44,970 nt of DNA from a virus. This document shows positions 1 to 44,970 of this stretch, in pieces. The notes below the pieces were generated by a model. That model had not been told where the DNA came from. It did no database searches and saw only the letters and a list, made by a program, of their open reading frames with translations. The DNA lies in IMG/VR virus record IMGVR_UViG_3300036859_000059, positions 1 through 44,970 of that record; one strand, written 5' to 3'. Each line of letters starts with the position of its first letter. The first letter of the stretch is position 1. A program made the translations under genes and the position numbers.

Positions 1-45
1 CCCGAAGTAGGTGGCAGCCGCAGCAAGCGATGTTGGTTCACACAT
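1..45 (-). CDS. Internal virion protein B (gp14-like), 5' end only
   Basis: This is the second copy of the first 15 codons of the gene at 44298-44888, created by the 127-bp end overlap. It starts at the ATG at 43-45 and runs off the left edge. It is not a separate gene: on a circular map it is the same start as at 44888. Confidence 0.9.
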   Translation of the reverse strand, partial: MCEPTSLAAAATYFG

Positions 46-127
46 GGTCAGGCTCTCATTTCAAACAGGTGGAAAAGTTCCCCATAAGGCCCATGTTCTT
101 TTGCAGGTTGAAGGGTGAACCCCATAT
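1..127. repeat. 127-bp terminal direct repeat, left copy
   Basis: Bases 1-127 are identical to 44844-44970. The copy holds the first 15 codons of the gp14-like gene and the end of the gp13-like gene, both on the minus strand. A 127-base overlap equals a common maximum k-mer size in short-read assembly, so it most likely marks a circular or circularly permuted assembly rather than a true terminal repeat. It also falls inside coding sequence, which a physical terminal repeat rarely does. Confidence 0.97.
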
Positions 128-506
128 GGTGCAGCCACCGTACGGCAACTTCATTGCGCGCATGCACGTGGTTCATGACGCAGGGATACGCGCGCAGCAT
201 CTCAGGAATGTAGGCCCTGGTGCCTCTTATAAGTGCACGCCCGTTGGCGTAGACCAGGTCCGTGCCCAGCAGCCAGGGGCAACCAATCCCGCTTAGGATC
301 GACAGCGGGACCAGGCCGAACACGCAGGCGGGCTCGCCGCCCACACTGGCGCAAAGCAAGTGGGTGGACATCGCGCTGCTGGAAAAAATGATGGTTTCAG
401 GATCTGCCCCAGACGCGATGCACTCGGCCCGGTCTGGGGCACGCATGTTGCGTGAGATGTACGCCAAATCGTAGGGCGTTGGCGGATGCAAGGTGACGTC
501 AGCCAC
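48..506 (-). CDS. Internal virion protein A-like (T7 gp13 type, GNAT-like fold)
   Basis: The 152-residue product resembles the T7 gp13/DUF2833 family, found in podoviruses next to gp12 and gp14; in T7 gp13 is needed for virion morphogenesis. The pattern HVHARNEVAVRWLHHMGF near the C-terminus is typical of the acetyl-CoA-binding end of GNAT proteins (a conserved N followed by a helix and a GF turn); whether it binds CoA is unknown. I chose the GTG at 504-506 because GAGG lies nine bases upstream. The reading frame stays open to 581, but that part overlaps the upstream gene without a ribosome site. The start overlaps the end of the tail tubular B gene by eight bases, and the gp14-like gene follows at once across the window junction. 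Confidence 0.8.
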   Translation of the reverse strand: MADVTLHPPTPYDLAYISRNMRAPDRAECIASGADPETIIFSSSAMSTHLLCASVGGEPACVFGLVPLSILSGIGCPWLLGTDLVYANGRALIRGTRAYIPEMLRAYPCVMNHVHARNEVAVRWLHHMGFTLQPAKEHGPYGELFHLFEMRA

Positions 507-2796
507 CGAACTGCGCCTCAAGCACCAAAGCGAGAATCGTGCACGGAAGTGGCTGATCCTGTCTGACGCAGATAACGCCATCAGTATCCCAATCGCCCGG
601 TACTGTTACGCGGGACTCCGCAGTGCGCAGTGCAGGCGGCGAGCCGTAGGGGTCGCTGATCTGGCGCGACTTGTTGGATACCAATGTGGTGAAGTTTATG
701 CCTACCTTGAACAGTGATGTCTGCGTGTGGCGCAGGCTGGCGGCCAAGATATTCTTGATCGTGCCCTGGCCCGCTGCCGGCGCCCCGTCTACTGCAAGCG
801 GCAGCGTGATGAGGTCCGACAGGTAGGGCAGGCCGATGTGCACTTTGCTGGCAGGAGCGGTCAACGTGACGCGCCCGTTTGCGACGACCTGCTGGGGCTC
901 CACAGCAGCGTCGGCCAGGATCTGCACCGTCTTGCCCTCCAGGTGCCACAGACCCCTGATGATCGTGGCGGGGGTGCCGTCGTAGGTGGCCCCGCAGTCC
1001 ACAAAATACGCGTCCTTTGCATCCGTAAAGAGGCGGCCAGCCAAGCGCTCGATGATTCGCACTGTGCGCCCATTAATCGTGCGTTTTACCACCACATAGG
1101 TAGCGTCCTCATTGCCCTCAGGGATGACGCACACCGACTCATACAGCCCGTCCGTTGTGTGCTGGTGCCAACCGTAAACCTGTTGGTCTGGTACGTAGGT
1201 CATGCCGAGCAAAGTGCCGTCGTTGCGAACTGCCCACATGATCTGCTCCGGGGCTTTGGCGTACGCAATGTCAGTGATCGTGAAACCGTTGAACAGGTGC
1301 GGCGCCATGATCGAAATGTCGATGGACTTATACCCGTTGTTGGCCGAATCGCCGCCGTAGCCAAGCTCACGGATGCGCGAGCCTTGCGCCTGCACGTAGA
1401 GAATCGAGCCTACCGTCACCGCTGGCTGCACATTGCTCGCCCCGGTGTACCCCTGGGGTTTTGTGGACAGACTTGTCGGCGTGATGGCTGCAGCCCCGTC
1501 TGCGAAAATGCGCCACTCACCGCTTGCTGTGAGCGCAATTAAATCCGTCAACGGGATCAAATGCCGAATGCGGTTTTGCTGCAACGCGGCCAATTTGAAT
1601 TTCAGCGCGTCGTCATCCCTGCTCGGTAGCGAGGATGTCAAGTTTGATTCAGTGCCGTTGCGCGTGGCATACACCGTTTGCTGGTTATTATCCGTACCGG
1701 CGAAGAGTCGGCGCTGCTCGTGGTAGGTGGCTGTAGCAGGAAAATTGCCAGCAGAGCCATTCAGCGTGATAAGCGACTCCGGGTAGGAGTGTGTTGCATC
1801 GGCCAGGATATTGTTATCGACCAAAGACAACCCAGTGGCTTGCCCAATAAAACCGAAGCTCCCGCTACTGCTGGCGGATTTGTACACGTTATACCTGCTC
1901 GCCCCCACAACAGCAGCCCAGGCTATGGTGTTGAAGTTGCCAGCGAGCGTGAGATCGTTAACAGCAGAGATCACGGCGGTCGGCAACGACTCGGTTATGT
2001 TGTCTGCTGCGATAGTCGTGACCACGTAGTAATGCGTCACCGGGTTACCGACAACAGCCACCGTTGGGGTGGCGTTTGCTGAAGCTGGGGCACCAATTGT
2101 TGGGGCAAAGGACACTGCTGTCAGCGTCCAGTTCGTGGCACCCAAGCGGCGCAGCTCCATCGCCGCATACGAAGGGTGCGTCAGCGTCAGCACGTCGGCC
2201 GACTGCACGTAGTGAATGTCGAACAGGTCTGCGCTGGCGTAGGTCGAGGCAATCAGGTACACCCGTGCGACGAGCCCGCCAGCAGAATATGCTGGCTGTC
2301 CAACCGTGCTGACGGCCGTGCCGTGCAGGTCTGTCAACGTAAAGGTATCTGCAGTCGGCGCTGCGATGCGGTAGTACCGCAAGTTCAGATCTGGGTGGCT
2401 GGTGAAGCCTTGGAGGTAGACCTCCTGCCCTGCCGTATAGCCATGCGCAACTGAAGTGAAGACTCCAGGCGACGCCAGTGTCATTGCCGTGATGGTTTTA
2501 TTTGCCTCCAGCAGCGTCTGGCCGGCGATGTGGAATCGGATGTAGTTGTGGCCAAACTCAAGCGCGACGGCCTGGTCCACGTTGAACACGAACGGAATCA
2601 AGCGCACTTTGTTGACGCTGTCCTTTGCCTCAAGCACGTAGCGGTGCCCTGGGCGGCGCACGACCGGACCGTGGGGCAGCACGAAGAAGTTGAGGATCTT
2701 GCGCAGACCAGATTGGAATTTGCCCAGCTCGATACGGCCGAATAATTCAGGCGTGATTTCCCCGCCTGCGAAGCTCCGCAATAGGTTCTTAATCAT
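499..2796 (-). CDS. Tail tubular protein B (T7 gp12-like nozzle)
   Basis: The 765-residue protein begins with MIKNLLRSFAGGEITPELFG, the hallmark opening of the gp12/tail tubular B family (related phages have 'SF..GE.SP...GR'). It goes on with the typical RPGHRYV and RLIPFVFN segments. In T7 six copies form the conical tail nozzle through which DNA leaves, and beta-rich domains make up most of the chain, as here. The length is close to T7 gp12 (about 790 residues). The start ATG overlaps the stop of tail tubular A by four bases (ATGA), so the two are probably translationally coupled; both act at the head-tail junction of the virion. Confidence 0.92.
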   Translation of the reverse strand: MIKNLLRSFAGGEITPELFGRIELGKFQSGLRKILNFFVLPHGPVVRRPGHRYVLEAKDSVNKVRLIPFVFNVDQAVALEFGHNYIRFHIAGQTLLEANKTITAMTLASPGVFTSVAHGYTAGQEVYLQGFTSHPDLNLRYYRIAAPTADTFTLTDLHGTAVSTVGQPAYSAGGLVARVYLIASTYASADLFDIHYVQSADVLTLTHPSYAAMELRRLGATNWTLTAVSFAPTIGAPASANATPTVAVVGNPVTHYYVVTTIAADNITESLPTAVISAVNDLTLAGNFNTIAWAAVVGASRYNVYKSASSSGSFGFIGQATGLSLVDNNILADATHSYPESLITLNGSAGNFPATATYHEQRRLFAGTDNNQQTVYATRNGTESNLTSSLPSRDDDALKFKLAALQQNRIRHLIPLTDLIALTASGEWRIFADGAAAITPTSLSTKPQGYTGASNVQPAVTVGSILYVQAQGSRIRELGYGGDSANNGYKSIDISIMAPHLFNGFTITDIAYAKAPEQIMWAVRNDGTLLGMTYVPDQQVYGWHQHTTDGLYESVCVIPEGNEDATYVVVKRTINGRTVRIIERLAGRLFTDAKDAYFVDCGATYDGTPATIIRGLWHLEGKTVQILADAAVEPQQVVANGRVTLTAPASKVHIGLPYLSDLITLPLAVDGAPAAGQGTIKNILAASLRHTQTSLFKVGINFTTLVSNKSRQISDPYGSPPALRTAESRVTVPGDWDTDGVICVRQDQPLPCTILALVLEAQFGG

Positions 2797-3449
2797 CCGC
2801 GCCCCGCGATGTGCTCTGGTGTTGGGTCGTTGCGCTGGCTGCTTGAATTGGCGTCCGAGAAAGCGGCACGCCGGATGGTTAGTTCAGCATTATCCCGCCA
2901 GGCCGCGCTGGTCTTCGCCCCCTCAGTGCCACGGATGATTGGCCCAGCCAGATAGCTCGCCATCATCATCCCGAGCGCTGTAGAAAATAGCGGCGTGAAC
3001 CTGCCGGTATTCGTTTCGTCGAAGCGGTAAATCAGCACTGCCGCCGGCTCGTGCGTGTAGATAACTTCGCCTTCAACCTGGAAGTTGGCGCTGTTTCCTT
3101 CATCGAACAGATCGTCCGAAGTACCTGGGTAGGAATCAACGCGATCTGCTCGCAAGAAAATGCTGGAGAAGTCCCCCAGCGTCAACACGCGCACAGGCTT
3201 CAAGCAATCAGACGGCAGCGCGTAGGCGTAGGCCCACACCGTGCTTAGATTCGTCACCTCGGCCAGAGCTATGCGCTTTGTTGCAAAGGTCCACGGCACC
3301 AGCTCAATCAACTCCTGGCGCGCGATGGGGTAGAACATGGCGCAGTAACCCGATTCGCGGCTGCCATCAGTCGGCGAGATCGAACTGATCTGCGTCTCTT
3401 GCCCGAGGTGGGCAAGACCTAGATTGCAAATTGCTACTGCGCTTGTCAT
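2793..3449 (-). CDS. Tail tubular protein A (T7 gp11-like adaptor)
   Basis: The 218-residue protein opens with an AVAICNLGLAHLGQ helix followed by ARQELIELVPWTFATKR, the recognisable pattern of the gp11/tail tubular A family. In T7 twelve copies form a ring between portal and nozzle and hold the DNA in place. T7 gp11 has about 196 residues, so the length fits. It sits directly upstream of tail tubular B with an ATGA overlap, the usual arrangement. The ribosome site before the ATG is weak (GAAAG). The SGNH hydrolase gene lies immediately upstream, where many relatives have capsid genes. Confidence 0.9.
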   Translation of the reverse strand: MTSAVAICNLGLAHLGQETQISSISPTDGSRESGYCAMFYPIARQELIELVPWTFATKRIALAEVTNLSTVWAYAYALPSDCLKPVRVLTLGDFSSIFLRADRVDSYPGTSDDLFDEGNSANFQVEGEVIYTHEPAAVLIYRFDETNTGRFTPLFSTALGMMMASYLAGPIIRGTEGAKTSAAWRDNAELTIRRAAFSDANSSSQRNDPTPEHIAGRG

Positions 3450-3503
3450 ATTTTGCTTTCAGTTGTTGGCCCGGCTGTGTCGCTATTCCTTGCTTATTGC
3501 GGG

Positions 3504-4727
3504 CTAGATTCGGCTCAGCACATTGCTCAGAGCCTGCCCTTTGTCTACATACCCAATCGTGGAAGGGTGCAGAGCATCCGCCATGAACCCCAGCGCATTC
3601 GAGGACGTATAGTTCACCCAGCGCCGATTAAAGCTAACCATCGGGCAGTCGTTGGCGATGGCCACATCATAAATCATCGAGGCGAAACTATCGATGACAG
3701 CTTGCGTCCTTCCACCTGAAATCTGACCCGGCACAGGGACATTCAAAATCACATCGCCCGACAGTCGGCAGGTGTTGATGACGGTCTGCAGATTGGTCTT
3801 GGCCGTTGCCACGGGCACTGAATTGCCTATATCGTTGATCGTCAAATCGATGATGGACAGATCCGGAGCCATGAAGGTAATGGCTGGCACCGCGTCGTAA
3901 AGATTGGTGCTGGTGACCCAATTGGTGGTGTCAGATCCGTAATAACCCCAATTCCAGCAAGACACCTGCTTGACTGCGGAGTTATAGGCATCGACACCCA
4001 TTACATACACCGTGCCCGAAACATAGGTCAGGTTCAGGGTATGCGTGCCAAGTGCCGCCGTCATGGTCATTTTTTTGACGTTTACGCCACCTGGCGTATT
4101 CGCGGTATTTGCTCCGCCGTCAATATTGGCATTGAAGGACCCGTTGATGTAGTAAATATCAAAGGTGTCCACCTGCACTGCAGGAGTCCATGAAAATGCT
4201 GTTCCTGCGGCGCCCTTGAGAAAACTGCCGCCTATGGCATTCGAAAATAATTCGATGGTCCATGCGCCCATGGCAGCACGGCTATCAAAAGCCGCCAAGC
4301 TGGTGCTGTTGTTCAGGCGGTTATTGCCCCAAAAACTTTGCACCCCAGTCGTGATGCCAAGTCCTGCCATGATGCTGGCGCATTGATTTGGGTACGCCTT
4401 GCTGCGTACCGTCGTATCAGTTACACCATACCAGCTGGCCGTGGTGCTGTCTCCGATAAACGCCAGCTTCGCATTGGCCGTGCCAGCCCGCACCTTGGCC
4501 AACACCTTGCGCCAATTGGCAAGGTTCAGCGACGTGAAGTTGAAGTATTCATTGATGTTGATGATCGGCTCATTACGCGGCCCGGCCATCGCCGTGATCT
4601 CTTTGGTCACAGGGTCGCGCGCAAAGACTGGCAGCAGATAGTCCACGTCACCTGTGCGGACGCCACGGAACTCGCCGGTAGTGTCGTTAATTAACCCTTG
4701 TGGGCCAGGAATAACTCGGTTCGTCAT
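3504..4727 (-). CDS. SGNH/GDSL-type hydrolase, probable virion-associated esterase
   Basis: The 407-residue protein carries the SGNH hydrolase blocks in order: block I LAFIGDSTTASWYG with nucleophile Ser94, block III LTINDIGN with Asn298, and block V DALHPS with Asp384 and His387 (DxxH). Such enzymes cleave acetyl or acyl esters, often on sugars. A gene in a virion operon suggests an enzyme that removes O-acetyl groups from capsule or LPS during adsorption; substrate and virion location are inference. The N-terminal 70 residues hold no catalytic block and could anchor the protein in the particle. The ribosome site TAGGAG stands seven bases from the ATG, just behind a strong terminator at 4742-4769, so the gene may be expressed less than the capsid genes or separately from them. 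Confidence 0.82.
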   Translation of the reverse strand: MTNRVIPGPQGLINDTTGEFRGVRTGDVDYLLPVFARDPVTKEITAMAGPRNEPIININEYFNFTSLNLANWRKVLAKVRAGTANAKLAFIGDSTTASWYGVTDTTVRSKAYPNQCASIMAGLGITTGVQSFWGNNRLNNSTSLAAFDSRAAMGAWTIELFSNAIGGSFLKGAAGTAFSWTPAVQVDTFDIYYINGSFNANIDGGANTANTPGGVNVKKMTMTAALGTHTLNLTYVSGTVYVMGVDAYNSAVKQVSCWNWGYYGSDTTNWVTSTNLYDAVPAITFMAPDLSIIDLTINDIGNSVPVATAKTNLQTVINTCRLSGDVILNVPVPGQISGGRTQAVIDSFASMIYDVAIANDCPMVSFNRRWVNYTSSNALGFMADALHPSTIGYVDKGQALSNVLSRI

Positions 4728-4741
4728 GGACTGCTCCTAGA

Positions 4742-4769
4742 AAAATGGCCGCACATAGGCGGCCATTTT
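4742..4769 (-). terminator. Strong hairpin terminator after the capsid genes
   Basis: AAAATGGCCGC (4742-4752), a six-base loop, then GCGGCCATTTT (4759-4769) form a perfect 11-bp stem. On the minus strand the stem ends in a run of five T, as expected of an intrinsic terminator. The mirrored A/T flanks would also let it work on the plus strand. It separates the capsid gene cluster from the SGNH hydrolase and tail genes. Confidence 0.85.
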
Positions 4770-4792
4770 GTTTGCTGCCTTGTGGTCAGGCG

Positions 4793-5062
4793 TTACGCGA
4801 TGCTTGCGCTTTCATCAGCCGAGGGGTTGGCTGCCGCGAGGTTGTCCACCTTTTTCTTGCTGACCTTCTGGGCGGCAAGACTTCGGGTGTCAACTCCAAG
4901 CTCAATGCGGCGCTTGTCCGCAGTGATCTTGGCGTCAGCAACAGCCTTGTCAGCCACCGCCCATTTGGGCAGCACGTCCCCATCGAACTCGAAGGACTGG
5001 CCGATGCGGATGCGCTGGCCGCCGTAGAAGCCTGGCGCAGTAGCTGTGATGGTTTGGGTCAT
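4793..5062 (-). CDS. Small unknown structural-module protein
   Basis: The 89-residue product is not recognised. It starts with MTQTITATAPGFYGG, continues with a short beta-like stretch (RIRIGQSFEFDGDVLPKWA), and then turns into an alanine- and lysine-rich helical tail (residues 38-89). The ATG has a GCGAG ribosome site seven bases upstream. It lies 11 bases after the cement gene and just before the strong terminator, so it is the last gene of the capsid transcript. A similar short protein follows the capsid genes in several podoviruses, which suggests a minor head or head-tail protein; this is inference. Confidence 0.7.
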   Translation of the reverse strand: MTQTITATAPGFYGGQRIRIGQSFEFDGDVLPKWAVADKAVADAKITADKRRIELGVDTRSLAAQKVSKKKVDNLAAANPSADESASIA

Positions 5063-5073
5063 GTGCTACTCGC

Positions 5074-5550
5074 TTAATTCACTGCGTCAGCGTAGGGTTT
5101 CCAGGCGGCCACGTCGTTCGTCAGGAAGGCATTGATCTTGCCTGCCGTGAACGCAGCGGTGCCGGTGACCTGCAGTATGCCGATATAGCGCTCGTAAGTG
5201 CCAATAGGCAGCATCACGCGGGCGATATAGAAGCCTGCCACCAGGGAAGCCACAGGGATCACTGCCGAAGCGAAGTGCACCGTGGCCGAGCCGTCAGTGG
5301 CGATGGCTGCTTGCGCATCGCTGGCCAGCTGGATCTGCAGGGTAGCAGAGCCGCCGCTGGTTGCAGCGGTGTCAACACCCACCACAAGCCACAGCGTATC
5401 AGCGCCACCAGACAGGTCACTGTTCAGCGGCGATACGCCGATGGTGCCCAGCGGGTAGGTGTCGATCACGTCGCCCACCAGATAGGTACCGGCGGCGCCG
5501 GTATTCAACGCCGTAGCGTCGGCAAATTCGAGTCGTTCGTCGAGAATCAT
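5074..5550 (-). CDS. Capsid cement protein (Bbp16-like)
   Basis: The 158-residue beta-rich protein begins with MILDERLEFADATALN and contains GTYLVGDVIDTYPLG, a pattern I associate with the Bbp16 cement protein of BPP-1-type phages, which sits on the capsid surface and locks neighbouring major capsid subunits. The position directly downstream of the major capsid gene fits. I prefer the ATG at 5548-5550 (AGGGA seven bases upstream) over the TTG seven codons earlier. The family name is from memory of related phage proteins; structural comparison with Bbp16 would settle it. Confidence 0.75.
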   Translation of the reverse strand: MILDERLEFADATALNTGAAGTYLVGDVIDTYPLGTIGVSPLNSDLSGGADTLWLVVGVDTAATSGGSATLQIQLASDAQAAIATDGSATVHFASAVIPVASLVAGFYIARVMLPIGTYERYIGILQVTGTAAFTAGKINAFLTNDVAAWKPYADAVN

Positions 5551-5571
5551 GATGATGTCCCTTTCAATCAA

Positions 5572-6576
5572 TTAGGAAGTGATGCCGGCTTCGGTGGACA
5601 ACAGGGCATCACAACGACGCACAGGCACACCATCAAAACTCAGAACGCGCTTACCGGCCATGGTGTCCACGGACAGCGTGCTGTTCTTCGTCTTGTTCGT
5701 CATCTGGCGACGCAGCCACGCACGGGTCGTGCGGTTCACGTAGAAGGCGGGACGGCCCATGGACAGGGATGGCACGATCTCCAGCGCTTGTACCATCAGG
5801 TCGGTCAGGTCAGGACCGGTGGCGGCGTCTTTGACGACGTCTTCCAAGTCGAACTGGATCCGAACCACATAGCGCCAATCGCGGACCACGAGGCCAGCGT
5901 CCCAACGGTAGTGGGTGCGGTAGGCTTCCATCCGGCCACCAGCGCCGTCGACGTTCTCGATGGTCACTTGGCCCTTGTCGGTCTGCTGCAGACCGGCCTG
6001 GCTACCCTTGGGGTAAATGCCGTGCACGGTGTTCGGGCCCCACACCACCAGGTACATGGAGGTGTTGTCGTTGCCGTCGGGGATGTTGGCGCTGGTAATC
6101 AAGTTCTCGCCGTTGAGGGCGGACTTGCTGTTGTAGCGCGGGGCGAAGCCGGTGAACGCTTCAGGCTCAGTCGTCTCGTTCGCGTAGAACAGAGACTGGG
6201 CGAATTCCTGATTCATGCCCTCGATGTGCGCGCGGTCCTCGCTCAGACGGAAGGCGCCAGCGTTGCCGTTCAGGTCGGCCAGGGCTTTGTCGACTTCAGC
6301 GTAGGCTTCGAGCATACCCAGCGATTCCTTGACCTTGCGGGTCGTGGACTTCGCAGGCTGCACGCCGCCATACAGCTTGCGCCAGGTGGGGGCGGGCAGA
6401 CCAGAGCGCACCGTGGTGGTGTGGCCGGTCAGCTCGTTGGACTCGAGGAACACCATGTCATCGACGACCTCGTTGGTCTGGCCCAGCATCTCGATGATGG
6501 GGGCAATGTTCCCGTTCGGATCGAGCCGGGTTTTCAGGTCCAACAGAGTTGGATGGGTGATAGCAAGAGTAGTCAT
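5572..6576 (-). CDS. Major capsid protein (Bbp17-like, HK97 fold)
   Basis: The 334-residue protein matches the major capsid family of BPP-1-like podoviruses. Typical segments are the N-terminal LAITHPTLLDLKTRLDP, the GLPAPTWRKLYGGV loop and the EDRAHIEGMNQEFAQSLFY helix, followed by TGFAPRYNS. Hundreds of copies would build the icosahedral shell. There is no long N-terminal delta domain, in agreement with the separate scaffold gene upstream. The ribosome site AAAGG lies seven bases from the ATG. Order (scaffold, capsid, cement) and spacing are those of the family. Confidence 0.92.
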   Translation of the reverse strand: MTTLAITHPTLLDLKTRLDPNGNIAPIIEMLGQTNEVVDDMVFLESNELTGHTTTVRSGLPAPTWRKLYGGVQPAKSTTRKVKESLGMLEAYAEVDKALADLNGNAGAFRLSEDRAHIEGMNQEFAQSLFYANETTEPEAFTGFAPRYNSKSALNGENLITSANIPDGNDNTSMYLVVWGPNTVHGIYPKGSQAGLQQTDKGQVTIENVDGAGGRMEAYRTHYRWDAGLVVRDWRYVVRIQFDLEDVVKDAATGPDLTDLMVQALEIVPSLSMGRPAFYVNRTTRAWLRRQMTNKTKNSTLSVDTMAGKRVLSFDGVPVRRCDALLSTEAGITS

Positions 6577-6586
6577 GGTCTAACCT

Positions 6587-7234
6587 TTACTTTTTCATTG
6601 ACGGGTACATTGCATCAACGGTTTCATTCCCGCTGGTGCTCGGGGCTACGCGGCCAGCAATGAACTTGTCTTCACTGATGGCTTTACCAACACGAACTGC
6701 CAGCTTGACCATCTCGGGGTGGTTGCCCAATCCCGAGCTATCAAGCAACGAACGCAACTCCGGAGAGCCGAAAGAATCGATCGTCTTGCGGGCAAAGATC
6801 AGGTTTTCGGTCAGCGCATCGCCGCCTATTTCCTTGTCAGAACGCACTGCGTCTGCCCACTCCGTAACCGTCTTTGCGTGTGCTTCGACTTGCCGCTGGG
6901 TCATTGCTGCCCCAACATCTGCAAGTTTCTGCGCCTGCTCGGCGGTCAACTTCAATTCTTTCGCAATCCCTGAAAGCTGCTCGGCTGCTGCCGGATCAAC
7001 CTGCATGCCATCTGGCATTTTGAATTCGTATTTCTCAGGGACCACGGGGGCCACTGGATCCGTCTTCGTCGTGCCGTCTGCTGCGCTTTGTGTGCCTTCT
7101 GTCGGTTTGCCGTCGCCGCCCAACAAGCTGGTATCAGCAGATGGAATGGCTGCGGGCGTGGCCGTCGTGTCGGCTGTCTGCGTCGTCCCGGTGGGTGGTG
7201 CTTGCCCGGTCGTCTGCGTCGTTTCGGTTGTCAT
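6587..7234 (-). CDS. Scaffold / capsid assembly protein
   Basis: The 215-residue acidic protein has a disordered Thr/Pro/Ala-rich N-terminus (residues 1-65), a helical middle (about 85-185) beginning EQLSGIAKELKLTAEQAQKL, and a short C-terminal tail ending MYPSMKK. Scaffold proteins of podoviruses share this plan: a flexible head, a coiled helical body, and a small capsid-binding tail. It lies directly before the major capsid gene and its ATG overlaps the stop of the Bbp19-like gene by four bases. It would line the procapsid interior and leave before or during packaging. Confidence 0.83.
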   Translation of the reverse strand: MTTETTQTTGQAPPTGTTQTADTTATPAAIPSADTSLLGGDGKPTEGTQSAADGTTKTDPVAPVVPEKYEFKMPDGMQVDPAAAEQLSGIAKELKLTAEQAQKLADVGAAMTQRQVEAHAKTVTEWADAVRSDKEIGGDALTENLIFARKTIDSFGSPELRSLLDSSGLGNHPEMVKLAVRVGKAISEDKFIAGRVAPSTSGNETVDAMYPSMKK

Positions 7235-7542
7235 AACTTTTCTGCTTCCTTAAGCATTAGGGTGAATGCATCAGGGGTGAGCTCGTGTACTTCACTCAGC
7301 ACGAACAGGCCCATGTTGCGCAATCCCTCACGGAAAAATGTTTCGCTGTTGCCGGTGAAGGTGGAGCGAAAAACTCCAGCCTTGTCCAGCAGGCGCCACA
7401 CAAACCGCCGTCCGCGTTTATCGGACATCAGCCAAACAAAATCCCCTATTTCAGTCCGCCTGCGGAGCACCGCCTTAGCCTCATCGGCTTCGGCTAAACG
7501 CTCTTGAGCGCGGGTATCAGTAGGGTCTTTAAAGTTCGACAC
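7231..7542 (-). CDS. Bbp19-like phage protein
   Basis: The 103-residue protein resembles the Bbp19 family of small proteins next to the scaffold genes of BPP-1-like phages. The conserved core reads FVWLMSDKRGRRFVWRLLDK followed by a phenylalanine-rich FREGLRNMGLF stretch. Its function is not known; its place between staple and scaffold suggests a part in head assembly. The start is a GTG (7540-7542) without a clear ribosome site, so its level may be low. The 40 bases before it contain a GTGCACTTAATG box that recurs upstream of the terminase small subunit gene. Confidence 0.75.
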   Translation of the reverse strand: MSNFKDPTDTRAQERLAEADEAKAVLRRRTEIGDFVWLMSDKRGRRFVWRLLDKAGVFRSTFTGNSETFFREGLRNMGLFVLSEVHELTPDAFTLMLKEAEKL

Positions 7543-7582
7543 AGGTGGACTATAAGTTTGAGAATTCGCATTAAGTGCACGA

Positions 7583-7954
7583 CTACAGCGTGCCGGTCAC
7601 CACAGGCAGCGGCGAGCCGGTCATGGTGGGGTACATACCCTTCACTTTGTCCGCATCGCTGCTGGCCGTCGGAGTCAGGCCCATCGCAGTAATTTGCAGA
7701 TCCGTGGACTTGCTGACATCACCGCCGCCCTGGCTATTGCTCTCATGCTGGCTGGTGCCCACCACTTCAACCTCTGCGTGCATGGTGAATTGGGAGCCGA
7801 TGGCTGGCAGTTCCTTGAAGCCCAGTTTCTCGAGCATGTCCTTGTCCAAGCACACCCTGGTGCCGTAGCTATATTCCGGCGGTGTGGGTTTGCCTGCTTC
7901 GGCCAAGTACTCGGACCGGGCCTGGGGCGAGAGTTTCGTGTCGATCATGTTCAT
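7583..7954 (-). CDS. Capsid staple-like protein
   Basis: The 123-residue protein begins MNMIDTKLSPQARSEYLAE and has PEYSYGTRVCLDKDMLEKLG, a pattern seen in short proteins between portal and scaffold that are annotated as capsid staple proteins after the epsilon15 example. Such proteins clasp neighbouring capsid subunits on the shell surface. The C-terminal MYPTMTGSP resembles the tail of the scaffold protein (MYPSM), perhaps a shared capsid-binding signal. AAGGA seven bases before the ATG is a good ribosome site. The staple label comes from remembered similarity and is less secure than the position. Confidence 0.62.
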   Translation of the reverse strand: MNMIDTKLSPQARSEYLAEAGKPTPPEYSYGTRVCLDKDMLEKLGFKELPAIGSQFTMHAEVEVVGTSQHESNSQGGGDVSKSTDLQITAMGLTPTASSDADKVKGMYPTMTGSPLPVVTGTL

Positions 7955-7963
7955 GATGCGTCC

Positions 7964-9673
7964 TTATTGCGGTGGTGTGCCATATCCCTGAAGGCCCTTC
8001 ATGATGTCCTTAACATTGTTCACGTCGATGTCGCTGACAGTCTTGGCCGCGTCTGCCAGGGGCTGCGCCGTGGCGGCCCGCTGTGCAATCTGCTCGGCCT
8101 GTGCACGTTGTGCGCGGATCTCGGCCACCTTGTCGTCGGTGATGATGAGTGCCGGATTGACTCCGAACATGTCGCTGTAATCATCCACCACCTGATCGAA
8201 GTCCAGTTTGTCCAGCACCTCGGGCTTGAACTGCGCAATGTTGCCGACGGTGCCTAGCAGGCGATCGATACCGGAGGCGGCTACCATGCGCTGAGCCTGG
8301 GCCAGCACGCTGACAAGCTCCACCTTGAGCTCCATGCCCTGCACTTCAGGCGGGGCTGGCGGCAGGATACCCGCGGCACGGCAGTACTCAAATGCCATGT
8401 CGATCTTGGGTGTCAGCAGCTCATTGTCCAAACGTTCGAGCACCGGGCCCAGCATCAGTAGCTTTTCTTCATGGCGCTCTGCAACTTCCGTGGCGGTCAC
8501 ACCTGAACGCGTGTCGTTGGCCAGCATCAGGAACAAATCCGCATAGTATGCGGATCTGATGCGATCACGCACATCGCGGATGTCTTCGCCCAAATGCTGC
8601 AGATTCAGATTCACTTCGTAGGCAGAGCGCACCCCGCCGCCGGGGCCGGTGGCGTCCACGAACATGACGCCGCCCGGCAGCCGGTTGCGCGCCTGGTCCT
8701 TGTACGCGGTGGGCACTTGAATGGGCGGATTCGTCTGGTAGTCAATGGCCTGGCCCTTGCGCAGCTGCTGGTGCTGCAACTGGCGCACGTCGCCCTGGCA
8801 CTCCATGCCGGGGCTGTGGCCATACACGTCGTTGCCTGTCACCACCCAGCGCGGGGCCAGAACGGGGAACGACTTGAAGCCCGACTCGCTCAGGTACTTG
8901 TCGTCATAGCTCTCAGAGCCTGGCTCAACGTAGCAGGACTTGAACGGCATATTCTTCGCATCGCGTTTCGTGTAGTCACGGTCCCGGCGGGGCTCAATCA
9001 GGTGGATCACATCAACCCACGCATCGTATTTGCGGGTCGTGTAGAGGTTGGCCACGGTGCGACTGACGTTCTCGATGCCGAACTGCGCCACCATCTGCTC
9101 AACCGTCATCTGGTACTCGCGCGCCAGGGTGTTGACGTTGCCCTCGTTGTCCGTGGCCAGGGCGTACTCGCCTGTGGTCAGCGGGTAGTGGTGCAGCACG
9201 TTGTTGAAGTTCGGCAGCACGATGCTGGCCCACGTGCCGAAGAGGCCCAGCTCTTCATAGCAGGAGTGGAACGCGCGATACGTATTGCTGGCGCTGAAGA
9301 CGGCTTGCAGGAGCTGCGTGACCTTGTGCAGCCACAGCTTGACGGATTCAAACTCCATCAGGTCCTTGTCAGACAGCGTGAGCCTGAACCACGGCCTGGC
9401 CGGGCTGGTCATGCCCGACATCATCCCGGCGGCCAGCGTGCGGTGGGCAAAAATGGCGGTGTTGTCGAGAATATTCTGATGGCGCTTCATGCCGTTGTTG
9501 CGATCCGTTTTGACGAATCGGCCCAGCCGCGGCTGCTGGTACTGGCTCAGCTCCATCCAGTGCGTATCCCAGCTCGAGCGCTCGGACCACAGCGCTGATT
9601 TACGCGACAGGATCCTGGTGCGCTTCGAAGAGTTCGCGCCCGCCTCGGGCGGGGACATGTCGCTATATGCCAT
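7964..9673 (-). CDS. Portal protein (T7 gp8-like head-tail connector)
   Basis: The 569-residue protein belongs to the head-tail connector family of T7-like phages. Near the N-terminus are ARFV-type segments such as PRLGRFVKTDRN and the TLAAGMMSGMTSPARPWFRL signature; the middle has the wing/stem segment VMFVDATGPGGGVRSAYEVN, and the C-terminal third is helical with alanine-rich stretches. Twelve copies form the DNA channel at one capsid vertex and bind the terminase. T7 gp8 has 536 residues, so the length fits. The ribosome site is poor; translation probably continues from the short gene just upstream. Confidence 0.93.
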   Translation of the reverse strand: MAYSDMSPPEAGANSSKRTRILSRKSALWSERSSWDTHWMELSQYQQPRLGRFVKTDRNNGMKRHQNILDNTAIFAHRTLAAGMMSGMTSPARPWFRLTLSDKDLMEFESVKLWLHKVTQLLQAVFSASNTYRAFHSCYEELGLFGTWASIVLPNFNNVLHHYPLTTGEYALATDNEGNVNTLAREYQMTVEQMVAQFGIENVSRTVANLYTTRKYDAWVDVIHLIEPRRDRDYTKRDAKNMPFKSCYVEPGSESYDDKYLSESGFKSFPVLAPRWVVTGNDVYGHSPGMECQGDVRQLQHQQLRKGQAIDYQTNPPIQVPTAYKDQARNRLPGGVMFVDATGPGGGVRSAYEVNLNLQHLGEDIRDVRDRIRSAYYADLFLMLANDTRSGVTATEVAERHEEKLLMLGPVLERLDNELLTPKIDMAFEYCRAAGILPPAPPEVQGMELKVELVSVLAQAQRMVAASGIDRLLGTVGNIAQFKPEVLDKLDFDQVVDDYSDMFGVNPALIITDDKVAEIRAQRAQAEQIAQRAATAQPLADAAKTVSDIDVNNVKDIMKGLQGYGTPPQ

Positions 9674-9674
9674 G

Positions 9675-9881
9675 CTACTGGCCCAGCAGTGTCTTGCCGC
9701 CCAGATTCAGCGAACTGTTGGCTACGCCGCCCGGGCCGGTCAGCAGCGTGCCGCCTGACATCTGTGCAGTCGGTGCCCCGACATCGCCAGCCCGGCGCGT
9801 CGGTGCGGGCGTGGTGGCAGCTTGAGGCGGGGGAGGTGGGGCGGGAGGCGTAGGCATGGACGGGGATTTACCAATGCACAT
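9675..9881 (-). CDS. Small proline-rich protein upstream of portal
   Basis: The 68-residue protein begins MCIGKSPSMPTPPAPPPPPQ and is rich in Pro, Ala and Gly throughout, with no hydrophobic core. Proteins with a Cys near the start and a run of prolines occur between terminase and portal genes in many podoviruses; no function is established. AGGAG seven bases before the ATG supports expression. It ends one base before the portal start codon, so it may couple portal translation. The Cys2 residue could be lipid-modified or form a disulfide, but no signal peptide is present. Confidence 0.68.
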   Translation of the reverse strand: MCIGKSPSMPTPPAPPPPPQAATTPAPTRRAGDVGAPTAQMSGGTLLTGPGGVANSSLNLGGKTLLGQ

Positions 9882-9953
9882 ATGGTGCTCCTGGACGAAT
9901 GTGGAAAATAATGCAGACTCTAAGCCCCTAGCTAGGGGATAAGTGCACGGGGC
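9882..9953. promoter_or_regulatory. Intergenic hairpin and GTGCAC box after terminase
   Basis: The 72 bases between the terminase and the small proline-rich gene contain a perfect 14-base palindrome, CCCCTAGCTAGGGG (9925-9938), and a GTGCACTTAT box on the minus strand next to it. AGCCCC and GGGGCT can also pair around the box on the minus strand, giving a hairpin with a weak T run. It could be a partial terminator, an RNA processing site or an operator. Confidence 0.45.
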
Positions 9954-11564
9954 TCAGGCATACGGGTTGTAGCTCAAGACCTCGGCTTGCTGCTGCGCCA
10001 TGTTCAGGTCATGCACCTTGGGCGTATCGATGGCGGCCAGGATCACTGCCGTGGCGCGGTCAGGGCTGCGCCCCACGCGGTCCACGATGTCCTCACGGCT
10101 CTCCACCTTGATGGTCATGCCGGAGATCTGCCACTTGGGCGCGCACAGCTCAGCCAGCAGATCCGGATCCGGCGGGAGGCAGCAGCCTGTGTCGTACTGC
10201 GGATCCAGCAATTCGCGCATTTTCCACCACAGTTCACTGCGCTGGTTGAAGAAAGTCAGCTTGCCCGACTTGTCGGTGCCCAGTGCTTTCTCGCTCACGT
10301 TGATACCGTACACCGGCTGGTTCGTGCCCTTGAGGATGTCATAAGGGCTGGCACCTACGCCGATGACGTCAAGGTGAATCGGCGATTTGTCGCGGGACTC
10401 GGCGATCACCAGCCCGGCGGTGGTCTGGCCATCTGGTGTGGCCTTGCCCGCGTGCACCTTGAGTTTGTCGAACCACCAGATAGTCTCGGGCGTCTTGTGC
10501 CGAGTGCTGATCGTGGTGTTGTCCTTGCCGCCCCGGGCCACGTCCACGCCCATGCTGAGCATCTCGCCCCGCGGGCTGCGAGCCTTCCACCGCTCTTGCG
10601 CTGCCTCCACCCACGCGGTGGGGATGACCTGGAAGGCGTCGTCCTGCATGCCTGCCTGGAAGTCGCCATAGAGCATCTGGCTGCGCAGCGGCTCGGGCAT
10701 GGCCTGCAGCTGGCGTAGATACCCGGAGTTGGCCAGGTACGGATTGTCGCTGATCCGTGAGGGTATGAACGTGCGGGACTGCGGTGTGATGATGTCCTCG
10801 GGCCGGTAGTCAGCCGGGTCGTAGTCATAGACCAGCTCGCCATCCACCACAACGCACGGGTCAAGGCGGTCAACCCAGACGTCAGTGCTGGTGCCGTTCT
10901 CCGTGGCTGGAGGCAGCACAACCACATGGCGCAGAGCCCCGGGCATGGTGGGGTATAGGTGGTGCTTGCGGTCCAGCCAGGGGGCAAAGAACTTGATGAC
11001 CCACCGGCCATCTGTATTCGTGGGCGGATTGAACGTGAGCAACGCCTGGCTGTGCACGCCCGGCTTGGTGGACCGGACCCAGCCCAGCAGGAAGCGCACC
11101 TGGGCTTCAAGCATGTTGGTGGCTTCGTCGAACACCAGCAAGTCGTGATCACGCCCCTGATATTTCGTCTCATCCCCAAGGTGGGGGGCTGAGCCCAGCT
11201 CGATGGTGGTGCCGCGCGGTCCGGCATCACGCCAGATCTTTTCCTGACCGTTATACCCATCGCGCGTGCCAAGTAGCGATTCGACGCGCTTGATGATGCC
11301 CTGCAGCTGTGGCGATTCGCGGCGCATCACCATCACTTCGTGGTGCTTCTGCGTGGCCAGGCCGATAGCCAGATCGGTCTTACCGCCCCCGGCAGCCCCA
11401 CCGAAACCAATCACGTCAGCCTTGGACTCATAGGCCATGGTCTGGGGCCCGGGTAGTGGGCGCCAGATTACTTCTTTGATGTCCAGTTCCACCAGCTTGT
11501 AGAGCTCTTCGCGCTCTTCAGATGTCAGGTAGCGCTCTAGCGCAGTAATGTCTGAAGGTGTCAT
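9954..11564 (-). CDS. terL: Terminase large subunit (packaging ATPase and nuclease)
   Basis: The 536-residue protein has the complete motor: Walker A GGAAGGGKTD (residues 55-64), Walker B LLVFDEA (142-148, Asp146 and catalytic Glu147), coupling motif LLTFNPP (175-181), and an RNase H-like nuclease whose first acidic residue is Asp341 in SMGVDVARGG. It pumps DNA into the procapsid and cuts concatemers. The ATG overlaps the stop of the fibre-like gene by four bases. Its neighbours are the small subunit 1.4 kb upstream and the portal downstream. Terminase type (cos, pac or terminal repeat) cannot be told from the sequence alone. Confidence 0.95.
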   Translation of the reverse strand: MTPSDITALERYLTSEEREELYKLVELDIKEVIWRPLPGPQTMAYESKADVIGFGGAAGGGKTDLAIGLATQKHHEVMVMRRESPQLQGIIKRVESLLGTRDGYNGQEKIWRDAGPRGTTIELGSAPHLGDETKYQGRDHDLLVFDEATNMLEAQVRFLLGWVRSTKPGVHSQALLTFNPPTNTDGRWVIKFFAPWLDRKHHLYPTMPGALRHVVVLPPATENGTSTDVWVDRLDPCVVVDGELVYDYDPADYRPEDIITPQSRTFIPSRISDNPYLANSGYLRQLQAMPEPLRSQMLYGDFQAGMQDDAFQVIPTAWVEAAQERWKARSPRGEMLSMGVDVARGGKDNTTISTRHKTPETIWWFDKLKVHAGKATPDGQTTAGLVIAESRDKSPIHLDVIGVGASPYDILKGTNQPVYGINVSEKALGTDKSGKLTFFNQRSELWWKMRELLDPQYDTGCCLPPDPDLLAELCAPKWQISGMTIKVESREDIVDRVGRSPDRATAVILAAIDTPKVHDLNMAQQQAEVLSYNPYA

Positions 11565-12064
11565 GCTGCTCTGAAGGTTATGCCATCAAGCGAAAAGTAC
11601 GCATTGCTGCCAGAGACATGCAGCACACTGCCGGACGAATCGACACGGGCTTCGCCGAACGCGCCGTTCGCGATTACCGCGAAAAGCTCTGTTCCAACAG
11701 GCCTACTACCGGCCGGTAGCGTGAAGATGGTCGTTCCAGCTCCACCATTCTTTACCAGACCGCGCAAATGCACGATGCCCAGAGTGTCCTTGAAATGCCC
11801 TGGCACGTTGAAGGGTGCGCCGTAGTGCACCCAGCTGTTTAACAGCGTCGGTGTGGTGAAGGCTGGCTGTGCTGCATTGGCCTTTGTATCGAGTGCAGTC
11901 TGCTGCGCCGTGCTCACAGGCTTGTTGGCATCGCTCGTGTTGTCTACGTTACCCAAGCCGATGTCGGCTTTCGTGAGGGCGTCGAGTGCGGCCTGCTGCG
12001 CGCTCAGCTCTCGTAGAGCCTGATTGGCGTATTCGCGAGTACGGCGTTCGTGATCTGTAGTCAT
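11561..12064 (-). CDS. Small fibre-like protein sharing a tail-fibre C-terminal domain
   Basis: The 167-residue protein has an N-terminal helical segment (about 1-35), then GLGNVDNTSDANKPVSTAQ, a repeat-like motif common in phage tail fibres, and a beta-rich C-terminal domain from TLLNSWVHYG onward. That domain is related to the C-terminus of the main tail fibre (31745-33922): both have LLNSWV, a central VKNG and a LP.G.RP motif in the same order. I chose the ATG at 12062-12064 because it forms an ATGA overlap with the upstream stop; an earlier start would run into that gene without a ribosome site. It may be a head or tail appendage; function is inferred from the shared domain. Confidence 0.72.
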   Translation of the reverse strand: MTTDHERRTREYANQALRELSAQQAALDALTKADIGLGNVDNTSDANKPVSTAQQTALDTKANAAQPAFTTPTLLNSWVHYGAPFNVPGHFKDTLGIVHLRGLVKNGGAGTTIFTLPAGSRPVGTELFAVIANGAFGEARVDSSGSVLHVSGSNAYFSLDGITFRAA

Positions 12065-12618
12065 GGCAGTGGATCCGGCCGTTCTTCCCAACGTGCCTTG
12101 AACACGCCGAGGAAGCCGGTGAGTGTGAGTCGGAAGTAATAAGTATTGGCTGCCACGCCACGCTCAGCGCCAGTAGACGCTCCAACGGATGACGCGAAAG
12201 TACTGGTGGTTGAGGTCTTCACGCGCAGAGGATCCAGCAATAGCCCACCACTGAGCGTGCCGCCAGCGGTCAGCTGCACCACATGCACATAGTACGGCGT
12301 TGGCCTGCTGGCCATATTGTTCGTGCTGAAGATCGGCAGCGTCTCGCTGAAGGTGCCGCCCTCTGTACCGCCGACGAGCGTTTCAATGCGGGCAGATCCT
12401 TCCTCAGCCGTAATGCCGAGCTCGAACAAGATGATGTCGATGGGCACCACCGCCTTGATCACAAAGGTAGCGGTTGTGGCCGTCTCCCATTCGCGGAACG
12501 TGCGGGCTTCACGCCCGTCAAAGAAACCAGTTTGCGCCACGTCTACACGCAATCGGCGCGTGCGTTTACCCCGTGGCCTGGTGAATAGTTCTGGCGGTAA
12601 GCCATCTTCGTAGGGCAT
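12061..12618 (-). CDS. Unknown beta-rich protein in the terminase cluster
   Basis: The 185-residue protein is not recognised. It starts MPYEDGLPPELFTRPRGKR and has repeating hydrophobic/polar strands and Thr/Gly-rich turns typical of a beta-sandwich or fibre attachment module. The ribosome site GAGG lies seven bases before the ATG. It is coupled to the small fibre-like gene by an ATGA overlap and preceded at nine bases by another small beta-rich gene, so the three probably act together. A structural role such as appendage or head decoration is inference from position. Confidence 0.72.
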   Translation of the reverse strand: MPYEDGLPPELFTRPRGKRTRRLRVDVAQTGFFDGREARTFREWETATTATFVIKAVVPIDIILFELGITAEEGSARIETLVGGTEGGTFSETLPIFSTNNMASRPTPYYVHVVQLTAGGTLSGGLLLDPLRVKTSTTSTFASSVGASTGAERGVAANTYYFRLTLTGFLGVFKARWEERPDPLP

Positions 12619-12627
12619 GGGGCTACC

Positions 12628-12930
12628 TCATGTTATTGGGGTGATGAAAGCAGACCCTGAGCCACTATCGCTGATGAATGCCAGCTTGCTATTCCTGGGG
12701 AAGCGCACGCGGTAGTGGATCCCCACGGATAAGTACGGATCTGTGCCGTCAGCCAGGGCCACGGGGTCGGCGCCAGCGCGCACGAAGCCCGGAGTCGTCG
12801 TAAAGATCAAGGCGCTCTTCGCGTCGATCTTTGCGCTCTGCGCACTCACCGAAGTGAAATCCACCTTTTGCGCAAAGCCCCCACCATTGCCGGGATGTAG
12901 AGAGAATTCATTGATGAAGAGTTCTGACAT
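12628..12930 (-). CDS. Small beta-rich structural-module protein
   Basis: The 100-residue product begins MSELFINEFSLHPGNGGG and ends SDSGSGSAFITPIT. It is rich in short strands and Gly/Ser turns, contains no cysteine and has no transmembrane segment. No family is recognised. GGAG lies eight bases before the ATG at 12928-12930, which supports this start over longer frames that run into the terminase small subunit gene. It sits between terminase small subunit and another beta-rich gene; a minor virion component is plausible. Confidence 0.75.
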   Translation of the reverse strand: MSELFINEFSLHPGNGGGFAQKVDFTSVSAQSAKIDAKSALIFTTTPGFVRAGADPVALADGTDPYLSVGIHYRVRFPRNSKLAFISDSGSGSAFITPIT

Positions 12931-12940
12931 GGTTGCGCTC

Positions 12941-13483
12941 CTACGCCAAATCGCTGAAGTCTTCAGCGTCCTTCTTACGGGCCTGGGCCAAGGCCATGAG
13001 CTGGGCGACCCGGGCAGCCCGCACTGAGCTGTCCGCCATCTTGATGTCGCCACCGTCAGCGCCGGTGAGCTCTGTGCGGTCAGCAAAGACCTTCTTGCGC
13101 CGTCCTTTGAGCACCAAGGCCAGCAGAGCGTCGCTGTGCTTCTTGATGGCCACAGGGATGCGATTGCCCTCGGGGTCAAGCTTGAAGCGGTGCTGGGTGG
13201 TCAGATCTTCGGCCACATAGATTTCTGTCTCGTAGCTGATCTGGCCCCGATATGTCAGGGGCTCGCTGTAGCCGTGCACGCCGCGGCGCCAGGCTTCAGC
13301 CTCGGCCATATCCACAGCCTCTTCCATGGCCTCGAGCATGGCGGCTTCAAAGTCGGCGTCGTTCTGCTTGCGGGCCGAGACGGTGCTGTAGGAGATTTGG
13401 GCCTGGCGCGCGGCCTCGGCCACGATGCCGGTCTTGCGCAGCGCGTTCAGGAATGGAGTGATCCAGGTGAGGGGAGGGGCCAT
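12941..13483 (-). CDS. terS: Terminase small subunit
   Basis: The 180-residue protein (from the ATG at 13483) opens with a helix-turn-helix: LRKTGIVAEAARQAQISYSTVSARKQND, the DNA-binding domain of small terminases (written here as a region around residues 11-38). A helical middle (AMLEAMEEAVDMAEAEAWRR) likely forms the oligomer, and the lysine-rich C-terminus may contact the large subunit. It would recognise the packaging site. No strong ribosome site is seen; a GTG at 13513 in the same frame would add ten residues and is the alternative start. It is the first gene of the late structural cluster, separated from the HNH gene by about 40 bases. Confidence 0.85.
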   Translation of the reverse strand: MAPPLTWITPFLNALRKTGIVAEAARQAQISYSTVSARKQNDADFEAAMLEAMEEAVDMAEAEAWRRGVHGYSEPLTYRGQISYETEIYVAEDLTTQHRFKLDPEGNRIPVAIKKHSDALLALVLKGRRKKVFADRTELTGADGGDIKMADSSVRAARVAQLMALAQARKKDAEDFSDLA

Positions 13484-13523
13484 AGTGCGTGCACTGTAGC
13501 CCCGTGGTGCCACATTAAGTGCA
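13484..13523 (-). promoter_or_regulatory. GTGCACTTAATG box ahead of the terminase small subunit gene
   Basis: Between the HNH stop and the terminase start the minus strand reads GTAGTGCACTTAATGTGGC; a second AGTGCAC follows 17 bases on. The 12-base GTGCACTTAATG is repeated exactly in the gap before the Bbp19-like gene (7570-7581). Its role is unknown; a late regulatory site is one possibility. If the GTG at 13513 is the true start, part of this box lies in the gene. Confidence 0.35.
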
Positions 13524-13976
13524 CTACGCGATCGTTTTGGCGTTGACGTAAGCGCGATGGGCTTCTAGCCTGGTGTCAAAGATGCCAAGATACTTTTGTT
13601 TGCCGCCTATGCATATCCGCGCCACAAAGCGCTTGCCCTCTGGCCTGACGCCCCCCAGCCCTGATTTTGTTTCCCGGTGCACAGACGCGATGACCGCCCC
13701 ATTTACCGAGTCGGAGGCATCGATAAGATTGGTCCACCTGTTGTCGGTTCCGCACAGGTTTTTATGGCGCACTATGCCTGTAGGCCAGTCGCCCGTTACA
13801 TAGAGCCAGGCGAGGCGGTGGGCAAGGTATTGCTTACCGTCAACGCGCAAAACGTAGCAATCGGAACTCTTGGCCCCCGCCAGTGCGCCGCGTTTGCGGT
13901 TTTCAAACGTGCCTGCCTCGGGGTTGTAGTAGTACAGCTCGCGCAGCCGCTCAGCGGTTAGAATCTTGTTAGCCAT
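13524..13976 (-). CDS. HNH endonuclease with AP2 DNA-binding domain, altered active site
   Basis: The 150-residue protein has the phage HNH plan: HRLAWLYVTGDWPTG before the active site, then the HNH core, then an AP2 domain (about 105-147, GGVRPEGKRFVARICIGGKQ and LGIFDTRLEAHRAY). In the usual core the histidine follows an aspartate (DHxN); here residues 70-73 read RHKN, so a likely metal ligand is replaced by Arg while His71, Asn73 and Asn79-Arg80 remain. Activity may be lost or changed. AGGAGG four bases before the ATG is a very strong ribosome site, so it is expressed. It lies directly upstream of the terminase small subunit, a common site for such mobile genes. Confidence 0.85.
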   Translation of the reverse strand: MANKILTAERLRELYYYNPEAGTFENRKRGALAGAKSSDCYVLRVDGKQYLAHRLAWLYVTGDWPTGIVRHKNLCGTDNRWTNLIDASDSVNGAVIASVHRETKSGLGGVRPEGKRFVARICIGGKQKYLGIFDTRLEAHRAYVNAKTIA

Positions 13977-14004
13977 ATGGCCTCCTGTTTAGGTCTGTTG
14001 GTAA

Positions 14005-14038
14005 GAAGCCCTGCAATGTTCCCGCACTGCAGGGCTTC
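14005..14038 (-). terminator. Hairpin terminator between HTH and HNH genes
   Basis: GAAGCCCTGCA (14005-14015) and TGCAGGGCTTC (14028-14038) form a perfect 11-bp stem with a 12-base loop. On the minus strand it is followed by TTACC, a weak T run; the GGGCTTCTT ending is common in real terminators. It would end the transcript of the HTH gene and isolate the HNH gene. Confidence 0.65.
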
Positions 14039-14074
14039 GTCATTTGAGCACAAAGTTTTGGCTTAGGCGCACGG

Positions 14075-14332
14075 TCACTTGTCGGGGACCGAGATGACCT
14101 TCCACCGCGCTGGCCACTGTCCTCTGCGAATTCCCTTGACAATACTGTAAACATGTGATTTAGAAACGGTCACACGTCCGTCGTCGAATTTCTTGGCTAT
14201 GTCCCCGTAGCTCAGCCCCTGCTCACGCAGGTACAAAATCAACTCGATGTCCTGGTCCGTCAGCTTAGCCAGCTGGTGCTCCTGGCCGATGCGCTTGCCC
14301 GCACTATTCACTGGTACGCGTTTCTTAATCAT
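14075..14332 (-). CDS. Small helix-turn-helix DNA-binding protein
   Basis: The 85-residue basic protein has a clear HTH: LTDQDIELILYLREQGLSYG (residues 24-43) leads into DIAKKFDDGRVTVSKSHVYSIV, the turn and recognition helix, followed by basic KGIRRGQWPARWK. This resolvase-like HTH often forms the C-terminal part of HNH enzymes or works alone as a regulator. It lies between the candidate origin and the HNH gene, so it may bind the origin, control late genes, or be a leftover of a mobile endonuclease. The start ATG has no strong ribosome site (TTAGACC upstream). Confidence 0.75.
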   Translation of the reverse strand: MIKKRVPVNSAGKRIGQEHQLAKLTDQDIELILYLREQGLSYGDIAKKFDDGRVTVSKSHVYSIVKGIRRGQWPARWKVISVPDK

Positions 14333-14683
14333 GGTCTAACTCCAATCTGCAGAAAACTGCGTGCTCGAAATGGGGCCGCGTGAATCTGCTTGAATATGCG
14401 GATCCGCAGGAAAATGCGCGTTTGTTGGGCCATTTGTCCGGTGGGGTGGGGGTTTGACCCCTTTTTGTTCCTACCGTCCTACCTGTTCCTACGTAATTCC
14501 CGGAAAGTCCCTGGCTCTTCCTCCTATTCCCTATTACTGTATATCCATCCAGTTCTTCTATATTCCTATTACCTTTATATAAGAATAGGTAGGAACAGGT
14601 AGGAACAGGGAACAAAGCCTTTAAAATCAAGCACTTATTTTGCCCCCAACCTCTGAGCAAGGTGGGACGAGGTAGGTACAGAC
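14333..14683. other. Candidate replication origin with iteron-like repeats
   Basis: This 351-base gap has no convincing gene. GTTCCTACC-type units occur at 14467, 14476 and 14485 (plus strand). The complement GGTAGGAAC occurs at 14588 and 14598, with degenerate copies at 14608, 14661 (GGTGGGAC) and 14671 (GGTAGGTAC); most are spaced 9-10 bases. The two arms are inverted (CTACCTGTTCCTAC against GTAGGAACAGGTAG) around a roughly 95-base AT- and pyrimidine-rich stretch. It lies right behind the prim-pol/helicase gene. Iterons flanking an AT-rich segment next to an initiator-type primase suggest an origin; this is inference. An open frame on the minus strand (14325-14708) looks like chance. Confidence 0.6.
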
Positions 14684-16939
14684 TCAACGTGCAAAATTTA
14701 GCGTGCATGCTGCGCCAGCCTTCCAGAACTTAGCTTTTTGCCCGTCTACCCTGCCATCAACCTTGATGAAGCCGAGCCGAGCCAGGATCTTGCTGACGCG
14801 CATTTCCTCTTTTCTGGTGATTGCTTTAAGGTCGAAACCCAGCGCCGAAACCAATATGTCTCGCGTTTTCACGTGGCCCGAGCCCCTTGAAGTGCCAGTC
14901 ATCTCGTCCATACCGTCGCGCAAAAGCCACAACTCCACAACTTCGTCCCAATCGTCCGTGATCTTGAACTTGCCATGCTCGGCCACGGCCAGGCGCTGGG
15001 CGTCCTGCCAGGCGATGCCCTCCATCTCGAAAATAATGGCGCCCTCGGCCCACAGCTGGTCCCTGTCGCGCCGGATAGCGGCCAGATCCTGTTCCAGTGC
15101 CACATCCACCGGCAGCCAGCGGCGCTCGCCCGTGGTGTCGTCCAGGATCTCCCGCTCATTGCCCGTGCCGATGGGCAGGAAGCGCCGGGCAAACGTGGTG
15201 GCGAACTCCCGATACTTCGGGATCCACTCCTCATGCTGGCGCGTGAGCCAAGCCTTGATGGACTCGGCATCGCGCCCACGCAGGCCCTTGAGCTCGGCCA
15301 GCTCGGCAATCAGCTTGCCCCGCAGTGACCGGGCCAGGTTCTCGTCCCTGGTGCCCAGGTCCAGCTCGAGATAGGCTGTCTGGTCTGGTACCAGGGCCTG
15401 CAGGGCTGACGTCTTGCCGGTGCCCTGCTTGCCGATGAACACCGGGACCATATCCGCCTTGACGCCCGGCGCCAGGGCCCGGCCCGCCATGGCGGACCAC
15501 ATATACCGGGCCACAGCTCGGGCGTATTCGCTGTCCTTGGCGCCGAAATAAGTGGTCAGGAAGCTGTCAACCCGCGGCACGCCATCCCACTCGAGGCCCT
15601 TTATCCACTGGATGGCGCTGTCAAACGTGTTGATCTCGGCTACGCGCATGATCGACGCCTTGAGCATCTCCTGGGCCACTGAAACAAACCCCCGGCGCTC
15701 CAGCTCTGTCTGCACCCTGATGTAGTCGGTATCCTTGATGGGCCGCCACATGGGTTCGTCCTGATGCGACACCAGCACCGCGTCCTTGAACTGGTCGTAG
15801 GCCGTGCGCATCTTGACCATGTCGGGCCGCCCCACGGCTTTGAGCATGTTGTCGGCGGTGCAGAGAATGCCCTTTTTGTCGCGCACCAAGGTTGGCCATG
15901 GCTCTTCGGACTCGAACTCGCCCAGGCCAGCAGCCACAGACAATTCTTGGCTCTCACCCTCGTCGCCAAACATGTCGTTGCTACTCTTTTGATAGCTAAC
16001 GTCCTCGAACATCTCTCGTTCATAGCCGATGGCCTTGAGGAAGTGACCGATATTCTGGGCGCCGCAGTGGGCGTGCAGGCACTTGAACCCCCCGGTAGTG
16101 AACCCGCCCACGCCGCGGGGAAAATAGCTGGTTGCAGTGGGCCCGCTGTCGGAGGTGTGCTGATCCTCCCACGGGCAGCGCACGTGCACCCGGCCGTCCC
16201 TGTCATATTCCTTGAGCCAGGCGTTCTCCGCCAGGAAGCCCACCACCGGGTCGTCGTGGATGTGGTCTGCACGCCTGGCCACTGACGGCCGCGCGCCTGT
16301 GGTGAATTCGGCAGAGTCAATGGCGAATGCGTCCTTGAGCCCAGCCCACAGCGCTTCGAACTCAGCCGGCGACAGCTCCGGGATCTCCGCGGGCAGCCCG
16401 CCAATCCACTCATAGCGCGAGCCGCTGGGGTGAGTGCCCATGGCAATGAACTGCTGGCCATTGGCCAGGAACTCAATGATGCCGTCCGGTGTGTGGAGCA
16501 CGCGCTTGTTGAACTGGCCCTGCATAGTGAACGCCAACAGCAGCTTGCCGCTGTTCGCGCGCCCCCGGGTTGGCAAGAAACCGGCCACCAGCTCCATCAG
16601 ATCGGCGACAGCGCGGCTTTTGAGCGGGTCGCCGATGTCTATGTCCACCGCACGGACCAATCGCGTCTGAAGGGCTATGCCGTAATCAGGCTCCCGCTGC
16701 CACAGCGCCACCTGATGATCAGAGCTGTGCGCCAGGGTCCATTGCGGGATGCCGACAACCTCCCGCTGGGGGCTGTACCGGCTGGGCGTCTTGCCGATAT
16801 CGCGCATGCTGGACTTGGGGCTGATCGTGGCCAGGGCGTTGCTCACCACCGGCAGCAGGTCGGCGGTCAGCCCCAGGTGCTTTGAGAAATGTTGCCACTC
16901 GTCGGCTGATGCGCCGACAGGGCGAGTTTGTGTTTCCAT
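14684..16939 (-). CDS. Primase-polymerase / SF3-type helicase (VapE/D5-like)
   Basis: The 751-residue protein joins an N-terminal prim-pol (AEP) domain with metal-binding Asp99 and Asp101 in RAVDIDIG, a zinc-binding segment (Cys255 and His261 in CPWEDQH, Cys287 and Cys292 in KCLHAHCG), and a C-terminal helicase of the VapE/D5 type with Walker A GKQGTGKT (503-510) and the following LIAELAEL Walker B region. It would start and unwind phage DNA, the role T7 gives to gp4. I chose the ATG at 16937-16939 (AGGA five bases upstream); the frame is open further but covers a terminator hairpin. It is the only primase seen and borders the candidate origin. Confidence 0.9.
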   Translation of the reverse strand: METQTRPVGASADEWQHFSKHLGLTADLLPVVSNALATISPKSSMRDIGKTPSRYSPQREVVGIPQWTLAHSSDHQVALWQREPDYGIALQTRLVRAVDIDIGDPLKSRAVADLMELVAGFLPTRGRANSGKLLLAFTMQGQFNKRVLHTPDGIIEFLANGQQFIAMGTHPSGSRYEWIGGLPAEIPELSPAEFEALWAGLKDAFAIDSAEFTTGARPSVARRADHIHDDPVVGFLAENAWLKEYDRDGRVHVRCPWEDQHTSDSGPTATSYFPRGVGGFTTGGFKCLHAHCGAQNIGHFLKAIGYEREMFEDVSYQKSSNDMFGDEGESQELSVAAGLGEFESEEPWPTLVRDKKGILCTADNMLKAVGRPDMVKMRTAYDQFKDAVLVSHQDEPMWRPIKDTDYIRVQTELERRGFVSVAQEMLKASIMRVAEINTFDSAIQWIKGLEWDGVPRVDSFLTTYFGAKDSEYARAVARYMWSAMAGRALAPGVKADMVPVFIGKQGTGKTSALQALVPDQTAYLELDLGTRDENLARSLRGKLIAELAELKGLRGRDAESIKAWLTRQHEEWIPKYREFATTFARRFLPIGTGNEREILDDTTGERRWLPVDVALEQDLAAIRRDRDQLWAEGAIIFEMEGIAWQDAQRLAVAEHGKFKITDDWDEVVELWLLRDGMDEMTGTSRGSGHVKTRDILVSALGFDLKAITRKEEMRVSKILARLGFIKVDGRVDGQKAKFWKAGAACTLNFAR

Positions 16940-16960
16940 GGGTGTCCTGAATTTGGAGAC

Positions 16961-16991
16961 AAAAAAGCCCGCCCCGCCATTGCAGACGGGC
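16961..16991 (-). terminator. Intrinsic terminator upstream of the prim-pol gene
   Basis: On the minus strand GCCCGTCT and GGGCGGGC form an eight-pair stem (two G-T pairs), followed by TTTTTT at 16966-16961. It lies 16 bases after the stop of the gene at 17007-17327 and 22 bases before the prim-pol start. It should reduce read-through from the small-gene operon into the primase, so the primase needs its own promoter or partial read-through. Confidence 0.8.
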
Positions 16992-17006
16992 ACGGGCAGC
17001 TACCAA

Positions 17007-17327
17007 TTAGATAGCAGGTTTGGGCACAGTCAAGGTCGCTGTTTTCGCGAATGTCACCCACGCAGCTTGGCAATCCGGGCAGTAATGCCCGAGGGCCTGT
17101 GGCGGGATTACGCTAAGGTGGGTAACCACATGCGGATGGCGGCAACCGGATTGGGGTGGTGCCACAGGTTCAACCATCTTGCGGGCGAAGTCTTCGACTT
17201 CTTTTCTAAATTTTGCCCCCACTCCGTAATCTCCGGTGGTCATATAGCTAACCCCTCGCCGGTATTCATGGCCCGCCAGCATATCTACCCGCCTCATCAA
17301 TTCGGTGATTTGTTCTTGCGCGCTCAT
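17007..17327 (-). CDS. Unknown small protein with possible zinc site
   Basis: The 106-residue product is not recognised. Its N-terminal half is helical (MSAQEQITELMRRVDMLAGH); the second half holds CRHPHVVTHL and, further on, GHYCPDCQAAW, so a Cys/His zinc site (CxxC plus upstream Cys or His) is possible. The ATG at 17325-17327 has GGAGG four bases upstream and overlaps the previous stop (ATGA), better than the start nine codons earlier. It is the last gene before a strong terminator. A nucleic-acid-binding role is a guess from the zinc-like motif. Confidence 0.7.
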   Translation of the reverse strand: MSAQEQITELMRRVDMLAGHEYRRGVSYMTTGDYGVGAKFRKEVEDFARKMVEPVAPPQSGCRHPHVVTHLSVIPPQALGHYCPDCQAAWVTFAKTATLTVPKPAI

Positions 17328-17605
17328 TTCGCCTCCAGCCAGCGGTTGACCCATGAGCCCTGTTCGACAAGCGAGTGGTCCCGTGCGTCAATGGTGGGCG
17401 CCTTGTGCTCAAAGCCCATCGTTTCGTCCATGGCGGCGAAGTCCTGCTGAGTCAGCCCGCTAAAACGGCACATGTTGTGCTCTCGCAATTCCTTGACCGC
17501 CTCGCGGTAGGCACCCATCACGTGCCCCTGGTCCCCCTTACTCAGGATCGAGGCAATCTTGCGGTGAAGTATTGACTCCACTGTCATGGTTTTTTCAGTC
17601 ATCAT
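17324..17605 (-). CDS. Unknown small helical protein
   Basis: The 93-residue protein is not recognised. It is predicted largely helical (TMTVESILHRKIASILSKGD, HVMGAYREAVKELREHNM), with one cysteine in NMCRFSGL, and carries no membrane segment or known motif. It is tied into a run of overlapping genes: its ATG overlaps the stop of the small membrane peptide gene (ATGA) and its stop overlaps the next start. Expression probably relies on translational coupling, since the upstream ribosome site is poor. Confidence 0.7.
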   Translation of the reverse strand: MMTEKTMTVESILHRKIASILSKGDQGHVMGAYREAVKELREHNMCRFSGLTQQDFAAMDETMGFEHKAPTIDARDHSLVEQGSWVNRWLEAK

Positions 17606-17712
17606 TTATCCAATCCGTAAAGGTAGTCGTAGAAAAAATCCACCATCGCCGCGATGCTCACAGCGAAGATGGCGATGGCCAGAACTATCAGGAATAGGTC
17701 GAGCCAGTCCAT
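17602..17712 (-). CDS. Small single-span membrane peptide
   Basis: This 36-residue frame starts MDWLDLFLIVLAIAIFAVSI and ends DYLYGLDK. Residues 4-26 form one hydrophobic membrane segment, with an acidic N-terminus and aromatic residues after the span. AGG lies seven bases before the ATG, the gene begins two bases after the previous stop and ends in an ATGA overlap with the next gene, so it fits the operon exactly. The function is unknown; similar tiny membrane proteins in early phage regions may alter the host membrane or exclude other phages, which is only a possibility. Confidence 0.7.
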   Translation of the reverse strand: MDWLDLFLIVLAIAIFAVSIAAMVDFFYDYLYGLDK

Positions 17713-17714
17713 GG

Positions 17715-18032
17715 CTACACCTGCTGTAGCTTTTTTTTTGGCAGGCCGCACTTCCAGCTGAGCGACTCGTCATCGCCGGGCTTGTCCTCAAGGGCGCGCA
17801 GGTACTCATCGCCGACAGCCAGCAGCAGACCGGCCAATTTATGGTCCTTGTAGCTCACATTGATCTCGGGCGGCGGGTCCAGCAGCCAGCGGGCTTCGCC
17901 CTTAAGGCAGACAGTGGTTACGATCTTGCCGCGCAGGTCGATGTGCTGCACGACCTGGCCGGTATACGTGTCGACGACGGGCAGCTGGCGAGTGAAAACG
18001 GCCAAGGTATTGGGTTTACAGTTAAGACTCAT
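17715..18032 (-). CDS. Unknown phage protein with A9 run near its end
   Basis: The 105-residue protein is not recognised. It has a beta-rich N-terminal half (TLAVFTRQLPVVDTYTGQVV, then LRGKIVTTVCLKGEARWLL) and a helical acidic part around residue 80 (YLRALEDKPGDDES). AGGAG seven bases before the ATG is a good ribosome site, located in the last codons of the HNH gene, with an ATGA overlap. Near the stop the coding strand has nine A in a row (17731-17739), where a -1 slip would open a 35-codon extension to 17606; this may be chance. Confidence 0.7.
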   Translation of the reverse strand: MSLNCKPNTLAVFTRQLPVVDTYTGQVVQHIDLRGKIVTTVCLKGEARWLLDPPPEINVSYKDHKLAGLLLAVGDEYLRALEDKPGDDESLSWKCGLPKKKLQQV

Positions 18033-18517
18033 AGTCCGCTCCTAGGGTGGTAAATTCGTTTAGCTTGGATGTAGGCGGCATGGGCCAATTCTGGTGTGGC
18101 AAAAGTGCCAAGACAAAGGCGCTTACCGCGAGAAGTAATGTTGGCCCTGAAGGCCCTGCCGTTCGTGCTAGGACTAACACCCGGCAAAATTGCCTTCGTC
18201 CCGAACTTCATGTTTTGCATATTTTCTTGCTGGGTGGCTTGTCTGATATTCCCCCAGCGGTTGTCAGAGCGCAGACCGTTTACGTGGTCCATGAAGTGTG
18301 GCGGCCACTCGCCCATAACATAAAAATAGGCCAATCTGTGCGCGAAAAAATCCTCTTTGTCTACGCCGATAAGCACGTATCCAGTAGAGGTAGCACACCC
18401 GGCAGCAGCCCTCACGCGAACATTTTTAGAAGGCCGAACCCGCCACGTAAAACCCCCGGTATCTAGGTCGTAATGCAAAACTTCCAGCAGCCGTTTGTGC
18501 GTTAAGCGCGGGCTCAT
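18029..18517 (-). CDS. HNH endonuclease with AP2 domain, intact active site
   Basis: The 162-residue protein has the full HNH core: FAHRLAYFYVMGEWPP, then MDHVNG (Asp77, His78, Asn80), then SDNRWGNIRQAT (Asn86, Arg87). An AP2-type DNA-binding domain follows (about 110-155; GVSPSTNGRAFRANITSRGK, LGTFATPELAHAAY). It probably nicks or cuts DNA and spreads as a free-standing homing-type gene. GAGGAG lies upstream of the ATG. It is embedded in the operon: its ATG overlaps the regulator stop and its last codons supply the ribosome site of the next gene, so insertion has been well adapted. Confidence 0.9.
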   Translation of the reverse strand: MSPRLTHKRLLEVLHYDLDTGGFTWRVRPSKNVRVRAAAGCATSTGYVLIGVDKEDFFAHRLAYFYVMGEWPPHFMDHVNGLRSDNRWGNIRQATQQENMQNMKFGTKAILPGVSPSTNGRAFRANITSRGKRLCLGTFATPELAHAAYIQAKRIYHPRSGL

Positions 18518-18852
18518 ATCCGTGTCTCCTCTTCAGGTTCAACAAAGGGAAATTGCGATGCCAAGGCACGAGAGCCCAGGCATTGCTGCGCGAAGACACA
18601 ATTACGGCAAGCCGTGACGATGTCCGTTCGGTACACAATGGGCGTGCGCCCCTTGTTTGTCTTGTTCAGCTCCTGGGTGAAAGCCTCAATCTTTGCGGCC
18701 GTCTCCGGATGCGTCTCGCGGTGGTACTTGGCGCTCGGGTCAGAGGACAAGTGGTAGAGGTAATTGTGGGTGGTGCCCGCAGCCACCGCCAGTGCGCGCT
18801 GCTCTTCGGTGGTAGCTGTTTTCATCCACAGCTTCATTTGATTCAAAGACAT
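18514..18852 (-). CDS. Putative HTH regulator with cysteine-rich tail
   Basis: The 112-residue protein has an N-terminal Cro/YdaS-like helix-turn-helix (residues 4-36: MKLWMKTATTEEQRALAVAA then GTTHNYLYHLSS), a helical linker, and a C-terminal TACRNCVFAQQC stretch (Cys82, Cys85, Cys91) that could bind metal. It is the first gene leftward from a divergent promoter region with a dyad operator at 18912-18931, the usual place of a phage repressor or Cro-like protein. AAGGA five bases before the ATG. That it controls both promoters is inference from position. Confidence 0.72.
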   Translation of the reverse strand: MSLNQMKLWMKTATTEEQRALAVAAGTTHNYLYHLSSDPSAKYHRETHPETAAKIEAFTQELNKTNKGRTPIVYRTDIVTACRNCVFAQQCLGSRALASQFPFVEPEEETRI

Positions 18853-18885
18853 GGTGTCCTTCAGGTTGGTGGAAATTGACGCCCA

Positions 18886-18915
18886 ATCTTACACCCAATG
18901 AAATAAAATCGACAA
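18886..18915 (-). promoter_or_regulatory. Leftward sigma-70-like promoter of the regulator operon
   Basis: On the minus strand TTGTCG (18915-18910) and TAAGAT (18891-18886) stand 18 bases apart, with TG just before the -10 (GTGTAAGAT, extended -10). Start of transcription would lie some 25 bases before the regulator's ATG at 18852. Confidence 0.7.
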
Positions 18916-18931
18916 CGAATAAAATTGTTGT
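18902..18931. promoter_or_regulatory. Candidate operator between divergent promoters
   Basis: ACAAC (18912-18916) and GTTGT (18927-18931) form a dyad around a 10-base AT-rich centre, and AATAAAAT occurs twice 16 bases apart (18902-18909, 18918-18925). The dyad touches both -35 boxes, so a bound protein would affect both directions. The regulator at 18514-18852 is the obvious candidate ligand. Confidence 0.55.
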
Positions 18932-18960
18932 TGACATGGTTTCTTTGCATGTGCTAATAT
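18931..18960 (+). promoter_or_regulatory. Rightward early sigma-70 promoter
   Basis: TTGACA (18931-18936), an 18-base spacer and TAATAT (18955-18960) with an extended -10 TGC make a near-consensus host promoter. Its -10 region is part of a TTTGCATGTGCTAATAT box (18944-18960) that recurs at 19803 and 27044. It drives the plus-strand early genes. Confidence 0.85.
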
Positions 18961-18993
18961 TCAGTCATCAACAACGCAACCGGAGATTTCAAA

Positions 18994-19344
18994 ATGCGAG
19001 TAATCCTCAACATCGGCCTGGCCCGCGATGGCAACAAGAACATCGGTGTCGGCACCGTGCTGCGCGAGCTGGACCAGCGTGGCTTCAACCTGCAGGGCTG
19101 CTACAGGATCTGCCACAGTGACACCGAGATCACCGTGGTGGCCGAGGTCGAGCTGGAAACCGTCAACAACCCTGTGCGCTACCTGGCGCAGATTCTTGGC
19201 CAAGACTGCATTGCCGCCTACATCCCAAAAGTCAACAAGGGCAAACTGATCGGCCCCAAGGCCGCAGAGTGGGGCGAGTTCAACCCTGAAAAATTCATCC
19301 TGCTGGACGGCACCCGCCTGGCGCAATCTGTGAAGGAAATCTGA
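18994..19344 (+). CDS. Unknown first early protein
   Basis: The 116-residue protein is not recognised. It begins MRVILNIGLARDGNKNIGVG and alternates strands and helices (LRELDQRGFNLQGCYRICHS, TEITVVAEVELE), with a compact alpha/beta look; two cysteines at QGCYRICH could be a metal or redox site. It is the first gene behind the strongest rightward promoter, GGAG eight bases before the ATG, so it should be made early and in quantity. First early genes often modify the host or block its defences; here there is no direct evidence for that. Confidence 0.75.
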   Translation: MRVILNIGLARDGNKNIGVGTVLRELDQRGFNLQGCYRICHSDTEITVVAEVELETVNNPVRYLAQILGQDCIAAYIPKVNKGKLIGPKAAEWGEFNPEKFILLDGTRLAQSVKEI

Positions 19345-19345
19345 A

Positions 19346-19525
19346 ATGACTGACTACCACATCGGCGTCCTCTTTGGCATCCTGGCAGCCATTGGGGCTA
19401 TTGCCCTCTTTATCGGAAGCATTGCGCTGATTGTCCTAGCGCAAGACGCATGGCGCGACCACCGCAGCGCCAAGCGCTTCAAACGCCATCTGGACGAGCG
19501 CCGCGCCAGCGGCAAGTTGTACTGA
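19346..19525 (+). CDS. Small single-span membrane protein
   Basis: The 59-residue frame begins MTDYHIGVLFGILAAIGAIA, forms one hydrophobic segment over about residues 6-32, and ends in a basic tail (WRDHRSAKRFKRHLDERR) expected to stay in the cytoplasm. AAGGA lies eight bases before the ATG, which follows the previous stop by one base. The positive tail after the span gives an N-out, C-in orientation. The role is unknown; it is followed by an exported protein, so the two may work at the host envelope. Confidence 0.75.
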   Translation: MTDYHIGVLFGILAAIGAIALFIGSIALIVLAQDAWRDHRSAKRFKRHLDERRASGKLY

Positions 19526-19552
19526 GTTTTTCAACCACCAAGGAGCATCAAC

Positions 19553-19777
19553 ATGAAACGCATCGCTTTATCCATCGGCCTCGTTGCCTTGTGCGCCTTC
19601 CTGGCTGCGCTGGCCACTGCAGCAGTGAACAACCCCGTGTACCAGGGCGAGTTCCCGAATGGCGCGCGCCTGATCTGGCAGTGCCAGCCGGGAGCTACGG
19701 GCACTGTGAAACTCGCATTCGTGCAGCCAGACGGCCAGTCCTACGAGGCTGAAGTGCGTTGTGGCGTGAGCGTCTAA
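19553..19777 (+). CDS. Small exported protein with two cysteines
   Basis: The 74-residue protein has a signal peptide: MKR, then a hydrophobic stretch IALSIGLVALCAFLAALATA, with likely cleavage after ATA or ATAA near residue 24. The mature part is about 50 residues with two cysteines (WQCQPG and VRCGVS) that could form a disulfide in the periplasm. AAGGAG lies eight bases before the ATG. Cys12 lies inside the hydrophobic core and does not form a proper lipobox. An early exported phage protein may alter the cell surface or block superinfection; that is a hypothesis from location only. Confidence 0.75.
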   Translation: MKRIALSIGLVALCAFLAALATAAVNNPVYQGEFPNGARLIWQCQPGATGTVKLAFVQPDGQSYEAEVRCGVSV

Positions 19778-19787
19778 ACAAAAATAA

Positions 19788-19819
19788 TTTACACAGCGCG
19801 TCTTTGCACGTGCTAAGAT
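19788..19819 (+). promoter_or_regulatory. Second early promoter with shared box
   Basis: A TTTGCACGTGCTAAGAT box (19803-19819) matches those at 18944 and 27044. Within it TAAGAT (19814-19819) is an extended -10; the -35 is weaker, TTTACA at 19788-19793 with a 20-base spacer. The following bases (CAA, then CCT and AATTAA) also resemble the 27044 leader. Confidence 0.65.
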
Positions 19820-19860
19820 CAAACCTCAATTAATTAACTGCCACTGAAAGGGCTTTTCTC

Positions 19861-20118
19861 ATGCATGAATTCCACTCCATCGCTCGTGTCAACAAAGAGC
19901 AAATCGAATCGCTGATCCCGGCGCACCAGGCCCAGGGCCAGTTCGTCGTCGCCGAGTTCCACGGCCTGCACTTCGTCGACTTCAAGCCTTTCAGCGAGCA
20001 AGCTGCCGCCGAAGCCCGCTTGCACGAGCTGAATTCCGAGACTGGCCGCAAGGGTGTTTTGTACCACCCCACCGTCCCTGTTGTTTCCGCCGAACCCTGC
20101 AGCACTGAAGCTGCATAA
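19861..20118 (+). CDS. Unknown small early protein
   Basis: The 85-residue product is not recognised. It begins MHEFHSIARVNKEQIESLIP and contains GQFVVAEFHGLHFVDFKPFS followed by an alanine- and glutamate-rich helix (SEQAAAEARLHELN). The alternation suggests a small alpha/beta fold. AAGGG lies nine bases before the ATG. It is the first gene behind the second shared-box promoter and is followed after 33 bases by the Ala/Pro/Lys-rich gene, itself preceded by GAAAGG. No membrane segment or signal peptide. Confidence 0.72.
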   Translation: MHEFHSIARVNKEQIESLIPAHQAQGQFVVAEFHGLHFVDFKPFSEQAAAEARLHELNSETGRKGVLYHPTVPVVSAEPCSTEAA

Positions 20119-20151
20119 TTTTCCCTCAACTACCTGAAAGGTACTTTTTCC

Positions 20152-20565
20152 ATGTTTAAACTTGAAGTCCAATTCGACAGCAAAGCCGAGCTGGTTGCTT
20201 TCCTGACTGGTGGATCCGCCGCTGCCGCTGCTGTCTCTGTCAAACCTGAGGCACCAAAGACGGAAGCCAAGGCCGAAGCAAAAAAGCCGGAAGCCAAACC
20301 CGAAGTGAAAGCTGCAGCTGTCGAAAAACCAGCGGCTACGACCTCTTCGCCGAAGCCCTCCGAATCAGCGGAAGCTGGCGAACAGACCACTGACTACCCG
20401 ACTCTGCAGGCAGCCGTGTTCAAGGCGGCCAAGATCAACAAGGCGGCCACCCTGGCCATCGCCACTGAGCTGGGCTCGGCCACCTTCAAGGAACTGGCGC
20501 CCGCGCTGTGGGGCACCGCTCTGACCAAGGTGCAGGCGCTGATTGACCAGGCCGAGGTGGCTTGA
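20152..20565 (+). CDS. Two-domain protein with Ala/Lys/Pro linker
   Basis: The 137-residue protein has a short N-terminal beta module (MFKLEVQFDSKAELVAFLTG), a low-complexity linker of about residues 25-80 made of Ala, Lys, Glu and Pro, and a helical C-terminal domain (TLQAAVFKAAKINKAATLAI, then LAPALWGTALTKVQALIDQ). Such linkers join DNA- or protein-binding modules in phage early proteins. The C-terminal domain resembles small helical modules of other phage hypotheticals, but no family is certain. The ribosome site GAAAGG lies nine bases before the ATG. Confidence 0.72.
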   Translation: MFKLEVQFDSKAELVAFLTGGSAAAAAVSVKPEAPKTEAKAEAKKPEAKPEVKAAAVEKPAATTSSPKPSESAEAGEQTTDYPTLQAAVFKAAKINKAATLAIATELGSATFKELAPALWGTALTKVQALIDQAEVA

Positions 20566-20566
20566 G

Positions 20567-20782
20567 ATGGCACGCGGTTATAACGCTTTTGTGAAGCTGG
20601 CGGCCGCTGCCATCCTGGCAGGGGTCCACCGCAGCATGGCCGAGGCATACCAAGCCATCGGGTTCGAGGGTCGCGGCAAGGGCCGCACCCGCACGCACGA
20701 CGGTGGCGGCACGCGCCGCGCTCAACGGGCGGCCGTCAAGGCCCGCAACGTGCAGCGCCACCGTGCTGCGTGCAGGGGGTAA
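20567..20782 (+). CDS. Small basic protein, possible nucleic-acid binder
   Basis: The 71-residue protein starts MARGYNAFVKLAAAAILAGV, has a helical N-terminal half and an Arg/Lys/Gly-rich C-terminal half (GRGKGRTRTHDGGGTRRAQ and KARNVQRHRAACRG). The very basic tail suggests binding to DNA or RNA. I chose the ATG at 20567 because GAGG stands nine bases upstream and it begins one base after the previous stop; an earlier frame start would overlap that gene. No family recognised. Confidence 0.68.
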   Translation: MARGYNAFVKLAAAAILAGVHRSMAEAYQAIGFEGRGKGRTRTHDGGGTRRAQRAAVKARNVQRHRAACRG

Positions 20783-20784
20783 AC

Positions 20785-20988
20785 ATGAAGCCTAAAAACT
20801 TCCCCACGCGCAAACTGCGCCGTCAGGTAGGTGCGTACAAACGCCTCTTCACTGACGGTGTGCTGCTGAAGCAGAGCCATGAGGCCTTTGTGCTGCACGG
20901 CAAGCTGCCAAATCGTCCGCTGCACTTCTTGACGTTACCACCAACAGACATCCGTATCCGGATGGGCAGAGAGGCACGCAATGGCTGA
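20785..20988 (+). CDS. Unknown small basic protein
   Basis: The 67-residue protein begins MKPKNFPTRKLRRQVGAYKR and ends GREARNG. The N-terminal half is strongly basic; the middle (VLLKQSHEAFVLHGKLPNRP) is mixed alpha/beta. AGGGGG five bases before the ATG at 20785 is a strong ribosome site and decides the start over an in-frame ATG five codons upstream. It overlaps the next gene by eight bases. No family is recognised. Confidence 0.68.
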   Translation: MKPKNFPTRKLRRQVGAYKRLFTDGVLLKQSHEAFVLHGKLPNRPLHFLTLPPTDIRIRMGREARNG

Positions 20989-21292
20989 AGCAAAAACCAC
21001 CACCGCCGTAACGGTGCTGCGGATAAAGGCTTTAACAAAACGCCTGGACGGCATCGCCTACGGCTACCGAAACGCTGCTCGTAAAAAAGCAGCAGTAAAG
21101 GACACGCCGGAGATAGCCAAAATGCGCCTAACGCTGGGCAGGCACGATGCCAAAGCCGACGTGCGGGAGCGGCGCGCTGCGGACAAGGCTGCAGAGCACG
21201 TAAAGTACGTCCGCAACGTGATTACTTTCGGTGATCTACCGACGGCAGTAAAGCTGGTGGAAAACATCGAGAAGGAGCTGCAAAATGCCTGA
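20981..21292 (+). CDS. Unknown helical protein
   Basis: The 103-residue protein is predicted almost entirely helical and highly charged (RIKALTKRLDGIAYGYRNAA, then RERRAADKAAEHVKYVRNVI, then AVKLVENIEKELQNA), so it may form a coiled coil. No family is recognised. It overlaps the preceding gene by eight bases and the following nuclease gene by eight bases, which points to coupled expression and perhaps a partner role for the nuclease; this is inference. Confidence 0.7.
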   Translation: MAEAKTTTAVTVLRIKALTKRLDGIAYGYRNAARKKAAVKDTPEIAKMRLTLGRHDAKADVRERRAADKAAEHVKYVRNVITFGDLPTAVKLVENIEKELQNA

Positions 21293-22592
21293 AGCACACA
21301 GCCTATACAGCGCCAGTCGGTTTGAGGCCGACATGCTGTGCCCAGGGCGGCGCACGATGGAGAAGGGGCTGCCAGACAGCTCATCCATCTACGCCGCCCG
21401 GGGGACAGTGGCGCACAGCGTGCTGGAGGCAGCACTGCGCGACGGCTTCGAGCCTTCGTCCTTCATTGGGCAGAGCTTCAAGCAGGATGGCTTTGACATC
21501 GAGTTCGACGATGCGCTCTGCGAGAACGTCGATATCGCCGTCAAGAACATCAAGGAGCTGACTGCCGGCGCTGATGTCTTTGAAGCTGAGAGCCGCGTGA
21601 ACTACGCATCGTGGCTCAATGTCCCAGAGGCTGACGCATGGGGGACTGCTGACGTCAAAGGTATCAAGGGCCAGACGCTGTATGTGCATGACTTCAAGAA
21701 CGGGCACAACCCTGTTCCTGCAGACAGTGTGCAGCTCAAGCTCTATGCTGGAGGTACGCTGTCTGAGTATGACGACATCGCCGACATTGAGCACGTGATG
21801 CTGGTCATCCACCAGCCAGAGGTCAGCAATGAACCTATCATGTACGGTATGCCCGTGCAGGAACTGAAGGAGTGGCTGATCGATGTGGCACGTCCTGCGG
21901 TGGTCCAGATGCAGAAGGCTGCAGAGCGCCACGGCAAGATTAGCCAGGCCGAATGGGAAGCCGCGTTCTTGTCCGCTGGCGCCAATCAATGCAAATACTG
22001 CAAAGCCCGGGCGACTTGTCCGACAGCTCGCCAGGAAGCTCTGGAGCCCGTGCTCGGACAAGTACCTGCAACGGCAGATGAATTTGCAGGCGAGTTTGTG
22101 CCGCATCGTTCACAGCCAGCGGATGCGCCAGATGAATGGCTCAGCGCGATCATGGACAAAGCCGACACGATTGAAGATTGGCTCAAAGCTGTGCGCGCAG
22201 AGGTCGAACGTAGGCTGCTGGCAGGCACCGAGGTGACCGGGTGGAAGGTAGTGCAAGGCAAGCGTGGGAATCGTGCGTGGGCCGATCCCGCAGTGGCCGA
22301 GGCTACGCTCAAGACCATGCGCTTGAAGATCGAAGAGATGTATCAACTCAAGCTGATTACCCCGACAGCCGCCGAGAAGCTGGCACCGAAGCCTTTGAAG
22401 AAGGGCGCGAAGCCGGATCCCGAAGCACCGAAGACCCCAATCGGCGCAAGGCAGTGGGCAAAGCTGCAGGAGCTGATAACGCGGGCAGATGGCAAGGCAT
22501 ATGTGGCCCCCGCCTCTGATCCGCGCCCAGCGCTGCAGATGACACCCATCGCAGACGAGTTCGAAGACGTCGGCAACGACGACATTGCTTAA
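21285..22592 (+). CDS. PD-(D/E)XK nuclease, DUF2800 (Cas4/RecB-like exonuclease)
   Basis: The 435-residue protein carries the RecB/Cas4 nuclease motifs: ARGTVAHSVLEAAL with His44, GTADVKG with Asp123, YVHDFKNG with Asp136 and Lys138 (DxK), and QLKLYA with Gln150. Four cysteines (Cys19, Cys236, Cys239, Cys245; pattern QCKYCKARATC) are placed as in iron-sulfur-bearing Cas4/AddB nucleases. It probably trims double-stranded ends for recombination and works with the ssDNA-binding protein downstream. DUF2800 and DUF2815 genes are regular neighbours in phages. The C-terminal 200 residues hold a helical region of unknown use. Confidence 0.87.
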   Translation: MPEAHSLYSASRFEADMLCPGRRTMEKGLPDSSSIYAARGTVAHSVLEAALRDGFEPSSFIGQSFKQDGFDIEFDDALCENVDIAVKNIKELTAGADVFEAESRVNYASWLNVPEADAWGTADVKGIKGQTLYVHDFKNGHNPVPADSVQLKLYAGGTLSEYDDIADIEHVMLVIHQPEVSNEPIMYGMPVQELKEWLIDVARPAVVQMQKAAERHGKISQAEWEAAFLSAGANQCKYCKARATCPTARQEALEPVLGQVPATADEFAGEFVPHRSQPADAPDEWLSAIMDKADTIEDWLKAVRAEVERRLLAGTEVTGWKVVQGKRGNRAWADPAVAEATLKTMRLKIEEMYQLKLITPTAAEKLAPKPLKKGAKPDPEAPKTPIGARQWAKLQELITRADGKAYVAPASDPRPALQMTPIADEFEDVGNDDIA

Positions 22593-22622
22593 TTTTCCGT
22601 TAACTTAAAAGAGGTATTTCAC

Positions 22623-23228
22623 ATGGCTACTCCCGCAAAAACCGCTCTGCCCTCTGCTGGCAGCATGCTGCTCAAAAACGTTCGCCTGACCTTTGCTCAG
22701 GGTCTGTTCGCCGCGACCACCATCCCCGGCCAGGACTCCGGCAAACCGAAGTTCAACTGCGGCGTGCTGCTTGGCCCTGACCACCCCCAGCTGCAGGAGG
22801 TCAAGGACAAAATGATGGCCGTCGCAAAAGAGAAGTGGAAGGACAAGGCGGGTGCCCAGTACAAGGCCCTGGAAAAGCAGGACAAGCTGGCACTGCACGA
22901 CGGCGACATCAAGCCGAACTACGACGGCTACCCCGGCAACTTTTTCCTGAGCCCCAGCGCCCAGGACAACGCCCAGCCATCGTTCTTCGACCAGGTGCGC
23001 AACGAGTTGTCTGTATCTCAGGCCAGCAAGCTGATCTACAGCGGCTGTTATGTCAACATCCGCATCGACCTGTGGGCGCAGGACAACCAGTACGGGCAGC
23101 GCGTCAATGCGGGCTTGCGCGGTGTGCAGTTCTACAAAGACGGTGACGCGTTCAGTGCTGGCCGTCCTGCCGACGGCAACGAGTTCGAGGAATGCGCTGA
23201 AGGCGGTGACGCTGACGACATGGCATAA
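22623..23228 (+). CDS. Single-stranded DNA-binding protein (DUF2815)
   Basis: The 201-residue protein belongs to the DUF2815 family of phage ssDNA-binding proteins. It has MLLKNVRLTFAQGLFAATTI near the N-terminus, a central KPNYDGYPGNFFLSPSA segment, and SGCYVNIRIDLWAQDNQYGQ leading to GLRGVQFYKDGDAFS. It ends in an acidic tail (EFEECAEGGDADDMA) such as SSB proteins use to contact partner enzymes. AAGAGG lies nine bases before the ATG. It would coat ssDNA during replication and recombination, alongside the DUF2800 nuclease and the polymerase. A terminator follows. Confidence 0.9.
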   Translation: MATPAKTALPSAGSMLLKNVRLTFAQGLFAATTIPGQDSGKPKFNCGVLLGPDHPQLQEVKDKMMAVAKEKWKDKAGAQYKALEKQDKLALHDGDIKPNYDGYPGNFFLSPSAQDNAQPSFFDQVRNELSVSQASKLIYSGCYVNIRIDLWAQDNQYGQRVNAGLRGVQFYKDGDAFSAGRPADGNEFEECAEGGDADDMA

Positions 23229-23235
23229 AGTTTTT

Positions 23236-23296
23236 GGGCGGCAGGGTCGGGGATTCCTGGCCGTTTTGCGAAAGCAAGCCGCCCTCTTTTATTTTT
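23236..23296 (+). terminator. Branched hairpin terminator after the SSB gene
   Basis: GGGCGGC (23236-23242) pairs with GCCGCCC (23278-23284), enclosing a small hairpin around GGTCGGGGATTCCTGGCC and a TTGC-GAAA-GCAA tetraloop hairpin (23266-23277). TCTTTTATTTTT follows. It should end the SSB transcript. The end of the structure, with its T run and following CAACC, is closely copied at 23429-23453. Confidence 0.8.
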
Positions 23297-23369
23297 CAAC
23301 CGAGAGATAGCTGATAGTTTTTCAACCGAGAGATAGCTAATAGTTTTTCAACCGAGAGATAGCTGATAG
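23292..23369 (+). repeat. Three tandem 26-bp repeats
   Basis: Units at 23292-23317, 23318-23343 and 23344-23369 are identical but for one base (G to A near the end of unit 2). Each has TTTTTCAACCGAGAG followed by ATAGCTGATAG. They fill the space between two hairpin terminators upstream of the Acb2-like gene. The unit start copies the T run and CAACC that follow the first terminator, so it may have grown by duplication of that leader. Confidence 0.95.
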
Positions 23370-23375
23370 TTTTGC

Positions 23376-23449
23376 AGGGCTGCCGAGGCAGTGGGTTGGG
23401 TTCGAGTCCCGTAAATATAAACCCACCAGCAGCCCTTCTTTTATTTTTT
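23376..23449 (+). terminator. Second large hairpin with T tract and T-arm-like core
   Basis: AGGGCTGC (23376-23383) pairs with GCAGCCCT (23429-23436); inside, GTGGGTT (23391-23397) pairs with AACCCAC (23420-23426), and GGG-TTCGAGT-CCC (23398-23410) forms a tRNA T-arm-like tip. TCTTTTATTTTTT follows. It reads as an intrinsic terminator or a stable leader RNA, 18 bases before the Acb2-like gene. It is too short and lacks D and anticodon arms, so it is not a working tRNA. Confidence 0.7.
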
Positions 23450-23466
23450 AACCAGGAGCAAATGAG

Positions 23467-23694
23467 ATGAGCGAACAAACCTTTGGCCAGAAAGCAGTTG
23501 GCCTTTTCTTCAACCCAAGTGGCGATGACGCCGTGGCGAATTGCAAACAGGAATTCGCCACGATCATTGACCGCATGCACGAACTGCACAACATCACAGC
23601 CAACTACGAAGTTATACGCATGTGCCAGATTGCCATCGACAACGCACAAACCGCGCAGATGTGGGCTGTCAAAGCCCTGACCTGGCGCGACTAA
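23467..23694 (+). CDS. Acb2/Tad1-like helical-hairpin protein (putative anti-CBASS/anti-Thoeris sponge)
   Basis: The 75-residue protein starts MSEQTFGQKAVGLFFNPSGD and folds, by pattern, into two helices (about 19-42 and 46-72), the second ending AIDNAQTAQMWAVKALTW. This layout and the opening match small phage proteins I associate with the Acb2/Tad1 hairpin family, whose members bind cyclic nucleotides from bacterial CBASS or Thoeris defence. The assignment is by remembered similarity; binding is not shown. AGGAG lies nine bases before the ATG. It stands alone between structured regions, unlike the packed genes around it, as an added accessory gene would. Confidence 0.6.
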   Translation: MSEQTFGQKAVGLFFNPSGDDAVANCKQEFATIIDRMHELHNITANYEVIRMCQIAIDNAQTAQMWAVKALTWRD

Positions 23695-23961
23695 AGAGAC
23701 ACAGCAGGACTGCCGGATTTCCAACTTAGCCTGGCCCACTAGGTAAAAAGCCTTTACATGTCGCCCCCTCTGCTGCCTGCGCCACTTTTGGGCAGAGGGA
23801 AGTGAAAATACCCGCCGGGGTGGAAACCATACAATGGGGAATGTTTAGGAAAAGCCAGGGCGTGAAGAACGTCCTGGCTGGGGTCAAGTTTCGTTTGTGC
23901 ACTGTTGCCAAATGAGTTAGGGCGGCTTCAGTGCACAAACGCAACTTCATCGGAGATTTTT
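23695..23961. other. Non-coding stretch with two hairpins and an inverted repeat
   Basis: These 267 bases hold no plausible gene. CCCTCTGC (23766-23773) pairs with GCAGAGGG (23792-23799). AGCCAGGGCG (23853-23862) pairs with CGTCCTGGCT (23870-23879) around a seven-base loop; read on the minus strand this stem is followed by TTTTCC, so it may stop antisense transcription. A 13-bp inverted repeat lies at 23892-23941. No clear sigma-70 promoter was found; TACAAT at 23829-23834 is a weak -10 candidate. Confidence 0.6.
23892..23941. promoter_or_regulatory. Perfect 13-bp inverted repeat before the HTH gene
   Basis: CGTTTGTGCACTG (23892-23904) and its exact complement CAGTGCACAAACG (23929-23941) are separated by 24 bases; each arm contains the palindrome GTGCAC. 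The pair ends 20 bases before the HTH gene start. Two arms 37 bases apart centre to centre suit two bound dimers on one DNA face or loop, so an autoregulatory operator is likely; an RNA hairpin is the alternative. Confidence 0.65.
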
Positions 23962-24225
23962 ATGACCAACATCGTACAGCGGCTGGTTGAGCGACGAAAG
24001 GAGCATATGGCGGGGGTTGGATACGGCGGCCCGAAGTGGTCTGCCAGCGAGCTTGCTCCAGAACTCGGCGTCTCGGCTAAAACGCTATCAGCATTGCTTT
24101 CGAAAGATCCTAGCGCCCCACCGGCCGTGCGCAATCCACCTTGCAACCCGCGCGATAGTCGCCATCCACCGCGCTGGGATCCGGTTGCCGTGCGCAAATG
24201 GTGGGCTGCCAGGAGCGCTAAGTGA
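23962..24225 (+). CDS. Small helix-turn-helix DNA-binding protein
   Basis: The 87-residue protein begins MTNIVQRLVERRKEHMAG and carries an HTH at about residues 28-50 (WSASELAPELGVSAKTLSAL), then a proline-rich loop and a basic RWDPVAVRKWWAARSAK end like a winged or excisionase-type protein. GGAG six bases before the ATG at 23962 decides the start; the longer frame would run through the inverted repeat. Its stop overlaps the polymerase start (GTGA), so it may regulate the polymerase operon through the 23892-23941 repeat. Confidence 0.75.
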   Translation: MTNIVQRLVERRKEHMAGVGYGGPKWSASELAPELGVSAKTLSALLSKDPSAPPAVRNPPCNPRDSRHPPRWDPVAVRKWWAARSAK

Positions 24226-26372
24226 CCACACTCTGGTTTGATACAGAAACTTTTTCTGAGTGCGACCTGAAGTCGCGCGGCACGCACCGCTACGCCTCTC
24301 ACCCAAGCACCGAAATAACCGTTGCGCAATGGGCCATCGACGACGGCGAGCCGGTGGTCGAGGATCTCTTCGGCACCAGGCGCCCGAGTCGCCAGCTGCT
24401 GGATCATCTGAACAATCCCGACATCAGCATCGAAGCCCATAACAGCCATTTCGACAGAACACTGGTTCGCTACGTCTGGAAGCTGGACATTCCCGTTAAA
24501 CGCTGGCGTGATACCATGGTGCGCTCGCTGGCCCATGGCCTGCCCGGCGCGCTGGGCAAGATCGGCGCCGTACTGGGTATTGACGAGGACCAGCAAAAAG
24601 ATAAGCGCGGGCAGCAGTTAATTTTGCTCTTTTGCAAGCCTTTGGCCAAGAACATGAAGCTGCGCCGCGCGACACCGCAGACGCATCCGGCAGAGTGGGC
24701 AGAGTTCCTGGAATACAGTCGTCAGGACATCGTTTCTATGCGTGCCATCTGTACCAAGCTGCCGAAGTGGAACTATGGCGTAGGCGCCGCGGTCCGCGAG
24801 CGCGAACTGGTGCTGTGGCACCTGGACCAAAAGATCAATGACCGCGGCGTGATGATGGATGTGACGCTGGCCCGGGCTGCTGTCGAGGCGTGCGAGATTG
24901 AAAAGGTCCGGCTCAAGCATGAGATGCGTGAGCTAACAAACGACCTGGTGGATGGCCCCAGCAAGCGCGCGGACATCCTCTATTTCATCCTGGCCGAGTA
25001 CGGCGTGGACCTGCCAGACCTCAAGGCCGACACCCTGCGCCGACGGATGGAGGATCCAGAGCTGCCGGACGGCGTGAAGCTGCTGCTGGCTATCCGGCTG
25101 GAGGGCACCAAGACCAGCACCGCCAAGTATAAGGCCCTGCTGAACGCCGTGAGCGATGACGACAGGCTACGCAACACCCTGCAGTTCGCCGGGGCGTCGC
25201 GCACAGAGCGCTGGGCTGGCCGCATTTTCCAGCCGCAGAATATGACGCGTCCAGATTTGCAGCTGATGGCCGACTACCACGGCGTCACGCTCAAAGAGCT
25301 GGACGACAGCGAAGAGCTGCAGGCCGATTACCGTGATACCGGAATTGCCGCGCTCAAAGAGGGCTGCGCCGAACTGTTCTTCAACAACGTGACCGGCCTG
25401 GCCTCGAACGTTGTGCGCAGCTGTATCGTCGCCCCGCCCGGCAAAAAGCTGGTCATCGCCGACTTGGCAAATATCGAGGGCCGCGGGCTGGCGTTCCTGG
25501 CCGGTGAAGAGTGGAAGCTGCAGGCGTTCCGCGAATATGACGATGGCACAGGTAAGGATCTCTACATCCTGGCATACGCCCGGGCGTTCAACATCGATCC
25601 CGAAGACGTCGAGAAATGGATGCGCCAAATCGGCAAGGTCATGGAGCTGGGGCTCGGCTACCAGGGTGGCGTTGCTGCCTTCCTAACGTTCGCCGCGGTC
25701 TACAAGATGGATCTGGCCGTGATGGCTGACGCGGTGCACCGCACGGCCAGCAAGCAGGCCCTGGCCGCCGCCTACGGCGTATGGGATTGGGCAGTTAAAA
25801 AGAAACGAACGCTGGGCCTGGAGAAAAGCGTTTATGTGGCATGCGAAGTGCTCAAGACGCTGTGGCGCGCGGCCCACCCAATGACCGCGCAGCTATGGGA
25901 TGACGCTCAACTGGCCGTGCAGAAGGCCATCCTGAATCCTGGCACCTCGTTCGAGATTGGTCAGTATATGAAGGCCCAGCGTGATGGTTCGTGGCTGCGG
26001 ATCCGGCTGCCTTCTGGCCGGTGCTTGTGCTACCTCAACCCCAAGATCGACGAGAGTGGCCAGATCACCTACATGGGTGTGAATCAATACACGAAGCAAT
26101 GGTGCAGGATCAAGACCTACGGTGGCAAGATCATTGAGAATGCCACCCAGGCCTGGGCCCGGGATGTACTGGCCTGGCATATGCCCGAGATCGACGCCTC
26201 TGGTTATGAGATCGTGCTGACAGTGCACGACGAGTTGATTACCGAGACACCGGACACGCCGGAATACTCGCACGAGAATCTGGCCTACATGATGACGGAT
26301 GCCATCCCATGGGCGCCGGGCGCACCTCTGGCTGCTGCTGGCTTTGAGACTAAACGCTACTACAAGGGGTGA
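24222..26372 (+). CDS. DNA polymerase, family A, with 3'-5' exonuclease
   Basis: The 716-residue protein is the replicative polymerase. The exonuclease has FDTET (Asp7, Glu9), AHNSHFD (Asp78) and YSRQDIVS (Asp169). The polymerase has motif A ADLANIEGRG (Asp414, Glu419), motif B around QIGKVMELGLGYQG, and motif C VHDELITE (Asp670, Glu671). There is no 5'-3' nuclease domain, as usual for phage family A enzymes. It starts with GTG (CAGGAG six bases upstream) overlapping the HTH stop. It copies phage DNA from primers made by the prim-pol protein. Confidence 0.95.
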   Translation: MTTLWFDTETFSECDLKSRGTHRYASHPSTEITVAQWAIDDGEPVVEDLFGTRRPSRQLLDHLNNPDISIEAHNSHFDRTLVRYVWKLDIPVKRWRDTMVRSLAHGLPGALGKIGAVLGIDEDQQKDKRGQQLILLFCKPLAKNMKLRRATPQTHPAEWAEFLEYSRQDIVSMRAICTKLPKWNYGVGAAVRERELVLWHLDQKINDRGVMMDVTLARAAVEACEIEKVRLKHEMRELTNDLVDGPSKRADILYFILAEYGVDLPDLKADTLRRRMEDPELPDGVKLLLAIRLEGTKTSTAKYKALLNAVSDDDRLRNTLQFAGASRTERWAGRIFQPQNMTRPDLQLMADYHGVTLKELDDSEELQADYRDTGIAALKEGCAELFFNNVTGLASNVVRSCIVAPPGKKLVIADLANIEGRGLAFLAGEEWKLQAFREYDDGTGKDLYILAYARAFNIDPEDVEKWMRQIGKVMELGLGYQGGVAAFLTFAAVYKMDLAVMADAVHRTASKQALAAAYGVWDWAVKKKRTLGLEKSVYVACEVLKTLWRAAHPMTAQLWDDAQLAVQKAILNPGTSFEIGQYMKAQRDGSWLRIRLPSGRCLCYLNPKIDESGQITYMGVNQYTKQWCRIKTYGGKIIENATQAWARDVLAWHMPEIDASGYEIVLTVHDELITETPDTPEYSHENLAYMMTDAIPWAPGAPLAAAGFETKRYYKG

Positions 26373-26376
26373 TATT

Positions 26377-26589
26377 GTGAGCCACTTCGACGACAACGAA
26401 AACAGAATAGTCTACGGCAGGCAACCCCTGCGCCTTGCCAAATCAGACCTAACTTGCAAGCACTGCGGCGCAAAGTGCTACTGGCAAGAAGTCGTGGACA
26501 AAGATGGCTTTCCGCGCGCAAAGCTGTTCGAGCACGGCAAGCCCCACCGTTGTGATATCTCCAACCAGTTCGAGGACTGTAGTTCTTGA
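26377..26589 (+). CDS. Small zinc-ribbon protein
   Basis: The 70-residue protein (GTG start, AAGGGG seven bases upstream) begins SHFDDNENRIVYGRQPLRL and has a CKHCGAKCYW knuckle followed 25 residues later by HRCD, a CxxC...HxC zinc ribbon. Similar short zinc proteins sit behind phage polymerase genes; their function is not known. It is the first of three zinc-type small genes in a row. Its stop overlaps the next start (TTGA). Confidence 0.7.
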   Translation: MSHFDDNENRIVYGRQPLRLAKSDLTCKHCGAKCYWQEVVDKDGFPRAKLFEHGKPHRCDISNQFEDCSS

Positions 26590-26861
26590 ACCCAAACCGT
26601 TATCGCTGCCCCGAGTGCGGCACCCGGCGCACCGACTTCACGCTCTACGTCCTGCACTGCATGCGCTGCCCACGCAAGACATGCGATTGTGGCGCCTATC
26701 ACTACCCCCACCGGCCAGGATCTAAATGCTGCGTGCACAACCCGCTGAGCGTGCTGCACAATGCCGCCCGGGCGGGCGAGTCGTCTGATGTGCTGCAGGA
26801 GATTGCAGCCGATATCGGCTTTGACCACCCCGGCACGCCCTCAAAAGAATGCCCTTTTTAG
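26586..26861 (+). CDS. Cysteine-rich zinc-binding protein
   Basis: The 91-residue protein (TTG start overlapping the previous stop) has YRCPECGTRR, then LHCMRCPRKTCDCGAYHY and KCCVHNP: several CxxC knuckles that suggest one or two structural zinc ions. The C-terminal part is helical (LSVLHNAARAGESSDVLQEI). GAGG lies eleven bases upstream, a little far. The role is unknown; nucleic-acid or protein binding is likely for such ribbons. Confidence 0.65.
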   Translation: MNPNRYRCPECGTRRTDFTLYVLHCMRCPRKTCDCGAYHYPHRPGSKCCVHNPLSVLHNAARAGESSDVLQEIAADIGFDHPGTPSKECPF

Positions 26862-26868
26862 GACCACC

Positions 26869-27042
26869 ATGAAAACAAAACCTAAAGCCCCGCCGCCAGG
26901 CTGCAAGCAGTGCGGCAAGCCGACAGAAAAAGAATGTGGACGCGTCGAGTGCGCGAATCGTAAACCGATTACCGTTGATGCGCCAAGCAATTGGGACAGC
27001 TTCACCGGCAAAATAAATCCTCGATGGATGGATGACGAATAA
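26869..27042 (+). CDS. Small zinc-knuckle protein
   Basis: The 57-residue protein begins MKTKPKAPPPGCKQCGKPTE and has four cysteines in the order CxxC then CGRVEC, one zinc knuckle, followed by a polar tail ending INPRWMDDE. AGGA five bases before the ATG at 26869 supports this start. It lies just before the third shared-box promoter. No function is known. Confidence 0.65.
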   Translation: MKTKPKAPPPGCKQCGKPTEKECGRVECANRKPITVDAPSNWDSFTGKINPRWMDDE

Positions 27043-27060
27043 CTTTGCATGTGCTAAGAT
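27032..27060 (+). promoter_or_regulatory. Third shared-box promoter
   Basis: TTTGCATGTGCTAAGAT (27044-27060) repeats the box of the two early promoters; TAAGAT (27055-27060) is an extended -10, with only a weak -35 (ATGACG, 27032-27037, 17-base spacer). The leader after it, CAAGACCTAATTAAC, is close to that at 19820. Confidence 0.65.
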
Positions 27061-27089
27061 CAAGACCTAATTAACCTCTGGGAAATTTC

Positions 27090-27182
27090 ATGAAGACGTC
27101 CGACAAAATTCTTCTTGCGCTGACCATCCTCGTGGATGTCGCAGCAGTCATCATCGTTTTATTTTTTGCACCAGGAACCTAA
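27090..27182 (+). CDS. 30-residue membrane peptide
   Basis: The frame codes for a peptide starting MKTSDKILLALTILVDVAAV and ending FFAPGT, one membrane span over residues 7-26 with a positive start. GGGA lies seven bases before the ATG, and the stop ends directly at the next start codon. It is the first frame behind the third shared-box promoter. Size and layout resemble the other small membrane genes of this phage; function unknown. Confidence 0.6.
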   Translation: MKTSDKILLALTILVDVAAVIIVLFFAPGT

Positions 27183-27518
27183 ATGTTTATCCGAATTGAG
27201 CAAGCCAAAGTGCTGGATCTCCTGGCCGAAGAGTCGGAAGGGTTGACCACTCTCGAACTGTGTGATCTCACGGAACGCAGCAACAGCAACATGCGCCGGG
27301 GGCTCTACACGCTGGAAAAAGATGACCTCGTCGGCTTCACCGAAGGCACAGGGCGTCAGACCAGGCTGCTACTCACTTGGAAAATCACGCCCAAGGGCCG
27401 CACCGTCCTGGCCGAGCACAAGGAGCGCAACGCCGCCCGGGCTTTTGAGCACGATCCGAACCTGCCAGTGCCCACCGCGCTGACCGGCATTAATTCCGTT
27501 TTCAACTGGAGGCCATGA
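27183..27518 (+). CDS. Winged-helix DNA-binding protein
   Basis: The 111-residue protein has a winged helix: QAKVLDLLAEESEGLTTLEL, recognition helix around TERSNSNMRRGLYTLEKD, and a wing at LVGFTEGTGRQTRLLLTWKI, followed by TPKGRTVLAEHKER. This is the MarR/PadR-like arrangement. CAGGA lies six bases before the ATG. It may regulate the promoter just upstream (27032-27060) or help replication proteins load. The two genes after it are a nuclease and a helicase. Confidence 0.75.
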   Translation: MFIRIEQAKVLDLLAEESEGLTTLELCDLTERSNSNMRRGLYTLEKDDLVGFTEGTGRQTRLLLTWKITPKGRTVLAEHKERNAARAFEHDPNLPVPTALTGINSVFNWRP

Positions 27519-27835
27519 TGCGTGAATCAGTCATAGAGAAATACCTGGTGGATCGTGTCAAAGCGCTGGGCGGCGAAGTCCGCAAAGTGGTATGGCAAGG
27601 ACGCCGTGGCGCCCCTGACAGACTGGTTATGCTGCCCAATCGGTGGGCGTGGAAACGCGCTGGTTTTTCCCAGTGCACAATGCCGCCAGCTACTTTTTGG
27701 GTCGAGCTGAAAGCTACTGGCGTAAAGCCGGAAGCATACCAACTGCGCGAGCATGACCGCATGTGCAAAATGGGGCAGCACGTTGTTGTGGTGGATAGCA
27801 TTGAAGGCGTTGACGGATTGCTGGGCGAGCCATGA
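27518..27835 (+). CDS. VRR-NUC nuclease
   Basis: The 105-residue protein is a stand-alone VRR-NUC enzyme: RRGAPDRLVMLP with catalytic Asp34, TFWVELKA with Glu63 and Lys65 (ExK), and QLREHDRM with Gln75. These proteins cut branched or structured DNA. I chose the second ATG (27518), five bases after GGAGG; the first (27515) is too close. It overlaps the helicase gene by four bases (ATGA), and the pair is common in phages, which suggests they process replication or recombination intermediates together. Confidence 0.87.
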   Translation: MRESVIEKYLVDRVKALGGEVRKVVWQGRRGAPDRLVMLPNRWAWKRAGFSQCTMPPATFWVELKATGVKPEAYQLREHDRMCKMGQHVVVVDSIEGVDGLLGEP

Positions 27836-29265
27836 CAGCACGTCGCGTCTACCAGCCCAGACCCTACTTCGATCTGGTCATGGACTTCCTGGCCGAAGTC
27901 CGGCGGTGTGGTCTGTTCCTGCCCATGGGCTCGGGCAAAACCAGCCTGGTGCTCAGTCATCTGGATATCTGCCACAACGTGCTGGGCGAGTCTGCGCCAT
28001 CGCTGGTGCTGGCCCCGCTGCGCGTGGCGCGCGACGGCTGGGCCACTGAGGCGGCGAAGTGGCAGCACCTGTCCGGGCTCGATGTGATCCCCATCACTGG
28101 CACGGCTGAAGAACGCAGGGCCGCGCTGGCGCGCGACGCCCAGGTGTACACCACCAACTACGACAATCTGTTGTGGCTAATGGAGTACTTTGAGAAGGCA
28201 CGCAGGGCCTGGCCATTCCGGCGAGTCATCGCCGATGAGAGCGTGAAACTGAAAGGCTTCCGCACGCGCCAGGGTACCGTGCGTGCACAGGCCCTGGCAG
28301 AAGTGGCTCACACTCTGTGCACAGATTGGATCAACCTGTCTGGTGCTCCGGCTCCGAACGGCCTGAAGGATCTCTGGGGCCAGACCTGGTTTCTCGATAA
28401 GGGCGAGCGCCTCGGCGCCAGCTATTCTGCTTTTGAGAGCCGCTGGTTCGGATGGCGCAAAGTGGTTGATGCACTAAGCCGCAAGATGGATGTGCAGCCG
28501 GTCATCTTCCCCCACGCCCAGGACGACATCATGGGCCGCCTGGCCGACATATGCCTGAGCATCAAGATGTCGGACTATTACGACATGCGCGAACCTATCG
28601 TCAACGTGATTGAAGTGGATCTACCCGCCAGCGCGCGCAGCAAATACCGCGACATGGAGCGAGAATTCTTCATTGAATTCGAGAATGGCCAGGATGTCGA
28701 AGCGTTCAGCGCGGCGGCCAAATCACAGAAGCTGCTGCAACTGGCCAATGGCGCGGTCTACCTGGACCCCGAACGCTACGGCGCGGGGGTGTGGATCGAA
28801 GTGCATGAGGCCAAGATGGAAGCGCTGGAGTCCGTGGTCAACGAAGCGGCAGGCACCCCGGTGCTTTGTAGCTATCAATTTAGGAGTGATCTAGTCCGGT
28901 TGATGAAGCGATTTCCTGACGGTGTTGATCTATCCACCCAAGCCGGAATGGAAAAGTTCAAGGCAGGCCAATCGCCTATCGGCTTCGGGCATCCGCAGTC
29001 AATCGGCCACGGTGTCGATGGCCTGCAGGACGTGACCTACATCTGTTGCATGTTTGCGCAGGATTGGAATTTAGACACGCACGATCAATTCATCGAACGC
29101 ATAGGCCCGACACGGCAAATGCAATCGGGGTTTGACCGTGACGTGCATATGCACTACATCGTCGCCCGCAACACGGTTGACGAGCTGGTGATGGCCCGGC
29201 GCGCTACGAAGCGTAGCGTGCAGGATTTGTTTTTAGAATATATGAAGGAGCGAAAAAATGCATAG
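27832..29265 (+). CDS. SNF2-like superfamily 2 helicase
   Basis: The 477-residue protein has motif I GLFLPMGSGKTSLV (GSGKT 33-37), motif Ia LVLAPLRVARDGW, a DEAH-box variant ADESVKLKG (Asp135, Glu136), motif III LSGAPAPNGL, and C-terminal motifs including GFGHPQSIGHGVDGLQ and QFIERIGPTRQ (motif VI arginine). It is a DNA translocase of the SNF2/phage helicase group, about the usual length. It probably works with the VRR-NUC protein on DNA structures. Unlike prim-pol it has no replicative loader signature. Confidence 0.88.
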   Translation: MTARRVYQPRPYFDLVMDFLAEVRRCGLFLPMGSGKTSLVLSHLDICHNVLGESAPSLVLAPLRVARDGWATEAAKWQHLSGLDVIPITGTAEERRAALARDAQVYTTNYDNLLWLMEYFEKARRAWPFRRVIADESVKLKGFRTRQGTVRAQALAEVAHTLCTDWINLSGAPAPNGLKDLWGQTWFLDKGERLGASYSAFESRWFGWRKVVDALSRKMDVQPVIFPHAQDDIMGRLADICLSIKMSDYYDMREPIVNVIEVDLPASARSKYRDMEREFFIEFENGQDVEAFSAAAKSQKLLQLANGAVYLDPERYGAGVWIEVHEAKMEALESVVNEAAGTPVLCSYQFRSDLVRLMKRFPDGVDLSTQAGMEKFKAGQSPIGFGHPQSIGHGVDGLQDVTYICCMFAQDWNLDTHDQFIERIGPTRQMQSGFDRDVHMHYIVARNTVDELVMARRATKRSVQDLFLEYMKERKNA

Positions 29266-29641
29266 TCAAAATACACCGTTTAAATTTAGACCCTTTGACG
29301 GCCAGCCGTGGCTTGACGACGCAATGTCTGGCAGCATGTACCGCGAGCGCAATCCTCTGACGAGATGGAGTTATAACCCGTGGACTGGTGCCAGACGCGA
29401 GCAGCTTGATACTATTGGTGATCCGCTGGGCGAACTGATCGTGCCGCCAGGCGTGGCGGTTTTTAGCCACAATGTGCGCCAAGTTAAGTTCGGCCCACCA
29501 ACAAAAGCGCAGACCGCCAATCCGGCGCCCGTGTTCTATGAAGTAACCATCAAGCACGGCGAAGAAAAAAGTACGCTGAGCGGCACCGACAAAGAAACGC
29601 TCGGCCGACTATGCGTCGCAATTCTTAGGGGCATGAAATGA
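29258..29641 (+). CDS. Unknown protein
   Basis: The 127-residue protein is not recognised. It begins MHSQNTPFKFRPFDGQPWLD, has an aromatic N-terminal half (RWSYNPWTGARREQ) and a beta-rich C-terminal half (PVFYEVTIKHGEEKSTLSGT) followed by a helix. It overlaps the helicase end by eight bases and the next start by four (ATGA), so it belongs to the same transcript. No cysteine, membrane segment or signal peptide. Confidence 0.72.
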   Translation: MHSQNTPFKFRPFDGQPWLDDAMSGSMYRERNPLTRWSYNPWTGARREQLDTIGDPLGELIVPPGVAVFSHNVRQVKFGPPTKAQTANPAPVFYEVTIKHGEEKSTLSGTDKETLGRLCVAILRGMK

Positions 29642-30195
29642 CCGAATTTGTTTGGGGGGTGATTGCCAGGCTGGTGTCGAGCCGTCTGGGTTTCATGCTG
29701 ATTGCCAAGCACGCTCTGCGTAGGGCAAATAAAGGTGTGCGGATGCTGGATATTGTGTCAGGTGGCGACACGTACATGCGCCGTTACTGGGTGTTCAACC
29801 CCTACCCGGCGAGCAATCAGAAATTCTGGTGGGGCCGATGGTTGCCGTCAATCAGACTGCATCACATTCTGCTGCCCGACTCAGACCGCCATCTGCACGA
29901 TCATCCTTGGGCTTTCAGAACGATCGTGCTGGATGGCTGGTATCTCGAAGAGAGACAGCACGGGTACCCCATGCTGTTTAAGGGATTCACATCAACCATG
30001 AAACCCGGCGAGTTCCATCGAATCGCCAGCGTCAGCCAAGGTGGCGTATGGACTTTGTTCTTTACCTGGAAATATCAGGAACCATGGGGTTTTCAAGTCG
30101 ATGGCAAAAAGGTAGTATCAAGGGAATACCTGGCCGATAAGGAATTTCACAATGCCGTTTACGCCAAAGCAAAATCGACTATTCAGGGCCGCTGA
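29638..30195 (+). CDS. Cupin-like protein
   Basis: The 185-residue protein has RLHHILLPDSDRHLHDHPWA followed by FRTIVLDGWYLEE and MKPGEFHRIA: a cupin-type metal site with His-x-His-x-x...Glu...His spacing. The fold is shared by sugar and amino-acid modifying enzymes and dioxygenases; such phage proteins are uncharacterised. An N-terminal hydrophobic stretch (VWGVIARLVSSRLGFMLIA) may be a helix near a membrane. It lies at the end of the replication operon and overlaps a small gene at its 3' end. Confidence 0.65.
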   Translation: MTEFVWGVIARLVSSRLGFMLIAKHALRRANKGVRMLDIVSGGDTYMRRYWVFNPYPASNQKFWWGRWLPSIRLHHILLPDSDRHLHDHPWAFRTIVLDGWYLEERQHGYPMLFKGFTSTMKPGEFHRIASVSQGGVWTLFFTWKYQEPWGFQVDGKKVVSREYLADKEFHNAVYAKAKSTIQGR

Positions 30196-30322
30196 GCATA
30201 ACCCAGCGTTGGCCAAACGTCTGGGGATCTCCGGATCTGTTGCTGGCAAACTGGCCCACGAAGGAATCAAACGCTCTATCAACGAACCGAAAGCGCAGCC
30301 TCACGGCACTCGGCGTAAGTGA
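30152..30322 (+). CDS. Small basic protein at the end of the early operon
   Basis: The 56-residue frame starts MPFTPKQNRLFRAAEHNPAL, continues AKRLGISGSVAGKLAHEG and ends in a basic GTRRK. The opening resembles small phage proteins that begin 'MPF.SKAQ..LF.AA.NP.LA'; their role is unknown. AAGGA lies eight bases before the ATG. It overlaps the cupin-like gene by 44 bases in another frame, and its last 44 bases overlap the o-spanin gene on the opposite strand. Confidence 0.72.
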   Translation: MPFTPKQNRLFRAAEHNPALAKRLGISGSVAGKLAHEGIKRSINEPKAQPHGTRRK

Positions 30323-30500
30323 TTGCCAGGTCAATGAATCTGGCCGCCAAAGCCCCCATGGTTTTATCCACCAGGGGGCTTTGTTCTGGGCAGCTTGCGA
30401 TCACCAGCGGGCTTACGCCCGGTGAGCGCGGCGTTTGCGTTGTCGAACACGCCATCAGTGAGAGCACAGTCAACATAGCGGGTATCAGTCTTGATTTCAC
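30279..30500 (-). CDS. Outer-membrane spanin lipoprotein (Rz1-like)
   Basis: The 73-residue protein starts at the GTG at 30498-30500, six bases after a perfect AGGAGG; KSRLIPAMLTVLSLMAC is a lipoprotein signal peptide whose lipobox LMAC puts the lipid on Cys18. The mature part has a proline- and serine-containing linker (STTQTPRSPGVSPL) and a helix. It begins inside the Rz gene in another frame and extends past its end, the overlapping spanin layout. With Rz it bridges both membranes and fuses them in the last lysis step. It has more sequence after the linker than lambda Rz1. Confidence 0.82.
   Translation of the reverse strand: MKSRLIPAMLTVLSLMACSTTQTPRSPGVSPLVIASCPEQSPLVDKTMGALAARFIDLAITYAECREAALSVR
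30349..30382. terminator. Convergent terminator inside the spanin genes
   Basis: AAAGCCCCC (30349-30357) and GGGGGCTTT (30374-30382) form a perfect nine-bp stem around a 16-base loop. It lies 27 bases after the last plus-strand gene and within the end of the spanin genes, so it can stop early transcripts entering the lysis region. Read on the minus strand it follows the Rz stop. Confidence 0.75.
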
Positions 30501-30717
30501 GTTCAACCTCCTGCCGGATGGTGGTGTTGATGGGCCGGTTTTTGGCGATGGCTTCTGCTGCGACAGTGCTCATTACCGCCCGGGAGTCGGCCACGATCTT
30601 GTCTTCGCGTGCACGCTTGGCGTACTCGCGATCCTCGCCGACGCTGGCGCCATAGAGAAAGCTGCTCACTGAGATAACGATGAACGCCAGGCCGGTGGCG
30701 ACCGTGAGCGGGTTCAT
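30364..30717 (-). CDS. Inner-membrane spanin (Rz-like)
   Basis: The 117-residue protein has one N-terminal membrane anchor (LTVATGLAFIVISVSSFLYG, residues 4-23) followed by a charged helical periplasmic part (REYAKRAREDKIVADSRAV, then TTIRQEVEREIKTD) suited to coiled-coil pairing. This is the i-spanin design. It lies after the endolysin, overlaps the o-spanin gene in another frame, and its ATG overlaps the stop of a 29-codon frame. With Rz1 it would disrupt the outer membrane at lysis. Confidence 0.85.
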   Translation of the reverse strand: MNPLTVATGLAFIVISVSSFLYGASVGEDREYAKRAREDKIVADSRAVMSTVAAEAIAKNRPINTTIRQEVEREIKTDTRYVDCALTDGVFDNANAALTGRKPAGDRKLPRTKPPGG

Positions 30718-30803
30718 TCGTCATCATCCTTCGGCGCGGGCATCCGCGGGAGGCCCAGGTTAAGCCAGTACTCGGCCCAGAGTTTTGGTAGAAGTAGCCA
30801 CAT
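30714..30803 (-). CDS. 29-residue peptide between endolysin and spanin
   Basis: The frame starts MWLLLPKLWAEYWLNLGLPR and ends KDDDE. It begins on the TAATG junction with the endolysin stop and ends in an ATGA overlap with the Rz start, so it fills the gap exactly. GGAGG stands seven bases upstream in the end of the endolysin gene. The tryptophan/leucine-rich start could lie on a membrane. It may serve mainly to couple translation of the spanin, or be a small lysis protein. Confidence 0.5.
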   Translation of the reverse strand: MWLLLPKLWAEYWLNLGLPRMPAPKDDDE

Positions 30804-31351
30804 TACAGAACCTCCATGCCAATGGTGTAAAGCGCCTTGCGCTCGGCCCAGCCATTGCTGTCGCCCACGGTGAATGTCTTTTTGCCACGGTTGATGATGT
30901 CGCACACACCGTCGAAGTCAAGCCTGTCAGCCCAATCGTTGAGGTTTGTGTTTGACCAATAGAAGCCGGCGCTGCGGGCGGCATTGTCTGGCAGGGCCAA
31001 CAGCTCAGGCTGGGCCAGCAGGTCGAGCCCCATCATCTTGCCGTATCTGGCATAGTTATCCCGCCCAGTAGTCTGGAATAGCCCCCTGCCACGGAACTTA
31101 AACCCGTCGCCTGGTAGCAAGTTGCCAAGATCCCGACGCCCCTCGTATCGGCGCTGCGCGTCAGTCGGGCCCCACAACTCAGTAAGATATTTCATCCCGC
31201 CGGACTCGTGGCCGATGTTGGCCAGGAACGCCGCTACGCGGTGCTTCTCGATGATGCCGAATTCAAAGCACGCGCGCTCGATGGGCTCAAGAAAAATCTT
31301 TGCACGGTCGATGCGTGCGCCCGTGGCTAGGGCCAGCTGCTGCGGGGTCAC
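30803..31351 (-). CDS. Endolysin, glycoside hydrolase family 19 type
   Basis: The 182-residue protein is a chitinase-like lysozyme: FLANIGHESGG with Glu49, RRYEGRRDLGN with Glu70, and GFKFRGRGLFQTTGRDNY, the GH19 substrate cleft. It would cleave peptidoglycan glycan strands once the holin opens the membrane. No signal peptide or SAR segment is visible, which fits release through a holin. The start is GTG in a GTGA overlap with the holin stop. Length is usual for phage GH19 lysins. Confidence 0.92.
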   Translation of the reverse strand: MTPQQLALATGARIDRAKIFLEPIERACFEFGIIEKHRVAAFLANIGHESGGMKYLTELWGPTDAQRRYEGRRDLGNLLPGDGFKFRGRGLFQTTGRDNYARYGKMMGLDLLAQPELLALPDNAARSAGFYWSNTNLNDWADRLDFDGVCDIINRGKKTFTVGDSNGWAERKALYTIGMEVL

Positions 31352-31725
31352 GGCTTGTCCCTACCACTTTGAGCGAAATGGCCAATGACCTCGAAGGGCT
31401 TTTTTCTGAACTTCTTCAGCATCACTGCAGCCCCGCTTGCAATTGACCAGCCGGTAGCGCCCATCAACCCGTCAACGGCCACGCGGTGCCCATGCCGAGC
31501 GTGGTCAAGGAACGAGAACAGACTGGTCGTTTGCAAAAAGTCGAAGACCACATCGCCGAATAAATAGCTCATGGAGAATGCGCAGAAAATACGGACAAAC
31601 GCATCCTTCTTCGTCTTCGGCCAATCGACGGCGATCATGATGCCAGCGCCAACAGCAGCAGGCAGAAATTTGACGAGCAGGGCCGCCAGCGCAGAGGCTG
31701 CGTGCCCCGAGGGATTTTCTTGCAT
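31348..31725 (-). CDS. Holin
   Basis: The 125-residue protein has three hydrophobic segments (about 10-32, 45-66 and 88-105), short charged loops and a basic C-terminus (KKFRKKPF), the look of a class I holin. It precedes the endolysin with a GTGA overlap. Of two possible starts I prefer the ATG at 31723-31725 with GGAG nine bases upstream; an ATG five codons earlier could give a second form, as in the dual-start holins of lambdoid phages. It would set the time of lysis. Confidence 0.78.
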   Translation of the reverse strand: MQENPSGHAASALAALLVKFLPAAVGAGIMIAVDWPKTKKDAFVRIFCAFSMSYLFGDVVFDFLQTTSLFSFLDHARHGHRVAVDGLMGATGWSIASGAAVMLKKFRKKPFEVIGHFAQSGRDKP

Positions 31726-31744
31726 GTGATGGTGCTCCATGGTG

Positions 31745-33922
31745 TTACTCTAGTGAAACTGAATTGGCCAGATTGGCCGCCGGGAAACTAAAATTAAAGC
31801 TAGTTTCTGTGGTTTTGGCGAAGTTGAACCGCAAATCGCCGGTCGATTCAACAGTTACTTGGGCCAGACTGATGGTGCCAGTATCGTTAGCGAAAGCCGG
31901 TGCGCGCTGAATCTCGGCGGGCCGGAAGCCCACTGGCAAAGTGGCGATCAAAGTGCCATTGGCGGTAGTTCCGTTTTTAACCGCGCCCCAAACATGCACC
32001 ATGCCGTCCGACGACTTCATGAACTGCAATGTGGCCGTGCCGCCCGCGAAGGCTACCCAAGAATTAAGCAGGGTTGCAGTCTTGACCACCCCCATGGTGC
32101 CAACACCGTTGTCGGTGATCTTGGTCGCCATGGCCGAACTGTAGGTATTAGCCCCCACGCGCACATCCGTACAGTCTGCACCGATATCCATGCCCAGTGT
32201 CCCGGCGTTATCGCTCAGCAGCACGTTGTCCTCTACCAGCGTACCCTTGCTGTTGCGCAGCCGAAGCAAAGTCGCCGCGTCGCTCGCACCAAAACGGGAG
32301 ATCAAATTTTCTTTGATAACGCCGCCGTAAATCACACCGTTCGCGCCGGTGACATTGACCACAGCGCTATCATTATTGACCACAGACCCTACTGTTGAAT
32401 GCTCACAGTTGTTGCCGATAAAACGGTAACGCGATCCTGCATCAAGTTTAAGGGCGCCCCAGTTCGCCGTGATGTTGTTGGCCTGCATCTCCAATAGTGA
32501 AGCGCCAGCCACCAATGATGCGTGCACGCCGATACGGGAACCTGTCAGGATGCTGTGGACGACCGAGATTGAATCGCCGCTACTGTCCAGTTTCAGCCCA
32601 CCTTTGAGCACGACGTTTTGAAACAGCGCTGCGTAGAGCCCGCCGTTCACGTTGTTGGCCGGGTTGTTGAGGTGGAAGAAGGCGTAGCCAGTGGCTCCGC
32701 TCCCCTGCCCAATCATCACGTCACGCAACGTGAACTTACCAAGGTTGGCGCCAACCACCTGCGTGTCCGCAAATATGCCGTTCTGGCCTTCGCGCAAACC
32801 GGTAGCAGGGTCGTGCAAACAGAAGCCACTGTAGCGAACAAGCGTGTGGTCTGCTGTCACTGACGGCGTTATGGAGATTGTTTGGTCAGTGGACGCAGCA
32901 AGCGCCGGGTTTATGGCAGTGTAGACACCGCCGTCCCCGTCGATAAACATAGGCTTTGTGATGGCGATACCGGCCCCGCCGCTTGCGTCGATTTTGTAAG
33001 TGCCGGTGTTGACGCGCAACGCCCCGCCAAGCCCGTCAAACGAGGCAAATACGGAGCGCAGCGTGGCCCCGTCGTTCGTAGTGCCGTCTGCTTTTGAGCC
33101 GAACTGTAAGACAGTTTTTTCTGACAGGTCTACCGACTTCCAGCGCGCGCCGTCTGTGGCTACGATAACCGTGCCACCGTTGTCCGCTGTGGTTGTGTCT
33201 GTCGAGTCATACCAGAAATGCCCGCCGCCCCGTCCCGCCGCGTAGTACCCGGTCACAAACGCTCGGGTGAATTTTGTTTTATCGACGGCTTTCAGCGCAG
33301 TGATCGAATCGACAACTCGGCCCACCGAATTCGTCAGGATATTGGCGAGCGTGAACGTAGCGTGGCTGACGAGTGCCGCGCCAGTGGGTTCGAATAGATC
33401 CTCACGCAACCCAGCATCAGCGCCTGTACCGCTAGACACAAACGCTACGCCATCCGCGTCGAACATGAGGAACTTATTGGCCCGTGTCGCCACATCCGGC
33501 AGCGTCCCGAACCCGGCGCCAGTGGCGGCAGTATAGGCAAGAGATCTGTCTTGCTGCTCCTTGAGCTGCTGTATCAGGATGGCCAGTTTGTCGAAGCCGT
33601 CCTCTACCTGCTCAGCGCGGTAAGCCCCGCCGTCTGGTAGATCAATCGATTGCTCGTAAGCCGCATTTCCGATGATGATGAATGACACACCAACAGCAGC
33701 CACCACTGTAGGCACTATGAAACCGCCGGGGTTTGTGTCCTGGGTCGGGTTGACTGCGACGGTGTAATCAGTGTTGAGCACCAGATCGGTGTCAACACCG
33801 GCGAGTGTTTTCACAACCCGGATGTCCGTCTCTTGAAAAATGCGGAACGAAAACGGAAAGCTGGTTGTAACCCCATTGCCAAGCAGTGGGCCAGCTCGGC
33901 GCGTGGTTGATGGTACGGTCAT
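31745..33922 (-). CDS. Tail fibre / tailspike with beta-helix
   Basis: The 725-residue protein has a T7 gp17-like N-terminal attachment domain (GNGVTTSFPFSFRIFQETDI to about residue 125), a short linker, and from about residue 271 LQFGSKADGTTNDGATLRS, the usual start of a pectate-lyase-type right-handed beta-helix, to about residue 600. The last 110 residues form a knob from TLLNSWVAFAG onward, related to the C-terminus of the protein at 11561-12064. It binds, and may cleave, host surface polysaccharide. No catalytic residues can be assigned. GGAG lies seven bases before the ATG. Confidence 0.88.
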   Translation of the reverse strand: MTVPSTTRRAGPLLGNGVTTSFPFSFRIFQETDIRVVKTLAGVDTDLVLNTDYTVAVNPTQDTNPGGFIVPTVVAAVGVSFIIIGNAAYEQSIDLPDGGAYRAEQVEDGFDKLAILIQQLKEQQDRSLAYTAATGAGFGTLPDVATRANKFLMFDADGVAFVSSGTGADAGLREDLFEPTGAALVSHATFTLANILTNSVGRVVDSITALKAVDKTKFTRAFVTGYYAAGRGGGHFWYDSTDTTTADNGGTVIVATDGARWKSVDLSEKTVLQFGSKADGTTNDGATLRSVFASFDGLGGALRVNTGTYKIDASGGAGIAITKPMFIDGDGGVYTAINPALAASTDQTISITPSVTADHTLVRYSGFCLHDPATGLREGQNGIFADTQVVGANLGKFTLRDVMIGQGSGATGYAFFHLNNPANNVNGGLYAALFQNVVLKGGLKLDSSGDSISVVHSILTGSRIGVHASLVAGASLLEMQANNITANWGALKLDAGSRYRFIGNNCEHSTVGSVVNNDSAVVNVTGANGVIYGGVIKENLISRFGASDAATLLRLRNSKGTLVEDNVLLSDNAGTLGMDIGADCTDVRVGANTYSSAMATKITDNGVGTMGVVKTATLLNSWVAFAGGTATLQFMKSSDGMVHVWGAVKNGTTANGTLIATLPVGFRPAEIQRAPAFANDTGTISLAQVTVESTGDLRFNFAKTTETSFNFSFPAANLANSVSLE

Positions 33923-33978
33923 GGGTGTGCTCCAGGGTTTCGGTATTGTCGGTTTTTGTATCGGCTATAAGCGCACGC

Positions 33979-36900
33979 TCAGCGCGGTGGTCCGAACAGC
34001 AGGGCCAGCGGGTTGGCCGTCTCGCCCTCCTTCAGCGCCAGGAACCCCTCAACTGTGCGGTTGACCTGGCCTGCCGGGTAATGGAACAGCATGCCGCCCA
34101 CGTTATCCAGCGCTTTGAGCATGCCCTTGTCGATCTCGCCCTGCTCTGTCTGCTTGGCCAGCTTGGCCAGCTCGCTGAAGAAACGTGTACCGGCGGGACC
34201 CTGGTAGCCGCTGAATCCGCTGACAGCGGCGCCTGCTTCGCGTAAACCAACCATTGCGCCAAGCAGATAGCTCAATTGATCCCGAATCAGCTTCTCGGCC
34301 AGCTTGTCCTCGTCATCGCCCTTGCCGGTCAATGCTTCCTTCATCAGCGTCGTGAGTACTGAAGGCACAGAATACAGCAGCAGCATATCGACAGCAAAGC
34401 GCCCGGCCTGCAGCGGATTGCTGAACTTCGTCATGTTGTAGCGCTCGGCAGTCAGGTTGTATGTCGTGCTGAAGTAGCTATAGAAACTGGTGAACAACTT
34501 CTGCAGCGGGCCGCCGCGCTGCACGCGGGCCAGATCCCCGGTCATGCCGGATCCTTGCGCGTCGCGCACAGCCTGGTCGGCCTGAGCGATAGCTTCCGCC
34601 TCGAGCTCCTTCGGGTCCGTGATGCCGCTGGTGGCATATGCCTTTTCGTACTGGCCCAGCCAGGTGGGCATGTCGGCCACGATCTGCAGTTTCTGAATCA
34701 GATAGAAGTACGTCTCTTCCACCGCCGTCAGCTTTGCGCCCTGCACCTTGTTGCGGATCTCGTTGATCTCGCGGTTGATGGTCTGGCCGCGCAGCTTCAT
34801 GAACTCTGATTTTTCGTAGACATCTTTGACGCCACCCTCCATACGCGTGGCGTCGCCAATCCACCGGGCCAGGCCCTTGCCCACCCAGCGGGGGCCAATA
34901 CGCACCATGGATTGGGTGAGGCCCATGGGCTGCATCAGCGAAGTCATGGTGTTCCAGCCCAGACCCACGATCGTGGCGCCTTGGCGCAGGTGGTTGATGC
35001 CGCGTTCAAATTCAGATTGCGCAGGCACATCCCCGGCGGCGATGTCCTCGATTGCTTTCTTGAACTCGCGCAGCACTTCAGGGCCGACAGTCTCGCGGAT
35101 GGCCGACTCTATCGGGCTCGAGCGCACCAGGCGGTTGGCGTCAATCAGCCACTCATGCCAGGCCAAGTCATGGATGACCTGATCGACGTGCTGGAACACA
35201 ACGCCAATGTCTTTGCGCACCGCGCGGTTGACCGTCTCGGCCCGCGCTTTGGTATGGCCGCGCCTGGTGGTGGCCCGCGTGTACTGTCCCTGTAGCATCT
35301 GCTTCGTGAGCTCAGCTGCAGTATCTGCCTCCGCTCGGCTGCTGCGGTCTGGATCATATTTGATGGGGTAATAGCCGCCTGCAAGTTGGACCATCTCGCC
35401 GCCTTTAGCCGTTACCAGCAAAGGCTCTGCAGCTACCTTTTCAGGAGCAAGCCCAGAGATCCGTTCCTCTTTGGCCTTGACATCCGGCCAGTAGGTGTCG
35501 ATATGATCCCACACTTTTTGCACGAACTTCAGCTGCTCTGGCGTGAGCGTGGACAGCACGGCGTTGAGCTGGTGCTCGCTCCACTTGTCGCCGTCCATGA
35601 TGCGCTGCTTGTTGGCCGAGTTGCCGGAGTTCAGCGCCACGGCCAGCCGCGTTTCGAGCGACAGCGACTTGTTGATGGCCGGGATCTCCACCATCTCGCT
35701 TAGCTTGTTGTCCTTCAGGAACGGCGTGAATATCTCGGCCAGTTTCTCCGTGGCCTTCGCGCGCATCGTGGCTTCGTGATCTCCTGATTCGTTCATCGTG
35801 CGCGTGAAGACTTGCCAGAATGGGCCGCCATCTTTGAAGCCGTCTAGCTGCCGCACCAGGCTGCTCAGCTTGCGGTGCGAGCTGAAGAACCCGCGCGCAA
35901 AATCTGCCGCGCGGTCCTTTGCCGTGGGTGCGTTGACACGCACTTCGCGGGACTGTGTGGCGTTGTCCCTGATGGACTGCTCGATGCCTGCTATGATGGC
36001 TGCGAACTCGCGCTTGTCTTTGGCCTTCAGCAGTTTGTTTTTGAGGCGGCCCAAGTGCTCGATGTTTTTCACCGAATCGACGACGCCACGGAATTCTTCG
36101 ACGGTCAGCTCTTTGTAGGATACGCTGCGCGCTTCCTCGAGCAAGCTCTCTGGGACCACCGGGGTAAGGCCCATGTCTTCTTGATCCTTGACCCAAGCCG
36201 CCAGCGACTTGCGTTTCTCGATGGCGCGCAATGTCGTGCTGGTGCGCAAGTCGAAGCGCTCGAGTAACGTGTCGATCTGCTCCATGTAGTCGGCGGGCAG
36301 CGATTTGCGTCCGGCTTCCTTGTCAAACTTGCGCAGGTACTCAAGCGCTTTTTTGACTTCCGCTTGGACGTCCATCGTGTACGCGGCGGCGTAGTGGTTC
36401 AGCAACTGGTCCCGCTGGGCGGAGATGGCCGCCTGCGTGTCGCTGGCCGCCGTGGCTTCCGCCAAGCGCTTGGCCGCGCGGGCGCCAGCACCGGTAAACA
36501 CGGACGGTTTCAGGTCCATAATCTTGCGCCGCGAGATGATGTTCTGCGCGAACAGCTTGGCCGCCTTGAGCAAGACTTTTGCCGGTGTCTGCGCCTGGCT
36601 GATTGCCTTCAGGCCGGTGGCCATGAACCTGGCCCGGGCTTCATTCACGATAGCCTCTTCGGCTGCGCGCTTCATACCGGCTTCGGTCACGGTGTCGCCG
36701 TAAGTTTCCAGCAAGCGGGTGTCGGTCATGCCGTCGATTGTCTGATCTTCGGGGAAAGCGTTGACGATGGCGCGCACCATGGCGTCGCCGCTAGCGAAAC
36801 CGAAGAGCTCGGCCACCATGTTCGGATGCAGGCCCAGCTCGTCAGCTGTAATCAGATTGGTGGCCAGGTACCGCCAGGGGGCTGCAGGTCCATCCCCAAA

Positions 36901-39900
36901 CATCTCGCGCAAAATTTTGGTAGAAAGTTTGCCGCCCTCAGACTTTGTACCGTCGGGCAGCTCGCCGGTTTTCATCCAGCGCTGCACCGCGTAGACGGGC
37001 TGCTGACGCACTTCAGCCTTGACCTCGTTGCGCATTGCCTTACGCTGCTCATCAACTTCACCTTGCAGGCGTTTCAACTCTTTGCTGCGGGCGTTGATCG
37101 TCCAGCGCAAATCACGCAGAGTGCGGGACTGCAGAGCATCCATGGCTGTGGCCGTGGCGACTTCATCCTGCTTTTGATACTTCGTCCATTCTTCTGGCGT
37201 CATGCCTGCCTGCTCGGCAGATTGATATACCAGGGTGTAGCCCGCCAGGCGCTGCTGCTCGTTGATCTGATCCTGCGTGGCCAACAGTCGATCGAAGACC
37301 TCGCGGACTTCATTGGATAGCCCGCCGCCCGACTGCTGGAAGATCTCTTTGATCGACTTGTAAACGGTCATCATCCAGCTGCGGAAGCGGCTGAAGACAG
37401 GTTGCAGCTCGGCGCTCGGGGCCTTGCCCTCAAACAAATACTGCTCGAACGACTCGGCAAACTTTTCGTGGAAGGGACGCTTTTGGTCCAGCGTGCGCGT
37501 GTTCCACTCATACATGTCCGTAACGCCGAACCACTTCAGTACTGTCTCCATATCGGCAGTAACATCCGCCGGGGCGTCCGGCTGGCTGGCGATATCGGCC
37601 ATGACCTCCAGGAAAAAATGGCCAGACTCGTGCAGGAACGACGAGAGATCCGCCGTCTTCAGCAAATTGATGGTCAGGGATTTTGGGTTGAATGTTGCGC
37701 GGGGACCGCTAGGAGCCGTTTCAGCGCCGCGTGGCTGGGTAAGTACCATGCCCGGCAGATTGACGCCTTGGGCAGCGGCTGCGGCCTGTGCTGCAGGCAG
37801 ATCCGCCTCATTGACTTGGAAGGTACCGCCTTTGACGGTAGCACTGGGCGCCACGGCCCGAATCTGCTCGATATTGAGCGCGGACAACTCGGCTGACATC
37901 AGCCCGCGTTTGTAGACGGCAGGAGCGGGCGGCGCCGGAGGGGTGTAGCCGGGCACGGGGATCTCGGCCACAGCAATGCCGCGCGACTGCGGGCCTAGCA
38001 CGACAGCGGCGCCCTGGCTATTGAAAGCGTTGCGGATGAAGTACCCGCCGAAGCCTGCGTCCAGGATCCTGGCTTCAGTGGCGTTGAGGTCAGAACTTTT
38101 CCACAGACCAAGCGGATCTGCCTTGGCATCGTAGAGCGCAGGCAGCGGTACCTCATGCGCGAAGCCGCCGACACCGGACTCAGGGCGAACGCCATTGCCC
38201 TCGTCCAGATAGACGTAAATCCGTTCCTTAAGCCGTTGGTCGGTCGTCTCGCGCAGGCGCTCGGCTTCCAGACCTTTGAGCCCTGAGCCGTAGTACCGTC
38301 CGTCAAGCGCTTTGCGGGGCTGCTTGGAAAAGTGTATGCCGATAGTGGGCGCAGGGCTGGCCTGGGTCAGCACGCCGCCGGTATCGGTTGCGCCTTCCTC
38401 GACAGCCCACGACGGCAGTAGCCCGATTTTCTGCGGGGCGTATTGCGTCTCGACAGGGCCTGCTGTTTTGTTGAACTCCGTGAAGGGGCCGAAGTTGACC
38501 CAGCTGTTTTGGCCGCGGGTTTCCGTGGTCATGGCCTGGCGCGCGAGCGGGCTGTACATCGCCCAATGCGAGCGCCACGCATTTTCCTCACCATCCGCGC
38601 GAAAGCCGACGCCCTCTTTGATGTGGCCAAAGTAGTCGTGCACGATACGGAAAACGTCGTTCGCCTGCACCGAGCGCCCGCTGATCTCTTCGCCTGGCAC
38701 AACGGCCAGCAGCGGATTGCCACTGATGTCCACGCCAAGCGATTCGGTACCGCCGAACCCGGCGCTGGTGGGATAAACCCAAAGATGGTTATTTTCCACC
38801 ACGTCCAGGATGGCGTTGCGCGGATTGCCGTAGGGGTCATCCCCAGTGATGAACTCCACTACCAGGCCTGTTTCCTTGATAGCTTGCCACTGCGCAATTG
38901 TCTCGCGGATCATGGCATCATAGGACGCCTTGACTGCGGGATCTGCAGGATCATGTGGCATCGCCTCGAAGGCGTCAGCAATCAGCTTGGCGCGTTTGGT
39001 GTCAACCTTGACGTAAGTGCTGGGCGGGTTATACGGCAGCCCCGCGCGCTCGGCATACCGGCGGGCCGCCTCGCGGGCGGGCGCGTGGGGGCCGAACGTG
39101 ACGTCCTGACCGTTTACTTTGACTGTGGCAGGGAGATCGACAAGGGGCTGGTCAGTGCCAAGATCCGGGCCTGGTGCGTTTGCCAATAGCCCAGTGCTTC
39201 CTCGTACTCGTCCTTGCTGGGAAAGTTCTCCAGCAAAGGTTTCTGCGCCAGTAGATTGTTCATCGCGTAGCTCCGCTATGTCTTGTTCGAATTGCTGCTC
39301 GGCAGCGGCTGCTCTGGCGTCGCCCCGGGAGGCTGCGAGGCGGTCGAGTCGTCGGGCTGCTTGGAGCTCGAGTTGCCGCTGAGTTTCTGCAGCAAACGGA
39401 GCTGCTTGGCCCGCAGCTCCGGGCTGCTGGCCTGGTTGGCCTGCACCACCTGCGACAAGATCTGCGAGCTGCTGTCCATAACCTGCCTCATTGAGAATGT
39501 TTGCGTACACGTCATTGTACAGGAGGGTGCTGAAGTCCGGCGTGGCGTTGATCAGCTCGTCCGTGAGCGCGCCTTCCTCCACGATCTGCATGGCAGAGCG
39601 CGGTTCGTCACCGGCGTTGGCCGTCTCGTACAGGGCCTTGGCCCACGACCAGACGGTTTCCTGCACCTCGGCCGGGGTCCACTCTTCGCCTGTCAGCTTG
39701 GTGAGCTGCTTGGCCGCCTCGCGCACGCGGGCGTTGAGCGCCAGGTAGCCGACACCTTTGCCTGGCTCGTCGCCAGCAACGTTCAAGCCACCTTTAAAAA
39801 TGGTCTGGTTGACCAGCGTGTAGTTGGCCATCCAGGCGTCGTTTGTGACCTCCTCGGTCACGCCCACCAGGTTGCGGAAAAACGAGTTTACCTTCGGGCC

Positions 39901-42684
39901 CGACAGCGTCAGCTTGGTGAAGTCGTCACTGGCCAGCGCGCGCACAGTGTTATTGATCCAGGCATCCAGCACGCTGGCCCGTCCTTTGCCGCCCTGCACG
40001 CTTTTGCCCATCACATCGATGATGGCTTCACGCTCAGACGGGCGGCCCGCTGCGATCCAGTTTTTCCACGTGTTGAGTGCGTTCAGCAGATTCGTCTCGA
40101 CTGATACCTGCGGACTCATGGCCGCCAGCATTGCGGCAAAGCGCGGCGCGTCGGCCCCAAACACCGCTGACAGAGCTTGCGCCGAACCGGCATACCAACC
40201 TCGCTTCGCCCGTCCAGCAAAAGCCACGGCCGCCATCTCTTTGGCTGCAGGAAAAGCCTTCATCTGCTGGATGATTTTCTCTGCTACCTTGTCGGTGACT
40301 TTGCTCTGCTCCGCTGGGGTCAGGTTCTTCAGCAGCTTGCTCACGGCCGGTGTGGCGGTCTTGACGCGGGACTGCATCAGCTCGCCCTCGCCTATCGCAC
40401 GGTCAAACGCATCGCGAAAAGCCGCGCCCTCTTCCGTTTGAAACTGGCTGCGCTGCACGTCGTAGCCCTGTGCAATTGCCGCGTTGTAGAGCGCCGTCGC
40501 CACGCCCTTGCGGCGTTGTTCTGGGGTCACCAGTATCTCGCGCACTTCTGCAGTCTTGCCATCGGCGCCCACAGCCAGGTCAAGGTGGCCAATTTCCTGA
40601 CCATTGACCTCTGCGCGGATGCTCACGTCGTTCGCCCCCTGCGGCTGCACCAGGTTCAAGATCTCCTGATTCGCCTGGCTGCGGCGCACCGGCTCGGTGG
40701 TAATGCGTGTCGTCAATCCTTCTGGCTGGCTCAGCACAGACTCCCCGGCCACAGGACTTTCAGCAATGATTCGCAGCGGATATTTGGCGTACATCTCTTC
40801 GGGCGTAATGCCGAGGCGGCCAGACGTGGCGACATAAAAATCGCGGATGAAAGTCGCGTAGGCGGTATTCACGTCCGCACGGAAGCGATTGCCAATCGCG
40901 AGCTGATTCAGCACCGTCTCGCGTACACGGTCTGCGCTCTCCATCGTGGCCTGCACATCAGTGGCTTCGGCGAGCACCTTCTGTGCTTCCTGCTGCATCA
41001 GCACCTGGGACTGGGCTACGGCTTCCTCTGCCTCAAAATGGCTCAGGGCGTCGGGCTCTGTACGCATGTGTTGCAACAGCTCTTGCTCGAGCCCCGTGCC
41101 GGTGAGGCGCGCGGCGAGCTCGCCGATGGGGATGGAGACAGTGCCGCCCACCTGCAGCGCTTCGGCCATCTGGGGCACAACGCTCGGCAGGATCTCCGCA
41201 AACTTCTCATCGGTCACGCCCGCCTGCTGCAACGTCTCTTGCAATTTGGTGGCGTCGATGTAGACATGCGACGTTCCCTCTTCGTCGCCCATTTGCTGCA
41301 CGAATTGCTGGAAGGTGTCGGGGTTGCGCGTGCGCAGTTTTGACTTGTTGGCCAGGTCAATAAGTTCTTGCAGCTTCAGGTGACCTTCATGCGCATCCTG
41401 AGTTTTCGTAGCTGCTGCCAGCGCGCGCCCGGCGCTCACACGGGCCACGTCAATCACCGCACCAGGTACTTCGCCCAGCATCTCGGACAGCACTGCGGAA
41501 GCGCTGACATCCTGGCCGCTGGCCAGAGAGCCAGCAACCTCGCCCCCACCACCGCCAGCCATTTGAATAGCAGTCTGCGCTGCCAAGTTGCCGAGGTGAG
41601 TCTTGCTGAGAGTCTTGCCCGCAAAGCCTGCAGTGGCCGCGTCAAATACGCCAATAACCCCGGCTTTAATAAGCGCCTTTCGGCTTTGTTCTTTGAACTC
41701 TGGGGACTTGAGGGCTTCAGCTACTGCATCGGCATTCGTAACGTCAACGCCCATTTTCTGAAAAATGTCCGGCAGATTGTTGACGTATTCGGTTGCCGCC
41801 GAGGTTGCCCCGGTGGCGGCCATCATGCCTGGTACGCCGCCCAGCGCGAAACCCGCCGAGATGTAAGGCAACGTCGGCAGCATTGAGCCCAGCGAGCCAG
41901 ACACGATCTGCGTAGCAATGCCGACAGGCGATTTTGTGAGCGCCGACAGGGCTGGGCCGAGCTCGTCTTGAGATTGAAATTCCTTCAGCGCGGGATCCAT
42001 CGGCAGCTTGTTTACTGCTTTCTGGCGCACAGCAGCTTCCGCCAGATTCGACGCAATCTGGTCCTGCATGTGCAGGCGCAGGTTGACGCCTGCCTCCTGG
42101 CGCAAAGCCTCTTGTTTCTCGGGCGTGAGCCCAGAGTACATCTGCTGTTGCCGCCGGTAAATGGCCATGCGCTCTTCGCGTTCCGCTGTTACTGGCGTAG
42201 CCGCCTCTTCGTCCATGGCGCCCAGCATCTTGATGGCTTGCACAGCGCGCGTGATGTCAAAACCACGCAGCGTATTGCTGAGGTTGCGCCTGAATTCGTT
42301 GATGTTTTTCTCGATAAACCCCAGGTTGTCCAGGTCGTCGTGCGACTGGTTCATGAAGTTCGGCACATCGCGCACCGCGCGCAGCAACTTCGGCGATGAT
42401 TGCAGTTTTTTGTCGTAGGTATTAACGGCGTCCTGCAGCTGCACGTCCTGCAGGTTGCGCGCCACGGAGTCAACCGGGATCTCCATTTTCTTGCTGAGCT
42501 GTACCGCCTTCGCCGCCTGGTCCGGATTGGTACGCGCGCCCTCGGCAATGCGTTGCTGAAGGCGTGATTCCTCTTCGTCGTTGACCGATTGCAGCGTGGC
42601 CAGGTAGGGGTTTTTAGCAGGAGGCGCGATGGTTTCGGCCTTCTGGTCTTCACCGCTCAGCAAGTCGAGGTAGGGGTTTGTCAC
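33979..42684 (-). CDS. Giant internal virion protein (gp16-like, polyvalent, 2,901 residues)
   Basis: This single frame of 2,901 residues holds the place of T7 gp16 (1,318 residues), the last internal core protein. Visible parts: a glycine/alanine-rich hydrophobic stretch (about 250-300); a GNAT-like domain (about 675-750; REILVTPEQRRKGVATALYN); a module around 1340-1420 (FRIVHDYFGHIKEGVGF); another near 1448-1530; a zincin-like HESGH motif at 1685-1689; long helical regions; and a C-terminal part with hydrophobic helices (RFAVDMLLLYSVPSVL). Such large polyvalent proteins may enter the host with the DNA. No lytic transglycosylase motif was recognised. GTG start, overlapping the gp15-like stop. 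Confidence 0.8.
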   Translation of the reverse strand: MTNPYLDLLSGEDQKAETIAPPAKNPYLATLQSVNDEEESRLQQRIAEGARTNPDQAAKAVQLSKKMEIPVDSVARNLQDVQLQDAVNTYDKKLQSSPKLLRAVRDVPNFMNQSHDDLDNLGFIEKNINEFRRNLSNTLRGFDITRAVQAIKMLGAMDEEAATPVTAEREERMAIYRRQQQMYSGLTPEKQEALRQEAGVNLRLHMQDQIASNLAEAAVRQKAVNKLPMDPALKEFQSQDELGPALSALTKSPVGIATQIVSGSLGSMLPTLPYISAGFALGGVPGMMAATGATSAATEYVNNLPDIFQKMGVDVTNADAVAEALKSPEFKEQSRKALIKAGVIGVFDAATAGFAGKTLSKTHLGNLAAQTAIQMAGGGGGEVAGSLASGQDVSASAVLSEMLGEVPGAVIDVARVSAGRALAAATKTQDAHEGHLKLQELIDLANKSKLRTRNPDTFQQFVQQMGDEEGTSHVYIDATKLQETLQQAGVTDEKFAEILPSVVPQMAEALQVGGTVSIPIGELAARLTGTGLEQELLQHMRTEPDALSHFEAEEAVAQSQVLMQQEAQKVLAEATDVQATMESADRVRETVLNQLAIGNRFRADVNTAYATFIRDFYVATSGRLGITPEEMYAKYPLRIIAESPVAGESVLSQPEGLTTRITTEPVRRSQANQEILNLVQPQGANDVSIRAEVNGQEIGHLDLAVGADGKTAEVREILVTPEQRRKGVATALYNAAIAQGYDVQRSQFQTEEGAAFRDAFDRAIGEGELMQSRVKTATPAVSKLLKNLTPAEQSKVTDKVAEKIIQQMKAFPAAKEMAAVAFAGRAKRGWYAGSAQALSAVFGADAPRFAAMLAAMSPQVSVETNLLNALNTWKNWIAAGRPSEREAIIDVMGKSVQGGKGRASVLDAWINNTVRALASDDFTKLTLSGPKVNSFFRNLVGVTEEVTNDAWMANYTLVNQTIFKGGLNVAGDEPGKGVGYLALNARVREAAKQLTKLTGEEWTPAEVQETVWSWAKALYETANAGDEPRSAMQIVEEGALTDELINATPDFSTLLYNDVYANILNEAGYGQQLADLVAGGAGQPGQQPGAAGQAAPFAAETQRQLELQAARRLDRLAASRGDARAAAAEQQFEQDIAELRDEQSTGAETFAGELSQQGRVRGSTGLLANAPGPDLGTDQPLVDLPATVKVNGQDVTFGPHAPAREAARRYAERAGLPYNPPSTYVKVDTKRAKLIADAFEAMPHDPADPAVKASYDAMIRETIAQWQAIKETGLVVEFITGDDPYGNPRNAILDVVENNHLWVYPTSAGFGGTESLGVDISGNPLLAVVPGEEISGRSVQANDVFRIVHDYFGHIKEGVGFRADGEENAWRSHWAMYSPLARQAMTTETRGQNSWVNFGPFTEFNKTAGPVETQYAPQKIGLLPSWAVEEGATDTGGVLTQASPAPTIGIHFSKQPRKALDGRYYGSGLKGLEAERLRETTDQRLKERIYVYLDEGNGVRPESGVGGFAHEVPLPALYDAKADPLGLWKSSDLNATEARILDAGFGGYFIRNAFNSQGAAVVLGPQSRGIAVAEIPVPGYTPPAPPAPAVYKRGLMSAELSALNIEQIRAVAPSATVKGGTFQVNEADLPAAQAAAAAQGVNLPGMVLTQPRGAETAPSGPRATFNPKSLTINLLKTADLSSFLHESGHFFLEVMADIASQPDAPADVTADMETVLKWFGVTDMYEWNTRTLDQKRPFHEKFAESFEQYLFEGKAPSAELQPVFSRFRSWMMTVYKSIKEIFQQSGGGLSNEVREVFDRLLATQDQINEQQRLAGYTLVYQSAEQAGMTPEEWTKYQKQDEVATATAMDALQSRTLRDLRWTINARSKELKRLQGEVDEQRKAMRNEVKAEVRQQPVYAVQRWMKTGELPDGTKSEGGKLSTKILREMFGDGPAAPWRYLATNLITADELGLHPNMVAELFGFASGDAMVRAIVNAFPEDQTIDGMTDTRLLETYGDTVTEAGMKRAAEEAIVNEARARFMATGLKAISQAQTPAKVLLKAAKLFAQNIISRRKIMDLKPSVFTGAGARAAKRLAEATAASDTQAAISAQRDQLLNHYAAAYTMDVQAEVKKALEYLRKFDKEAGRKSLPADYMEQIDTLLERFDLRTSTTLRAIEKRKSLAAWVKDQEDMGLTPVVPESLLEEARSVSYKELTVEEFRGVVDSVKNIEHLGRLKNKLLKAKDKREFAAIIAGIEQSIRDNATQSREVRVNAPTAKDRAADFARGFFSSHRKLSSLVRQLDGFKDGGPFWQVFTRTMNESGDHEATMRAKATEKLAEIFTPFLKDNKLSEMVEIPAINKSLSLETRLAVALNSGNSANKQRIMDGDKWSEHQLNAVLSTLTPEQLKFVQKVWDHIDTYWPDVKAKEERISGLAPEKVAAEPLLVTAKGGEMVQLAGGYYPIKYDPDRSSRAEADTAAELTKQMLQGQYTRATTRRGHTKARAETVNRAVRKDIGVVFQHVDQVIHDLAWHEWLIDANRLVRSSPIESAIRETVGPEVLREFKKAIEDIAAGDVPAQSEFERGINHLRQGATIVGLGWNTMTSLMQPMGLTQSMVRIGPRWVGKGLARWIGDATRMEGGVKDVYEKSEFMKLRGQTINREINEIRNKVQGAKLTAVEETYFYLIQKLQIVADMPTWLGQYEKAYATSGITDPKELEAEAIAQADQAVRDAQGSGMTGDLARVQRGGPLQKLFTSFYSYFSTTYNLTAERYNMTKFSNPLQAGRFAVDMLLLYSVPSVLTTLMKEALTGKGDDEDKLAEKLIRDQLSYLLGAMVGLREAGAAVSGFSGYQGPAGTRFFSELAKLAKQTEQGEIDKGMLKALDNVGGMLFHYPAGQVNRTVEGFLALKEGETANPLALLFGPPR

Positions 42685-44294
42685 TTTAGACCTTTTTGCA
42701 ATTTGTATGCGGCAGTTATCGCGTCGTCAGTCACTGGTTTCTTGAGCGCGCGCAGCGCTTCCGTGATTTGCTCGCGGTCCTCTTTTGGCACTTCGGGCAC
42801 AAAGGCTGCAGCTTTCTTCGCGTCCTTGGACACTTCGTAATACCGCGTCGTGCCGAACCAGGAGTCCTTTTTGATGACCAGCTTATCGAGGATTTTCTGG
42901 CGCTCATCATAGTTCGGCTCGCGCTTGTTGTCGTGCGCGAACTGGTTGAACTCGTCATAGGCTGCTTTGTTGAATGCACCCTTGCCCTCGCCCTTCAGCT
43001 TCAGCTCGCTCGAATACGTGTTCATCTGCTGCTCGGTGCTGGCCACTTGCGGGGCTTTGCTAGGGTCCAGGATTTTGGTACGGCGCTTAATCAGTTCCTC
43101 GAGATCCCCACGGCTGATCCGGTCCGGGTAGACCTGCTCCGGCTTGAGCTTGGCGAACTGCTCCGGTGGCATGTCGTAGAGCTCGCCCAGCAGTTTCAAA
43201 TCCGTCTTGATGGCCTTGCCTTCCGCCTCATGCTCGCGGCGCCGCTGCCTGGCTTCCGCTGCCTCGTTCAGCTGCGCGCGCTCCCGGCCATTCATCTGGC
43301 TTAGCAGCGTTTTGTCGATGCGCCCTATCGGCGTTCCATTGGCGTATTGCTGCCACACCTTGTCCGAGGCTGCTGCCTCGCGCTCGGCGGTGGCCAGCTT
43401 CACGTCGGTGTATTGCTCTTTGGCCGCGGTGTGCGCCGCCTTGCGCAAGTCTGGGTCCTTGATGGCCGCGATCTTTTCGAGCTGCTCGGCAAAGGGCAGC
43501 GTCGCGTTTTCCATCGCGATGCGCTTGCCCTCTGTCTCATTGACGGCGCCTTTGATGACGTGCTCAATGCGCGCCTGGTTGGCGCTGTCGATGTTTGGCC
43601 GGTTCAGTTCGAAATACTCTTTGGCCTTCACCGGGTCGGTGTTGGCCAGCTGGCCAATCATCTGCGTATGCAGCTGACTGGTCCACTTGTTCGTCTCGGC
43701 GTCCACGATCTCGGGCGTCCATCCCCGCGCTGCGCCCATCTGAATGACGCGCTGGCGTATCAATTCCGCTGATGCCTGAGTGGCGTTTGGGTCGCCCGTT
43801 GTTACGGCACGCTGAATTTCTACGCCCTGGGAGGCCGTATAGGACTCAGTGGCTGAGCGCTCGAGTTCAGTATTCTCGAATGTTGAGGCGTGCTGAAGCC
43901 CCTGTTGACGTGCTAAGAATAGGCTGCGTCCCGCAAGCTGTTTGGCGCGGGGGCTGAGATCTTTGCCGATGCGCTCCGTGGCGTCCTTCCACCAGGCGTC
44001 AACCTCTTGCGAATATCCTTTGGCATTCTCGCCGCGCTTGCTCTGCCGGGCTTTGGTATCGAAGTCCAAAAATTCCGTCTTGGCAGCTGTCTCGGCCCTG
44101 AAGGCTTTATCCATGTCATCGCGCAGAGCGATTTTGTCCAGGCCCTCGCCCAGCGCCATGGCGCCTTCACCGACTTGCGCAAGATTTTTTGCGCCGCCGG
44201 TAAAGGCTGCTTCGGGAATATTGGCTCGCTGCTCGCCGCCCTGCAATGGCGCCGCACGAACTTGGGTGTCGTTATAGACAGGTACTTGCGGCAT
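42681..44294 (-). CDS. Internal virion protein C (gp15-like)
   Basis: The 537-residue protein is almost wholly helical and charged, with long heptad-like stretches (ALGEGLDKIALRDDMDKAF, TAAKEQYTDVKLATAERE, ARQRRREHEAEGKAIKTD). By position between gp14- and gp16-like genes it corresponds to T7 gp15, part of the internal core that becomes a periplasmic tunnel on infection. The N-terminus MPQVPVYNDTQVRAAPLQGG is typical of these proteins in podoviruses. AAAGG lies six bases before the ATG; the stop overlaps the giant gene's GTG. Confidence 0.82.
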   Translation of the reverse strand: MPQVPVYNDTQVRAAPLQGGEQRANIPEAAFTGGAKNLAQVGEGAMALGEGLDKIALRDDMDKAFRAETAAKTEFLDFDTKARQSKRGENAKGYSQEVDAWWKDATERIGKDLSPRAKQLAGRSLFLARQQGLQHASTFENTELERSATESYTASQGVEIQRAVTTGDPNATQASAELIRQRVIQMGAARGWTPEIVDAETNKWTSQLHTQMIGQLANTDPVKAKEYFELNRPNIDSANQARIEHVIKGAVNETEGKRIAMENATLPFAEQLEKIAAIKDPDLRKAAHTAAKEQYTDVKLATAEREAAASDKVWQQYANGTPIGRIDKTLLSQMNGRERAQLNEAAEARQRRREHEAEGKAIKTDLKLLGELYDMPPEQFAKLKPEQVYPDRISRGDLEELIKRRTKILDPSKAPQVASTEQQMNTYSSELKLKGEGKGAFNKAAYDEFNQFAHDNKREPNYDERQKILDKLVIKKDSWFGTTRYYEVSKDAKKAAAFVPEVPKEDREQITEALRALKKPVTDDAITAAYKLQKGLK

Positions 44295-44297
44295 GGC

Positions 44298-44888
44298 TTA
44301 CCTTTCGTAGGTGGGGCCGGTGCCGCCGTAAGTGTTCCATTTGCTGGCCACCCGTCCAGCGCTGCTGAGCAAAGTGCCGACAGCGGCCATCCCTGGATTG
44401 ATATTCCCGGCAGCTGCCCGCGAGCCCGCAGCCGAGGCGGAATAGTTCGAGCCCTGCACACGATTGGCGTAGGCTTCCTTGCTGGCATTCTCCCGCGCGG
44501 TGGTCTGGTCATACAGCGAAAAGATATCGGTCTGTTCCTGCAGCGCAAAGGCTGTGCCCTCGCCCAGATCCAGACCGCGCGCAGCCATCGCGGTGCGCTG
44601 GGCGCCCTTCACCTGCCCGGCTGCGCGGGCGATACGCTGGGCTTCCAGCTCGCCGCGGTTCTGCGCGTCCTGGGCCTTGTACTCGGCTACCTTGGCGTTG
44701 TTCGTGTCCACCGCCGCCTGGTACTCGAGCTGGGCCTGCTGGCCCTTGGCCTGCTGGTAGGAGCTGACGACAGACAGGCCAGTGCCGATGGCGCCGGCAA
44801 CGCTTCCCACAGTGCTGATTGTTGCGGCGGTTCCGGCGGAGGCCCCGAAGTAGGTGGCAGCCGCAGCAAGCGATGTTGGTTCACACAT
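44298..44888 (-). CDS. Internal virion protein B (gp14-like)
   Basis: The 196-residue protein equals T7 gp14 in length. It starts MCEPTSLAAAATYFGASAGT, a glycine/alanine-rich hydrophobic N-terminus (to about residue 45) that could insert in a membrane, followed by a long helix (QQAKGQQAQLEYQAAVDTNN onward) and a Gly/Ala/Ser-rich tail. T7 gp14 forms a pore in the outer membrane for DNA entry. The ATG (44886-44888) lies in the repeated end and follows the gp13-like stop by two bases on the circular map. Confidence 0.85.
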   Translation of the reverse strand: MCEPTSLAAAATYFGASAGTAATISTVGSVAGAIGTGLSVVSSYQQAKGQQAQLEYQAAVDTNNAKVAEYKAQDAQNRGELEAQRIARAAGQVKGAQRTAMAARGLDLGEGTAFALQEQTDIFSLYDQTTARENASKEAYANRVQGSNYSASAAGSRAAAGNINPGMAAVGTLLSSAGRVASKWNTYGGTGPTYER

Positions 44889-44970
44889 GGTCAGGCTCTC
44901 ATTTCAAACAGGTGGAAAAGTTCCCCATAAGGCCCATGTTCTTTTGCAGGTTGAAGGGTGAACCCCATAT
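44844..44970. repeat. 127-bp terminal direct repeat, right copy
   Basis: Identical to bases 1-127 throughout. Removing one copy closes the map into a 44,843-bp circle, with the gp13, gp14, gp15 and gp16-like genes in unbroken order across the join. Confidence 0.97.
44891..44970 (-). CDS. gp13-like gene, 3' end only (second copy)
   Basis: This is the last part (about 26 codons) of the gp13-like gene at 48-506, repeated by the end overlap and cut at the right edge. It ends in the pattern GELFHLFEMRA. It is not an additional gene. Confidence 0.9.
   Translation of the reverse strand, partial: MGFTLQPAKEHGPYGELFHLFEMRA

Follow-up and report, generated by a model that had tools for sequence, protein, structure and literature searches.

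A 75-residue protein of a BPP-1-like podovirus belongs to the Acb2/Tad1 hairpin family and is a candidate cyclic-nucleotide sponge

Results

A solitary small gene lies between the SSB and DNA polymerase genes

The window, i.e. the whole stretch of 44,970 nt that was analysed (IMG/VR virus record IMGVR_UViG_3300036859_000059), carries an acb2-like gene on the plus strand at positions 23467..23694. It encodes a protein of 75 aa, which starts with MSEQTFGQKAVGLFFNPSGD, ends with AQTAQMWAVKALTWRD and contains an Acb2/Tad1 hairpin domain in residues 20-72. The initial annotation had given the same start and also the same end, except that the final two residues RD were missing. The plus-strand motif AGGAG at 23454..23458, located 8 nt 5' of the ATG, reads as a good ribosome-binding site. 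One scan of contigs in IMG/VR yielded 315 confirmed relatives with a best identity of 75%, and codon differences in comparison with relatives are biased to the third position (14/14/44 by codon position for relative L001). Therefore, the open reading frame represents a real gene, far above chance.

As observed initially, the gene is isolated amid overlapping genes: it is flanked by gaps of 238 nt and 267 nt, while the genes around it are close or overlapping (22592/22623; 24222 overlaps 24225). The upstream neighbour (22623..23228, plus strand) encodes an Enc34/Gp2.5-like ssDNA-binding protein (SSB; PF10991, 3.2e-29; phrog_112). The 238-nt leader gap that follows (23229-23466) indeed contains the repeats and hairpins noted before, namely three 26-bp repeats as well as two stable hairpins that carry T tails, all listed here for the plus strand. 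The first hairpin (23236-23284; fold -30.4 kcal/mol, z -3.2) is succeeded by TCTTTTATTTTT, the entire element spanning 23236..23297, and is likely the terminator of the upstream SSB gene. Directly after its T tail start the three tandem repeats TTTTTCAACCGAGAGATAGCTGATAG (23292..23376), whose copies are 97-100% identical at a spacing of 26. The second hairpin (23376-23436; fold -26.2 kcal/mol, z -2.2) with its TTCTTTTATTTTTT tail (23376..23450) is positioned directly 5' of the ribosome-binding site. Both hairpins are followed by the element CTTTTATTTTTYAACC, in one case at 23286, which is absent elsewhere in the window, and a leader copy in degenerate form lies 5' of the ribosome-binding site of the acb2-like gene. 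This arrangement gives the impression of a duplicated terminator-plus-leader unit. The second hairpin (23376-23436) also includes a T-arm-like sequence GGGTTCGAGTCCC and ends with ...AACCCACCA within the stem, reminiscent of a tRNA remnant; ARAGORN detected no tRNA, and a search of the window against Rfam returned no match.

Downstream, the non-coding region comprises exactly 267 nt (23695-23961), as previously stated, and the next ATG is at 23962. It starts a small HTH-like gene of 87 aa (23962..24225, plus strand), for which matches to HTH domains are weak and sub-threshold. Just 5' of this gene, an inverted repeat (23886-23947) with 24-nt arms and the perfect core CGTTTGTGCACTG has a fold z of -6.2 and lacks a T tail; it is possibly an operator or an RNA element. 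The interval is closed by a gene for a family A DNA polymerase (24222..26372, plus strand; PF00476).

The interval between SSB and polymerase varies among BPP-1-like phages

The portal protein and the polymerase encoded in the window are 55.7% and 51% identical, respectively, to those of Bordetella phage BPP-1, and the gene order exonuclease, SSB, polymerase, endonuclease, helicase is the same as in BPP-1. Judged by portal and polymerase sequences, the phage is a BPP-1/BcepC6B-like podovirus. Between SSB and polymerase, BPP-1 itself has bbp41 alone, BcepC6B has five genes, one of them for a DNA methyltransferase, Acinetobacter phage 4316 has three small genes, and E. coli phage 606R2 has one gene on the reverse strand. 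The hairpin protein is not encoded in any of these four regions. Since the gene content of the interval varies among relatives, the data support that the gene was separately acquired, and they support the proposal of an accessory island as well.

We also considered whether the HTH-like gene at 23962..24225 corresponds to bbp41 of BPP-1, and rejected this upon reading of the translations, which are unalike (HTH-like versus a C..C..H..C-containing protein). In E. coli phage vB_EcoM-606R2, the gene directly behind that of the DNA polymerase is annotated as encoding a protein with a TIR-like domain (L235, 6117-6878). Two further genes of the window were recorded. A 185-aa protein encoded beside replication genes (29638-30195) matches phrog_4786, 'cysteine dioxygenase', at 9.9e-33, and the C-terminal 1230 residues of a 2901-aa protein encoded on the minus strand (33979-42684) match phrog_9880, a family of unknown function, with 1425 bits.

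The protein is a member of PF24729 and homologous to Acb2 and Vs.4

The link to the Acb2/Tad1 hairpin family had initially been proposed without a database search. In a profile search, the protein scored 28.2 bits (2.2e-6; residues 20-72 aligned to profile positions 10-57) against PF24729 (Acb2_Tad1_hairpin), i.e. just 1.2 bits above the curated Pfam cut-off of 27 bits. The positive controls Acb2 and Vs.4 of phage T4 reached 66.1 and 71.4 bits, respectively. All 12 family members tested, that is the window protein and 11 of 11 relatives, matched the profile; the relatives outscored the window protein, the best one reaching 4.6e-13. Moreover, phrog_717 is common to the window protein, Acb2 and Vs.4.

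As a margin of about 1 bit is thin, homology was tested independently of Pfam. When the window and Acb2 families were compared by HH, the probability was 96 and the score 47.7 for an alignment covering one helix, while the best of 200 column shuffles scored 19.1. The same comparison with the Vs.4 family alone was weak (probability 19). An HMM of the window family detected Acb2 proteins with up to 26.2 bits (maximum 7.4 in 1316 shuffled sequences) and Vs.4 proteins with up to 21.1 bits (maximum 8.4 in 636 shuffled sequences). Additionally, L230 and L231, which represent a third subfamily of PF24729 found in bacterial genomes, beat the shuffled sequences with all three HMMs and thereby link the window branch with Acb2 and Vs.4. 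Similarity to the latter two is concentrated in the last helix. Taken together, the family link is borne out by a score above the cut-off, 12 of 12 members, the shared phrog_717 and comparisons that beat shuffled nulls, and the sequence data support that the protein is a PF24729 member homologous to Acb2 and Vs.4. Relatives have already been named by Pfam/UniProt, i.e. the family is known and it is the branch that is unstudied.

Both L230 and L231 are encoded in a single bacterial genome, which belongs to the same class as the Polaromonas locus, and they exhibit RP[FL]T..E near the start and VMWAV[KR][GA]IG at the end.

When the PDB was searched by sequence, the window protein alone retrieved nothing, and the bridging protein of the third subfamily retrieved nothing relevant. 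In a PDB profile search with 12 sequences, the sole relevant match was T4 Vs.4, which topped the list with a non-significant E-value of 0.098; a Tad1 chain was not found. There was no NCBIfam family for the window protein and no match in PADLOC, and phage records searched at the DNA level yielded no match.

The predicted fold is a helical hairpin

AlphaFold2, provided with 12 sequences, predicted with a pLDDT of 93.1 that residues 6-11 form a short helix and that residues 21-43 and 47-72 form two long helices in antiparallel orientation. The monomer model is thus the antiparallel hairpin that had been anticipated; the earlier description as a two-helix protein fits the two long helices and omits the short third one. 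In this respect the model resembles the Acb2 protomer of Pseudomonas phage PaP2/PaMx33 (PDB 8h2j, 8h2x), a phage accessory gene product of the same PF24729 hairpin, which likewise consists of a short N-terminal helix and two long helices.

When predicted viral proteins (BFVD) were searched with Foldseek, two named Acb2/Tad1 hairpin proteins ranked first, the best match being protein A0A411AWH0 of Providencia phage vB_PstP_PS3 (7.8e-4). Among the matches listed for the PDB, Acb2 and Vs.4 were absent. This negative result has some weight, because the model of a 74-aa Acb2 homolog, built in the same manner, retrieves both 8h2j (6.8e-5) and Vs.4 (0.11). Therefore, the models suggest that the geometry of the branch probably differs from that of Acb2, most likely at the N-terminus.

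Regarding the second name of the family, the protein shares with Tad1 (Thoeris anti-defence 1) the C-terminal helical hairpin by which the Pfam family is defined, and Tad1 is also a hexameric sponge. Tad1 possesses an extra N-terminal beta-sheet domain, which together with loops forms its gcADPR pockets (PMC12043709). Because the all-helical 75-aa model lacks this domain, the protein is not a Tad1 in the strict sense. Of the designation Acb2/Tad1, the shared hairpin remains and Tad1 proper does not.

Interface positions are conserved, while the ligand-stacking tyrosine is missing

Residues were compared using 82 family sequences for conservation. The last helix aligns gap-free with an offset of 10 from Vs.4 (PDB 7uq2) and of 16 from Acb2, and its core MWA.[KR]A is shared with Vs.4. 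Mutation of A66, A73 and A77 in Vs.4 abolishes both the hexamer and cGAMP binding (PMC10097602). These residues correspond to A56, A63 and A67 of the window protein, which are alanine in 99-100% of the sequences. Of the basic ligand-contact residues of Vs.4, R79 matches K69 (99% conserved) in the gap-free alignment, and K23 (or the nearby K26) matches K27 (100% conserved) by the Pfam register; helix 1 is unreliably aligned by HH. For Acb2, the pairs are R67/R51, Q77/Q61, T78/T62, M81/M65 and R85/K69 (Acb2/window). R51 is 96% conserved and aligns with a residue of Acb2 that we take to be a contact for cyclic trinucleotides. Along with K27, residues M65, W66 and V68 are invariant in the 82 sequences.

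However, the window protein and its whole branch lack the IKGY motif (IKGY[RK] in Acb2) with the ligand-stacking tyrosine, which is Y11 in Acb2 and Y8 in Vs.4. In its place, the N-terminus of the branch reads T[FY]GxKAVGLxFNPS, with F15 conserved at 98%. F15 or W73 could substitute for the tyrosine. Further differences from Acb2 are a shorter inter-helix loop and a C-terminal TW where Acb2 has AQP, and the two models are not paired by Foldseek. In comparison with Vs.4, there is no clear H11, F82 aligns with T72 to which W73 is adjacent, and S74 is replaced by Q64. A0A411AWH0 and the approximately 315 IMG/VR relatives belong to the same branch and in most cases carry TFGQKAVGL...FNPS...QTAQMWAVKA.TW, whereas the window copy deviates at four otherwise conserved sites (R41H, S54Q, T58D, E59N). 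Positions 54 and 58 are one and two helical turns away from R51. Of the pocket residues, whose comparison with Acb2 had been suggested at the outset, K69 and R51 are possible counterparts, and the tyrosine motif has none. Given the missing motif and the departures of the window copy, the class of ligand is not readable by analogy with Acb2 and Vs.4.

Relatives occupy many positions in phage genomes

Relatives, mostly deposited as hypothetical proteins, were found in phages, in prophage-like loci of Pseudomonadota, Bacteroidota and Saccharibacteria, and in a few plasmids, and reside at many genomic positions including the lysis-terminase junction, the head module and the replication module. In Pasteurella phage Pmp11 and in Aaphi23 they adjoin genes for lysis and terminase, and in the Schitoviridae phage EcP1 the relative is located in the early region. 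An Orbaceae genome has its copy between the head protease and major capsid genes, while in Dyadobacter, Fibrivirga and Polaromonas genomes terminase genes are adjacent or nearby; some relatives are found amid replication genes (SNF2 helicase, exonuclease, SSB). A self-contained gene that shifts position is what a counter-defence function would show, which is no proof of it. A CBASS synthase (SMODS) scored above the cut-off in 2 of the 14 genomes with relatives, a number that is too small and lacks a matched background. In Providencia phage PSTCR8lys, the relative (L085, 2995-3218) matches in two pieces and the annotated ORF has 49 aa; this copy looks broken, as is acb2 in PaMx41.

Discussion

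The best explanation for these data, and a probable one, is that the gene encodes an Acb2-type cyclic-nucleotide sponge. It builds on a real gene with a family link, a predicted monomer fold, conserved hexamer-interface positions and a variable locus. The protein would fold into a short N-terminal helix and a long antiparallel helical hairpin, and small residues in its last helix would let copies pack as a hexamer, whose inter-subunit pockets may bind cyclic oligonucleotides. During infection, the protein would then hold the signal of host CBASS or of another cyclic-nucleotide defence, whereby the killing effector would stay off and the phage could complete its cycle. A BPP-1-like podovirus would have gained the gene as an accessory between its SSB and DNA polymerase genes. 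Several observations speak against a sponge: the IKGY motif is lost throughout the branch, Foldseek did not list solved Acb2 or Vs.4, the Pfam margin is narrow and the window copy departs from its branch at four sites, the HH comparison with the Vs.4 family alone is weak, and just 2 of 14 genomes with relatives had a CBASS synthase above the cut-off.

The most serious competitor, which we nevertheless regard as unlikely, is a paralog that retains the hairpin and oligomer of Acb2 and uses them for another ligand or another purpose, such as a protein partner or an accessory factor in replication or packaging, without sponge activity towards cyclic nucleotides. Loss of the ligand-stacking tyrosine motif across the branch would agree with such a role, as would the presence of some relatives in groups of replication genes (SNF2 helicase, exonuclease, SSB) and a conservation so extreme, with no variation at M65, W66, V68 and K27 across the 82 sequences, that it goes beyond what is usual for arms-race genes. 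Against this, the hexamer positions and apparently the basic pocket positions are retained, the genomic positions in phages are scattered rather than bound to one module, and Acb2 and Vs.4, the members whose function is known, are sponges by which phages capture bacterial alarm signals. That the protein is a sponge mainly for signals of Thoeris or related NAD-derived signals, i.e. with a Tad1-like ligand rather than CBASS nucleotides, seems improbable to us: the window protein is devoid of the N-terminal beta-sheet domain that forms the pocket in Tad1 (PMC12043709; AlphaFold2 model) and the PDB profile search returned no Tad1 chain, even though the Tad1 hairpin falls within the Pfam family, gcADPR is a ligand of Tad1 alongside cyclic nucleotides (PMC12043709) and a BPP-1-like relative has a TIR-like gene directly after the polymerase.

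That a two-helix protein matched by chance, and that the gene is unrelated to Acb2, is hardly credible by now. The protein is short and helical, the HH alignment extends over one helix only, and Foldseek gave no match to solved Acb2, all of which would agree with this reading. Yet the HH score of 47.7 compares with at most 19.1 in 200 shuffles, the HMM score of 26.2 bits with at most 7.4 in 1316 shuffled sequences, and 12 of 12 members pass the Pfam cut-off.

If the protein is a sponge of the Acb2 type, one may tentatively go further, at considerably lower confidence. The near-invariant branch T[FY]GxKAVGLxFNPS...QTAQMWAVKA.TW might constitute a distinct sponge family, in which the cGAMP-stacking tyrosine would be replaced and whose signal would be one not bound by Acb2 or Vs.4; the substitutions S54Q, T58D and E59N lie near R51 in the last helix of the window copy, whose specificity might have shifted again. 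As the branch is common and strongly conserved without the tyrosine, it offers a good and cheap test of whether PF24729 members beyond Acb2 and Vs.4 are sponges, and for which signal. The SSB-polymerase interval of BPP-1-like phages, in turn, is a place to seek counter-defence genes.
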